This document shows positions 1 through 38,580 of a DNA stretch of 38,580 nucleotides, one piece after another. Position numbers and translations under genes: made by a program. This DNA comes from Candidatus Sumerlaeota bacterium (lineage in GTDB: Bacteria > Sumerlaeota > Sumerlaeia > MWCT01 > JAUWMI01), in NCBI GenBank assembly GCA_030613245.1, contig JAUWMI010000042.1:1-38580 (forward strand). Direction: 5' to 3'. How positions within the stretch are numbered: position 1 is the stretch's first letter; every line of letters starts with the position of its first letter. Under the pieces are notes generated by a model. It had not been told where the DNA came from. It saw nothing but the letters and a program-made list of their open reading frames with translations, and did not search any database.

Positions 1-16
1 CGCGCTCAATATTTAC

Positions 17-433
17 CTACTTCATCCCAAAGTCATGGCAGCGGCGACGGATTTCCCGCGGGGGGGCGCGCGCCGCGGCGAGCGAGAACTCTGCTACCAC
101 TTTCAGCTCAATAGGAAGCCCGTGGCAGTCCCAGCCTGGCACATAGTTCGCATAATGTCCCTCCATAGTTTTAAGGCGCACGACAAAATCTTTGAGGATT
201 TTGTTAAGCGCAGTGCCAAGGTGAATGTCGCCATTGGCATACGGAGGACCGTCGTGGAGAGTATAGTTTGGCTTACCAGCTTTACGTTCAAGGATACGCT
301 GATAGAGATTGAGCTCCTGCCAGCGCTGTAAAACCTGAGGTTCACGTTTACCCAGGTTCGCTTTCATGGGAAAATCAGTTGCTGGTAGATTCAGCGTGTT
401 TTTATAATTCATTTTCTGTTCTTTGGTTGACAT
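17..433 (-). CDS. ileS: Isoleucyl-tRNA synthetase, N-terminal part, ended by an in-frame amber codon
   Basis: Charges tRNA-Ile with isoleucine in the cytoplasm. The start is typical of IleS ([15 protein letters not shown]), followed by the class I signature [20 protein letters not shown] (HxGH written as HLGT, as in many bacterial IleS) and the conserved [13 protein letters not shown]. After about 138 codons the frame hits TAG at 17-19, but the next five codons read V-N-I-E-R, which fits the normal IleS continuation after a tyrosine at that place. So the stop sits inside the conserved catalytic domain; a real IleS is about 900-1000 residues. The window ends 16 bases later, so I cannot tell nonsense mutation from base-call error. 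A second ATG (410-412) before NYKNTLNLP is an equally good start. It is last in a probable DUF167-phosphorylase-ileS operon. Confidence 0.85.
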
Positions 434-523
434 TCGCGCTCGCCGTATTTGCGACCCTGTTTCTTAACTGTAATTGCGGCTTTAGGCTCTATTCCGCCGA
501 CAACCGACTAACGGACAAGAAGT

Positions 524-1345
524 CTAGAGTCGTTCCAGCACACCAGTAACAATCACGTTGCGCTGCGGCTCCAACTCGTTCGCGATACGAATAATCTCCT
601 CGATATCTGCGGGCTGAAGAGCGTCAGGCAGACAGGCATCAGTGACTGTGGAGAGGCCAAGCACCTTCAGGCCCGCGTGGGTAGCCACGATGACTTCAGG
701 AATCGTGGACATGGAGACGAGATCAGCACCGATACGCTGAAAAAAGCGGTATTCCGCAGCGGTCTCAAGATTTGGGCCCGTTACGGCGACCACCACTCCC
801 TTGTAGATACGAACCTTGTTCTCCAGAGCAATCTCCTCAGCCAGCTTAATCAGCTCGCGACTATACGGTTCCGACATATCGGGAAACCGCGGACCCAGCG
901 TCTCGTCATTCGCGCCAATCAGAGGATTATCCCCCATCAGGTTAATATGGTCTGTGATGAGGGCCAGAGAGGCGGATGGAATGAGCGGATTCACACTACC
1001 CGTAGCGTTCATAATAATCAGGACGTCTATGCCGAGAGCCTTCATGACCCTCACGGGAAAAGTTACCTGCTTAAGTGTATAACCTTCGTACTGATGAAAG
1101 CGTCCCTGCATGATGACAACGTTCTTGCCTTTGAGGCTGCCCAGCACAAGGTTGCCAGCGTGGGTTTCAACCGTGGAAACGGAAAAATGGGGTATCTCTT
1201 TGTATGAGATTCTGGTGGCGTTCTCCACGCTGTCAGCCAGAGCACCCATACCAGTGCCCAGGATAATCCCCACAGTAGGCACACACGTGGTTTTTGAGTG
1301 GATAAAATCCGTAGCTGCTTGAATCTGCTTTTTCAGCTCCTTCAC
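524..1345 (-). CDS. Purine nucleoside phosphorylase (trimeric, PNP/MTAP family)
   Basis: Cytosolic enzyme of purine salvage that splits purine nucleosides with phosphate into base and ribose-1-phosphate. In order the protein shows the phosphate loop LGTGMGAL (about residues 31-38), QGRFHQYEGY (82-91) with the Arg and His that contact phosphate and ribose, NATGSVN (115-121), GPNLETAAEYR (192-202) with the purine-site Glu, MSTIPEV (214-220) and TDACLPD (237-243). Length of about 273 residues is normal. The base-recognition position, Asn in human PNP, is Asp here (TDAC), as in MTA phosphorylases and many bacterial members, so 6-amino versus 6-oxo preference is open. I prefer the GTG at 1343-1345 because AGGG lies nine bases upstream; the in-frame TTG at 1349-1351 is too close to it. 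Lies between the DUF167 gene and ileS. Confidence 0.9.
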   Translation of the reverse strand: MKELKKQIQAATDFIHSKTTCVPTVGIILGTGMGALADSVENATRISYKEIPHFSVSTVETHAGNLVLGSLKGKNVVIMQGRFHQYEGYTLKQVTFPVRVMKALGIDVLIIMNATGSVNPLIPSASLALITDHINLMGDNPLIGANDETLGPRFPDMSEPYSRELIKLAEEIALENKVRIYKGVVVAVTGPNLETAAEYRFFQRIGADLVSMSTIPEVIVATHAGLKVLGLSTVTDACLPDALQPADIEEIIRIANELEPQRNVIVTGVLERL

Positions 1346-1409
1346 TGCCAATCACCCTGTGTTGTGATAAGATGATTTATTTCCGCATATGTTGGCGGAC
1401 ACGTTCTCC

Positions 1410-1703
1410 TCAGATGTATCCCTCAAATCTCTTGAGGACGTCGGTTGCGATAATGCCAGAAAGCAAAAAGACCTTGTCGCGGGACTTTTCTCCCTTCAGC
1501 AGGGTGACCCGCGCCTTGCTCAGCCTGAGCGTTTTGGCAAGAAGCTCCCGGCATTGCTTGTTTGCTGCACCGCCAACTGGTGGCGCTTGAACACGAATTC
1601 TGAGACGTCCTTCGGCAATCCCCAGAATTTCGCTTTTTGACGCTCGCGACTGCAACCGGATTCTGAGCAAACAACCTTCCTGGCAATCGGTAAAAGCTGG
1701 CAA
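1410..1703 (-). CDS. DUF167/YggU (UPF0235) family small protein
   Basis: A 97-residue protein of the widespread YggU/DUF167 family, whose role is unknown. The diagnostic segment is VQAPPVGGAANKQCRELLAK (about residues 38-57), followed by SKARVTLLKGEKSRDKVF, the usual family pattern of a small alpha/beta fold with a Lys/Arg-rich second half. The start is a TTG at 1701-1703 with GAGG eight bases upstream; no ATG in frame would keep the conserved N-terminal LRIRLQSRASKSEI strand. It is first in the minus-strand run leading to the phosphorylase and ileS; the gap to the phosphorylase is about 65 bases. The family often sits near housekeeping genes, so the context gives little functional hint. Confidence 0.8.
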   Translation of the reverse strand: MPAFTDCQEGCLLRIRLQSRASKSEILGIAEGRLRIRVQAPPVGGAANKQCRELLAKTLRLSKARVTLLKGEKSRDKVFLLSGIIATDVLKRFEGYI

Positions 1704-1793
1704 ACGGCTTGCCTCATTTCACTCAGCGAACGCAGAAGAACTTGCAATAAAAAAGCGAGAAATCCTGTTCACGTCCCGATTTTTAAATGCGGT

Positions 1794-1823
1794 ACGCTAC
1801 ACCACTAAGTCGAATCTTGTCAA
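1794..1823 (-). promoter_or_regulatory. Candidate promoter for the DUF167-PNP-ileS operon
   Basis: On the minus strand TTGACA (1818-1823) is followed after 18 bases by TAGCGT (1794-1799). The -35 is perfect and the -10 is weak. It would give a leader of about 85 bases before the TTG start of the DUF167 gene. Confidence 0.35.
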
Positions 1824-2241
1824 GCGAAAACGGCTCTATTGTCGAGACTCCTTTTGGCAATCCTTGCCGCTGAATTGATTAGAGTTACTATCATTTTACC
1901 TTGCTGAACTCGTGCTGTTAAACAATAAGACCGGCATTTCTGTTTATCTAATGCAAAGCAGGCTATGGTTAGGCTCTTCAGGGCAATATAGGCATGAATT
2001 AGATGTAAGGTTGGTGCTAAATCAACACATGAGCCTGGGAGTTCCCAAGAGATTAGGAAGTCAGAATCCTGGAATCTAATTAGGAAGATACTCCCCTAAA
2101 ATCGGGCCCTGTGTGGTTTGATTTGTGACATGCGATTAGTTTTGGAGTACGTCCGCCAAGGCGATAGCTACACTTCGTTCCGCTACCGTACTCCAGAGTG
2201 TTAAACTCTCAGTTGCGACTGATGGATTAGAAGGAAAGGAA
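1824..2241. other. Spacer between the DUF167 operon and the BMC gene; contains one inverted repeat
   Basis: No convincing coding frame was found here. The only clear structure is an inverted repeat with arms TGGAGTACG (2143-2151) and CGTACTCCA (2187-2195) enclosing a short stretch GTCCGCCAAGGCG. The same phrase ATCCGCCAAGGCGGAT-like recurs near 32525, so this is likely one of the dispersed palindromic elements of this genome. Confidence 0.5.
2143..2195. repeat. Inverted repeat, 9-bp arms
   Basis: Arms TGGAGTACG and CGTACTCCA are exact reverse complements separated by 35 bases. No T-run follows on either side, so it is not an obvious intrinsic terminator. Confidence 0.5.
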
Positions 2242-2787
2242 CTACAGCAGGCTTTGGCCAACATCGGGGTGAATGGACGGAATTACAACAGACTGAACCA
2301 ACAACCCCTCGTCAACAGGGTATGCGGCGCCGGCCTCAACGGCTGCACGCACTGCAGAGACGTCGCCGCAAAGCGTAACGTAAGCTTTGCCACCGATTCC
2401 GCGGGCAATGCGGACTTCCATGAGCTTAACCTTGGCCGCCTTGGCAGCGAGGTCTGCGGCTACAATGCAGGCCGCACATGTGAGCGTTTCAATAATGCCC
2501 ACTGCCAGGATTTCATCAACTGTAGTGGTTGCCATGAGGGCAGGGAAAATATCTGGATGCACATTGGGAATCATGAGCTCGTCAATAATGAGATCCTTGC
2601 TGATCTCGCGTCCCGCAGCAAGCGACGCTGTCACCGAGGCAACGTCGCCACCGATAATGATAACGAATTTCCCTGAACAGACTGGTGCGGATTGCACAAG
2701 CGTAACAATTGCAGCTTTCATCATGGCATCAGTGGCTTCGATGCCCTTGGCAATACTACGGAATTCAAGAAGTCCGATTGCGTCCAT
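2242..2787 (-). CDS. Bacterial microcompartment shell protein, tandem BMC domains (BMC-T, PduT-like)
   Basis: Trimeric shell tile of protein-walled metabolic compartments. Two BMC domains are in tandem: AIGLLEFRSIAKGIEATDAM (3-22) to about residue 90, and AVGIIETLTCAACIVAADLA (95-114) to the end. Each has a hydrophobic strand followed by GGDV or CGDVSAVRAAVEAG. The pore-loop segment APVCSGKF places Cys at residue 37, matching the Cys of PduT that ligates a [4Fe-4S] cluster at the trimer centre, so this shell protein may carry such a cluster. Length of 181 residues is right for the family. No other shell, encapsulated-enzyme or signature genes are in the window, which is unusual because BMC genes normally sit together. 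The closest purine-rich SD (GGAGGG, 2803-2808) is 15 bases from the ATG, so initiation may be weak. Confidence 0.9.
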   Translation of the reverse strand: MDAIGLLEFRSIAKGIEATDAMMKAAIVTLVQSAPVCSGKFVIIIGGDVASVTASLAAGREISKDLIIDELMIPNVHPDIFPALMATTTVDEILAVGIIETLTCAACIVAADLAAKAAKVKLMEVRIARGIGGKAYVTLCGDVSAVRAAVEAGAAYPVDEGLLVQSVVIPSIHPDVGQSLL

Positions 2788-2821
2788 AGACGAATACCAA
2801 CGCCCTCCGATAGGTGATAAG

Positions 2822-2851
2822 TTGATACTGAAGTAACCGGATTTTTGTCAA
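2822..2851 (-). promoter_or_regulatory. Candidate promoter of the BMC-T gene
   Basis: Minus-strand TTGACA (2846-2851), 18-base spacer, TATCAA (2822-2827). Transcription would begin near 2815, about 28 bases before the ATG, so the gene appears to have its own promoter. Confidence 0.4.
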
Positions 2852-2892
2852 GGGAAATGGCAATCTGCTCAGGGTGCGAGAAGGCAGGATTG

Positions 2893-2921
2893 TAGGGCCA
2901 GGTTCGAAACCTGCCCCTACC
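2893..2921. repeat. GTAG-headed palindrome (REP-like)
   Basis: GTAGGGCCAGGTTCGAAACC then TGCCCCTAC: an imperfect inverted repeat bounded by GTAG/CTAC, sharing its outer arms with the other GTAGGGGC...GCCCCTAC elements in this window but with a different core. Confidence 0.65.
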
Positions 2922-3040
2922 ACTTGTTATGTGCTCTTAATGTTTCCCATCATCCGATGCTATAGCGATCTTCATCGCTCTGAAATCCTACTTGTTCCAA
3001 TATCAAAATTGCCCAACTTTAGTGAAAAGCGTGTCATCTT

Positions 3041-3934
3041 TCATCTCCCATCGCTTTGGAGACGCTCCTCCAGTGAATGCCATAAACCCTCAAAGGCTTT
3101 CCGCAGAACAGGCGCTTCAACCTCCACTACGGGTCGCCCCAGGAGCATGGCGTCTACCACGGCCCGATCAAACGGAATCTGAGCAACCAAGGGCGCTCCT
3201 CGATCTTCCGCTATCTTCTGTATGTCTCGCGCAGCCTCAGGATTTAAATCCCACTTGTTGAGACAAGTCACACATGGCACTCCAAAATGCTCTGCCACGC
3301 GAATAATCCGCTCCAGCGCTTGCACTCCTGCGACAGTCGGCTCAACCACAAGAAGGGCCAGATTCACGCCGGATAAGGTGGCAATGACCGGACACCCCGT
3401 GCCCGGCGCGCCATCAACCAGAATGTAGCCTGCCCCGCGTTCTTTGGCCAACTCCAGCGCCCGGTCGCGCACGTGCGTAACCAGCTTGCCAGAGTTCTCG
3501 CGTCCCGGCTCCAGCCTGGCGTGTACCAGTGGCCCATAGCTTGTTTCTGAAACATAACACTCCCCCGCGTCCATCTCCTTCATCGTAATAGCGTCTTCGG
3601 GACAAACGTGCTCACACACCTTACATCCTTCGCACTTAATAGCATCAATGCCGTAAACCCCGTTTTGGATAATCACAGCATCGAATCGGCAGGCGCTAAG
3701 ACACTCACCGCAGCTCGTACATTTCTCCAGATCAATCTGTGCAAGCAAGCCTGCGCGGAAGGGCTGAATCTCAATTCGCCGTCCGCCAAGCACCAGCGGT
3801 AAGTTCGAGGCATCCACGTCGCAGTCTGCGAGCACCTTGTCTCCAGGCATCAATGCAGCCAGCGACGCCGCAACAGTCGTCTTCCCTGTTCCCCCCTTGC
3901 CGCTGATAATACAAAGCTGCTTAATTGTGTTCAT
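3041..3934 (-). CDS. MinD/NBP35-type P-loop ATPase with inserted 2[4Fe-4S] ferredoxin domain (copy 1)
   Basis: A cytoplasmic deviant-Walker ATPase. Residues 12-20 form GKGGTGKTT, the MinD/NifH-type loop with the signature Lys. A ferredoxin module is inserted after the first strand-helix unit: Cys 72, 75, 78, 82 and Cys 101, 104, 107, 111 (CxxCxxCxxxC twice), enough for two [4Fe-4S] clusters. A switch II-like DGAPGTGCP follows. Length 297 is typical. Such ATPases occur in pairs beside DIMC (NifX/ORP-like) proteins in anaerobes, including the orange-protein (orp) operons of Desulfovibrio, where they belong to the ORP complex; the exact reaction is unknown. The ATG overlaps the upstream partner's stop by four bases (ATGA), so the pair is translationally coupled. 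It is the last gene of the cluster. Confidence 0.85.
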   Translation of the reverse strand: MNTIKQLCIISGKGGTGKTTVAASLAALMPGDKVLADCDVDASNLPLVLGGRRIEIQPFRAGLLAQIDLEKCTSCGECLSACRFDAVIIQNGVYGIDAIKCEGCKVCEHVCPEDAITMKEMDAGECYVSETSYGPLVHARLEPGRENSGKLVTHVRDRALELAKERGAGYILVDGAPGTGCPVIATLSGVNLALLVVEPTVAGVQALERIIRVAEHFGVPCVTCLNKWDLNPEAARDIQKIAEDRGAPLVAQIPFDRAVVDAMLLGRPVVEVEAPVLRKAFEGLWHSLEERLQSDGR

Positions 3935-4776
3935 CGCTTCTTGTCCCCAAACCGCGACTCAATCGCATCCAGTAATTCCTGAAACACGCTGCGCCAATGT
4001 TCGGACACGTAGGTTACAGGAACACCGCGCGAATACGCTACTGCCAGACCTCGATCAAATGGAATTTCCAGCAGAACCGGAAGCCCTTTATCGCGACAGA
4101 ACTCGCGCACCCCACTGTCGCCCAGATCACTCCGGTTGATAACCACGCCGCAGGGAAGCCCGAGAATCTTGACAACTTCACTCGCCAGCTGAAGATCGTG
4201 AAGACCGAACGGCGTCGGCTCTGTTACTAGCACACACGCATCGCACCCTTCGATCGCCGTGATCATAGCACACGACGTTCCGGGCGGCGCATCAACGATG
4301 ACCCATCCTTCTTTGTTCGCCTCTTGTTTTACCCGACGAATCAATGGACTTGGCATCGCTTCTCCGGCTTGCAGATCGCCGGTAACTACATTCACGCTTC
4401 CTGATACGCCAAATTGAATCAGACCAATCTTGCGCCGCTCTGTAGTTAGTGCATCTTCCGGACAGACGAGATAACACCCTCCACAATCCTTACAGAGTTC
4501 CGGTGTAACCAGCCATTGATCCGGGAGCACCACAAGTGCATTGTAGGCACAAAAATGCGCACATTCGGCACAAAATATGCACCGGTGCAGCAACACCCGT
4601 GGCACCGTAACATACACTGAAGAAATAGTGGAAATCTGGGGATGCAGGAAGAGCGCTGCATCCGGGTCTTCCACGTCACAATCCAACAGCTGCACGTTTC
4701 CCCGCATCAGAGCCAGATTTACCGCAACCGTTGTTTTACCCGTGCCGCCCTTACCGCTGGCAATTGCAATTCTCAC
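3931..4776 (-). CDS. MinD/NBP35-type P-loop ATPase with inserted 2[4Fe-4S] ferredoxin domain (copy 2)
   Basis: Partner of the next gene and built the same way: GKGGTGKTT at residues 8-16, LDCDVEDPDA next, then Cys 66, 69, 72, 76 and Cys 95, 98, 101, 105 in two CxxCxxCxxxC motifs, then DAPPGTSCA. The two partners are clearly divergent paralogues, as is usual for these pairs, which suggests a heterodimer coupling ATP hydrolysis to cluster or electron transfer (inference). I place the start at GTG 4774-4776, with GGGAG six bases upstream and the protein beginning directly with the beta strand before the P-loop. The open frame extends about 35 codons upstream but that part is encoded by the 81-bp palindromic repeat and is not plausible protein. 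The stop overlaps the ATG of copy 1. Confidence 0.85.
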   Translation of the reverse strand: MRIAIASGKGGTGKTTVAVNLALMRGNVQLLDCDVEDPDAALFLHPQISTISSVYVTVPRVLLHRCIFCAECAHFCAYNALVVLPDQWLVTPELCKDCGGCYLVCPEDALTTERRKIGLIQFGVSGSVNVVTGDLQAGEAMPSPLIRRVKQEANKEGWVIVDAPPGTSCAMITAIEGCDACVLVTEPTPFGLHDLQLASEVVKILGLPCGVVINRSDLGDSGVREFCRDKGLPVLLEIPFDRGLAVAYSRGVPVTYVSEHWRSVFQELLDAIESRFGDKKR

Positions 4777-4791
4777 GCTCGTCTCCCTGCC

Positions 4792-4872
4792 GGTAGCACA
4801 GGCATCCTTGCTTGTGCACTCATGCAGCTGAAAACAGGCTAGAAGCCTGTTCCACCCTGTTGAGTTTAGCGC
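4792..4872. repeat. 81-bp double-hairpin repeat, copy 1 (BIME-like)
   Basis: Begins GGTAGCACAGGCA and contains two palindromes: GCACAGGCA...TGCTTGTGC and AACAGGCTAGAAGCCTGTT. It differs at two positions from the copy at 4920-5000. The two bases that differ lie in the first stem and weaken it in this copy. Sits just upstream of the GTG of the ferredoxin-type ATPase. Confidence 0.85.
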
Positions 4873-4919
4873 CTTAGCCACCTATACATAACCAGTACTG
4901 CAGACACTGCCGCTCCCTT

Positions 4920-5000
4920 GGTAGCACAGGCATCCCTGCCTGTGCACTCATGCAGCTGAAAACAGGCTAGAAGCCTGTTCCACCCTGTTGAGTTTAGCGC
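4920..5000. repeat. 81-bp double-hairpin repeat, copy 2 (BIME-like)
   Basis: Direct repeat of 4792-4872 with stems GCACAGGCA/TGCCTGTGC and AACAGGCT/AGCCTGTT. Its last seven bases overlap the end of the DIMC gene and include that gene's TAA (4994-4996), so the element supplied the present stop codon. Confidence 0.85.
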
Positions 5001-5362
5001 ATGCCACTGTGAGGCGGAACAGTGCTGTTGCTGATTTCGCTCAACTCGCCTTTGTTCAGGCGTGCGATCGCATCTCGAACCGAGCCACTGACGCCAGCAT
5101 AAACTTTGACCTTCCCCGCACGCAACACATTGTAGGCATTTGGACCTACGTTACCCGTCAAGACCACCTCCGCTCCTTCGCGGATAGCCCATTGGGCAGT
5201 CTGTGTGCCTGCTCCACCACCAGCAGCTGCAAACTCGTTCCGTCCACCGCTGACGATTTCACCGGTCTGCGAATCTACAATGAGCAAGTAAGCACACCGC
5301 CCAAACCGGGGATCCACCATCGTGTCCAGGTTATTATCACTTGCCGAGACAGCAATCTTCAT
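4994..5362 (-). CDS. Stand-alone DIMC-family protein (NifX/NifB-C/orange-protein-like)
   Basis: A 122-residue member of the dinitrogenase iron-molybdenum cofactor (DIMC) fold family: MKIAVSASDNNLDTMVDPRFGR at the start, the central GGAGTQTAQW, then LTGNVGPNAYNVLRAGKVKVYAG and SVRDAIARLNKGEL. Relatives bind metal-sulfur clusters or precursors (NifX, NafY, the C-terminal part of NifB, and orange protein with its Mo-Cu cluster). No nifHDK genes are visible, so nitrogen fixation is not implied. It starts at ATG 5360-5362 with AAGGAGGG ten bases upstream, one of the best SDs in the window. It leads the two ferredoxin-type ATPases after a spacer holding both 81-bp repeats. The last residues (PPHSGMR) may be partly shaped by the repeat insertion. 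Confidence 0.88.
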   Translation of the reverse strand: MKIAVSASDNNLDTMVDPRFGRCAYLLIVDSQTGEIVSGGRNEFAAAGGGAGTQTAQWAIREGAEVVLTGNVGPNAYNVLRAGKVKVYAGVSGSVRDAIARLNKGELSEISNSTVPPHSGMR

Positions 5363-5685
5363 AAGTGGTAACCCTCCTTCGTATTTGGAATCAAAGGTAG
5401 AAAAAGCTGGTTTCCTCTTTTCTCTTTGTCTGCTTCAACGACTTGACAGGATTTGAGTTTGTTCTTATGGTATGTGGAAGTTATTCTTAGACTTTTTCAA
5501 CACCTCGTCGTCCCCGTATTCTCGCCTTAATAAACTGGCTCCCCATGTGCAACCCTCTCCATAACCCTTCTCCATCCGGCCGTCAATCACTAAGCATTCA
5601 TATTACAACGAGTTATGAAAGAGCAGGGCGCTTCGGCTGACCGGAAGCGGCATCAAGGCCGACTTCCTATTTCACGTCCTGGCAA
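5363..5685. other. Spacer between the MBL-fold gene and the DIMC gene
   Basis: No gene seen. An imperfect stem CGCTTC...GAAGCG (about 5629-5650) lies just past the MBL-fold stop but lacks a T-run. A plus-strand TTGACA/TATGGT pair with 17-base spacing (near 5444-5472) has no gene to serve. The gap suggests that the DIMC-ATPase-ATPase trio may have its own promoter, but I found no convincing minus-strand one. Confidence 0.4.
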
Positions 5686-6519
5686 TCAAAACTTATAGGT
5701 CAATCCCGAACAGCCTGGCGACACCCGCTCGCCCAAAGCATCCATGAGTGCCTGGACGGCCCGCCCACCTGTGCAATGGCACGGAGCTACTATGTCCGGA
5801 GAGTAAGATCGCAGAGCAGCTACCGTCCGCTCAAGACGCTGATCGCTTGCATGAAGCAGGTGGAAACCGCCGATGACCGCTCGAATCCTTGAGACCCCGC
5901 TCAAGCGGCGCACCTGGTTCAGGATATTCACCATTCCGGCATGGCAACAGCCGACACAAACGATCAACCCCTCCGGGGTATTCACCCAAAGGGCCAAATC
6001 GTCGTCAATCGGATCTGCGCGCCTTCCTTCCGGATCGAGGTAGAACGGCCCGCCAGTGTCCTCGTAGCTCGTGTCGCGCGGGATTGGCCCGGTTAAACCG
6101 ACACCCTGGCGAAGCAATGCGGCCCGAGACACCCAGTGGAGCTTATGCGCCGAAAGCTTGTCAATGGCGGCCATTGAATCACGTGGCATGTGGATAGGTT
6201 TGGCTATACCGTTTCGGATGCTGTAGCGGGGTTGGACCACCGCAGGATGGCAGTACAGCTCGATCCCCCCCGCGTGCTTGAGTACATGGAAGACGCCACC
6301 GGTGTGATCGTAGTGCCCATGGCTCAACACGAGGATGTCGGCATTGTCCAAACCGATCGCGAGCTTTCGCGCATTATCCGGAAGGGCGGTCCCCTGGCCC
6401 GTATCAAATAGAATTCGCTTGTCCTGGGTCTCTATCCATAACGACAAACCGTGTTCGGCGATGAGTCCCTCGCCAGCCTGGTTGTCGACCAGAATTGTTA
6501 TCTTCAAGTTGTCACCCAT
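5686..6519 (-). CDS. Metallo-beta-lactamase-fold hydrolase, DHPS/RFA-P-synthase-like group
   Basis: A 277-residue MBL-fold protein. The metal motif HGHYDH is at residues 67-72 (LSHGHYDHTGG), with later ligand-type His in CVGCCHAGMVN, IGGFHLL and APCHCTGG. The opening ITILVDNQ and LFDTG, and the GGFHLL/CHCTG pattern, match the group annotated as 7,8-dihydropterin-6-yl-methyl-4-(beta-D-ribofuranosyl)aminobenzene-5'-phosphate synthase-like; most bacterial members have no proven substrate. I choose ATG 6517-6519, with GGAGG eight bases upstream, over a longer frame reaching 6561. It overlaps the end of the thioesterase gene by 16 bases, so the two are probably co-translated within the ORP-like cluster. 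Confidence 0.82.
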   Translation of the reverse strand: MGDNLKITILVDNQAGEGLIAEHGLSLWIETQDKRILFDTGQGTALPDNARKLAIGLDNADILVLSHGHYDHTGGVFHVLKHAGGIELYCHPAVVQPRYSIRNGIAKPIHMPRDSMAAIDKLSAHKLHWVSRAALLRQGVGLTGPIPRDTSYEDTGGPFYLDPEGRRADPIDDDLALWVNTPEGLIVCVGCCHAGMVNILNQVRRLSGVSRIRAVIGGFHLLHASDQRLERTVAALRSYSPDIVAPCHCTGGRAVQALMDALGERVSPGCSGLTYKF

Positions 6520-6965
6520 AATCGAGGCCTCCCGCGCTGCGTAAACTTGGCCTCGGCCCAAGCCATGACACGATTCTCATGAAGGACTTCCGCTTTTAGA
6601 CGGTACAAAGGCGGCATAGAGGATAAGATTCTTGCTCTGATGTCCAAGGTGGCATCACAGGAGACGGGGTGCACGTACCGGACGTGAAGGTCCCCGGTGA
6701 GCCCCTGAATACCATGATGAAAAAGGCAGTGGGTCATCGCCGCGTCCAGTAAAGCCGCGATCACGCCACCGTGGATGATGTCGTCGTATCCTTGAAGAAG
6801 ACGGTGCGATTGGAATCTCGCCTTGACAACGCCGTCATCATCGGCCTGGAACGATAGCTTCAGAGACCATGGGTTCAGGTTGCCGCACAGAAAGCAACGG
6901 GCGTGACTATTCTTGGCGCTAATCGCTAGGGGGTCTTCAATGGTCACAGACGTTTTCCCCCGCAT
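6504..6965 (-). CDS. PaaI/YdiI-type hotdog-fold thioesterase
   Basis: A hotdog-fold acyl-CoA thioesterase-like protein of about 150 residues. The segment CFLCGNLNPWSLKLSFQ followed by YDDIIHGGVIAALLDAAMTH (active-site helix with HGG) and GDLHVRYVHPVSCDATL is typical of the PaaI family, which hydrolyses small or aromatic acyl-CoAs. The substrate cannot be told. The start is uncertain: ATG 6963-6965 has a poor SD, while GTG 6945-6947 has GGGGGA nine bases upstream and would give 148 residues. Either start lies inside the 3' end of the MrpORP-like gene, and the 3' end runs into the MBL-fold gene, so three successive genes overlap. Why a thioesterase sits in this cluster is unclear. Confidence 0.78.
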   Translation of the reverse strand: MRGKTSVTIEDPLAISAKNSHARCFLCGNLNPWSLKLSFQADDDGVVKARFQSHRLLQGYDDIIHGGVIAALLDAAMTHCLFHHGIQGLTGDLHVRYVHPVSCDATLDIRARILSSMPPLYRLKAEVLHENRVMAWAEAKFTQRGRPRLWVTT

Positions 6966-8229
6966 GAAGTGTTCCGGCAAGGTAATCGCTGACCAGTTTC
7001 TCGGGTGTCTCGGCCGCAGCGCCAACCACTACCTGGATGCCCTGTTCAGCAAACAATGCCTGGGCGCGCTGCCCTATGCCTCCGGTGATGATTATGTTTG
7101 CCCCCCGCTCCGCCAGCCACGGCGGCAGAAGGCCCGGTTGATGCATGGGAGCTTCGATGTCCTCGCGGTTGAGTATCTTCTTTTCCGTTGGGTCCACGTC
7201 GACGAGGGCGAAACGCTCGCAGTGTCCGAAATGCAAGGAAAGTTTCCCGTTCGCCAGGGGAATGGCAATTCTCATGTGTTTGTCCTCCTTATATCTCATG
7301 GTTTCCGTAGTTTTATCGACAACCTTCGTCTCATCCAAGGCCGCAATGGGATTGATGATGTTCCGCATGATTTCCGCTGTGGGGGTCGTGGCGTAGTGAT
7401 GAATAAAAGCTTGGCCGTTGTCACAGGCCTCGGCGATCTTTGGGTCCATGGGAATGGAGCCAAGATACGGTACGTTCATGTCCTCGGCGATGCGCTTGCC
7501 TCCGCCCGAACGCAGGATCTGAGTGACTTCACCGCACTTCGGGCAGGCGAAACCGCTCATGTTCTCCACCACCCCAAGCACCGGAACCTGGAGCTGCCGA
7601 CAAAACGTGATGGCCTTACGCACGTCCACCACCGCCACTTTCTGAGGTGTGGTGACGATCACCGCGCCGTCCAACTTGCCGATGAGTTGGCAGACGGAAA
7701 GCGGTTCATCACCCGTGCCCGGCGGGGAATCGATAATCAGGTAGTCCAGATCTCCCCAGGCCACGTCCTTGAGGAATTGCTTGATAACGCCCATCTTCAT
7801 TGGGCCCCGCCAGATCACGGCGTCATCCTGGCTGCGCAGGAGGAAACCCATGGACAGGACCTTCAGTCCACCCACTTCGATGGGGATCAGTTCGCCCTCT
7901 TGCCCGTGGACCGTCTCGCGTTCAAGGCCCAGCATAGTCGGAACGCTGGGGCCGTGGATATCAACATCCAGCAGTCCGACTTGCTTTCCTGACATCATTA
8001 GGGCGACGGCAAGGTTGACGGCCACCGTGCTTTTACCAACCCCTCCCTTGCCTGACAGCACGACCACTTTGTGCCGAATACGGCAAAGCCGGGATGCGAG
8101 CTTGCGGCGTTCCTCGAATTCTTGTTCGCTTTCGCCATCTCTGCGCTTGGATGCCGAGCAATCCGTGTCACCGCAGGTGTTACATGTGGCCTCGCCGTGG
8201 CGGGATTCTTTTCGTGCTTCTCGTTTCAT
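6937..8229 (-). CDS. Mrp/NBP35 ATPase fused to a DIMC domain (MrpORP type)
   Basis: Two domains in 430 residues. Residues about 1-300 are an Mrp/NBP35/ApbC ATPase, a carrier for [4Fe-4S] clusters: N-terminal CNTCGDTDC, P-loop GKGGVGKST (60-68), LLDVDIHGPSVP, IIDSPPGTGDE, and the conserved CPKC (229-232), where a bridging cluster binds between two monomers. Residues 319-430 are a DIMC domain (MRIAIPLANGKLSLHFGHCE, IITGGIGQRA). The same architecture is known from Desulfovibrio as MrpORP, linked to Fe-S biogenesis. Start at ATG 8227-8229; a TTG three codons upstream abuts the preceding remnant's stop. The interdomain linker contains a strong SD and ATG (7273-7290), so the DIMC domain is probably also made alone. 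The gene lies upstream of, and overlaps, the thioesterase. Confidence 0.92.
   Translation of the reverse strand: MKREARKESRHGEATCNTCGDTDCSASKRRDGESEQEFEERRKLASRLCRIRHKVVVLSGKGGVGKSTVAVNLAVALMMSGKQVGLLDVDIHGPSVPTMLGLERETVHGQEGELIPIEVGGLKVLSMGFLLRSQDDAVIWRGPMKMGVIKQFLKDVAWGDLDYLIIDSPPGTGDEPLSVCQLIGKLDGAVIVTTPQKVAVVDVRKAITFCRQLQVPVLGVVENMSGFACPKCGEVTQILRSGGGKRIAEDMNVPYLGSIPMDPKIAEACDNGQAFIHHYATTPTAEIMRNIINPIAALDETKVVDKTTETMRYKEDKHMRIAIPLANGKLSLHFGHCERFALVDVDPTEKKILNREDIEAPMHQPGLLPPWLAERGANIIITGGIGQRAQALFAEQGIQVVVGAAAETPEKLVSDYLAGTLHAGENVCDH
7273..7290 (-). promoter_or_regulatory. Internal ribosome binding site and start codon within the Mrp-DIMC gene
   Basis: Minus strand AAGGAGG (7284-7290), eight-base spacer ACAAACAC, then ATG (7273-7275), in frame with the DIMC domain. 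As a Shine-Dalgarno site it is better than the one serving the full-length gene. Confidence 0.7.
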
Positions 8230-8238
8230 ATGGCTCAA

Positions 8239-8431
8239 TTAACTCTCGCAAGCGGCTTTCAGATTATTGGCCACCAGGACAGCGCAATGCTCCACTTCAT
8301 CGGGTAACCCCCCAAGGCCTGAAGGACATGCTGCTGACGAATACGGACTGCGTCCTCAACACGTCGAACGACTCCGTCAAGCTGGTCTTGCCGGTTCCGC
8401 CCTTGCCGCCGATGACGACAATCTCCTTAAT
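8239..8431 (-). pseudogene. Fused remnant: MinD-type ATPase N-terminus joined to IscU/NifU scaffold C-terminus
   Basis: From 8431 one frame reads IKEIVVIGGKGGTGKTSLTE, the P-loop start of a ferredoxin-type MinD ATPase, but the expected ATG is ATT and the frame degenerates after about 24 codons and stops at 8297-8299. In a second frame, from about 8370, the DNA reads EDAVRIRQQHVLQALGG. After a run of six G it continues in the third frame as LPDEVEHCAVLVANNLKAAC to a TAA at 8239-8241. That tail matches the C-terminus of IscU/NifU-type Fe-S scaffolds (ALGGLP...HC..LA...L.AA). One more G in the run would join the two pieces. I infer a deletion that fused two former cluster genes, between the methyltransferase and Mrp-DIMC genes. 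Confidence 0.7.
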
Positions 8432-9137
8432 GCTTCCGTATTCCTCTTACGATAAATAAACTCGCCTCTTCAGGCTCACGGGTTTCAAATATATCCTCGC
8501 TTCGCACTCCCATGAAATATTCTGTTTGAACGTCAAAAAACTTCGCAATCGCCCTTTCAATCTCGTGCAGGTTTGTGTGTATTATTTTTCTCACGTAAGA
8601 GGCGGGGTTGCGGGCCTTTTCCTTGAAAAATGCCGACTCGGAGTTAAGCAACATGACGATGAGTTTGCCGGCCGGTCGGATCACATAGGCCGTTCTTTCC
8701 ACCGCCTTATTGTAGTCTTTAATGAACTGCAAAGAGGCTACATAGATCACCGCGTCGAAACAGGCTTCTGGAAAGTCCATATCCTCTGCACTCGCCTGGA
8801 TCGTTCTGATATGATCCGGAGCGCGCTCCAAGGCCTCCTGCGAAATATCCAGCCCGGTAACGACAAACCCACGTTTGCTCAAACCGGATTCGATAATTGC
8901 CGGACCGCAGCCAACGCTTAAGACATCCCTGCTTCCTTCCAAGTGTTGCAAGAGATAATCCAACTCTGCCTGGAAAACCTTCTGCCAGAATTCCGTCATG
9001 CAGGAGCGGAGGTACCTTTCCGTGTCATCGGACCTCTCTTTGGTGCCAATCCTCCCCGTGGCGGAATCCTCCATTGTACTGACGTCGGTATTCGCGGTTT
9101 TGCGCTTGTTGTTGATAATCACGTGTTTCTTCGTCAT
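8427..9137 (-). CDS. Class I SAM-dependent methyltransferase
   Basis: A 236-residue Rossmann-fold methyltransferase. Motif I is VLSVGCGPA (72-80), followed by VVTGLDIS with the acidic residue that binds the SAM ribose, IQASAEDMDFPEACFDAVIY (motifs II/III region) and the post-motif VIRPAGKLIVMLLN. The first 45 residues are polar and probably disordered. The substrate is unknown; methyltransferases of this kind recur next to DIMC/MinD clusters of anaerobes. ATG 9135-9137 with AGAGGG four bases upstream. The stop TAA (8427-8429) lies inside the ATTAAGGAG at which the downstream ATPase remnant begins, so the two genes once overlapped and were probably translationally coupled. Confidence 0.82.
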   Translation of the reverse strand: MTKKHVIINNKRKTANTDVSTMEDSATGRIGTKERSDDTERYLRSCMTEFWQKVFQAELDYLLQHLEGSRDVLSVGCGPAIIESGLSKRGFVVTGLDISQEALERAPDHIRTIQASAEDMDFPEACFDAVIYVASLQFIKDYNKAVERTAYVIRPAGKLIVMLLNSESAFFKEKARNPASYVRKIIHTNLHEIERAIAKFFDVQTEYFMGVRSEDIFETREPEEASLFIVRGIRKH

Positions 9138-9159
9138 CTGGCCCTCTCGGCATCCCTGA

Positions 9160-9327
9160 TTATTCCGGCTTCACAGGCCTGCTCTGGTGCAATCTGTCAT
9201 AGGCACGACAGAAGGGACACAGTCTTTCAATTTTCTTCATCCATACCGCATACCCGCTCTGAGGCCATTTTCGCCGGGCCATGCACAACGGGCAGCATAC
9301 ACACACCCATGCCAGGAAACGTTGCAT
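9160..9327 (-). CDS. Small two-CxxC protein, probable zinc binder
   Basis: A 55-residue protein with two CxxC pairs, CCPLC near residue 12 and CPFC near residue 37, separated by a basic aromatic stretch (RRKWPQSGYAVWMKKIER). The spacing suggests one zinc or Fe-S site. I do not recognise a named family. The ATG (9325-9327) has GGAG nine to ten bases upstream; an in-frame TTG six codons earlier is possible. It is 22 bases ahead of the methyltransferase and behind the DUF5320 gene, so it belongs to the same operon. Confidence 0.55.
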   Translation of the reverse strand: MQRFLAWVCVCCPLCMARRKWPQSGYAVWMKKIERLCPFCRAYDRLHQSRPVKPE

Positions 9328-9393
9328 CTCGCATCTTCTCCGCAAAAGGATTGGGAGAGTGGTTTTTCAGTGCCACTCCCCCATGAACCCCAC

Positions 9394-9789
9394 TCAGTCT
9401 TCTTTCTTCTCCTGGGTTTCCATCTCAGTGATGCGGGATTCGATCGCGCTGAGTTGCTCTTTGAGGAATTCCGCCTGGGCTTGCATGCCCTTTATCTCTT
9501 CTTCCACTGAGAGAGAGACTGGCGGAACACCTGGATAAGATGGAGGAGCATACCCGTAAGCGGCCGAGCTCGCAGGCCACGCACGCGTACGCCACCCCCC
9601 GCCACGGCCTCCTCCCCAGGTGCGGCCTCGGCCACCTCCCCAGGGAATACCACCACGGCCAACGCCCCGAAATGCCCCGGGATACCCATAAGCCGGCGAT
9701 CCCGTAGGCATGGGTACGGCACACAACCCGCGGCCTCCACCAGTCATCGGACCCATGCCCATTGGTCCAGTTCCATCCATACCTGGCAT
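9394..9789 (-). CDS. DUF5320 family Gly/Met-rich protein
   Basis: A 131-residue protein that opens with MPGMDGTGPMGMGPMTGGGR, the hallmark of DUF5320, continues with a long Gly/Arg/Trp-rich low-complexity middle, and ends in an amphipathic helix (SLSVEEEIKGMQAQAEFLKE onward) of the coiled-coil kind that closes these proteins. The family is common next to NifX/DIMC genes in anaerobes and its function is unknown; the Met/Gly-rich head may bind metal (inference). The start is ATG 9787-9789 with GGAG eight bases upstream; a longer frame exists but skips the family start. Confidence 0.82.
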   Translation of the reverse strand: MPGMDGTGPMGMGPMTGGGRGLCAVPMPTGSPAYGYPGAFRGVGRGGIPWGGGRGRTWGGGRGGGWRTRAWPASSAAYGYAPPSYPGVPPVSLSVEEEIKGMQAQAEFLKEQLSAIESRITEMETQEKKED

Positions 9790-9934
9790 TGTCCTCACTC
9801 CTTTCATATTTTTTTAGATGTATTTTGTTTCCGTTAATCAAATAATGTGACGCGGTACATTTCTGTTGCAGCTTTGCGTGTCAGCGAATTCTGCAAGATC
9901 TCCCAACGGTGAAATGCAATGATTTGACCTGCTC

Positions 9935-10177
9935 TTATGTCTCACATGGCGGCTGGTCGCAGCGCGTCTCGCGACCGCAGCACGGGCTGTTTTTATCACA
10001 CTCCGCTTGATGTGACCTGCTGGAACTCTGTGTGCCAACAGCCGGGAGCGAAAGAAGCCGTTGAAGGCTCGGTGAGTTACAGTGACGGCACTGAATCGCA
10101 TCCTCGTCCTGCTCAGATCGGATCAGCAGCTCTGTCACACCCCCACATTTCTGACAGCGATACTCGTATATTGGCAT
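9935..10177 (-). CDS. FmdB-type zinc ribbon protein with Cys-rich tail
   Basis: An 80-residue protein starting MPIYEYRCQKCGGVTELL and continuing CRHCNSPSLQRLLS, the FmdB/CxxC-CxxC zinc ribbon seen in many small putative regulatory proteins. The last 25 residues add four more Cys (CDKNSPCC, RCDQPPC), common in members near metal-cofactor genes. Start ATG 10175-10177, GAGGTGA seven bases upstream. It follows the DUF134 gene by 43 bases and precedes DUF5320, so it is probably co-transcribed from the palindrome-bearing promoter. Role unknown; a metal-sensing or metal-handling role is only an inference. Confidence 0.78.
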   Translation of the reverse strand: MPIYEYRCQKCGGVTELLIRSEQDEDAIQCRHCNSPSLQRLLSLPAVGTQSSSRSHQAECDKNSPCCGRETRCDQPPCET

Positions 10178-10220
10178 AGTGCTCTCACCTCATTGTTCAG
10201 AGAAGTCATCATAACAGTTA

Positions 10221-10757
10221 TCAGAATTGTCTTCCTCCACCTCCGCGGCCAAAGCCTCGGCCTTTGCCAAACCCCCGACCCGGGCCTCCAGCACCACCCG
10301 GACCACCCGGCCCGCCTGCGCCACCCCGGCCGCGTCCGCCGCCGCGTTCCTCTGGCGCCCGCTGAAAATTCGGACTTTCACATTGCGGACACGCCTGCGG
10401 ACGACCGGTACCGCGCGGCTCCGGCCACCCGTGCCCACAATCTGCACATAAAAACGTCCTCTTCTCAACCACTCGAACCACACCCCCTTCGATTCGAAGC
10501 GCTTTTCCCTGAAAAATCGCCTCAGCCACCTTGCGTCGGGCTGATTCCACAATCCGGCCAAACGTGGCGCGCGAAACCCCGAGACTCTCTCCGCTTTTCT
10601 CGTGATGGTTGCCCTCCAGGTCTGCCAATCGCAAAGCCTCTGCTTCGTCCAATGTCAAACACACCTCTTCCAGGAACCGCAGAGGAATCCCCTGCGGCTT
10701 GAGATACAAGCCAAGAGGCTGGCCAGCTATCCAACGGCATCGTTTTGGCCGAGGCAT
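10221..10757 (-). CDS. DUF134 (UPF0251) putative DNA-binding regulator with zinc ribbon and Gly-rich tail
   Basis: First gene of the cluster. MPRPKRCRWI and LTLDEAEALRLADLEG (35-50) are DUF134 signatures. The next segment GESLGVSRATFGRIVESARR (57-76) is a helix-turn-helix like sigma-70 region 4. A zinc ribbon follows (Cys 104, 107, 123, 126), then an extra 40-residue Gly/Arg-rich tail (139-178) beyond the usual family length. The family is regarded as DNA-binding; its position first in a DIMC/MinD cluster and the perfect palindrome over its promoter suggest autoregulation. I choose ATG 10755-10757 because it begins the conserved MPRP; AAGGAG lies 12 bases upstream. An upstream frame would start inside the operator region. 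Confidence 0.85.
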   Translation of the reverse strand: MPRPKRCRWIAGQPLGLYLKPQGIPLRFLEEVCLTLDEAEALRLADLEGNHHEKSGESLGVSRATFGRIVESARRKVAEAIFQGKALRIEGGVVRVVEKRTFLCADCGHGWPEPRGTGRPQACPQCESPNFQRAPEERGGGRGRGGAGGPGGPGGAGGPGRGFGKGRGFGRGGGGRQF

Positions 10758-10786
10758 TTTTTTTGAGCTCTCCTTGAGAATCTTAG

Positions 10787-10806
10787 TTATGAGCATATGC
10801 TCATAA
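10787..10806. promoter_or_regulatory. Perfect 20-bp palindrome, candidate operator of the ORP-like cluster
   Basis: TTATGAGCATATGCTCATAA equals its own reverse complement over all 20 bases. It lies 30 bases upstream of the DUF134 ATG and covers the predicted -10 element, the classic place for a repressor or autoregulator site. Confidence 0.7.
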
Positions 10807-10821
10807 GTCCGCCCATGTCAA
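10792..10821 (-). promoter_or_regulatory. Candidate promoter of the DUF134-led cluster
   Basis: Minus strand TTGACA (10816-10821), 18-base spacer, TATGCT (10792-10797). The -10 lies within the palindrome. The predicted transcript would start near 10785, about 28 bases before the ATG. Confidence 0.5.
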
Positions 10822-11432
10822 GATTTATCTCCATACCTGTCGTTCTCTAGCTAACTCTCGCAATTTCAATACTAAAGCGAGCAAATTATGTGCAGAGCGA
10901 CAAAAGGTGCGATAAATCCTCCACAGGCGGACAGGTCACAGCGCTATAAGGAAACCGAACTCCCGGACATCTTCATTGTCACTCTGGACTGAGCGCCGCG
11001 GCGCTGAAGAGTCTCCAGACCACGAGATTCTTCCCCGCCGTGGCGGGTCAGAATGACAGATTGGAGCACTCTGAACAGACAGCGATTGGGACTCCGGTGG
11101 AAAAGATACTCCTGGAAGAGGTTATTGGATGCCCTATGGGAATTGACGAGCAGTGGGTCATGGGATAAACTTCAATTCAAAAATATGGTCTTACTTCCGC
11201 GATATTCTATTTTTTTTGTGTGCGAAGATAAGATGGAGGGCACGTTTAAAACGTGCCCCTACAATTATTCCCACACGCCCTGCTTGGTGACATAATAGTC
11301 ATTTCTCTCGGTCTTCCCGAGAACCCGCCGTAAGCCCTCCAAAAAGTGTGCAACTCAGGGCGAGCCTTCTGAATCGCCGCGTAACTGTGGCATGAGCAAC
11401 ATGAGATATGGTGACGCAGATGGAGTAGTTGA
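10822..11432. other. Spacer between the divergent DUF134 cluster and the terminase genes
   Basis: No believable gene. It contains a short GC palindrome GCGCCGCGGCGC (near 10994), and a REP-like palindrome at 11238-11263. An 80-codon plus-strand frame at 11053-11295 has no recognisable content and runs through the palindrome. Confidence 0.5.
11238..11263. repeat. GTAG-type palindrome (REP-like)
   Basis: GGGCACGTTT/AAACGTGCCC palindrome followed by CTAC on the plus strand; same outer arms as the other elements, with an ACGTTT core. Confidence 0.65.
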
Positions 11433-11786
11433 ATGACCAGTCTAAAAGAAGTCAATGAGCGGTTTGACGCGCTGTGGGCCGAAGCGGAGCAATTCATCGA
11501 AGCCTACTTTCGCGCCCACAAAGAAGAGGTTAGTCATGCCGATGGCCGCACGCTCCTTATCCCCCAGATACCGGACATGCGCGAATTCAGCCTCCTCTGC
11601 ACTTGCCTCAAGCGCATACACGAAGGACGTAGACTTGCACAGACGGGTGAAACAGAGAATGGCGCTGACACAGCAGCAAATTCAAATCATTCGGAAATCG
11701 TCAACAAAGAAATTTCTCGGCTCCTTAGCCAGTTGCAAGAACGCAACGCTAAAGAAGAAGCTCCTCCGAATTCGCTGCCAGACTGA
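11433..11786 (+). CDS. Small protein upstream of terminase (possible small-terminase partner)
   Basis: A 117-residue acidic, helix-rich protein: MTSLKEVNERFDALWAEAEQ, then LLIPQIPDMREFSLLCTCLK and a Lys/Glu-rich end. I do not recognise a family. Its place just ahead of a terminase large subunit and its size suggest a DNA-packaging partner, but there is no diagnostic motif. It overlaps the terminase frame by 128 bases, more than usual, so either its true end or the terminase start may be misjudged. No clear SD precedes the ATG (11433). Confidence 0.5.
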   Translation: MTSLKEVNERFDALWAEAEQFIEAYFRAHKEEVSHADGRTLLIPQIPDMREFSLLCTCLKRIHEGRRLAQTGETENGADTAANSNHSEIVNKEISRLLSQLQERNAKEEAPPNSLPD

Positions 11787-13374
11787 CCTTGCGCTCTTCG
11801 CCCGCTACTTCTTTCCTCACCATTGCCGCCTTCCGTTTAGCCAGCTTCACCGCGATATCTTTCGTAACTATCGGGCACGGATGTGCGACAGCCTGCTGGA
11901 ACGTCAGGGCCAGAACTGGTCGGTGGCTGCCCCGCGCGGAAGCGCAAAGTCAACGCTCACCACGCTCATACTCCCCATCCACGACATCCTCTACCAGCTC
12001 GAGCGTTACATCGTCATCATTTCCGCTACCCTCAAGCAGGCCAAGCAGCGCCTGAAAAATCTCAAGGCCGAGCTACTGACTAACGAGCTCCTTCGCGAAG
12101 TCTACGGAAAGTTCCCTCACAAGAAGAAGGATTGGAGCGTAAAGAGCATTAATGCGAACGGGGTGCAGATTGACGTCTTCTCCGCAGGGACCGAACTGCG
12201 GGGCATCACGCATCACGAATTTCGCCCTACCAAGGTGATCCTGGATGACTGCGAAGATTCAGACGCTGTGGAAAGTGCAGAGCAACGCGAAAAGCTCCTG
12301 GCATGGTTTCAAGAGGTGATCGAGAACCTGGGCGATCGCTATACGCATCTCGATGTGATCGGCACGATTCTGCATCCTGAAAGTTTACTGGCTACACTGC
12401 TCAAGCGACCGGACTTTAATGGAAATATCTATCGCTCTATTATCCAGTTTTCCGAAAATACAGCTTTGTGGGGACACTGGCAGGCGCTCTACACGAACCT
12501 CGCAGATGCACAGCGCGCAACGACTGCACGCCTCTTCTTCAATGCACATCGCCAGGAAATGCTCAAAGGCACCAGCGTTCTCTGGCAGGCTAAAGAGGAC
12601 TACTACGAGCTCATATGCCAGATGACTACGCGCGGCAGACGTGCCTTTTTCAAAGAAAAACAGAACCAACCGTACCATCCCGAGTCGCGCATCTTCGATC
12701 CTGAGCACTTCAACTATTTTCGCATCGAGGGCGACAACATTGTCAGGGAATGCCGGGCACGAAGCGAGACTGCGGACGCCGGGGCAGCGCGGCAGCAGCA
12801 AGTCTCGCTCAATGATCTCACGATATTTGGATTTCTCGATTCAGCGCTGGGCAGCAGCCGCGGCAAGCGTCGCCAGAGTGGCGATTACGCTGCAATTGCC
12901 ACTGTAGGACGTGATCCACACGGGTATCTCTACGTCCTGGATCTCTGGGTCAAGCGGACGCCACCCACGAAGCAGATCGAACAGCTCTTTGAGTTGCATC
13001 AGCGCTGGCATTATCAGCTCTTTGGAATCGAGACGAATTGTTTTCAGAAATTGCTCTTGCTACCGCTGGAGGAAGAACGCAAGCGGCGCAAGCAGGCGGG
13101 TGAGCAATGGGATTTAGCGGTGCGAGAAGTAACGCATAAGCAGAATAAGGTTGAACGCATCATGAGGATCGAACCAGCGGTGGCAAACGGCTGGATTGTG
13201 TTCAATCGCCAGCTGCCCGCGCTGTTTTTCCAGCAGAGCGAAGAATTCCCTTGCGGTTCGCATGACGATGCCCTGGATGCACTGGAAGGTGCTATCTCGC
13301 TCTCTGCCCGCCGGCCAATTAACCACCAGGCCATGGGCACACGAAAGAGCTATAAGGCCCTACGGCATTTCTAG
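11659..13374 (+). CDS. Phage-type terminase large subunit (DNA-packaging ATPase/nuclease)
   Basis: Motor of phage or gene-transfer-agent DNA packaging. In 571 residues: an N-terminal ATPase with a Walker A-like APRGSAKST (91-99) and Walker B VILDDCEDSD (193-202), and a C-terminal RNase H-like nuclease with the first acidic residue in FGFLDSALG, then SGDYAAIATVGRD, and near the end GSHDDALDALEGA, the usual terminase signature. A start at ATG 11659-11661 (GGTGA eight bases upstream) gives a normal terminase N-terminus ending in LALFARYFFPHH; the longer open frame upstream overlaps the small gene and has no homology feel. No portal, capsid, protease or tail gene follows: the next genes are a secreted protein and a membrane glycosyltransferase. 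It is either a prophage relic or an isolated gene. Confidence 0.82.
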   Translation: MALTQQQIQIIRKSSTKKFLGSLASCKNATLKKKLLRIRCQTDLALFARYFFPHHCRLPFSQLHRDIFRNYRARMCDSLLERQGQNWSVAAPRGSAKSTLTTLILPIHDILYQLERYIVIISATLKQAKQRLKNLKAELLTNELLREVYGKFPHKKKDWSVKSINANGVQIDVFSAGTELRGITHHEFRPTKVILDDCEDSDAVESAEQREKLLAWFQEVIENLGDRYTHLDVIGTILHPESLLATLLKRPDFNGNIYRSIIQFSENTALWGHWQALYTNLADAQRATTARLFFNAHRQEMLKGTSVLWQAKEDYYELICQMTTRGRRAFFKEKQNQPYHPESRIFDPEHFNYFRIEGDNIVRECRARSETADAGAARQQQVSLNDLTIFGFLDSALGSSRGKRRQSGDYAAIATVGRDPHGYLYVLDLWVKRTPPTKQIEQLFELHQRWHYQLFGIETNCFQKLLLLPLEEERKRRKQAGEQWDLAVREVTHKQNKVERIMRIEPAVANGWIVFNRQLPALFFQQSEEFPCGSHDDALDALEGAISLSARRPINHQAMGTRKSYKALRHF

Positions 13375-13589
13375 CCCTCCCCACGCCTCGTCTTCACAAT
13401 GAATAGAATCCGCGCAGTTCGACTCATTCGGCACATCTTTTTCATCTGCTCCTTTGTTCATCACTTGACAAACCAGGCCGTGCGGATAACAATTCCCACA
13501 TTGAGCCAGTGCAAAAGGGTACCGAATGCTCAGGATATTTTCATGAGCAGAGGTAGATGTCCCTCCATATTTCTCAAGGAGCACAGCAC

Positions 13590-14252
13590 ATGAGACGAAC
13601 TCGCTCTATTTTTATCGCGTGTCTGTTAGGAAGTTTACTGCTTACCCAAGTGAGCCATGGAGGTTGTCCAGTATTTAAGTATTGTCGGGATCGCACCTAC
13701 GATTTTCTTGACATTTTTCGCCTACGCCTCAGCGCCCCAAAGCAGGCCCAGGGCGTGGGGTTCCACGTGCGCGCCACCTCCCTGGCCCAAGTTGGCGTGG
13801 TCCACTTCGCTGGCGAACACTTTGGCATAGACCGCCGGGCCATTGGCACCTGGCGCGAGCAACGTACGGAAGGCGGCTTCAGTCTGCTCTATTTTAGCAA
13901 CGTAGAAAATGAAATTGTCTGGGGAAATCGCTTCACCGATCTCGGAACTTCGTGGTCCCAGGTGGTCGAGCGTGGCATCGTACGCAACAATGTCTACTGG
14001 GACGACGGTCGCCATCATCCCCTCAGCCTTGGTGCAGAGCTTCAGGTCGGACTACTTCCCGGGATTGACGTTGGCCTTTATCCGCAGGAAGCGATAGATT
14101 TTCTGCTCGGCTTCTTTACGCTGGATCCCTGGGACGACGATCTGAGTCGCATTGAAAAGCTACAGGCCAAGCGGGAGAGTGTTCCCGACGTGGTTTTCGA
14201 CACGAATTACGATACCTTTGAAGAACGCCTGAAACCATACACCTCGCCGTAG
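13590..14252 (+). CDS. Exported protein of unknown function
   Basis: A 220-residue protein with an N-terminal export signal: MRRTRSIFIACLLGSLLL, basic then hydrophobic, followed by TQVSHGGC. A lipobox reading is weak (HGGC), so cleavage type is uncertain. The mature part has regular beta-strand-like segments with many Gly and aromatic residues (FDIFRLRLSAP-type opening, GVGFHVRATSLAQVGVVHF, AIGTWREQ, IDVGLYPQEAIDFLLGF, LDPWDDD), as expected for an outer-membrane-associated or periplasmic beta protein. I know no name for the family. ATG 13590 has AAGGAG eight bases upstream. It is followed by the TMTC-like gene after 93 bases. Confidence 0.65.
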   Translation: MRRTRSIFIACLLGSLLLTQVSHGGCPVFKYCRDRTYDFLDIFRLRLSAPKQAQGVGFHVRATSLAQVGVVHFAGEHFGIDRRAIGTWREQRTEGGFSLLYFSNVENEIVWGNRFTDLGTSWSQVVERGIVRNNVYWDDGRHHPLSLGAELQVGLLPGIDVGLYPQEAIDFLLGFFTLDPWDDDLSRIEKLQAKRESVPDVVFDTNYDTFEERLKPYTSP

Positions 14253-14345
14253 CCGCCGGTTGAGCCCAACGGCTCCCTTCTGCGACATGAATTACCAGTT
14301 GCCTGAAGGCGGCCCTTTGTCGCCTGCGTGGGGTGAATCTCTCCC

Positions 14346-16274
14346 GTGACTGCTGAGAGAAACTCGATTTCATCTAACGGCCAGATTCCGACTCCTTCTT
14401 CTGCCCGGACGCAGACGGCCTTTCAGGGCGATGGCCGTTTGGCCCTGCCCATCCAGATTGCGCTCCTCATAGCTGTCACCTTTCTTGTATATTCTAATAC
14501 CCTCCAGAACCAGTTTGTCTGGGACGACGATCAGTTTATCGTGAATAACCCTGCCATTCGCTCCCTCGAGGAGTGGCCACGCTACTTTTATGATGAGCAG
14601 ACCTACGCTGTGGGTGCCGAGTTTTTTGTGTATCGGCCTTTGCGCACCCTGAGCTACGCAGTTGACTACGCCTTATGGCAGCTTAATCCTGCCAGATATC
14701 ATCTGACTAATGTAGTGCTTCATTGCCTTACGGTGCTAATGGCCTATGGTGTGGCGAGGATGCTCTTTGGGCACAATCTGCTCGCCTTGATTGTTGCGCT
14801 GTTCTACGGTCTTCACCCGGTGCAGACGGAAGCTGTGGCCTGGGCGAAAGGACGCGATGATCTGCTCTGCGCGCTATTTTACTTCGCTACCTTCCGCGTT
14901 TTTCTCGGCGCCATTAAGCAGGGGCTCTCTATGCGCCGCGTCTGGTTAATTAGTGTCCTCTATGCTCTTGCGCTCCTCTCCAAGGCCATGGCTATTACTC
15001 TTCCCGTGATTCTTTTTGTGTACCAGATAATGGTACATCGCACTGGTTCGTTTAAAAATTCGGCTGGAATAGCGCAACGCCACGGTCTTCACCCATATCT
15101 GATTATGTACCTTGTGCTAGGGATTGTGGCGATTGGCTTCTTTTTGCTGCGCTTTGCGGTTATTGGCCGGGTGAGCCAGACCGAGTGGCTTGGCGGGACG
15201 TTTGGTGCCACTATGCTAACCATGCTTCCGGCAGTGGCTAACTATTTGAAGCTCCTGATCTTTCCGCTCCATCTCAATGCAGATTACTATGGATTTCCTA
15301 TTTCTACGTCGTTTTTCGAAGGCCGAGTAATTATTTCGCTCGCTGTGCTGCTCATCGTTGTGGCCGCGGGCATAGTATGCAGGCGCCGCCTACCGCTTGT
15401 CACGTTTGGACTACTCTGGCTCGGTATTACGATTTTACCGGTCTCGAATATCATTCCTACGATGCAGTTCGTGGCTGAACGCTTTCTCTATTTGCCGGCG
15501 TTTGGGTTCTGCCTGGTTGTGGTAGAATTGTTTGCGTGGGGATATAGCCACGCCCGCGCGACGCCACGCACCGTGCTGGTCGGCCTGCTTGTCGCACTGC
15601 TAGGATTTTATGCAATTCGCACGGTAGTGCGGAATGGTGACTGGAGGAATCGCGAAACGCTTTTTCGCGTAACAGCAGAGGCTGCACCCAATTCTATTCG
15701 CCCGAACAAGAACTACGCAGTCTGCCTGCTCAACCGGGGTGCCTACGCTGAGGCTGGCGCTATCTTCGAACGTCTGGTGCGCCTTGATCCTTTAAATCAC
15801 GAACTCATTCGGCATCTGGGATTCGCCTGGTATCATGATGGAAGAACAACTGAGGGGCTTCAGCTGATTCTCACCGCACACCGCTCAAACTCTGATTATC
15901 TTCAACCCTACATTGATCTAGGAATTCTCTACGGCCAGCAGGAAGATTACGAGCGTTCGCGCCATTTTCTAGAATCTGGACTGGCACTCGACCAACCCTC
16001 TGCTGCGCTCTACTATAACCTTGCGATTACGTATCGTGCGCTTGGCCTTCGAGCAAAAGAAAAGCTCTATTACTGGAAAGCGCTGGAAATTAATCCTGAT
16101 CATATAGATGCGCTGCGCTCATTGGCTGCGCTATATTGGCAGGAAGAGAACTGGTCCGCTGCTCTTCGTTGCTACGAGAAGCTCCTCACCATTAACCCTC
16201 AGGATCAGGATGCCCGCCACTGGATGGAAGTTATGCGACATTCTACGAATGTCGAATTGAAAAGTGAAAATTGA
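14346..16274 (+). CDS. TMTC-like membrane protein: GT-C fold plus C-terminal TPRs
   Basis: A 642-residue protein with roughly ten hydrophobic segments from about residue 35 to 430, then a soluble domain of tetratricopeptide repeats (about 450-630, for example YAVCLLNRGAYAEAGAIFER and YYWKALEINPDHIDALRSLA). The motif FVWDDDQFIVNNP just after the first membrane segment is the acidic loop of GT-C glycosyltransferases, and FVYRPLRTLSYAVDY with LHPVQTEAVAWAKGRDDLL is the pattern of the TMTC family (protein O-mannosyltransferases in animals; uncharacterised in bacteria). It probably transfers a lipid-linked sugar to exported proteins at the inner membrane. The start is GTG 14346-14348 with GGGGTGA about nine bases upstream. 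The large secreted proteins downstream could be substrates (inference). Confidence 0.82.
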   Translation: MTAERNSISSNGQIPTPSSARTQTAFQGDGRLALPIQIALLIAVTFLVYSNTLQNQFVWDDDQFIVNNPAIRSLEEWPRYFYDEQTYAVGAEFFVYRPLRTLSYAVDYALWQLNPARYHLTNVVLHCLTVLMAYGVARMLFGHNLLALIVALFYGLHPVQTEAVAWAKGRDDLLCALFYFATFRVFLGAIKQGLSMRRVWLISVLYALALLSKAMAITLPVILFVYQIMVHRTGSFKNSAGIAQRHGLHPYLIMYLVLGIVAIGFFLLRFAVIGRVSQTEWLGGTFGATMLTMLPAVANYLKLLIFPLHLNADYYGFPISTSFFEGRVIISLAVLLIVVAAGIVCRRRLPLVTFGLLWLGITILPVSNIIPTMQFVAERFLYLPAFGFCLVVVELFAWGYSHARATPRTVLVGLLVALLGFYAIRTVVRNGDWRNRETLFRVTAEAAPNSIRPNKNYAVCLLNRGAYAEAGAIFERLVRLDPLNHELIRHLGFAWYHDGRTTEGLQLILTAHRSNSDYLQPYIDLGILYGQQEDYERSRHFLESGLALDQPSAALYYNLAITYRALGLRAKEKLYYWKALEINPDHIDALRSLAALYWQEENWSAALRCYEKLLTINPQDQDARHWMEVMRHSTNVELKSEN

Positions 16275-16699
16275 AAAATGCAAAATGAAACAACAAATAC
16301 TTCTACACTGAAGATTAAGTTTAACTTCTGCACTTTACAATCGCCGTTAGGCATGACTTCGGCAAGTCCGTAAATACAATCCGAAGCGCGAAAGTGCCTT
16401 TCCTCGCCTTAAAGTAATCGTCCCTGATATCCTTCCGGTGTTTGGCCTAATTTGAAAGGGCTACAAAGACACGGAGATATTCAAACCACCAATCTCCTTA
16501 TCATCAGGCGCAAGCCTAGAAATGTAGAATATTCTTCAGTATTCTACACTTTTGGAGAATATTCTTCAATCCGGCAGAAAGAAAAGGGAGTCGGAAGATG
16601 CTTGTCCACCAGAATAGAAGATTGGCAGTGCAGGGTTTAGCCAGTTTTATTCGAATCCGTGCGCTATTGGCATAAATCTTGTGTATTATTCCAGGGCAG
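16275..16699. other. Spacer with AT-rich dispersed repeat
   Basis: No gene seen. The stretch AATTGAAAAATGCAAAATG just after the TMTC stop matches, in reverse complement, AT-rich segments at about 24205 and 24645. Near 16530-16570 two copies of GAATATTCTTCA lie 33 bases apart, each with the GAATATTC palindrome. A 96-codon minus-strand frame (16516-16806) shows no family features. Confidence 0.45.
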
Positions 16700-16711
16700 C
16701 CTTCTGAGTTA

Positions 16712-16876
16712 GCGTTCCGACAGCACTGTCTGCTGGTTCCTGTACGTGACCAGAATGTCAATGTCGAGCCTTTCCAGATTGGCCCGTAAATGCAGGCGAA
16801 TGACACCGATGCCTTTCTTGCGCAATCAGATTATGACGGTGTTGAATTTATAACAGTCTACAAGATTGATCCGTGA
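16712..16876 (+). pseudogene. Two decayed 3' ends of the secreted-paralogue family
   Basis: One frame reads VPVRDQNVNVEPFQIGP then TAA (16787-16789); a second frame immediately after reads TDAFLAQSDYDGVEFITVYK followed by IDP and TGA (16874-16876). Both resemble the C-terminal ending of the neighbouring secreted proteins (..DQF.VF......FQIDP-stop), and the DNA around each stop, CAGATTG.CCCGTRAA, recurs at 19384 and 21764. They have no start or body and look like leftovers of earlier tandem copies. Confidence 0.55.
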
Positions 16877-16905
16877 AGAGTTCTTGATGGAAAGGGAGCG
16901 ATTAA

Positions 16906-19080
16906 ATGACGCAAAAGAAAATGCTGTTCGCGTTTTTAATGAGCATGGCGACCGTGTACGCTGCAAGTAGTGCGCCTCAGTACCTGGGTATTGGCGGTCT
17001 GTTTGAGCAACCTAGGGTTCTTATATTTACTCTTGATAGTTTGGGAAATTTCGCTCCCATAGGAAAGATAGCTATTCCTTGCTTGGAAACGCGGGACATA
17101 GAAGTGGGTAATACAGGTAGACTGATATTGATCCCGGGCTTATCGCAATTAGCATCCCTTTTGCATATCACTCCCTCAATGGAAGTCAGATTGGAACCAT
17201 TGTCAGCAATGACCTATATATGGGAAAGTGCAATTACTCCGGACCACCGGTATGCGATTATCGAGCGGTCCGTTCTGTACGGGGGCAATGTAGAAGTATA
17301 CAGAATTGAATCTGATGATACTATTACTTCCACTGGGTATTACCTTCACTATACTATGGATAATCCAGGCCCAACTGAAATAGCAGTGAGCAAGAGGGGC
17401 AATGTAGTGCTCGGCCACGCGGCATTGGGATTGGTGTTTATATTTCGCCTGTACTCCGATGGGAGAATAGAAGATACCGGCGAGCGGATTGACGTATCGC
17501 CATACCAGTCAGGACAAATAGACATAGAGATAGCGCGCAATGGCGCCTTTGCTGTGGCGGGTGACCTTGGCAGGGCCGCAGTAGTGGAAATTGATCCGGA
17601 GGGAAATGTTTCATATAATGGCAATTATATAGAGCATGATTACCCTCGTATCATACCATGCAAGATGTGGAGATCACCAATAGCTCGCAGTACGTTATTA
17701 TTGCCTTTGCAGGTGGTGATGGCGGGGGCTCAGTGCGGAGCTATCGCGTGGAGCGCGACTTTTCACTATCACCCGTGGATTTCGTCTATATCTGGAACCT
17801 CCCTATGGAACTTGCCATTACCCCAGATGATAATTTTGTGCTGGTGCAACATTTGTGTGAACTTGCGTATCACCAGCGCTTAACCTCTATCCGCCTTAAT
17901 CACGATGGTACCTTCGGACCCCCTGTGACCCAGCTGACCACGCTCGATTATCTTTCGGATATGGAGTTCATTCCACCCCAAGTGGTGGGTGCATATGCGG
18001 CGGTGGCCGAAGGCGAGGAGCGGCCTGTGTACATGGAGACGTTTGCTGAGTGGCAGGGGGGAAGCGTTCCGGGGGTGTTCGAAGTGCCGGAGTCGTGGAG
18101 GCTCCCTTGATGGGTCCCTCGCGATTCGACCCACCTCTACCAACTGCTTTGGCTTCTGGCAATCGCCTGTTGATGCGCTGATGGTAGTGCCTTATTCTGT
18201 CTATCGCGCGCGATATGTGATTCGAGCATCGAACTCAGGGCCGTTGGATCCTGAACGATTGCCCGGGCTGTGTCTGCGTACGAATTCGCAGACACTTCAG
18301 CAGGCGAATAGCCTTGTGCTGAACAGTGCCCCAGACGGCCTGCTAATGACCATGAGTGATCCTACCACGTTTACCCTGTTTTTCGAGCCGCCGATCTCCA
18401 GCTGCTCGCGCGAAGAGACGATGGACGACGTCTTCTGCTCGCTCGACCTGATGGCATTCAATGAGGAAGATGATATGGACACTACCTACGTGCTGAGTCG
18501 CATGCTGGTTGATCGCCTACCTGTGGAGTGCTTTGACGTGAAGGAAGTGGTGCGCGATTACGAGTTCGCAGAGGATGCAGAAGGATGGACATACGGTGGT
18601 GCGGCGGGGGTTTATGAGATGCCGCAATTCTCGCATACCCCTGAAGCACTCCTGATCAGCGCTGCTGGCGAAACGAACTGCTTCGGGTTCTGGAATTCTG
18701 ATCCTGCTGATGTGGTGACTTCCACGGCTGCCGAGCTCTATCGTGCAACATTCTACGTGAGGACAGACCAGGCGGATAGCTGGCTTGTGCCTACATTTCG
18801 CTTACGCCTGGGAACCAGCTTGAATCGCCTGATCGCCACGCAGGAAATTCTAAGCGCCAACGACAGCGAGATGTCGCCCTATTATGACGAGAGCGACCCT
18901 GCGCGGCAGTTTGAATATCCGGTGTATCTCTACAAGCCTGAGACGCCAGAGCCACTCAATCTCTTGATTGCCTTTGATCTTCTGGCCTTCGACGAGACCG
19001 ACGATGCCGATACGCTCCTCATCCTCGACCGCGTCCGCCTCGACCGCCTCACGCTGCCCACCTTCTCCCTCGACGACTGA
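16906..19080 (+). pseudogene. Secreted beta-propeller plus tandem C-terminal modules, broken by two frameshifts
   Basis: Export signal MTQKKMLFAFLMSMATVYA, then an YVTN/lactonase-like beta-propeller with repeated blades (AITPDHRYAIIE, EIAVSKRGNVVLG, DIEIARNGAFAVAG). The reading frame shifts by one base near 17650: the original frame dissolves after HDYPRI and the propeller continues in another frame as MQDVEITNSSQYVIIAFAGG to ITPDDNFVLVQH. At 18107-18108 an extra T turns the expected CTC-CCT-GAT-GGG into CCT-TGA; beyond it the first frame resumes with GSLAIRPTS and runs to 19080. The intact paralogue at 21788-23956 shows what the whole should be. The two indels compensate, so without sequencing error the gene yields only a 325-residue truncated product. 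SD GGGAG lies seven bases before ATG 16906. Confidence 0.75.
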
Positions 19081-19096
19081 GGAGGTGTAACCGGCA

Positions 19097-19395
19097 ATGA
19101 CCAATATGCTGATCAACAACACCTGGGGCCTGCCAGTGCTTTTTAATGCCCCAACCGATCAGAATAATCGTCAGCATCCCGATGTTGCCTCCCGTTTCAT
19201 TGAAACACGCCGCATCTGCTTCCGAAAGAGTAACTATTTGTTTACCAACACCGAGTATGTGAATCTTGATGGGCCTTCCTTCCAGGGGCCTATCAGCGCA
19301 TTGCTACAAATGGCGGGAATCTAAGAGATCAATTCGTTGTGTTTGTCTGGCAGCAAGCGCAAAAGAGAATTGCGTTCTATCAGATTGACCCGTGA
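19097..19395 (+). pseudogene. C-terminal fragment of the 788-aa secreted paralogue, frameshifted
   Basis: Encodes only the last ~95 residues of the protein made by the next gene: NNTWGLPVLFNAPTDQNNRQ, HPDVASRFIETRRICF and LFTNTEYVNLDGP match its C-terminus. Near 19290-19310 the frame changes, so one frame stops at 19322-19324 while the other continues RIATNGGNLRDQFVVFVWQQ to the family ending YQIDP-stop (TGA 19393-19395). There is a GGAGG 11 bases before ATG 19097, so a short product could be made. It sits in the 330-base gap between two larger family members. Confidence 0.7.
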
Positions 19396-19407
19396 AAGGG
19401 GGAGACA

Positions 19408-21774
19408 ATGCTGATGCGCCACTTGATGCTCCTGGTGCTTGGCGTGGGCCTGATTGCAAGCCAGGCACGCGCCTCCTATACCGCTGTTGCCACTGCTGGC
19501 TCCGGACAGGGAGAAGTCTATGACGTGACGCGCAACAACATCTTCTGGAACAACGCAACTGACATTCAGAATAATGCCCTGGATATCAGCGATCCGAGTA
19601 ACCAGACTAATACTAATCCGCTCTTCGTACACCATACGCGTCCGCTTCTTGGGGAGACTATTGTAGATTACGAGTGGGCGGGAGCCGAGGATGGCTATTA
19701 CTTAAGCCAGCGAGAGCTGGATGCCTCGCGCCGTGCATTCCGGCTCGGCAACCTCAGCTCAGCAAATCCGGATGGCATTTCCAACGTGACTGACTTCTAC
19801 GGGCTTGTGTATTACATATATGTTGGGGTGAGTGAAGGGATACCGAGCGATTCGAGCATCTTTAATAATTCGATGCGGAAAGGGGCCTATGAAGTAAACG
19901 AAGACGAAGAGTTCTACATTCCCGGAGGCGATCAGCAAGGTGAAGGACCAACCTGGATAGTAATCATGCCGGAGGAGAAGTCGAATGTACAGCTGGGGGC
20001 TAACCCGCACTTTCGTCTAACAACCACAAACGGCACTATTCTTGACGTTTACCTGCCTCCAGACTTGACAATATCATCAACATACGGTCTTGCCCTCTTT
20101 CTCGCAGAGGATGGAAGCACATTCTGGGGAAACAGCTCTCACGACATAACCGGGGCCAATTACTTCAATCAAGATGCCTACTACTCGCTTCGGTGGGATA
20201 CGACAAATCCCGCAGGCATGTACCAACTTGCTCGCAGTGCCTATGATGCCGCAGGCGCAAGCCCTGCGATAGACGAAGGCTCCCGCGACTTCCTTAACAA
20301 TGGCTATACGTCGACGGACCTCGGCAATATCGCGGACGAGTATGACCAGACTAACCCCAATCGCGATAATCCCAATACCTCAGAGGATACTGATGACTCG
20401 CTGTATGAACGCCTGGACATTGGCTATCACTACTTCGGTTCCCTCCGCCATCCCCGCGAAAGGATACCTGCAATCCCAGTATTCGTGGCCCTCGAGCCAT
20501 GGGAGGAGCCATATTGGTACACCCCCAATTTCAAGGTGCAGAAAGCCCATCAGGTGGCTATCGCCTCAGGTCCCTATAATCCAGATCCAGAAATTGACTT
20601 TCCCGATACCACTATTGCAGCATTCGGTGCTAACTACATTCATTATGGAAGTTACTATGCATTCCTTCTTTTTCACCAGTTCCGCAGTCAGAATAATAAT
20701 GGTGCGATCTATGTTTATGGGCCTTTTGATGAATTTCGCTTCCCAGAGATAGATCGAGTTGCCATGACTGCCAGCACAGAAAATGATAACCCGGCGGGGG
20801 TGATCTATGCGGCCTGTACGGTGAACTGGTACGACTCACTGGAGGTCGAGCGGCACCGCGGTCAGACGCAGCTGAATGTCTATCGCTACAACAATGACGG
20901 CACCTGGACCTTAATCGGACAGTACACGCTTACTGATCCTGGAGCTGCACCCGCCTGTCTGGAGGTTGCACTTGCAGTGCGAAATCAGGGCGCACGACAG
21001 GATCTCTGGGTCTTCTGGACAGAAGGATTCATAGGAGATTTGGGCTTTATTTTTGGCGACCGCATCCAAAATGCTGCTACGCTCGCTGGACCGCAAGCCT
21101 TAGTGGGAGTTCCGCTTCGCGGACTTATCATGGCTTACGATCAAGCGCAGGCTCTGGATGCAGATTGGGATCGGGAATGGTATCAGCACCCATCCGGCAA
21201 TCCCCGGATTATCTGGAGCCAGATTACTGACTACGAACGCTGGGGTGTATATGAATCGTGGGTTAGATTGGATCTGCAAACGGGCGACCCCACAAACCTT
21301 GGAAACGTTCTTCCCGTTGGCGTTGATCAGGGCGGCGAAATCGACTACACATATCCCTCAATTGCGGTAAACCAGCCTTTTCTGATAAACCAACAGCGGG
21401 CATTTGCATCATTCGCACGAAGCGTACCACCAAGCCCAGGCGTCTGGGCAAGGACTAATACGATGAATATGGGTGGCGCATGGGGTCAGCCAGTGGAGTT
21501 CGATGCGCCGACTGAGCAGAGTAGTCGTCAGCATCCCGATGTTGCCTCGCGCTTCATTGAAACACGCCGTATCTGCTTCCTTCAGGCGCACCAGTATCAT
21601 GACCTGTTTACCAATACGGAATGGGTGAATCCCGACGGCCCAGCGATTGATGGCGAATTTCCACGCATTGCAACAAACGGTGCGAATCTGATTGATCAAT
21701 TCCTGGTCTTTGCCTCAGCATGGTGGACTCCATCAGTTGATTCAACAATTGACCTTTTTCAGATTGATCCGTAA
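19408..21774 (+). CDS. Large secreted protein, beta-helix tail plus BNR-like C-terminal domain
   Basis: A 788-residue exported protein. Signal peptide MLMRHLMLLVLGVGLIASQA, cleaved near ARAS. The mature protein begins at once with NNIFWNNATDIQNN and TNTNPLFV, the kind of sequence that ends a right-handed beta-helix, so the helix body appears to be missing. Residues about 270-350 (YDAAGASPAIDEGSRDF, DIGYHYF) are again typical ends of secreted beta-helix proteins. The second half (about 360-788) has regular beta segments with NRQHPDVA-like and DRVAMTAS, LQVFWTEG-type strands, suggestive of a BNR/sialidase-like propeller, ending FQIDP. No catalytic motif seen. SD GGGGGAG precedes ATG 19408; ATG 19414 is an alternative. 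Belongs to the paralogue array. Confidence 0.7.
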   Translation: MLMRHLMLLVLGVGLIASQARASYTAVATAGSGQGEVYDVTRNNIFWNNATDIQNNALDISDPSNQTNTNPLFVHHTRPLLGETIVDYEWAGAEDGYYLSQRELDASRRAFRLGNLSSANPDGISNVTDFYGLVYYIYVGVSEGIPSDSSIFNNSMRKGAYEVNEDEEFYIPGGDQQGEGPTWIVIMPEEKSNVQLGANPHFRLTTTNGTILDVYLPPDLTISSTYGLALFLAEDGSTFWGNSSHDITGANYFNQDAYYSLRWDTTNPAGMYQLARSAYDAAGASPAIDEGSRDFLNNGYTSTDLGNIADEYDQTNPNRDNPNTSEDTDDSLYERLDIGYHYFGSLRHPRERIPAIPVFVALEPWEEPYWYTPNFKVQKAHQVAIASGPYNPDPEIDFPDTTIAAFGANYIHYGSYYAFLLFHQFRSQNNNGAIYVYGPFDEFRFPEIDRVAMTASTENDNPAGVIYAACTVNWYDSLEVERHRGQTQLNVYRYNNDGTWTLIGQYTLTDPGAAPACLEVALAVRNQGARQDLWVFWTEGFIGDLGFIFGDRIQNAATLAGPQALVGVPLRGLIMAYDQAQALDADWDREWYQHPSGNPRIIWSQITDYERWGVYESWVRLDLQTGDPTNLGNVLPVGVDQGGEIDYTYPSIAVNQPFLINQQRAFASFARSVPPSPGVWARTNTMNMGGAWGQPVEFDAPTEQSSRQHPDVASRFIETRRICFLQAHQYHDLFTNTEWVNPDGPAIDGEFPRIATNGANLIDQFLVFASAWWTPSVDSTIDLFQIDP

Positions 21775-21787
21775 AGGAGGGGGGCTC

Positions 21788-23956
21788 ATGCTACGTTTAT
21801 TTTCCCCCATTCTTTTTCTGGTTCTGCTTGCTGCCAAAGCAGGGGCTTCCGACTATACTGCTGCAGCCACTGTATGGGAAAGCTTTTATGCACAGGTTGT
21901 TGGGGTCGACCGACAAGGAAATATTGCCCTAAAACAAACCTTGCCTACAGGGCTTCACTTTTTTACTGAACTTCATCCGACAAGCAACGGCCAGCTACTT
22001 ATTATTGACTCTATAACAACGCCTTATGGCGTTGTATATACTGTATCCGCCCCAGCAGTATTTAACAAGACTCAGGAGCTAAGACGCCTATATTATTTTG
22101 CAATTTCTTCTAACGACCGCTATTTCGTATCCTATTTACCGACTAAAGACGTGGACAATAAACTTTTACTTTACATAATAGAGAACAGTCAGCTACAGTA
22201 CACAGAATCAGTTCCGCTGTGGGGAAAGTCGATGCTTGGTATTGATTACAGCAAGGTTTCAGGAACGTTTATTGTAAACAATTACACTGACAAAACCCTT
22301 GATGTCTATCAAGTCCATCCACACGGTTATCTAATAGCACAAGGGCCTGCGATTTCCTACTACCCTGCGTTAGGCAATGTGGGCATGGCCATTTCGCCTG
22401 ATGGACGCACATGTCTCATACTAAGTATTAGCGATCCCAACATTGCCGTATTCCGCATCCATAATGACGCAACAATAACAAAAGTGCAGGCTTTTTCGTC
22501 TCAAGATGCTTCGAATGTAGAATGGGCGGCTTTTACGCCTGACTCCCGTTATGCTCTGATTTGGTATACGGGGGGATTACTTCGGCCACACGAGCTTGAG
22601 ATTTACGGTATCGAACGCGATGGTTCATTGACCAAAGTTGATGGGATAGGTGGGATCCAAGACTCAAGTGGAACAATTGCCGTCACTCCGGATGGCAACT
22701 TCGCGCTCCTCTCTCATAGCTATTATGCTCACATACGGCAGACGCTCTCGACAATTCGCATCCATCATGATGGTACCCTTACGCGGCTGACTGACAAAGA
22801 TCTGGTGATGTATAACCAGAGGGAGTTTTACTACAGCCGTTTTATTCCGCCACAGGTGCTAGGTGCGTATGGACTATGGAGGGATTATATAACACGGCCC
22901 GCGTACGTAGAGACATTTGCTGAGTGGCAGGGAGGGAGTGTTCCGGGAGTATTCGAAGTGCCGGAGTCGTGGCGACTGCCAGACGGTTCACTTGCGCTTC
23001 GTCCCACAAGTACTTCCAATTGCTTTGGGTTCTGGCAATCGCCGGTGGATGCCTTAATGGTGGTGCCTTATTCTGTCTACCGTGCTCGATATGTGATTCG
23101 AGCATCGAACTCAGGGCCGTTGAATCCTGAGCGACTTCCGGGGCTGCGTCTGCGTACGAATGCGCAGACCCTTCAGCCAGCAAATACCCTGGTGCTGAAC
23201 AGTGCCCCAGACGGCCTGCTAATGACCATGAGTGATCCTACCACGTTTACCCTGTTTTTCGAGCCGCCGATTTCCAGCTGCTCGCGCGAAGAGACAATGG
23301 ACGACGTCTTCTGCTCGCTTGACCTGATGGCATTCAATGAGGAAGATGATATGGACACTACCTACGTGCTGAGCCGCATGCTGGTTGATCGCCTACCTGT
23401 GGAGTGCTTTGACGTGGAGGAAGTGATGCGCGACTACGAGTTCGCAGAGGATGCAGAGGGCTGGACATACGGCGGCGCGCCGGGGGTGTTTGAGATGCCG
23501 CAATTCTCGCTCGTTCCTGAAGCGCTCCTGATCAGTGCACAAGGCGAAACGAACTGCTTCGGGTTCTGGAATTCAGATCCGGAAGACGTGGTGACTTCCA
23601 CAGCTGCCGAGCTCTATCGTGCGACCTTCTACGTGAGGACAGACCAGCCGGATCGCTGGCTTGTGCCAACGTTTCGCTTACGCCTGGGAACGAGCTTGAA
23701 TCGCCTGATCACCACGCAGGAAATTTTAAGCGCGAACGACAGCGAGATGTCGCCCTACTACGACTCAAGCGACCCTGCGCGGCAGTTTGAATATCCGGTG
23801 TATCTCTATAAGCCCGAGACGCCAGAGCCACTCAATCTCCTGCTTGCGTTTGATCTTCTGGCCTTCGACGAGACCGACGATGCCGATACACTCCTCATCC
23901 TCGACCGCGTCCGCCTCGAACGCCTCACCCTGCCAAAGTTTCCCCTCGACGACTGA
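21788..23956 (+). CDS. Secreted beta-propeller protein with two tandem C-terminal modules (intact paralogue)
   Basis: A 722-residue exported protein, the intact version of the pseudogene at 16906. Signal peptide MLRLFSPILFLVLLAAKAGA; then a YVTN/lactonase-like propeller (about 25-365) with blade motifs MAISPDGRTCLILS, AAFTPDSRYALIW and IAVTPDGNFALLSH. From residue 372 two homologous modules of about 165-175 residues follow, opening ETFAEWQGGSVPGVFEVPES and YEFAEDAEGWTYGGAPGVFE. Both carry NCFGFW, YRA.YVR, and end in LD.MAFNE.DD/LAFDETDD-DRVRL strands, as in carbohydrate-binding-like beta-sandwiches; a sugar- or surface-binding role is inference. ATG 21788 follows GGAGG by seven bases, 14 bases after the previous gene's stop. 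The C-terminal DNA is nearly identical to that of the pseudogene. Confidence 0.75.
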   Translation: MLRLFSPILFLVLLAAKAGASDYTAAATVWESFYAQVVGVDRQGNIALKQTLPTGLHFFTELHPTSNGQLLIIDSITTPYGVVYTVSAPAVFNKTQELRRLYYFAISSNDRYFVSYLPTKDVDNKLLLYIIENSQLQYTESVPLWGKSMLGIDYSKVSGTFIVNNYTDKTLDVYQVHPHGYLIAQGPAISYYPALGNVGMAISPDGRTCLILSISDPNIAVFRIHNDATITKVQAFSSQDASNVEWAAFTPDSRYALIWYTGGLLRPHELEIYGIERDGSLTKVDGIGGIQDSSGTIAVTPDGNFALLSHSYYAHIRQTLSTIRIHHDGTLTRLTDKDLVMYNQREFYYSRFIPPQVLGAYGLWRDYITRPAYVETFAEWQGGSVPGVFEVPESWRLPDGSLALRPTSTSNCFGFWQSPVDALMVVPYSVYRARYVIRASNSGPLNPERLPGLRLRTNAQTLQPANTLVLNSAPDGLLMTMSDPTTFTLFFEPPISSCSREETMDDVFCSLDLMAFNEEDDMDTTYVLSRMLVDRLPVECFDVEEVMRDYEFAEDAEGWTYGGAPGVFEMPQFSLVPEALLISAQGETNCFGFWNSDPEDVVTSTAAELYRATFYVRTDQPDRWLVPTFRLRLGTSLNRLITTQEILSANDSEMSPYYDSSDPARQFEYPVYLYKPETPEPLNLLLAFDLLAFDETDDADTLLILDRVRLERLTLPKFPLDD

Positions 23957-24360
23957 TCCAGACACACGCCAAAGCCTTGTAGTCGATTTCAATTAAAGAA
24001 TGCCACCGAGGCACCAAGGCACAGAGATTTATAAGGTAGGGGCACGCCGTGGCGTGCCCTTATATAAAGACGGCAATAACAGGGGGCGTATGGCAATACG
24101 CCCCTACGTCCTGTTATGACCTATCTATAGCAGCAGAGACACAGAGATCCGAAAAGAACGAAAATTGTAAAAGTAAAATTGACAATATCAAATTTGCATT
24201 TTGCATTTTTCAATTTGCAATTTAAAATTGAATTCTCTGTGTCTCCGTGGTCAGGAGAAAAAGGGCGTATAGCAATACGCCCCTACAATAATCCCGCGTG
24301 GATTCCTACGAAACAAGGGCAGGGATAAACCCTGCCCCTACGCAAAAAACAATACCTACC

Positions 24361-24428
24361 CGCTGCTGATCCTCGACCGCGTCCGCCTCGACCGCCTCAC
24401 CTTGCCCACCTTCCCCCTCGACGATTAA
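24361..24428 (+). pseudogene. Orphan 3' tail of the secreted-module gene, copy 1
   Basis: Sixty-eight bases encode LLILDRVRLDRLTLPTFPL then DD-stop, the exact end of the tandem-module proteins, with no gene body before it. Confidence 0.7.
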
Positions 24429-24807
24429 GACACTTTAATACTGCCACAGAGGCGCAGAGACACAGAGATTTATAAGGTAGGGGCACGCCGCGGCGTGCCC
24501 TTACATAAACACGACAATAACAGGGGCGTATGGCAATGCGCCCCTACGTCCTGTTATGACCTACCTATAGCCACAGAGACATGGAGATCTTTGAAGATGC
24601 AAGAATTGTAAAATTAGAATTAAAAATATCAGATTCTAAATTTGCATTTTGCATTTTTCAATTTGCAATTTACAATTCACTACTATGTGTCTCCGTGCTC
24701 AGGAGAAAAAGGGCGTATGGCAATACGCCCCTACAATATCCCGTGTGGATTCCTACGAAACAAGGGCAGGGATGAACCCTGCCCCTACGCAAAAAACAAT
24801 ACCTACC

Positions 24808-24875
24808 CGCTGCTGATCCTCGATGGCGTCCGCCTCGACCGCCTCACTCTCCCCACCTTCCCGCTCGATGATTAA
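24808..24875 (+). pseudogene. Orphan 3' tail of the secreted-module gene, copy 2
   Basis: Same tail 447 bases further on, with a Gly for Arg change (ILDGVRL). The open frame that runs into it from 24642 passes through the repeats and is not credible as a gene. Confidence 0.7.
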
Positions 24876-25148
24876 TTTCGGATAAAATCGCCACAGAGAC
24901 ACTGGTAGGGGCATGCTGCGGCGTGCCCCTACAAACATTGATCATTCTATGGGCGTATGGCAATACGCCCCTACAATAATCCCGCGTGGATTCCTACGAA
25001 ACAAGGGCAGGGATAAACCCTGCCCCTACGGAAAGAAAAACAATTACGGGCGTATGCCCACCCCCCCCCACGATCTATGATACATTCGATATAGCCACGG
25101 AGGCATAGAGATTCTCAAAAGGCAAAAAGCCGTAGGGCGCTAATTCCC

Positions 25149-25248
25149 CCTCACCTTTATCCTCTCCCCCCAGGGGAGAGGAAGTAATAGTCGGATAATG
25201 CGGCTGAGGTGTACCTGTGCGGCAAAGGTGCATAAATGCCCCAGAGGC
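25149..25248. repeat. 100-bp dispersed repeat with covarying hairpin, copy 1
   Basis: Starts CCTCACCTTTAT, then stem CCTCTCCCC (25161-25169), loop, GGGGAGAGG (25173-25181), and ends AATGCCCCAGAGGC. Pairs with the copy at 25320-25418. Confidence 0.75.
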
Positions 25249-25319
25249 TAATAAATACGCCGGAGGCGGATAATTTCATTTTCAGGCAGATGATCCTCAC
25301 GCACAAGGCGCATTTTCAA

Positions 25320-25418
25320 CCTCACCTTTATCCTCTCGCCTAGGCGAGAGGAAGTAATGGTCGGATGATGCGGCGGAGGTGTACCTGTGCGCCTGAGGCG
25401 CATAAATGCCCCAGAGGC
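25320..25418. repeat. 100-bp dispersed repeat with covarying hairpin, copy 2
   Basis: Same order as copy 1, but the stem is CCTCTCGCC (25332-25340) with GGCGAGAGG (25343-25351): the seventh pair changed from C:G to G:C on both arms. A second stem TGCGCC/GGCGCA (near 25396-25411) is perfect here and weak in copy 1. Confidence 0.75.
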
Positions 25419-25586
25419 ATGGAGAAGGTAGGAGCACGCCGCGGCGTACCCTTACAAACATGGACCATTGCAAAGGCATATTGGAATACGCCCGTACGAT
25501 TTATAAAAAACCAGCCGTTTAATTTTGATTGTACGCTATTTTGATTACAAACTGCCAGAGAGGCACAGAGATGATTAAAGGAGATC

Positions 25587-27122
25587 TCAGGTGAGGCGGG
25601 GGAATAGGGCGGCCTGCTTGTTTACACGGGTGCCGGACGGGAGCCAACCCCATGCGCACAGCTCTTCCCAGGGAATATCGCTGAGTCGCTGCTCGATGCC
25701 CAGTTGCTGCCAGATGCGTTGTGAGGTTCCGGGCATAAAGGGTGAGATTAGCGTGGCAATCATGCGTAATCCTTCGGCCAAAACGTAAAGGGTCGAAGTC
25801 AGCACGCGTTTCTTAGACGGGTCTTTGGCCAGGGCCCACGGTTGTTTATCGTTAATATATTTGTTGAGCACGTTGATAGCCTCCCATATCTTCGCCAGCA
25901 CCTGACTGAATTCAAATTCAGGTGTGGCCTGCTCAAAAAGACGCGTTGTTTCGTCAAACGCGTGGATCACCGCATTGTCTTCGCTCTCGTAGCCATCGGC
26001 TTTCTCCACCTTGCCATTTGTATACTTTTCAATCATCGTGAGGGAGCGGCTGAGCAGGTTGCCCAGGTCATTTGCCAGATCGCTATTATAGCGAGTGCGG
26101 AGTTGGTCTTCAGAAAATACGCCATCACCGCTATAAGGAATTTCACGTAGCAAGAAGTAGCGCACCGGATCCGCACCGTAGCGCTCCAGATACTGGCGCG
26201 GATCAATGATATTCCCTTTTGATTTCGACATCTTCTCTTCTTTAATGTTAACGAACCCATGGCCAAATACCTGGCGCGGCGGCTCCAGGCCGGCAGCCAT
26301 AAGCATGGCCGGCCAGATAGTGGCATGAAATTTCAGAATATCCTTGCCCACAACGTGTACATCTGCGGGCCAGAGCGTGCGGAACTGAGATTCATCATCA
26401 CCATAGCCGGCTGCGGTGACATAGTTAATCAGGGCGTCGAACCAGACATAAATCACGTGCTTCGGATCGCGTGGGAGGGGGATGCCCCACTTGACACTGG
26501 TGCGGCTAATACAGAGATCCGACAAGCCGGGCTTGAGGAAGGAATTCACCATTTCGTTTTCGCGAAACTTGGGGCGGATAAAAGTCGGGTGGGCCTGGAT
26601 GTAATCCAGCAACTTCTGCTGATATGCAGAGAGCTTAAAGAAATAGGCCTCTTCCTGATTACGCGTTGTGGGTCGTCCGCACTCGGGGCAGTTCCCATTT
26701 TGCAGCTGCGAAGCAGTCCAGAACGACTCGCACGGCACGCAATACCATCCTTCGTAGTGGCCCTTGTAGATATAGCCATTCGCGTAGACAGTTTCAAAAA
26801 ACGTGGTCACGGAGCGGACATGCCGCTCTTCTGTAGTGCGTATAAAATCGTCGTAGGAAATATCGAAATTGTGCCAAAGATCGATAAATGTGTGGGCTAC
26901 TTGATTGACCAGCTCAATAGGCGGGATTTTGCGGCGCTCTGCTTCGGCTTGAATCTTTGCCCCATGTTCGTCCGTTCCGCTAAGGAAAAAGACATCGTAG
27001 CCTAATAGCCGCTTGAAGCGGGCAAGAGCGTCAATGCCGATTACCTCAAATACGTGCCCGAGGTGTGCGACGTCGTTTACGTAGTAGAGGGGCGTAGTGA
27101 TGTAAAATTTGCCTTTTCGCAT
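25587..27122 (-). CDS. metG: Methionyl-tRNA synthetase
   Basis: Charges initiator and elongator tRNA-Met. 511 residues with the class I HIGH signature as HLGH (residues 20-23, in YYVNDVAHLGHVFEV), the zinc-binding knuckle CVPC...CPEC (about 127-148), WFDALINYVTAAGY, and the KMSKS loop EEKMSKSKGN (about 300). The anticodon-binding helical domain follows to the end; the C-terminal tRNA-binding (OB-fold) extension is absent, as in many shorter bacterial MetRS. ATG 27120-27122 has no clear SD. It lies about 90 bases downstream of the ricT-like gene on the same strand, with a REP-like palindrome between them. Confidence 0.95.
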   Translation of the reverse strand: MRKGKFYITTPLYYVNDVAHLGHVFEVIGIDALARFKRLLGYDVFFLSGTDEHGAKIQAEAERRKIPPIELVNQVAHTFIDLWHNFDISYDDFIRTTEERHVRSVTTFFETVYANGYIYKGHYEGWYCVPCESFWTASQLQNGNCPECGRPTTRNQEEAYFFKLSAYQQKLLDYIQAHPTFIRPKFRENEMVNSFLKPGLSDLCISRTSVKWGIPLPRDPKHVIYVWFDALINYVTAAGYGDDESQFRTLWPADVHVVGKDILKFHATIWPAMLMAAGLEPPRQVFGHGFVNIKEEKMSKSKGNIIDPRQYLERYGADPVRYFLLREIPYSGDGVFSEDQLRTRYNSDLANDLGNLLSRSLTMIEKYTNGKVEKADGYESEDNAVIHAFDETTRLFEQATPEFEFSQVLAKIWEAINVLNKYINDKQPWALAKDPSKKRVLTSTLYVLAEGLRMIATLISPFMPGTSQRIWQQLGIEQRLSDIPWEELCAWGWLPSGTRVNKQAALFPRLT

Positions 27123-27141
27123 AGCTCAGCAATTCATGATT

Positions 27142-27166
27142 GGGGCTTGATGAATCAAGCCCCTAC
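27142..27166. repeat. GTAG-type palindrome between ricT and metG
   Basis: GGGGCTTGATGAATCAAGCC then CCTAC: stem GGGGCTTGA/TCAAGCCCC with a four-base loop. Lies in the 88-base gap between two co-directional genes, a common place for REP elements to affect transcript processing. Confidence 0.7.
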
Positions 27167-27210
27167 AAAAGCCTCTGCAAAAGTTCCAGCGGAAGCTCCT
27201 AGAACAGCTT

Positions 27211-28110
27211 TTAGCATTCCACATCGTCTGCCGGATAGCTATCGCCTTCTTCGAATTCTTCTTCCTTAATCCGCTTCAGCTCTTTCTGTTTCTTTTCCTG
27301 ATTCTCCGGGACTTTCACGTCTGAAATCTCCTCGTGCTTTACAGTATGAATGGTTCCTGCCTTATCCTTAACGCTGTATGACTGGCGGAGCAGATTTCGA
27401 TCTACAACGAGTCCCTCAAGGGATTCTGTTTTAACAGTCGCGCCTGTTGGAACTGCATCGCGACTCAGTTTCTTATAGAGATCCTCTTCGTACGCCAGAC
27501 AGCACATCAGGCGGCCACATATACCTGACAATTTTGTTGGCGAAAGAATAATATCCTGATCCTTAGCCATGCGGATTGATACCGGTGCAAACTCGCGAAT
27601 AAAACCTGCACAGCAAAGCCGTCGTCCGCAAATCCCGTAGCCATCCACCAGCTTCGCCTCGTCTCGCACACCAATCTGCCAGAGTTCAATTCGAGACCGT
27701 AGGGCCCGACCTAGATCTTTCACCAGCTCGCGAAAGTCAACGCGTTTGTCCGCTGTAAAGTGAAATACGACCTTGTTGTTATGCTTGTCAAACCGCACGT
27801 TTGTAATCTTCATTGTCAGGCCATGATCTCTTACCTTCTGGCGGCAAATGTTCAACGCATCCAACTCCTTCTTCTTCAGCGCGTGCCATTCCTCGATCTC
27901 TTGTTCAGTGGCCAGCCGCAGCACTTTCGGAAGCCCTGGACATGTGAGCGACACCGGACAGTATGGCTCTATTGATACCACAAACCCAACTTCCTCATGC
28001 CGGTTAAACTCAACAATGCAAAAGTCTTTCGGGTTAAGGCTCAATCCATTTGGGTCGAAGTATTTTGGCATATCGTACTCAGACAATTGTATTCCAACAA
28101 CGGTTAGCAT
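27211..28110 (-). CDS. ricT: PSP1-domain protein (RicT/YaaT-like)
   Basis: A 299-residue PSP1 C-terminal domain protein. In Bacillus RicT joins RicA and RicF in an Fe-S complex that affects RNase Y. The conserved core includes VDFRELVKDLGRALRSRIEL and WQIGVRDEAKLVDGYGICGR, followed by the paired Cys segments GICGRRLCCAGF and GICGRLMCCLAYE that give the family its Fe-S ligands. The C-terminus is a highly charged Lys/Glu helix (about 265-299). ATG 28108-28110 with GGAG 11 bases upstream. The ricT-metG order fits bacteria where PSP1 genes sit beside tRNA-synthetase or DNA-replication genes. No ricA or ricF is visible here. Confidence 0.85.
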   Translation of the reverse strand: MLTVVGIQLSEYDMPKYFDPNGLSLNPKDFCIVEFNRHEEVGFVVSIEPYCPVSLTCPGLPKVLRLATEQEIEEWHALKKKELDALNICRQKVRDHGLTMKITNVRFDKHNNKVVFHFTADKRVDFRELVKDLGRALRSRIELWQIGVRDEAKLVDGYGICGRRLCCAGFIREFAPVSIRMAKDQDIILSPTKLSGICGRLMCCLAYEEDLYKKLSRDAVPTGATVKTESLEGLVVDRNLLRQSYSVKDKAGTIHTVKHEEISDVKVPENQEKKQKELKRIKEEEFEEGDSYPADDVEC

Positions 28111-28473
28111 CTAATCAGTAACTCCAATAAAAAATTCAGCGACACTTCAGGATGTCGCCCGCCTCTTGCACACAGGAATGGAAATACTATGAGCAATATG
28201 GTTCACGATGTCAACAGGTGTTTCATGCGTGGAAGCTGCAAAGGTTTATTTCCTCTGGGTTTATCTTTGAGTAACGTGGAGCGTTATAAGTGTTAATCAG
28301 ATGAAAATGTCTCTTGCATTTTCGGGGGGTGATGTGCTAAACAATATAACTTTCTGGTGTGTTTACTCCCGATTTCGCCTCTTCATTGAATATGCAAGGG
28401 TAACTGGATCGGAGTACATGCCGAGAATCTGATGAGTACGGCTTTTAGATTAGTCAAAGGAGGGGTGCAAGCA
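28111..28473. other. Divergent spacer between ricT and an exported-protein gene
   Basis: No gene or clear repeat seen. A short inverted pair GACA...TGTC near 28141-28157 is unremarkable. No strong promoter consensus found on either strand. Confidence 0.4.
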
Positions 28474-29100
28474 ATGTTCGCAACTTATGGGAGGACTATT
28501 GGTATAATTGTGATCTGTGCGTTGTGCGCATTCGCGTGGGCAGGAAACGCGCAGAAACCTTCGCCTGCGAAAACTACGCCAACTGCGGCCGGCAAGCAGC
28601 AATCCCCTGGTACTGCTCAGCCTGTTTCCCTTGAGGCCCCGGAGCTGGACGAGGGTCTGATCGAGCGGCTGGAAAAGAACGAGGATCCTGAGGATGTTAA
28701 GTCAATCCTTGCTTTCCACCGCTTTCTGAAAAAACGCATGTACCTGGCAGAGAAGAAAGCCCCGGCCAAGGAGATCACAGACGTTAACGTTGAGATTCTA
28801 AAGACTATTCTCGCGGTGAACCCAAAGCGAAGGGATGTCGTTTTTGATACGCTCGAGGAAACCTGGGACGGAAAAGACGACTATTTCAAAGTCTTCATTA
28901 GTATCTTCACTCAGCTCGAGAGTTACCGCAAACATTTTCGCCTGCGCTTCGGCCAGCTCAAAGCCTGGGAAATCTACTTGAAAGGCCAACATAGAAAGGT
29001 TCTGGGTCAGCGCGAGAAGAAGCAAGAAGCGGCCAGACTCAAGGCTGCAGCTGGCATCAAAAAGAAGGCAGCCACGCCCACTCCTACGCCAACCGCATGA
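28474..29100 (+). CDS. Exported protein of unknown function, Lys/Ala-rich C-terminus
   Basis: A 208-residue protein. ATG 28474-28476 is preceded by AAAGGAGG ten bases upstream and opens an export signal (MFATYGRTIGIIVICALCAF, then AWAGNAQ). A Pro/Ala/Thr-rich linker (KPSPAKTTPTAAGKQQSPGT) leads to a helical acidic middle (ELDEGLIERLEKNEDPEDVK; RHFRLRFGQLKAWEIYLKGQ-like), and a basic tail ends in PTPTPTA. No family recognised. The gene is monocistronic and convergent with the amidotransferase gene. Confidence 0.6.
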   Translation: MFATYGRTIGIIVICALCAFAWAGNAQKPSPAKTTPTAAGKQQSPGTAQPVSLEAPELDEGLIERLEKNEDPEDVKSILAFHRFLKKRMYLAEKKAPAKEITDVNVEILKTILAVNPKRRDVVFDTLEETWDGKDDYFKVFISIFTQLESYRKHFRLRFGQLKAWEIYLKGQHRKVLGQREKKQEAARLKAAAGIKKKAATPTPTPTA

Positions 29101-29120
29101 AAGGCTGAGAAGTGAATAAA

Positions 29121-29158
29121 CCGTTTGTCCGATTGTCCGTTGGTCGGTTGGTCGGTTT
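29121..29158. repeat. Short tandem GGTCGGTT/GTCCG motif
   Basis: Just after the exported-protein stop, short units TTGTCCG, TTGTCCG and TTGGTCGG, TTGGTCGG repeat in tandem. Small low-complexity tract between convergent genes. Confidence 0.5.
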
Positions 29159-29209
29159 AATTGGCATGGAATATACGGGTAGGTGCTGATGCGTAGTTTT
29201 GTTGTGCCG

Positions 29210-29953
29210 CTACCTCAAGTGCGGTCTTGCGGCTTCAACAAGCGCCTGGAAGAGTTTGATATGATCTTCCTGATCAGCAAGGTACTCCGGATGCCATTGA
29301 ACGCCCAGCGCAAATGGATACCGCATGCCTTCTACTGCCTCAATTATCCCATCCTCTGCAAACGCTGATGCCACCAGACCATCTCCCAGCTGATTAATAC
29401 TCTGATGGTGGCTACTGTTCGTCTCGATCTTCTCCTTACCGATAATACGAAACAGTTGTGTACCCTTCACGATCCGGACATAATGCGATGTGAGGCTCAT
29501 ACCAATTCTCTTTGTATGCTGCAGAGGAGATTCGGGAAACGCACTGGCAATATCCTGGTGCAGCGTGCCTCCCAGCGCGATGTTCAAGAGCTGACAACCC
29601 AGGCAAATCGCCATCACTGGAAGCCCGCGATCCAATGCTGTGCGGACAAGACGCAGGTCAAACTCCTCGCGCATGGCAGATAGCGGCATGGTCAACGGAT
29701 GCGCTGATGCGCCATAGCGCGCTGGCGAAATATCCCGTCCTCCAATGAGCAACAGCCCGGCAATACGATCCAGATAGCTTTCCAAGAGCACAGGGTCATC
29801 TACAACTGGCACGAGGAGGGGAGTTCCACCCACCTTGATGACTGAGGTCAAGTAATTCATTCTGATCATTAGTGCTGGAACCCGCGTTCTATTCTCGATC
29901 CAGCTGCAATTAATCCCAATTGTTGGACGGGACCGATCATTATGTTGACTCAT
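29210..29953 (-). CDS. Class I glutamine amidotransferase-like hydrolase (peptidase C26, PuuD-like)
   Basis: A 247-residue protein of the gamma-glutamyl-GABA hydrolase-like family. TIGINCSWIENR and GGTPLLVPVVDDP open the fold; LLIGGRDISPARYG holds the oxyanion region; the nucleophile is Cys 117 in AICLGCQLLN; and the His of the triad is in GVQWHPEY (about 218), followed by the acidic residue. Relatives cleave gamma-glutamyl bonds in polyamine or related catabolism, but no puu genes are here, so the substrate is open. ATG 29951-29953 with a weak SD. Transcribed toward the exported-protein gene. Confidence 0.85.
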   Translation of the reverse strand: MSQHNDRSRPTIGINCSWIENRTRVPALMIRMNYLTSVIKVGGTPLLVPVVDDPVLLESYLDRIAGLLLIGGRDISPARYGASAHPLTMPLSAMREEFDLRLVRTALDRGLPVMAICLGCQLLNIALGGTLHQDIASAFPESPLQHTKRIGMSLTSHYVRIVKGTQLFRIIGKEKIETNSSHHQSINQLGDGLVASAFAEDGIIEAVEGMRYPFALGVQWHPEYLADQEDHIKLFQALVEAARPHLR

Positions 29954-30094
29954 GGCGACTCTTCTCTAAGTTGTGGGAAGTCGTCTTGCATATGCAATTT
30001 GAATTTAGCTCCGGCGCTGATTATCTTCTACCAGAGACACACTAATGGTGTTGCATACCTCCCCCGGGCATTCTTGTACGCATGGCGAAGCCGC

Positions 30095-32230
30095 CTAATC
30101 AGTTACCCGCTCATTCATGTGGGACGCGGGAGAGCGGCCGGGTTTCCATTGATAGATGACCGACCCATACTCGGAGTAAACCGGCCGAAGGAAGTTATGC
30201 AAAAACTGGCTAATTATATTAAGACCTTTTTCATACCGGGCGTTTAAGGCCGGATCCCGTAAGAGCGGCAAGCCGCTCAGCACCTCGCGATAGACAACCG
30301 TGTTGACCAGCACATACGACACGCCGAGCGCGTGAAGTGCGTCAGCAAATGCCTCGGGCGTCCCGCATCGGACTGCCATGTCCACAAAATACGATGCTTC
30401 AAACATACCGTCTGCCAGATAGGGAAAATTACAGTAGTAGCCCATATTTTCAAAGAGAAAAAGAATGCGATCGCCTGGGGAGGCAATCGTGTCCAGGTGC
30501 CGAAAGCATCCATAAGAGCGCACCCGTGATCGGAGAAAGGCATCCCGCGTCTCCTCACCCAATATTACCCGCAGGTGGTCGCGCATCGTGGGCGCTATGG
30601 GTTCTTCACGCTGCCACGCGAGCGTCATCACGCTGATGATCACAATCAGTGCAATAAGAAACCCATATAGCACGCGCAGTCCGCGATCTCGTACCCATTC
30701 GATTCCTACCGCCGCAATAATCCCGAGCAGTGGCAGACCCGGAATCAAAAACCGTACCTGCTGTGCCCCCAGTGCCCAGAGAATAAAGAAAATCGCAAAG
30801 ATTCCCATAAGAATGCGAATGGGCTGATTACGCCACACAACAAGAAGCGCCAGTGGAAGCATTACGAAAGGCAGAGAAGAGAGTTTTCCTGCAAAGTGTA
30901 GATAGCCTGGCCCGCTTTCCATAAAAACCCGCCAAGGCAGTAACAGATAATCCACAACACTCCGCCCCTGACCAATATTATGCTGCCAGTCAATCAGCTG
31001 TTGCGTCATTGTCGCTGTCCACTCGCGCCCATCAAACAATCCGTACAACAGCGGATAAACAGGATTGCCCGTATAGATAAAATTCTTAATGAGCCACGGT
31101 AGCGCCAGCACTGCAGATACTAAAAGAAAAGCCCCGGTCAGGATCCATTTGCGCCGAATCGTTGCTTCGGCAATCAACATCCCCTCGTTTTTCTTACCAC
31201 TCCGCACTTTTGCCACGCCGAGAATAACAAGGAAGGTGACCAGAACACTGAGCACCCCGAGTGTACCTGTATACTTCGAGCCCAGCAGTGCCCCGCCAAA
31301 TAGCCCCATAATCACAGCCCACTGCGTTTGCCCGCCTCTGAGAAGCTCGATAAAACTCCATACCAGCAACACAAAGAAGAATCCCATCCCTACGTCAATG
31401 AATGCGATACCAAACTCGTAGTTTACCATCGGGTGCACCACGAACAGTAAGCTTGCCAGCACCCCAACCCGTTCCACAAAGTACTGGCGCGAAAATCCGT
31501 AGAGCGCGACACATACGAGTAATCCCAGCACATAATGAAGCAGTTTTGCCACAACATCGTCGCCGGCTCCCATCCCCAATAAAAATAGCATATCTATATT
31601 CAGCGGCATATTGGAATAGATGTTCAGGGGAATGTAGTGAATCCCATGATGCAGTAGATACAATTTCGGAATCGTGAGATGATAAACCTGCGCATCCCAC
31701 GAGTAAGGCGGGACAAGGGCCGAGAAAAACGGGGGCATTAGTACAACAGCGAGTAGCACAAGCAATAGGGTGTCCACCGGCTGAACGCGTGGCCGATGTG
31801 CCTTCCATTCCTCGATCCCCTGCTCTACGAGCTCTGGTATCTCCAGCAGAACAATAAACAGCGCTCCCAGCAAAATCGCCAAAAAACTCCACGTCCACAG
31901 CAGATGCAATACACCCAGTAGCAGGGTTAAATAGATGAGTGCTACCATTCCGATGCCTGCACATATGCATATGTGCGTCAGCCAGTTTGGAATCGCGAGG
32001 CGTGACCAGCGGATGAATATTTTTCCGATGGCAATTGCCGTCACTACCAGAAATATCACCAGGGCCAGCTGAAAACACGGTATGAGACGGTTCAATACGG
32101 GGCTAATCGTCCGTGGGAGCTTCAACAGAAAGGGACAGAGAATGGCGAGCAACCATAGCACGAAGACAAGAAACAAAATGATTGAATGGGATAATTCCTG
32201 TCTCTTGTTGGCGACGGTTGGCATAGGCAT
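30095..32230 (-). CDS. Polytopic membrane protein, GT-C (family 39-like) glycosyltransferase
   Basis: A 711-residue protein with about a dozen hydrophobic segments from residue 15 to 560 and a soluble C-terminal end. The motif LVPPYSWDAQVYHLTIPKLY in the first long loop carries the acidic D and the YHL of GT-C transferases that use lipid-phosphate sugars (ArnT/PMT superfamily), and later FGIAFIDVGMGFF and LLGSKYTGTLG support it. Function is inferred: transfer of a sugar from a polyprenyl carrier at the inner membrane; the acceptor is unknown. ATG 32228-32230 is used; the ATG two codons later is equally possible. It stands alone on the minus strand between the amidotransferase and the phosphatase. 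Confidence 0.75.
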   Translation of the reverse strand: MPMPTVANKRQELSHSIILFLVFVLWLLAILCPFLLKLPRTISPVLNRLIPCFQLALVIFLVVTAIAIGKIFIRWSRLAIPNWLTHICICAGIGMVALIYLTLLLGVLHLLWTWSFLAILLGALFIVLLEIPELVEQGIEEWKAHRPRVQPVDTLLLVLLAVVLMPPFFSALVPPYSWDAQVYHLTIPKLYLLHHGIHYIPLNIYSNMPLNIDMLFLLGMGAGDDVVAKLLHYVLGLLVCVALYGFSRQYFVERVGVLASLLFVVHPMVNYEFGIAFIDVGMGFFFVLLVWSFIELLRGGQTQWAVIMGLFGGALLGSKYTGTLGVLSVLVTFLVILGVAKVRSGKKNEGMLIAEATIRRKWILTGAFLLVSAVLALPWLIKNFIYTGNPVYPLLYGLFDGREWTATMTQQLIDWQHNIGQGRSVVDYLLLPWRVFMESGPGYLHFAGKLSSLPFVMLPLALLVVWRNQPIRILMGIFAIFFILWALGAQQVRFLIPGLPLLGIIAAVGIEWVRDRGLRVLYGFLIALIVIISVMTLAWQREEPIAPTMRDHLRVILGEETRDAFLRSRVRSYGCFRHLDTIASPGDRILFLFENMGYYCNFPYLADGMFEASYFVDMAVRCGTPEAFADALHALGVSYVLVNTVVYREVLSGLPLLRDPALNARYEKGLNIISQFLHNFLRPVYSEYGSVIYQWKPGRSPASHMNERVTD

Positions 32231-32483
32231 GTGGAAGCATCTTCCGGGGAAATCGGACAGAATTCACGTGTACGCACAAGGCGCCTTTTCAACATTGCTC
32301 ATCTTGGGCATCATGTTCCAGGAGAATAAACCCGCCTGACAAATATGCTTTGTCTCTGCAATTCCCCGATGCCCTCAGAGTACACGCATGTTGTAAGAAC
32401 ACATAGAAGAAAGGCGTGGCTATGTCAACCTTATTAAATATGCGGTACTTAGAGCGAACTGTCCGACCGAGACAATGGAGCAT

Positions 32484-32511
32484 GTAGGGGCGTTTAATTA
32501 AACGCCCCTAC
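32484..32511. repeat. Perfect 28-bp GTAG-type palindrome
   Basis: GTAGGGGCGTTTAA and its exact complement TTAAACGCCCCTAC, head to tail. Same GTAGGGGC arms as the other elements, with a GTTTAA core. Confidence 0.8.
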
Positions 32512-32560
32512 AACTATGCGTGGCATCCGCCAAGGCGGATGAATCTCCACGGGCAGGTTG

Positions 32561-32630
32561 AAAATGCGCCTGTGGCGTGATGCCCGTGCCACCTTCAAAA
32601 AATGCGCCTGTGGCGTGATGCCCGTGCCAC
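32561..32630. repeat. 38-bp tandem direct repeat, two copies
   Basis: AAAATGCGCCTGTGGCGTGA followed by TGCCCGTGCCAC occurs at 32561-32592 and again at 32599-32630, identical over 32 bases. The inner part GTGGCGTGATGCCCGTGCCAC forms an imperfect hairpin. Confidence 0.75.
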
Positions 32631-32748
32631 TTTATAATTAAAGTTCCGAAGTATATAAGCCCTGTAGATATTCAAAATATTCGTTTTGTTTGGGGCTCTT
32701 AGATGTCTGGGAAGAACGAGAAAAAGTGAAACGTGGGTTGGAGTAGTG

Positions 32749-33519
32749 TTAATCCTCGGGCAGGAATTTCATAAGAACCAGTGTAATATTATCCATGCCT
32801 CCATATTCATTGGCCTTTTGCACGAGCGTCTGACAGGCTAGCTCGAGATTATCTCCCATGCTGCAGATGGTTTCTTTGATCTCCGCATCTTTGACCATGC
32901 CTGAAAGCCCATCAGTACAGATCAGGAGCCTATCGCCGGGGGCGACCTCTACGGTGCTCACGTCAATCTCTACACTGTTACGGTTGCCCAGAGCGCGGGT
33001 AATTACATTTCTCCAGCGATGATTCCGCGCCTCTTCCTCCGTGATGAGCTTTTTTTGCAGTTGCTCGCTCACCCAAGAGTGGTCAACCGTGAGTTGGAGC
33101 ATTTCATCGCCCCGAATATGATAGATGCGCGAATCACCCACATTCACCACGCACGCCTTATCGCCGTCCATAAACACTCCGGCAACGGTGGTTCCCATGC
33201 CACTATAGTCGGGATCCTGTGCTGCCAGCTGGCAAAGCTCTTTATTGGCCAGGCGTACTGAGGTGAGGATCATATTTTCGGCTTCTGAAATGTTTGCATC
33301 AATGCCAAATGGCCAGGTGAGCTGCGAGTCTGCCAAACAGCGACGGATGAACTTCACGATAGTGTTAATGCTCGTGCGGCTTGCAACCTCACCAGCATTG
33401 TGGCCTCCCATTCCATCAGCCACAAGATACAGGCCAAGATCATCAACAATGGTATAGTTATCCTCGTTGTGAGTCCGCTTCAAGCCAATGTCAGTTTTTC
33501 CGTACGCCTCTAAGTTCAT
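32749..33519 (-). CDS. PP2C-family serine/threonine protein phosphatase
   Basis: A 256-residue PPM/PP2C phosphatase of the compact bacterial (Stp/PrpC) kind that reverses Ser/Thr kinase signalling. Motifs in order: RTHNEDN (15-21), LVADGMGGHNAGEVAS (about 32-47, metal Asp and Gly), GMGTTVAG, VVNVGDSRIYHI, LQLTVDHSWV, VITRALG, LLICTDGLSGMV (metal Asp) and GGMDNITLVLM (metal Asp). All metal ligands are present. No partner kinase is in the window. The ATG (33517-33519) has no clear SD; a TTGACA lies about 70 bases upstream but without a good -10. It is divergent from the aldo/keto reductase gene. Confidence 0.93.
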   Translation of the reverse strand: MNLEAYGKTDIGLKRTHNEDNYTIVDDLGLYLVADGMGGHNAGEVASRTSINTIVKFIRRCLADSQLTWPFGIDANISEAENMILTSVRLANKELCQLAAQDPDYSGMGTTVAGVFMDGDKACVVNVGDSRIYHIRGDEMLQLTVDHSWVSEQLQKKLITEEEARNHRWRNVITRALGNRNSVEIDVSTVEVAPGDRLLICTDGLSGMVKDAEIKETICSMGDNLELACQTLVQKANEYGGMDNITLVLMKFLPED

Positions 33520-33727
33520 GTCACAAAATTCACAAGGGTCTCTTGTATTTACTGTTATGAAAATGCAGCAAAGAGACTATCCATGTCAAGAATTTGTTAG
33601 CTAACGATTTAGCAGCTCAAGTTGCAGAACAGCAAAGCGGCGAATATTTGCCCAAAATTGGAGGACAAATACAACAAGTATACCAAAGCAACGTTTCGCC
33701 TGCACCAATTCGCATCAAGAAAATTTC
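33520..33727. other. Divergent spacer between the phosphatase and reductase genes
   Basis: No gene seen. A 97-codon plus-strand frame (33594-33887) runs through the terminator hairpin and has no family features. See the promoter and terminator entries that follow. Confidence 0.4.
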
Positions 33728-33755
33728 TTGCGTCTCATTTATAAAATTATATTAT
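33728..33755 (+). promoter_or_regulatory. Candidate plus-strand promoter upstream of the reductase
   Basis: TTGCGT (33728-33733), 16-base spacer, TATTAT (33750-33755), in an AT-rich stretch. The start would be near 33762, about 170 bases before the reductase ATG and only 22 before the hairpin. Confidence 0.35.
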
Positions 33756-33783
33756 AGCACATCAGCGCGTATCTGTCAGAGAG

Positions 33784-33811
33784 AAAAACCGTGCGTGCAA
33801 CGGTTTTTTTT
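33784..33811 (+). terminator. Intrinsic terminator-like hairpin in the divergent spacer
   Basis: Stem AAAAACCGT (33784-33792), loop GCGTGCA, ACGGTTTTT (33800-33808), with the T-run continuing to 33811. Complete nine-base stem and eight T. No gene ends before it, so it would terminate an unexplained short transcript or act as an attenuator for the reductase. Confidence 0.55.
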
Positions 33812-33931
33812 AAGACATGGCGCATTGGCAATAGGCGCTCTATTGAACGCGGAAAAACCACTTTTCGCCTCGTTGTTTCTCGGATAGTAGCGTCGCCACA
33901 CACATGCAACAGGCAAGGAACTTTTCCGTCA

Positions 33932-35068
33932 ATGCAATACCGACCGCTTGGCACTACAGGGCTTCAGGTCTCCATGCTGGGGTTTGGCGCTATGCGCATG
34001 CCTGAGAATGAGGACGAGGCCATTGCTGTTATTCAGCGCGCCTTTGATCTTGGCGTGAATGTGATTGATACTGCCCCCTACTATTGTAAGAATCGTAGCG
34101 AGACCATTGTCGGCAAGGCGCTCAGGGGCTACCGTGACAGCGTATTGCTCTCGACGAAAAACCCGGTGCAGCAAAACCCAACGGCCGCTGCCTCGCGCCG
34201 GCAGCTCGAAGGGTCGCTTCGCACCATGTGCGTGGAAACGATTGACCTGTATCATATGTGGAGCCTCAATAAAACAATGTGGGAGACGATTCTCTTGAAG
34301 CCTGACGGGCCTCTTGCAGTTGCCAAACAGGCGAAGGAGCAAGGGCTGATCCGGCATATCTGCTTCTCCTGGCACGACGCGGCTGAGCACGCCATTCCCC
34401 TGATTGAGTCCGGGGAATTCGACTGCATGACAATTCAGTATAACCTGGTGAATCAGTCGCAAGCACAGGCAATTGAGGCGGCGTATCGCCATGGGCTTGG
34501 TGTGTTCGTTATGGGGCCAGTTGCCGGCGGTATGCTGGCCCACCCCTCGCAGGTAATTAAGCGTCTTAAACCCGTGAAGGCGCAAAGCAATACAGCACTG
34601 GCCCTGCGCTTCGTGTGGGCAAATTGCGCAGTCTCTTCGGCCCTGTCAGGGATGAGTAGCATTGCTCAGGTGGAAGAGAATGTTGCTACAGCGAACCACT
34701 CTGCACCTCTATCAGGCGATGAACTCGCGGCCATCCAGGCGACTCTGGAGCAGCTCAAGGCGCTCGGCGACCGCTTCTGCACTGGATGCGGCTATTGCGA
34801 ACCGTGCCCACAGAAAGTAAACATCCCTGAGATTTTTAAGTATCGCAACTACGCTATTGTCTATGATTTGGCAGACTGGGCGAGAACCAATTATCAGTTG
34901 CTTGGATCAAAAGGACATTGGGTGCCGGGTTTCGGCGCGGATGCCTGCACCGAGTGTGGTGAGTGCGAACCGAAATGTCCTCAGCGGATTCCAATTGTTG
35001 AGCAGCTAAAAGAGGTTCACGCACTTTTCGGCACGCAATCTGCCAGATCAAGATCAAAATCCTCCTAG
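33932..35068 (+). CDS. Aldo/keto reductase with C-terminal 2[4Fe-4S] ferredoxin domain
   Basis: 378 residues. MQYRPLGTTGLQVSMLGFGA is the AKR start; VNVIDTAPYY holds the catalytic Asp and Tyr; LLSTKNPV the Lys; DLYHMWSL and ICFSWHDAAE follow, with Trp-His in the place of the usual His region. The C-terminal 85 residues carry two Cys clusters, CTGCGYCEPCP and CTECGECEPKCP, for two [4Fe-4S] centres. This fused AKR/ferredoxin type is common in anaerobes and probably couples a carbonyl or alcohol reaction to ferredoxin rather than only NAD(P)H; the substrate is unknown. I start at ATG 33932-33934, directly before the conserved N-terminus, with AAGGA 12 bases upstream; the open frame extends far upstream through the terminator. 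lgt follows after 22 bases. Confidence 0.88.
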   Translation: MQYRPLGTTGLQVSMLGFGAMRMPENEDEAIAVIQRAFDLGVNVIDTAPYYCKNRSETIVGKALRGYRDSVLLSTKNPVQQNPTAAASRRQLEGSLRTMCVETIDLYHMWSLNKTMWETILLKPDGPLAVAKQAKEQGLIRHICFSWHDAAEHAIPLIESGEFDCMTIQYNLVNQSQAQAIEAAYRHGLGVFVMGPVAGGMLAHPSQVIKRLKPVKAQSNTALALRFVWANCAVSSALSGMSSIAQVEENVATANHSAPLSGDELAAIQATLEQLKALGDRFCTGCGYCEPCPQKVNIPEIFKYRNYAIVYDLADWARTNYQLLGSKGHWVPGFGADACTECGECEPKCPQRIPIVEQLKEVHALFGTQSARSRSKSS

Positions 35069-35090
35069 CCCCGCTTCGCGGGAGGTCTCA

Positions 35091-35945
35091 ATGCATCCAA
35101 TTCTATTTTATGTGACCCAAAATTTTTACATCGGCACGTATGGTGTGCTTGTTGGGATTGGCGTACTGCTGGGAGTAATCCTGGCAGTCCGCCATGCTCG
35201 CAAGGTACACTTCAAGCAAGATGTTATTATGGATTTGATTTTTTTCTGTATCCTTGGAGGAATTGTTGGAGCCCGCCTGCTATATATTATCGTCTATTTC
35301 CCAGCATTTCTTGAGTCCCCATTCAAGATACTTTTTGCGCGCCAGGGTTTTGTGTTCCTCGGGGCAATTGGAGGCGCAGTTGCTGTGGGCATAATCTACA
35401 TCCGGCGACACCAGTTGCCGTTCTGGCAGGTTGCCGATGTGGTTGCGCCCTCAATCCCGCTTGCACATTTCTTTGGTCGCCTGGGCTGCTTCTCTGCTGG
35501 CTGCTGCTATGGGAAGCCTGTCGGTCCCGGGTTGCGCTTTCTTGGAGTCCGGTTTCCCGCTGTATTTGATAAATCAGGAGAGTACGTGGGTAGCGGATCT
35601 TTTGTTGACCACTGGAGCGCCGGACTGCTCGACCCTGGGGCTACGCACTCCCTGCCCGTTTATCCCACGCAGTTGTTTGAGGGCGGCGCGAACCTGCTGA
35701 TTTTTGTGATACTCCTGCTTGTGACGCGCAGAAAGCACTTTGATGGTCAGCTCATGCTTCTGTATCTATTGCTTTACTCTGGTGTGCGATTTCTCATCGA
35801 ATTCTTCCGGGGCGATCCTGACCGAGGCATCTGGTTCAATGCCCTCTCCACCTCGCAGATCCTTTCTGTGGTTATAATTGGTCTTGCTCTGTACTTCTGG
35901 ACAACCCGCCACAAGGTCGGTACGCAGCACAAGACCGCCGATTAA
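35091..35945 (+). CDS. lgt: Prolipoprotein diacylglyceryl transferase
   Basis: Inner-membrane enzyme that moves diacylglycerol from phosphatidylglycerol to the lipobox Cys of prelipoproteins. 284 residues with about seven membrane segments. Conserved points: FYIGTYGVLVGIGVLLGV, GGIVGARLLYIIVYF (the GARL motif), GFVFLGAIGGAVAVG, then HFFGRLGCFSAGCCYGKP, which corresponds to the essential H...GRxGN region with Cys-rich variation, THSLPVYPTQLFEGG, and GVRFLIEFFRGD near the end. ATG 35091 with GGGAGG five bases upstream, inside a small CCCGCTTCGCGGG palindrome right after the reductase stop, so the two genes are probably co-transcribed. Its presence shows that lipoproteins are made. Confidence 0.93.
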   Translation: MHPILFYVTQNFYIGTYGVLVGIGVLLGVILAVRHARKVHFKQDVIMDLIFFCILGGIVGARLLYIIVYFPAFLESPFKILFARQGFVFLGAIGGAVAVGIIYIRRHQLPFWQVADVVAPSIPLAHFFGRLGCFSAGCCYGKPVGPGLRFLGVRFPAVFDKSGEYVGSGSFVDHWSAGLLDPGATHSLPVYPTQLFEGGANLLIFVILLLVTRRKHFDGQLMLLYLLLYSGVRFLIEFFRGDPDRGIWFNALSTSQILSVVIIGLALYFWTTRHKVGTQHKTAD

Positions 35946-36164
35946 TGGGTGCTCCAAGTCGTAGTTATTGTGACCTGTTCTATTTAGATTTCTATAGATA
36001 ACGGTACAGCTTCTGAAATCTTGAAAGAAGAATTTTCAAATAGGAGCAATTTGGAAGTCATTTTAAACCTCATATCTCCTGTGATGATGTGCTAGTTATC
36101 ATTTATATTTGATTGAGACATTGGCGAAAACCTTCTATGATACGTCCGTTGTGCTTGACCAATC

Positions 36165-36193
36165 TTGTCAAGTTATGCGAAATGGTGTGTTAT
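36165..36193 (+). promoter_or_regulatory. Candidate promoter of the STAND NTPase gene
   Basis: TTGTCA (36165-36170), 17-base spacer, TGTTAT (36188-36193). The start would be near 36200, about 36 bases before the ATG. The preceding 220 bases, back to lgt, hold no other recognisable feature. Confidence 0.4.
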
Positions 36194-36235
36194 GAGAAAA
36201 ACAAGAAGGTCCAAGCTATAAATGGGGCTGTTTAA

Positions 36236-38551
36236 ATGAACCAAAGGCGCCACAAAAAGGGGGAGGTATCTTACAGGCCTTGTCCGCCACAGGAGTTTGC
36301 TGGCCGATTTGACCAGAGGAAAAGGCTCCTTGAAATTTTGCTCAAAGTGAAAGGCCAAGGGGTGAAAGACCTGGGGCACCTGGTTATGATCTCAGGTGCA
36401 CGAGGTTCAGGGAAGAGCTCGTTTCTCGATTGGGCGGAATACGAAATTCAGATTAGACGAGAGGGATTAAACAGCCCTGCAATCAAAAAGAATTTTCTGG
36501 AAACGCCAGGTATGATATTCACCACGTATAGAGACTTGCTTACGGAATTAAAAGGGCATCAGAAATTCGGCTGGTTCAGAAAAGCACTGGATAACCCTAA
36601 TGTCAAAAAGTCTATTGAAGTTGGGCTGGGAGTATTTGAGAGTGCCTCTTCGTTGGCAGGGCCAGGGAAAGTGGCTGTCGATTCTGGAATAGCTGCAGCG
36701 AGGGGGCTTTTGCCTGGAGAAACTGTTGAGTACAGCAAATTGCTTACATCTTTTCTCAAAATTCTTCGCAGTTTGAGTGGCGAGCTAATTAAAAACGAGC
36801 AATTTCTTGTAATTCTCTGCGACGATGCCCAGTGGTCATCCCAACCTGATTTCCAGCTGCTCAAGGATTTGATTCGGAATTTGCCGCCTGGAATAGCCTT
36901 TATTATCACTTTTCGTTTAGAGACTCAGAGTATGGAAAAGTACGCTGAGCTGCGACAGGAACTAGATAGATATGGTCATACTGAGATTTGTCTCAGCAGG
37001 ATGGGTGCAAAGGGAATTAAGGATTTCGCTATGCGGAGATATAATTTGGCGATTAATGATGCAACGGCAGAATTTTTGAGTAAGAAAATCGGCGATCCCC
37101 TCTGTTTGGTATGTTGCTTCAATCTATTACAAACAGGTAACCTGGAGCCGAATCTTCCTAACTTCCAGAAAATTCTGCCTGAAGCATTAAAGCCGGCGCA
37201 ATGTATATACTCTGGATTAGACGAGAAGTGGAAAGACAGGGTGGATTCTCTTTGCATCCTACACCCACCGTTACCGCTATTGCTCATTGCCTGTATTCTG
37301 AGGATAGAAGGGCGCGATATGGCAAGACTGAAAGATGAACTTAATCAAAGTATTGTTTTTAAGAGACTGGGAAAAGAAACCTATGATTTTGCTCATCCTT
37401 CACTGCGAGAGTATTGCAAGAAAGAATTGCCAGAAGATGTGGCCATTAGTTTCCATTCTCAAGCAGCAGACTGTTTTGAAGCTTTGAGCGACAGATTTCC
37501 TGATAAGTGGTTTGTTGCCCTTTCCCTTGCCGAACATTTATTTTTTGGGCAGAAGTATGAGAAGGCATTAGTATTAAATCTTCTAATTGGAGATCAATTA
37601 TACGATCGCTTTGATTTCCATCTAGCTCTTGAACTGATGGAGCGAGCCGAAATTTGTGCAGAAAAAACGAAAAGTATGAAGATTTTATCCACAAGTCTTC
37701 ACCAAAAGGGAATGATTTTGCAATCTATGTTTAGATTCGATGATGCGCTCAATGCCTACAACCAGAGCCTGAAAATCAAGCAGCAGGGAGATAATCGTGC
37801 TGGTGAGGCGAAAACCCTGCATCAGATCGCCATGGTTTATGAAGACACAAACCGATATGAGCAGGCTTTGAAATATTACAGGCAGAGCCTGGAAATCGCG
37901 CGGGAGATAGGTGATCGGGTAATGGAGGCGAAAACCCTGCATCAAATCGGCATGGTTTATCAACATACAAACCGATATGAGGAGGCTTTGGAATATTACA
38001 CCCAGAGTTTGAAAATCGCGCAGGAGATAGGTGATCGTGCTGGTGAGGCTAGTAGCCTTTATCAGATGGGCCGGGTTTATCAGTTAACAAACCGCTATAA
38101 GGAGGCTCTGGAATATTGTAATCAGAGCCTGGAAATAGCGCGGGATATAGGTCATCGGGATGGTGAGGCTAAAAATCTGCATCAAATCGGAATGGTTTAT
38201 GAAGATACAAAGCGTTATAAGGAGGCCTTGGAATATTACACGCAAAGCCTGAAAATCGTGCGGGAGATAGGTGATCGTGCTGGTGAGCCTATGACTTTGC
38301 ATCAGATCGGCGTAGTTTATTATTTAACAAAAAGTTATGAGGAGGCTTTGGAATATTACAACCAGAGCCTGGAAATTGAGAGGGAGATAGGCGATCGTGC
38401 TGGAGAGGCGAAAACCCTGCATCAATTCGGCATGGTTTATCAAGATACAAAGCGATATGAGGAGGCTTTGGAATATTACAACCAGAGCCTGGAAATCTTG
38501 GGGGAGATAGGCAATAATGATGGTGAGGAGGTAACCCTTCAGGAGATCTAA
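36236..38551 (+). CDS. STAND-type NTPase with C-terminal TPR array, ended by a stop inside the array
   Basis: 771 residues. An AAA/STAND ATPase domain comes first: AGRFDQRKRLLEIL, Walker A GARGSGKSS (54-62), Walker B FLVILCDDAQW (190-200) with the DDxQW typical of STAND proteins, IIITFR-type sensor 1 (AFIITFRLE), and a winged-helix-like stretch up to about 400 (FAHPSLREYCKKELP). From about residue 480 comes an array of TPR units of exactly 40 residues, for example TLHQIGMVYQHTNRYEEALE. The DNA repeats at 120 bp are so alike that the array must be young or homogenised. TAA at 38549-38551 cuts a unit short, yet I-F-Y-E-K-M-E-K-Y after it still fits the TPR pattern. STAND-TPR proteins act as sensors in signalling or anti-phage immunity; no effector domain is seen at the N-terminus. 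SD weak. Confidence 0.8.
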   Translation: MNQRRHKKGEVSYRPCPPQEFAGRFDQRKRLLEILLKVKGQGVKDLGHLVMISGARGSGKSSFLDWAEYEIQIRREGLNSPAIKKNFLETPGMIFTTYRDLLTELKGHQKFGWFRKALDNPNVKKSIEVGLGVFESASSLAGPGKVAVDSGIAAARGLLPGETVEYSKLLTSFLKILRSLSGELIKNEQFLVILCDDAQWSSQPDFQLLKDLIRNLPPGIAFIITFRLETQSMEKYAELRQELDRYGHTEICLSRMGAKGIKDFAMRRYNLAINDATAEFLSKKIGDPLCLVCCFNLLQTGNLEPNLPNFQKILPEALKPAQCIYSGLDEKWKDRVDSLCILHPPLPLLLIACILRIEGRDMARLKDELNQSIVFKRLGKETYDFAHPSLREYCKKELPEDVAISFHSQAADCFEALSDRFPDKWFVALSLAEHLFFGQKYEKALVLNLLIGDQLYDRFDFHLALELMERAEICAEKTKSMKILSTSLHQKGMILQSMFRFDDALNAYNQSLKIKQQGDNRAGEAKTLHQIAMVYEDTNRYEQALKYYRQSLEIAREIGDRVMEAKTLHQIGMVYQHTNRYEEALEYYTQSLKIAQEIGDRAGEASSLYQMGRVYQLTNRYKEALEYCNQSLEIARDIGHRDGEAKNLHQIGMVYEDTKRYKEALEYYTQSLKIVREIGDRAGEPMTLHQIGVVYYLTKSYEEALEYYNQSLEIEREIGDRAGEAKTLHQFGMVYQDTKRYEEALEYYNQSLEILGEIGNNDGEEVTLQEI

Positions 38552-38580
38552 ATATTTTATGAAAAGATGGAAAAATATCA
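37681..38580 (+). repeat. 120-bp direct repeats encoding TPR units
   Basis: Units start at 37801, 37921, 38041, 38161, 38281 and 38401, each exactly 120 bases, with a diverged unit before (37681) and a cut one after (38521). Phrases such as GAGGCTTTGGAATATTACA and GGGAGATAGGTGATCGTGC recur with few changes. Confidence 0.9.

Follow-up and report, generated by a model that had tools for sequence, protein, structure and literature searches.

A probable deletion scar with remnants of a MinD-type ATPase and a NifU/IscU scaffold domain upstream of mrpORP

The window analysed here, a 38.6-kb stretch of DNA (38,580 nt), carries on its minus strand an intact mrpORP gene (6937-8238) encoding a P-loop NTPase and a Nitro_FeMo-Co domain. 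The protein scores 540 bits against the NCBIfam MrpORP equivalog NF041136 (cut-off 450) and also matches PF10609 and PF02579; candidates for its start codon are ATG 8229 and TTG 8238. On the same strand, an intact gene for a SAM-dependent methyltransferase (8427-9137; Methyltransf_11, Pfam E 1.1e-16; stop codon TAA at 8429-8427) lies upstream of mrpORP, and two divergent MinD-type ATPases with a ferredoxin insert, MinD_A (3931-4881) and MinD_B (3041-3934), are found downstream. Between the methyltransferase gene and mrpORP is a 196-nt spacer (8434-8239, minus strand). From the sequence of this spacer, the original prediction had proposed a deletion scar at 8239-8431 in which a MinD-type ATPase is fused to a piece of an IscU/NifU scaffold. 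Such a scar was confirmed, its true extent being 8434-8239.

Read on the minus strand, frame 1 of the spacer yields IKEIVVIGGKGGTGKTSLTESFDVL from position 8431. As predicted, this is a P-loop peptide with ATT (8431-8429) in the place of the expected ATG, and no ATG, GTG or TTG is available past the preceding in-frame stop. The second frame reads VEDAVRIRQQHVLQALGG and the third LPDEVEHCAVLVANNLKAACES, the latter up to TAA 8241-8239. These two frames meet in a run of six G (8313-8308, minus strand), where a single extra base joins both scaffold pieces. The peptides, the G-run and the effect of one more base were thus all as described; the peptides do lie in differing frames, but the scaffold tail shares the reading frame of MrpORP.

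The first part of the scar (8357-8434, minus strand) corresponds to codons 1-25, including the P-loop, of a MinD-type ATPase of the kind that adjoins mrpORP in other genomes. Over 78 nt, it is 82% identical in DNA sequence (blastn) to the MinD gene upstream of a NifU-MrpORP gene in a genome of the same class (locus L089, genome G009), and with L089, as with about ten other relatives, the similarity ends at 8357. The deviant Walker A motif GKGGTGK and the flanks typical of the MrpORP-adjacent group are present at the start of the scar (33.6 bits with a MinD profile). Nothing is left beyond the 25 codons, after which the MinD part of the scar ends, with the full ATPase domain and the ferredoxin insert absent from it. 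The start codon is ATG in 39 of the 54 relatives counted, and the others have GTG or TTG at this position or another standard start 2-10 codons earlier. Because intact relatives without ATG have a standard start at or just before this codon, the missing ATG was counted as damage. MinD_B was considered as a parent of the remnant and rejected, as its N-terminus differs (KQLCIISGKGGTGKTTVAASL vs KEIVVIGGKGGTGKTSLTESF) and the scar is instead similar to the MrpORP-adjacent group. With this group, the scar agrees in P-loop, DNA identity and gene position, but it retains only 25 codons, and the two intact MinDs of the window represent another, divergent pair. The N-terminal remnant, together with intact MinD genes at this place in relatives, bears out the proposal that a third MinD ATPase once lay between the methyltransferase and MrpORP and has since been deleted.

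The second part of the scar (8242-8363, minus strand) stems from a NifU/IscU scaffold domain, of which it represents the C-terminal third (VEDA...ALGG/LPDEVEHC...ACES). A 47-aa peptide obtained by bridging the frameshift matches Pfam NifU_N (PF01592) with 23.4 bits (E 7.2e-5), above the curated cut-off of 22 bits, and NCBIfam NifU_clost (TIGR03419) with E 1.6e-5; the similarity to IscU/NifU on which the original prediction depended is therefore found. Alignment to NifU domains begins at VEDA and covers approximately the last 40 codons of the scaffold domain. At the DNA level, the remnant is 69% identical to locus L037 over 120 nt, with a single one-base gap in the G-run (8308-8313), where L037 has seven G and the window six, so that both scaffold pieces derive from what was once a single frame. 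The fused scaffold domains of relatives match the same families, and one of them, that of locus L009, matches solved IscU/NifU structures by sequence (E 1e-23). All 19 such domains have the full Cys triad of the IscU site (GPCG, GC, HC). In contrast, only HC is left in the scar tail, the other two cluster-holding Cys falling within the deleted part. Retaining one of three cluster Cys and about the last third of the domain in frameshifted form, the tail is a remnant and cannot be a functional member of the family.

Both similarities exceed chance. A scaffold profile built from the 19 intact fused domains was searched against all six frames of the window, and the only matches with E <1 were the two adjacent pieces of the scar, covering near-consecutive profile positions (102-126, E 1.6e-8; 86-108, E 9e-4). 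When 2000 dinucleotide shuffles of the spacer were scored with the scaffold and MinD profiles, the shuffle maximum was 11.0 bits for the scaffold, compared to 29.5 and 15.0 bits for the two frames of the real sequence, and 7.2 bits for MinD, compared to 33.6 bits.

The intact arrangement is evident in relatives. Eighty MrpORP loci were fetched, which together with a few same-class genomes provided 80 usable MrpORP sequences for a tree. In 19 of the 80 loci, a single open frame encodes both the scaffold domain and MrpORP; in another 10 the scaffold lies directly upstream of MrpORP, mostly as its own gene, and in 7 it is found elsewhere in the locus. No scaffold was seen in 37 loci, and 7 were too short to judge. 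Fused loci span at least eight phyla, including Sumerlaeota, Hydrogenedentota, Myxococcota, Thermodesulfobacteriota, Planctomycetota, Acidobacteriota, Chloroflexota and Caldifarciminota. In G009/L089, the gene order is methyltransferase, MinD, NifU-MrpORP, metallo-hydrolase, so that the methyltransferase gene precedes MinD there too, and both an intact MinD and an intact IscU/NifU are present at the place where the prediction suggested looking for them in sister genomes. The proposed Fe-S scaffold dedicated to the system, located between methyltransferase and MrpORP and later deleted, was thus upheld as to its presence and deletion, but not as a separate gene: it was most likely the N-terminal domain of MrpORP itself. 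Two variant structures were noted among the relatives. In genome G016, a 313-aa frame (L093:3911-4849, minus strand) seems to join a NifU domain straight to ORP (Nitro_FeMo-Co), without the Mrp P-loop domain in between; residues 2-161 and 421-553 of the query align in one frame. In Smithella sp. M82, the scaffold profile matches two overlapping frames upstream of MrpORP (L038:5595-6008 and 5791-5970), possibly due to a frameshift or a sequencing error.

The two remnants meet at CGTGTTG (8363-8357, minus strand), a word that fits both parent genes: the MinD gene of L089 reads GCCGTGTTG / GCCGTGTTGGCC and the NifU sequence of L037 reads CGTGTTGAGGAC. The junction may thus hold up to 7 nt of microhomology, as pieced together from two different relatives, no single relative having both forms; other relatives differ by at least one base on one or the other side. 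The distance between the breakpoints in normally spaced relatives is about 1.0-1.17 kb, figures to be raised by 12 nt, the scaffold coordinate used lying 12 nt before VEDA. Microhomology-associated deletion pseudogenes are a well-known general kind. The scar resembles them in its single internal deletion, the short word at the join, and its frameshift and nonsense changes, with the difference that its microhomology is reconstructed from two relatives.

We consider it very probable that the spacer is a genuine decayed scar left by a single deletion in an ancestral methyltransferase/MinD/NifU-MrpORP locus, the pre-deletion sequence of which was inferred from same-class and other-phylum relatives. 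The ancestral locus would have consisted of the methyltransferase gene, a gene for a MinD-type [4Fe-4S] ATPase, and one scaffold-MrpORP gene with scaffold, carrier and ORP modules. One deletion of ∼1.05-1.17 kb, probably by slippage or end-joining at the short repeat CGTGTTG, would have removed the ATPase except for 25 codons along with about the first two thirds of the scaffold domain, so that the upstream ATPase would have been lost through the same event as the scaffold. Further lesions would have abolished any usable start codon, removed one base from the G-run and changed a Tyr codon to a stop.

The genome is a 97-contig draft, in which an error of assembly or binning might mimic a deletion wholly or partly absent from the organism. 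This is very unlikely here, as a false join would not account for the missing start codon, the shifted frame and the added stop as well. Moreover, no second, intact copy of the deleted MinD type or of the scaffold part was found elsewhere in this 96%-complete genome, and the two genes joined have no long repeat at the join (the putative overlap is up to 7 nt). Open frames of 38-55 codons in the spacer might also be taken to suggest a functional short gene, small RNA or regulatory leader, a reading to which we attach almost no credence: the frames switch partner mid-domain and have no usable start, and in no relative is the same short fused sequence conserved as a gene. Rfam, tRNA and promoter scans gave nothing relevant to the scar, as the window had no match in Rfam, and neither a promoter-like site nor a minus-strand terminator was detected.

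Another question is whether the deleted scaffold was part of MrpORP. Residues 96-553 of the fused L009 protein (553 aa) align with window positions 6943-8319 at 74% identity (E 4.5e-236), and this alignment contains one TAA. The HC motif and the first Cys of the MrpORP N-terminus are 105 nt apart in the window, just as in the fused loci L089 and L049. The in-frame TAA separating scaffold tail and MrpORP (8241-8239, minus strand) aligns with Tyr, Phe or Cys of fused relatives, and a change from TAC or TAT to TAA requires a single base substitution. Because the window retains the fused frame and the linker length, interrupted by one TAA and one frameshift, its MrpORP probably descends from a NifU-MrpORP fusion whose scaffold was lost. 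Since a relative of the same order (L092) keeps the MinD-MrpORP arrangement with the scaffold absent, the argument for a fusion in the ancestor draws on the frame, the linker and relatives further removed. Alternatively, the scaffold could have been a separate nifU gene of which TAA 8241-8239 was the original stop, with the frameshift and missing start as later damage. Separate nifU genes do occur just upstream of mrpORP in Syntrophaceae/Smithella (L024, L034, L035 and others), the in-frame TAA could be the normal end of such a gene, and its frame would match that of mrpORP by chance in one case out of three. Nevertheless, we regard this history as unlikely: the tail is in the MrpORP frame with a linker as long as in fused relatives, the TAA occupies the Tyr/Phe/Cys position, with the stops of L024 and L034 lying several codons further on, and those same-class genomes with a complete scaffold-MrpORP region (G009 and G027) have it fused.

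A fused ancestor would differ from the Desulfovibrio protein. MrpORP of Desulfovibrio (Orp9/Dde3202) is a two-domain Fe-S carrier, unlike the window's relatives with their extra N-terminal NifU/IscU domain, and transfer of Fe-S clusters to apo-proteins is reported for Desulfovibrio MrpORP proteins only (PMC6345978). Passages of that paper on MrpORP, which its abstract calls a two-domain protein, make no mention of a fused scaffold (PMC6345978), and no description of a NifU-MrpORP fusion was found among open-access papers. Having lost its scaffold, MrpORP of the window would now be translated from an internal ATG or TTG, presumably functioning as a two-domain protein like that of Desulfovibrio.

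Loss of the scaffold looks recurrent. Fused and scaffold-less states are intermixed in the MrpORP tree, and the starred branches alone force at least 5 changes for the fused state and at least 9 for the state with none, in a tree from a quick, short search in which the direction of changes was not polarised. A single gain or loss of the scaffold was rejected on account of the at least 5 changes forced on starred branches. Loss is the simpler reading because two remnants are visible, that of the window and another in a Syntrophaceae MAG, where a decayed nifU lies between MinD and MrpORP (L028:3023-3290). The start and end pieces of this nifU are ∼70% identical to L024, with stops between them, and its decay is independent of the scar in the window.

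As a pseudogene, the scar is of an ordinary kind; of greater interest is the fused scaffold-carrier protein to which it points. The function of the orange-protein/MinD ATPase clusters of anaerobes is unclear, and to our knowledge it has not been established where MrpORP obtains its Fe-S cluster. Covalent joining of the scaffold to the carrier in many phyla is a direct genomic hint that transfer from scaffold to MrpORP is a real step. We lean slightly towards the view that NifU/IscU, Mrp/NBP35 and ORP in one chain form a dedicated Fe-S assembly line of the MinD/ORP system in anaerobes of many phyla, making a cluster and passing it on within a single protein, which was repeatedly split or lost, the window preserving one such loss with legible lesions. 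The scar also indicates that MrpORP can survive intact when the scaffold joined to it and the ATPase next to it disappear, suggesting that a general NifU may replace them. One gene for a full-length NifU, with Fer2_BFD and C-terminal domains, was found in the genome, and this single stand-alone NifU may supply the clusters for the present-day MrpORP.

The two divergent MinDs downstream may likewise have made the lost ATPase dispensable, with MinD_B as a possible stand-in. The closest match found for MinD_B is in genome G006 (57% identity, with other class members at 50% or less), and MinD_A is 63% identical to G006. In a MinD tree, both are on long branches and divergent from the MrpORP-adjacent group; in view of these long branches, their placement was not relied upon. 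Both (3041-4881, minus strand) are about 50% identical to most relatives and stand beside an otherwise typical MrpORP; two gene sets may have come together in this cluster. An 81-nt element is present in two copies, 98% identical (4792-4872 and 4920-5000), in the gap between NifX and MinD_A, and the true start of MinD_A is probably near 4780, after this dispersed repeat. Its core ACAGGCTAGAAGCCTGTTCCAC occurs 12 times in the genome with up to 1 mismatch, the reversed control giving 0 occurrences. Just past the DUF134 end of the MrpORP cluster and on the opposite strand, a frame at 11455-13374 (plus strand) matches phage terminase large subunit families (PHROG 38, E 1.3e-85), and may belong to a prophage or its remnant.
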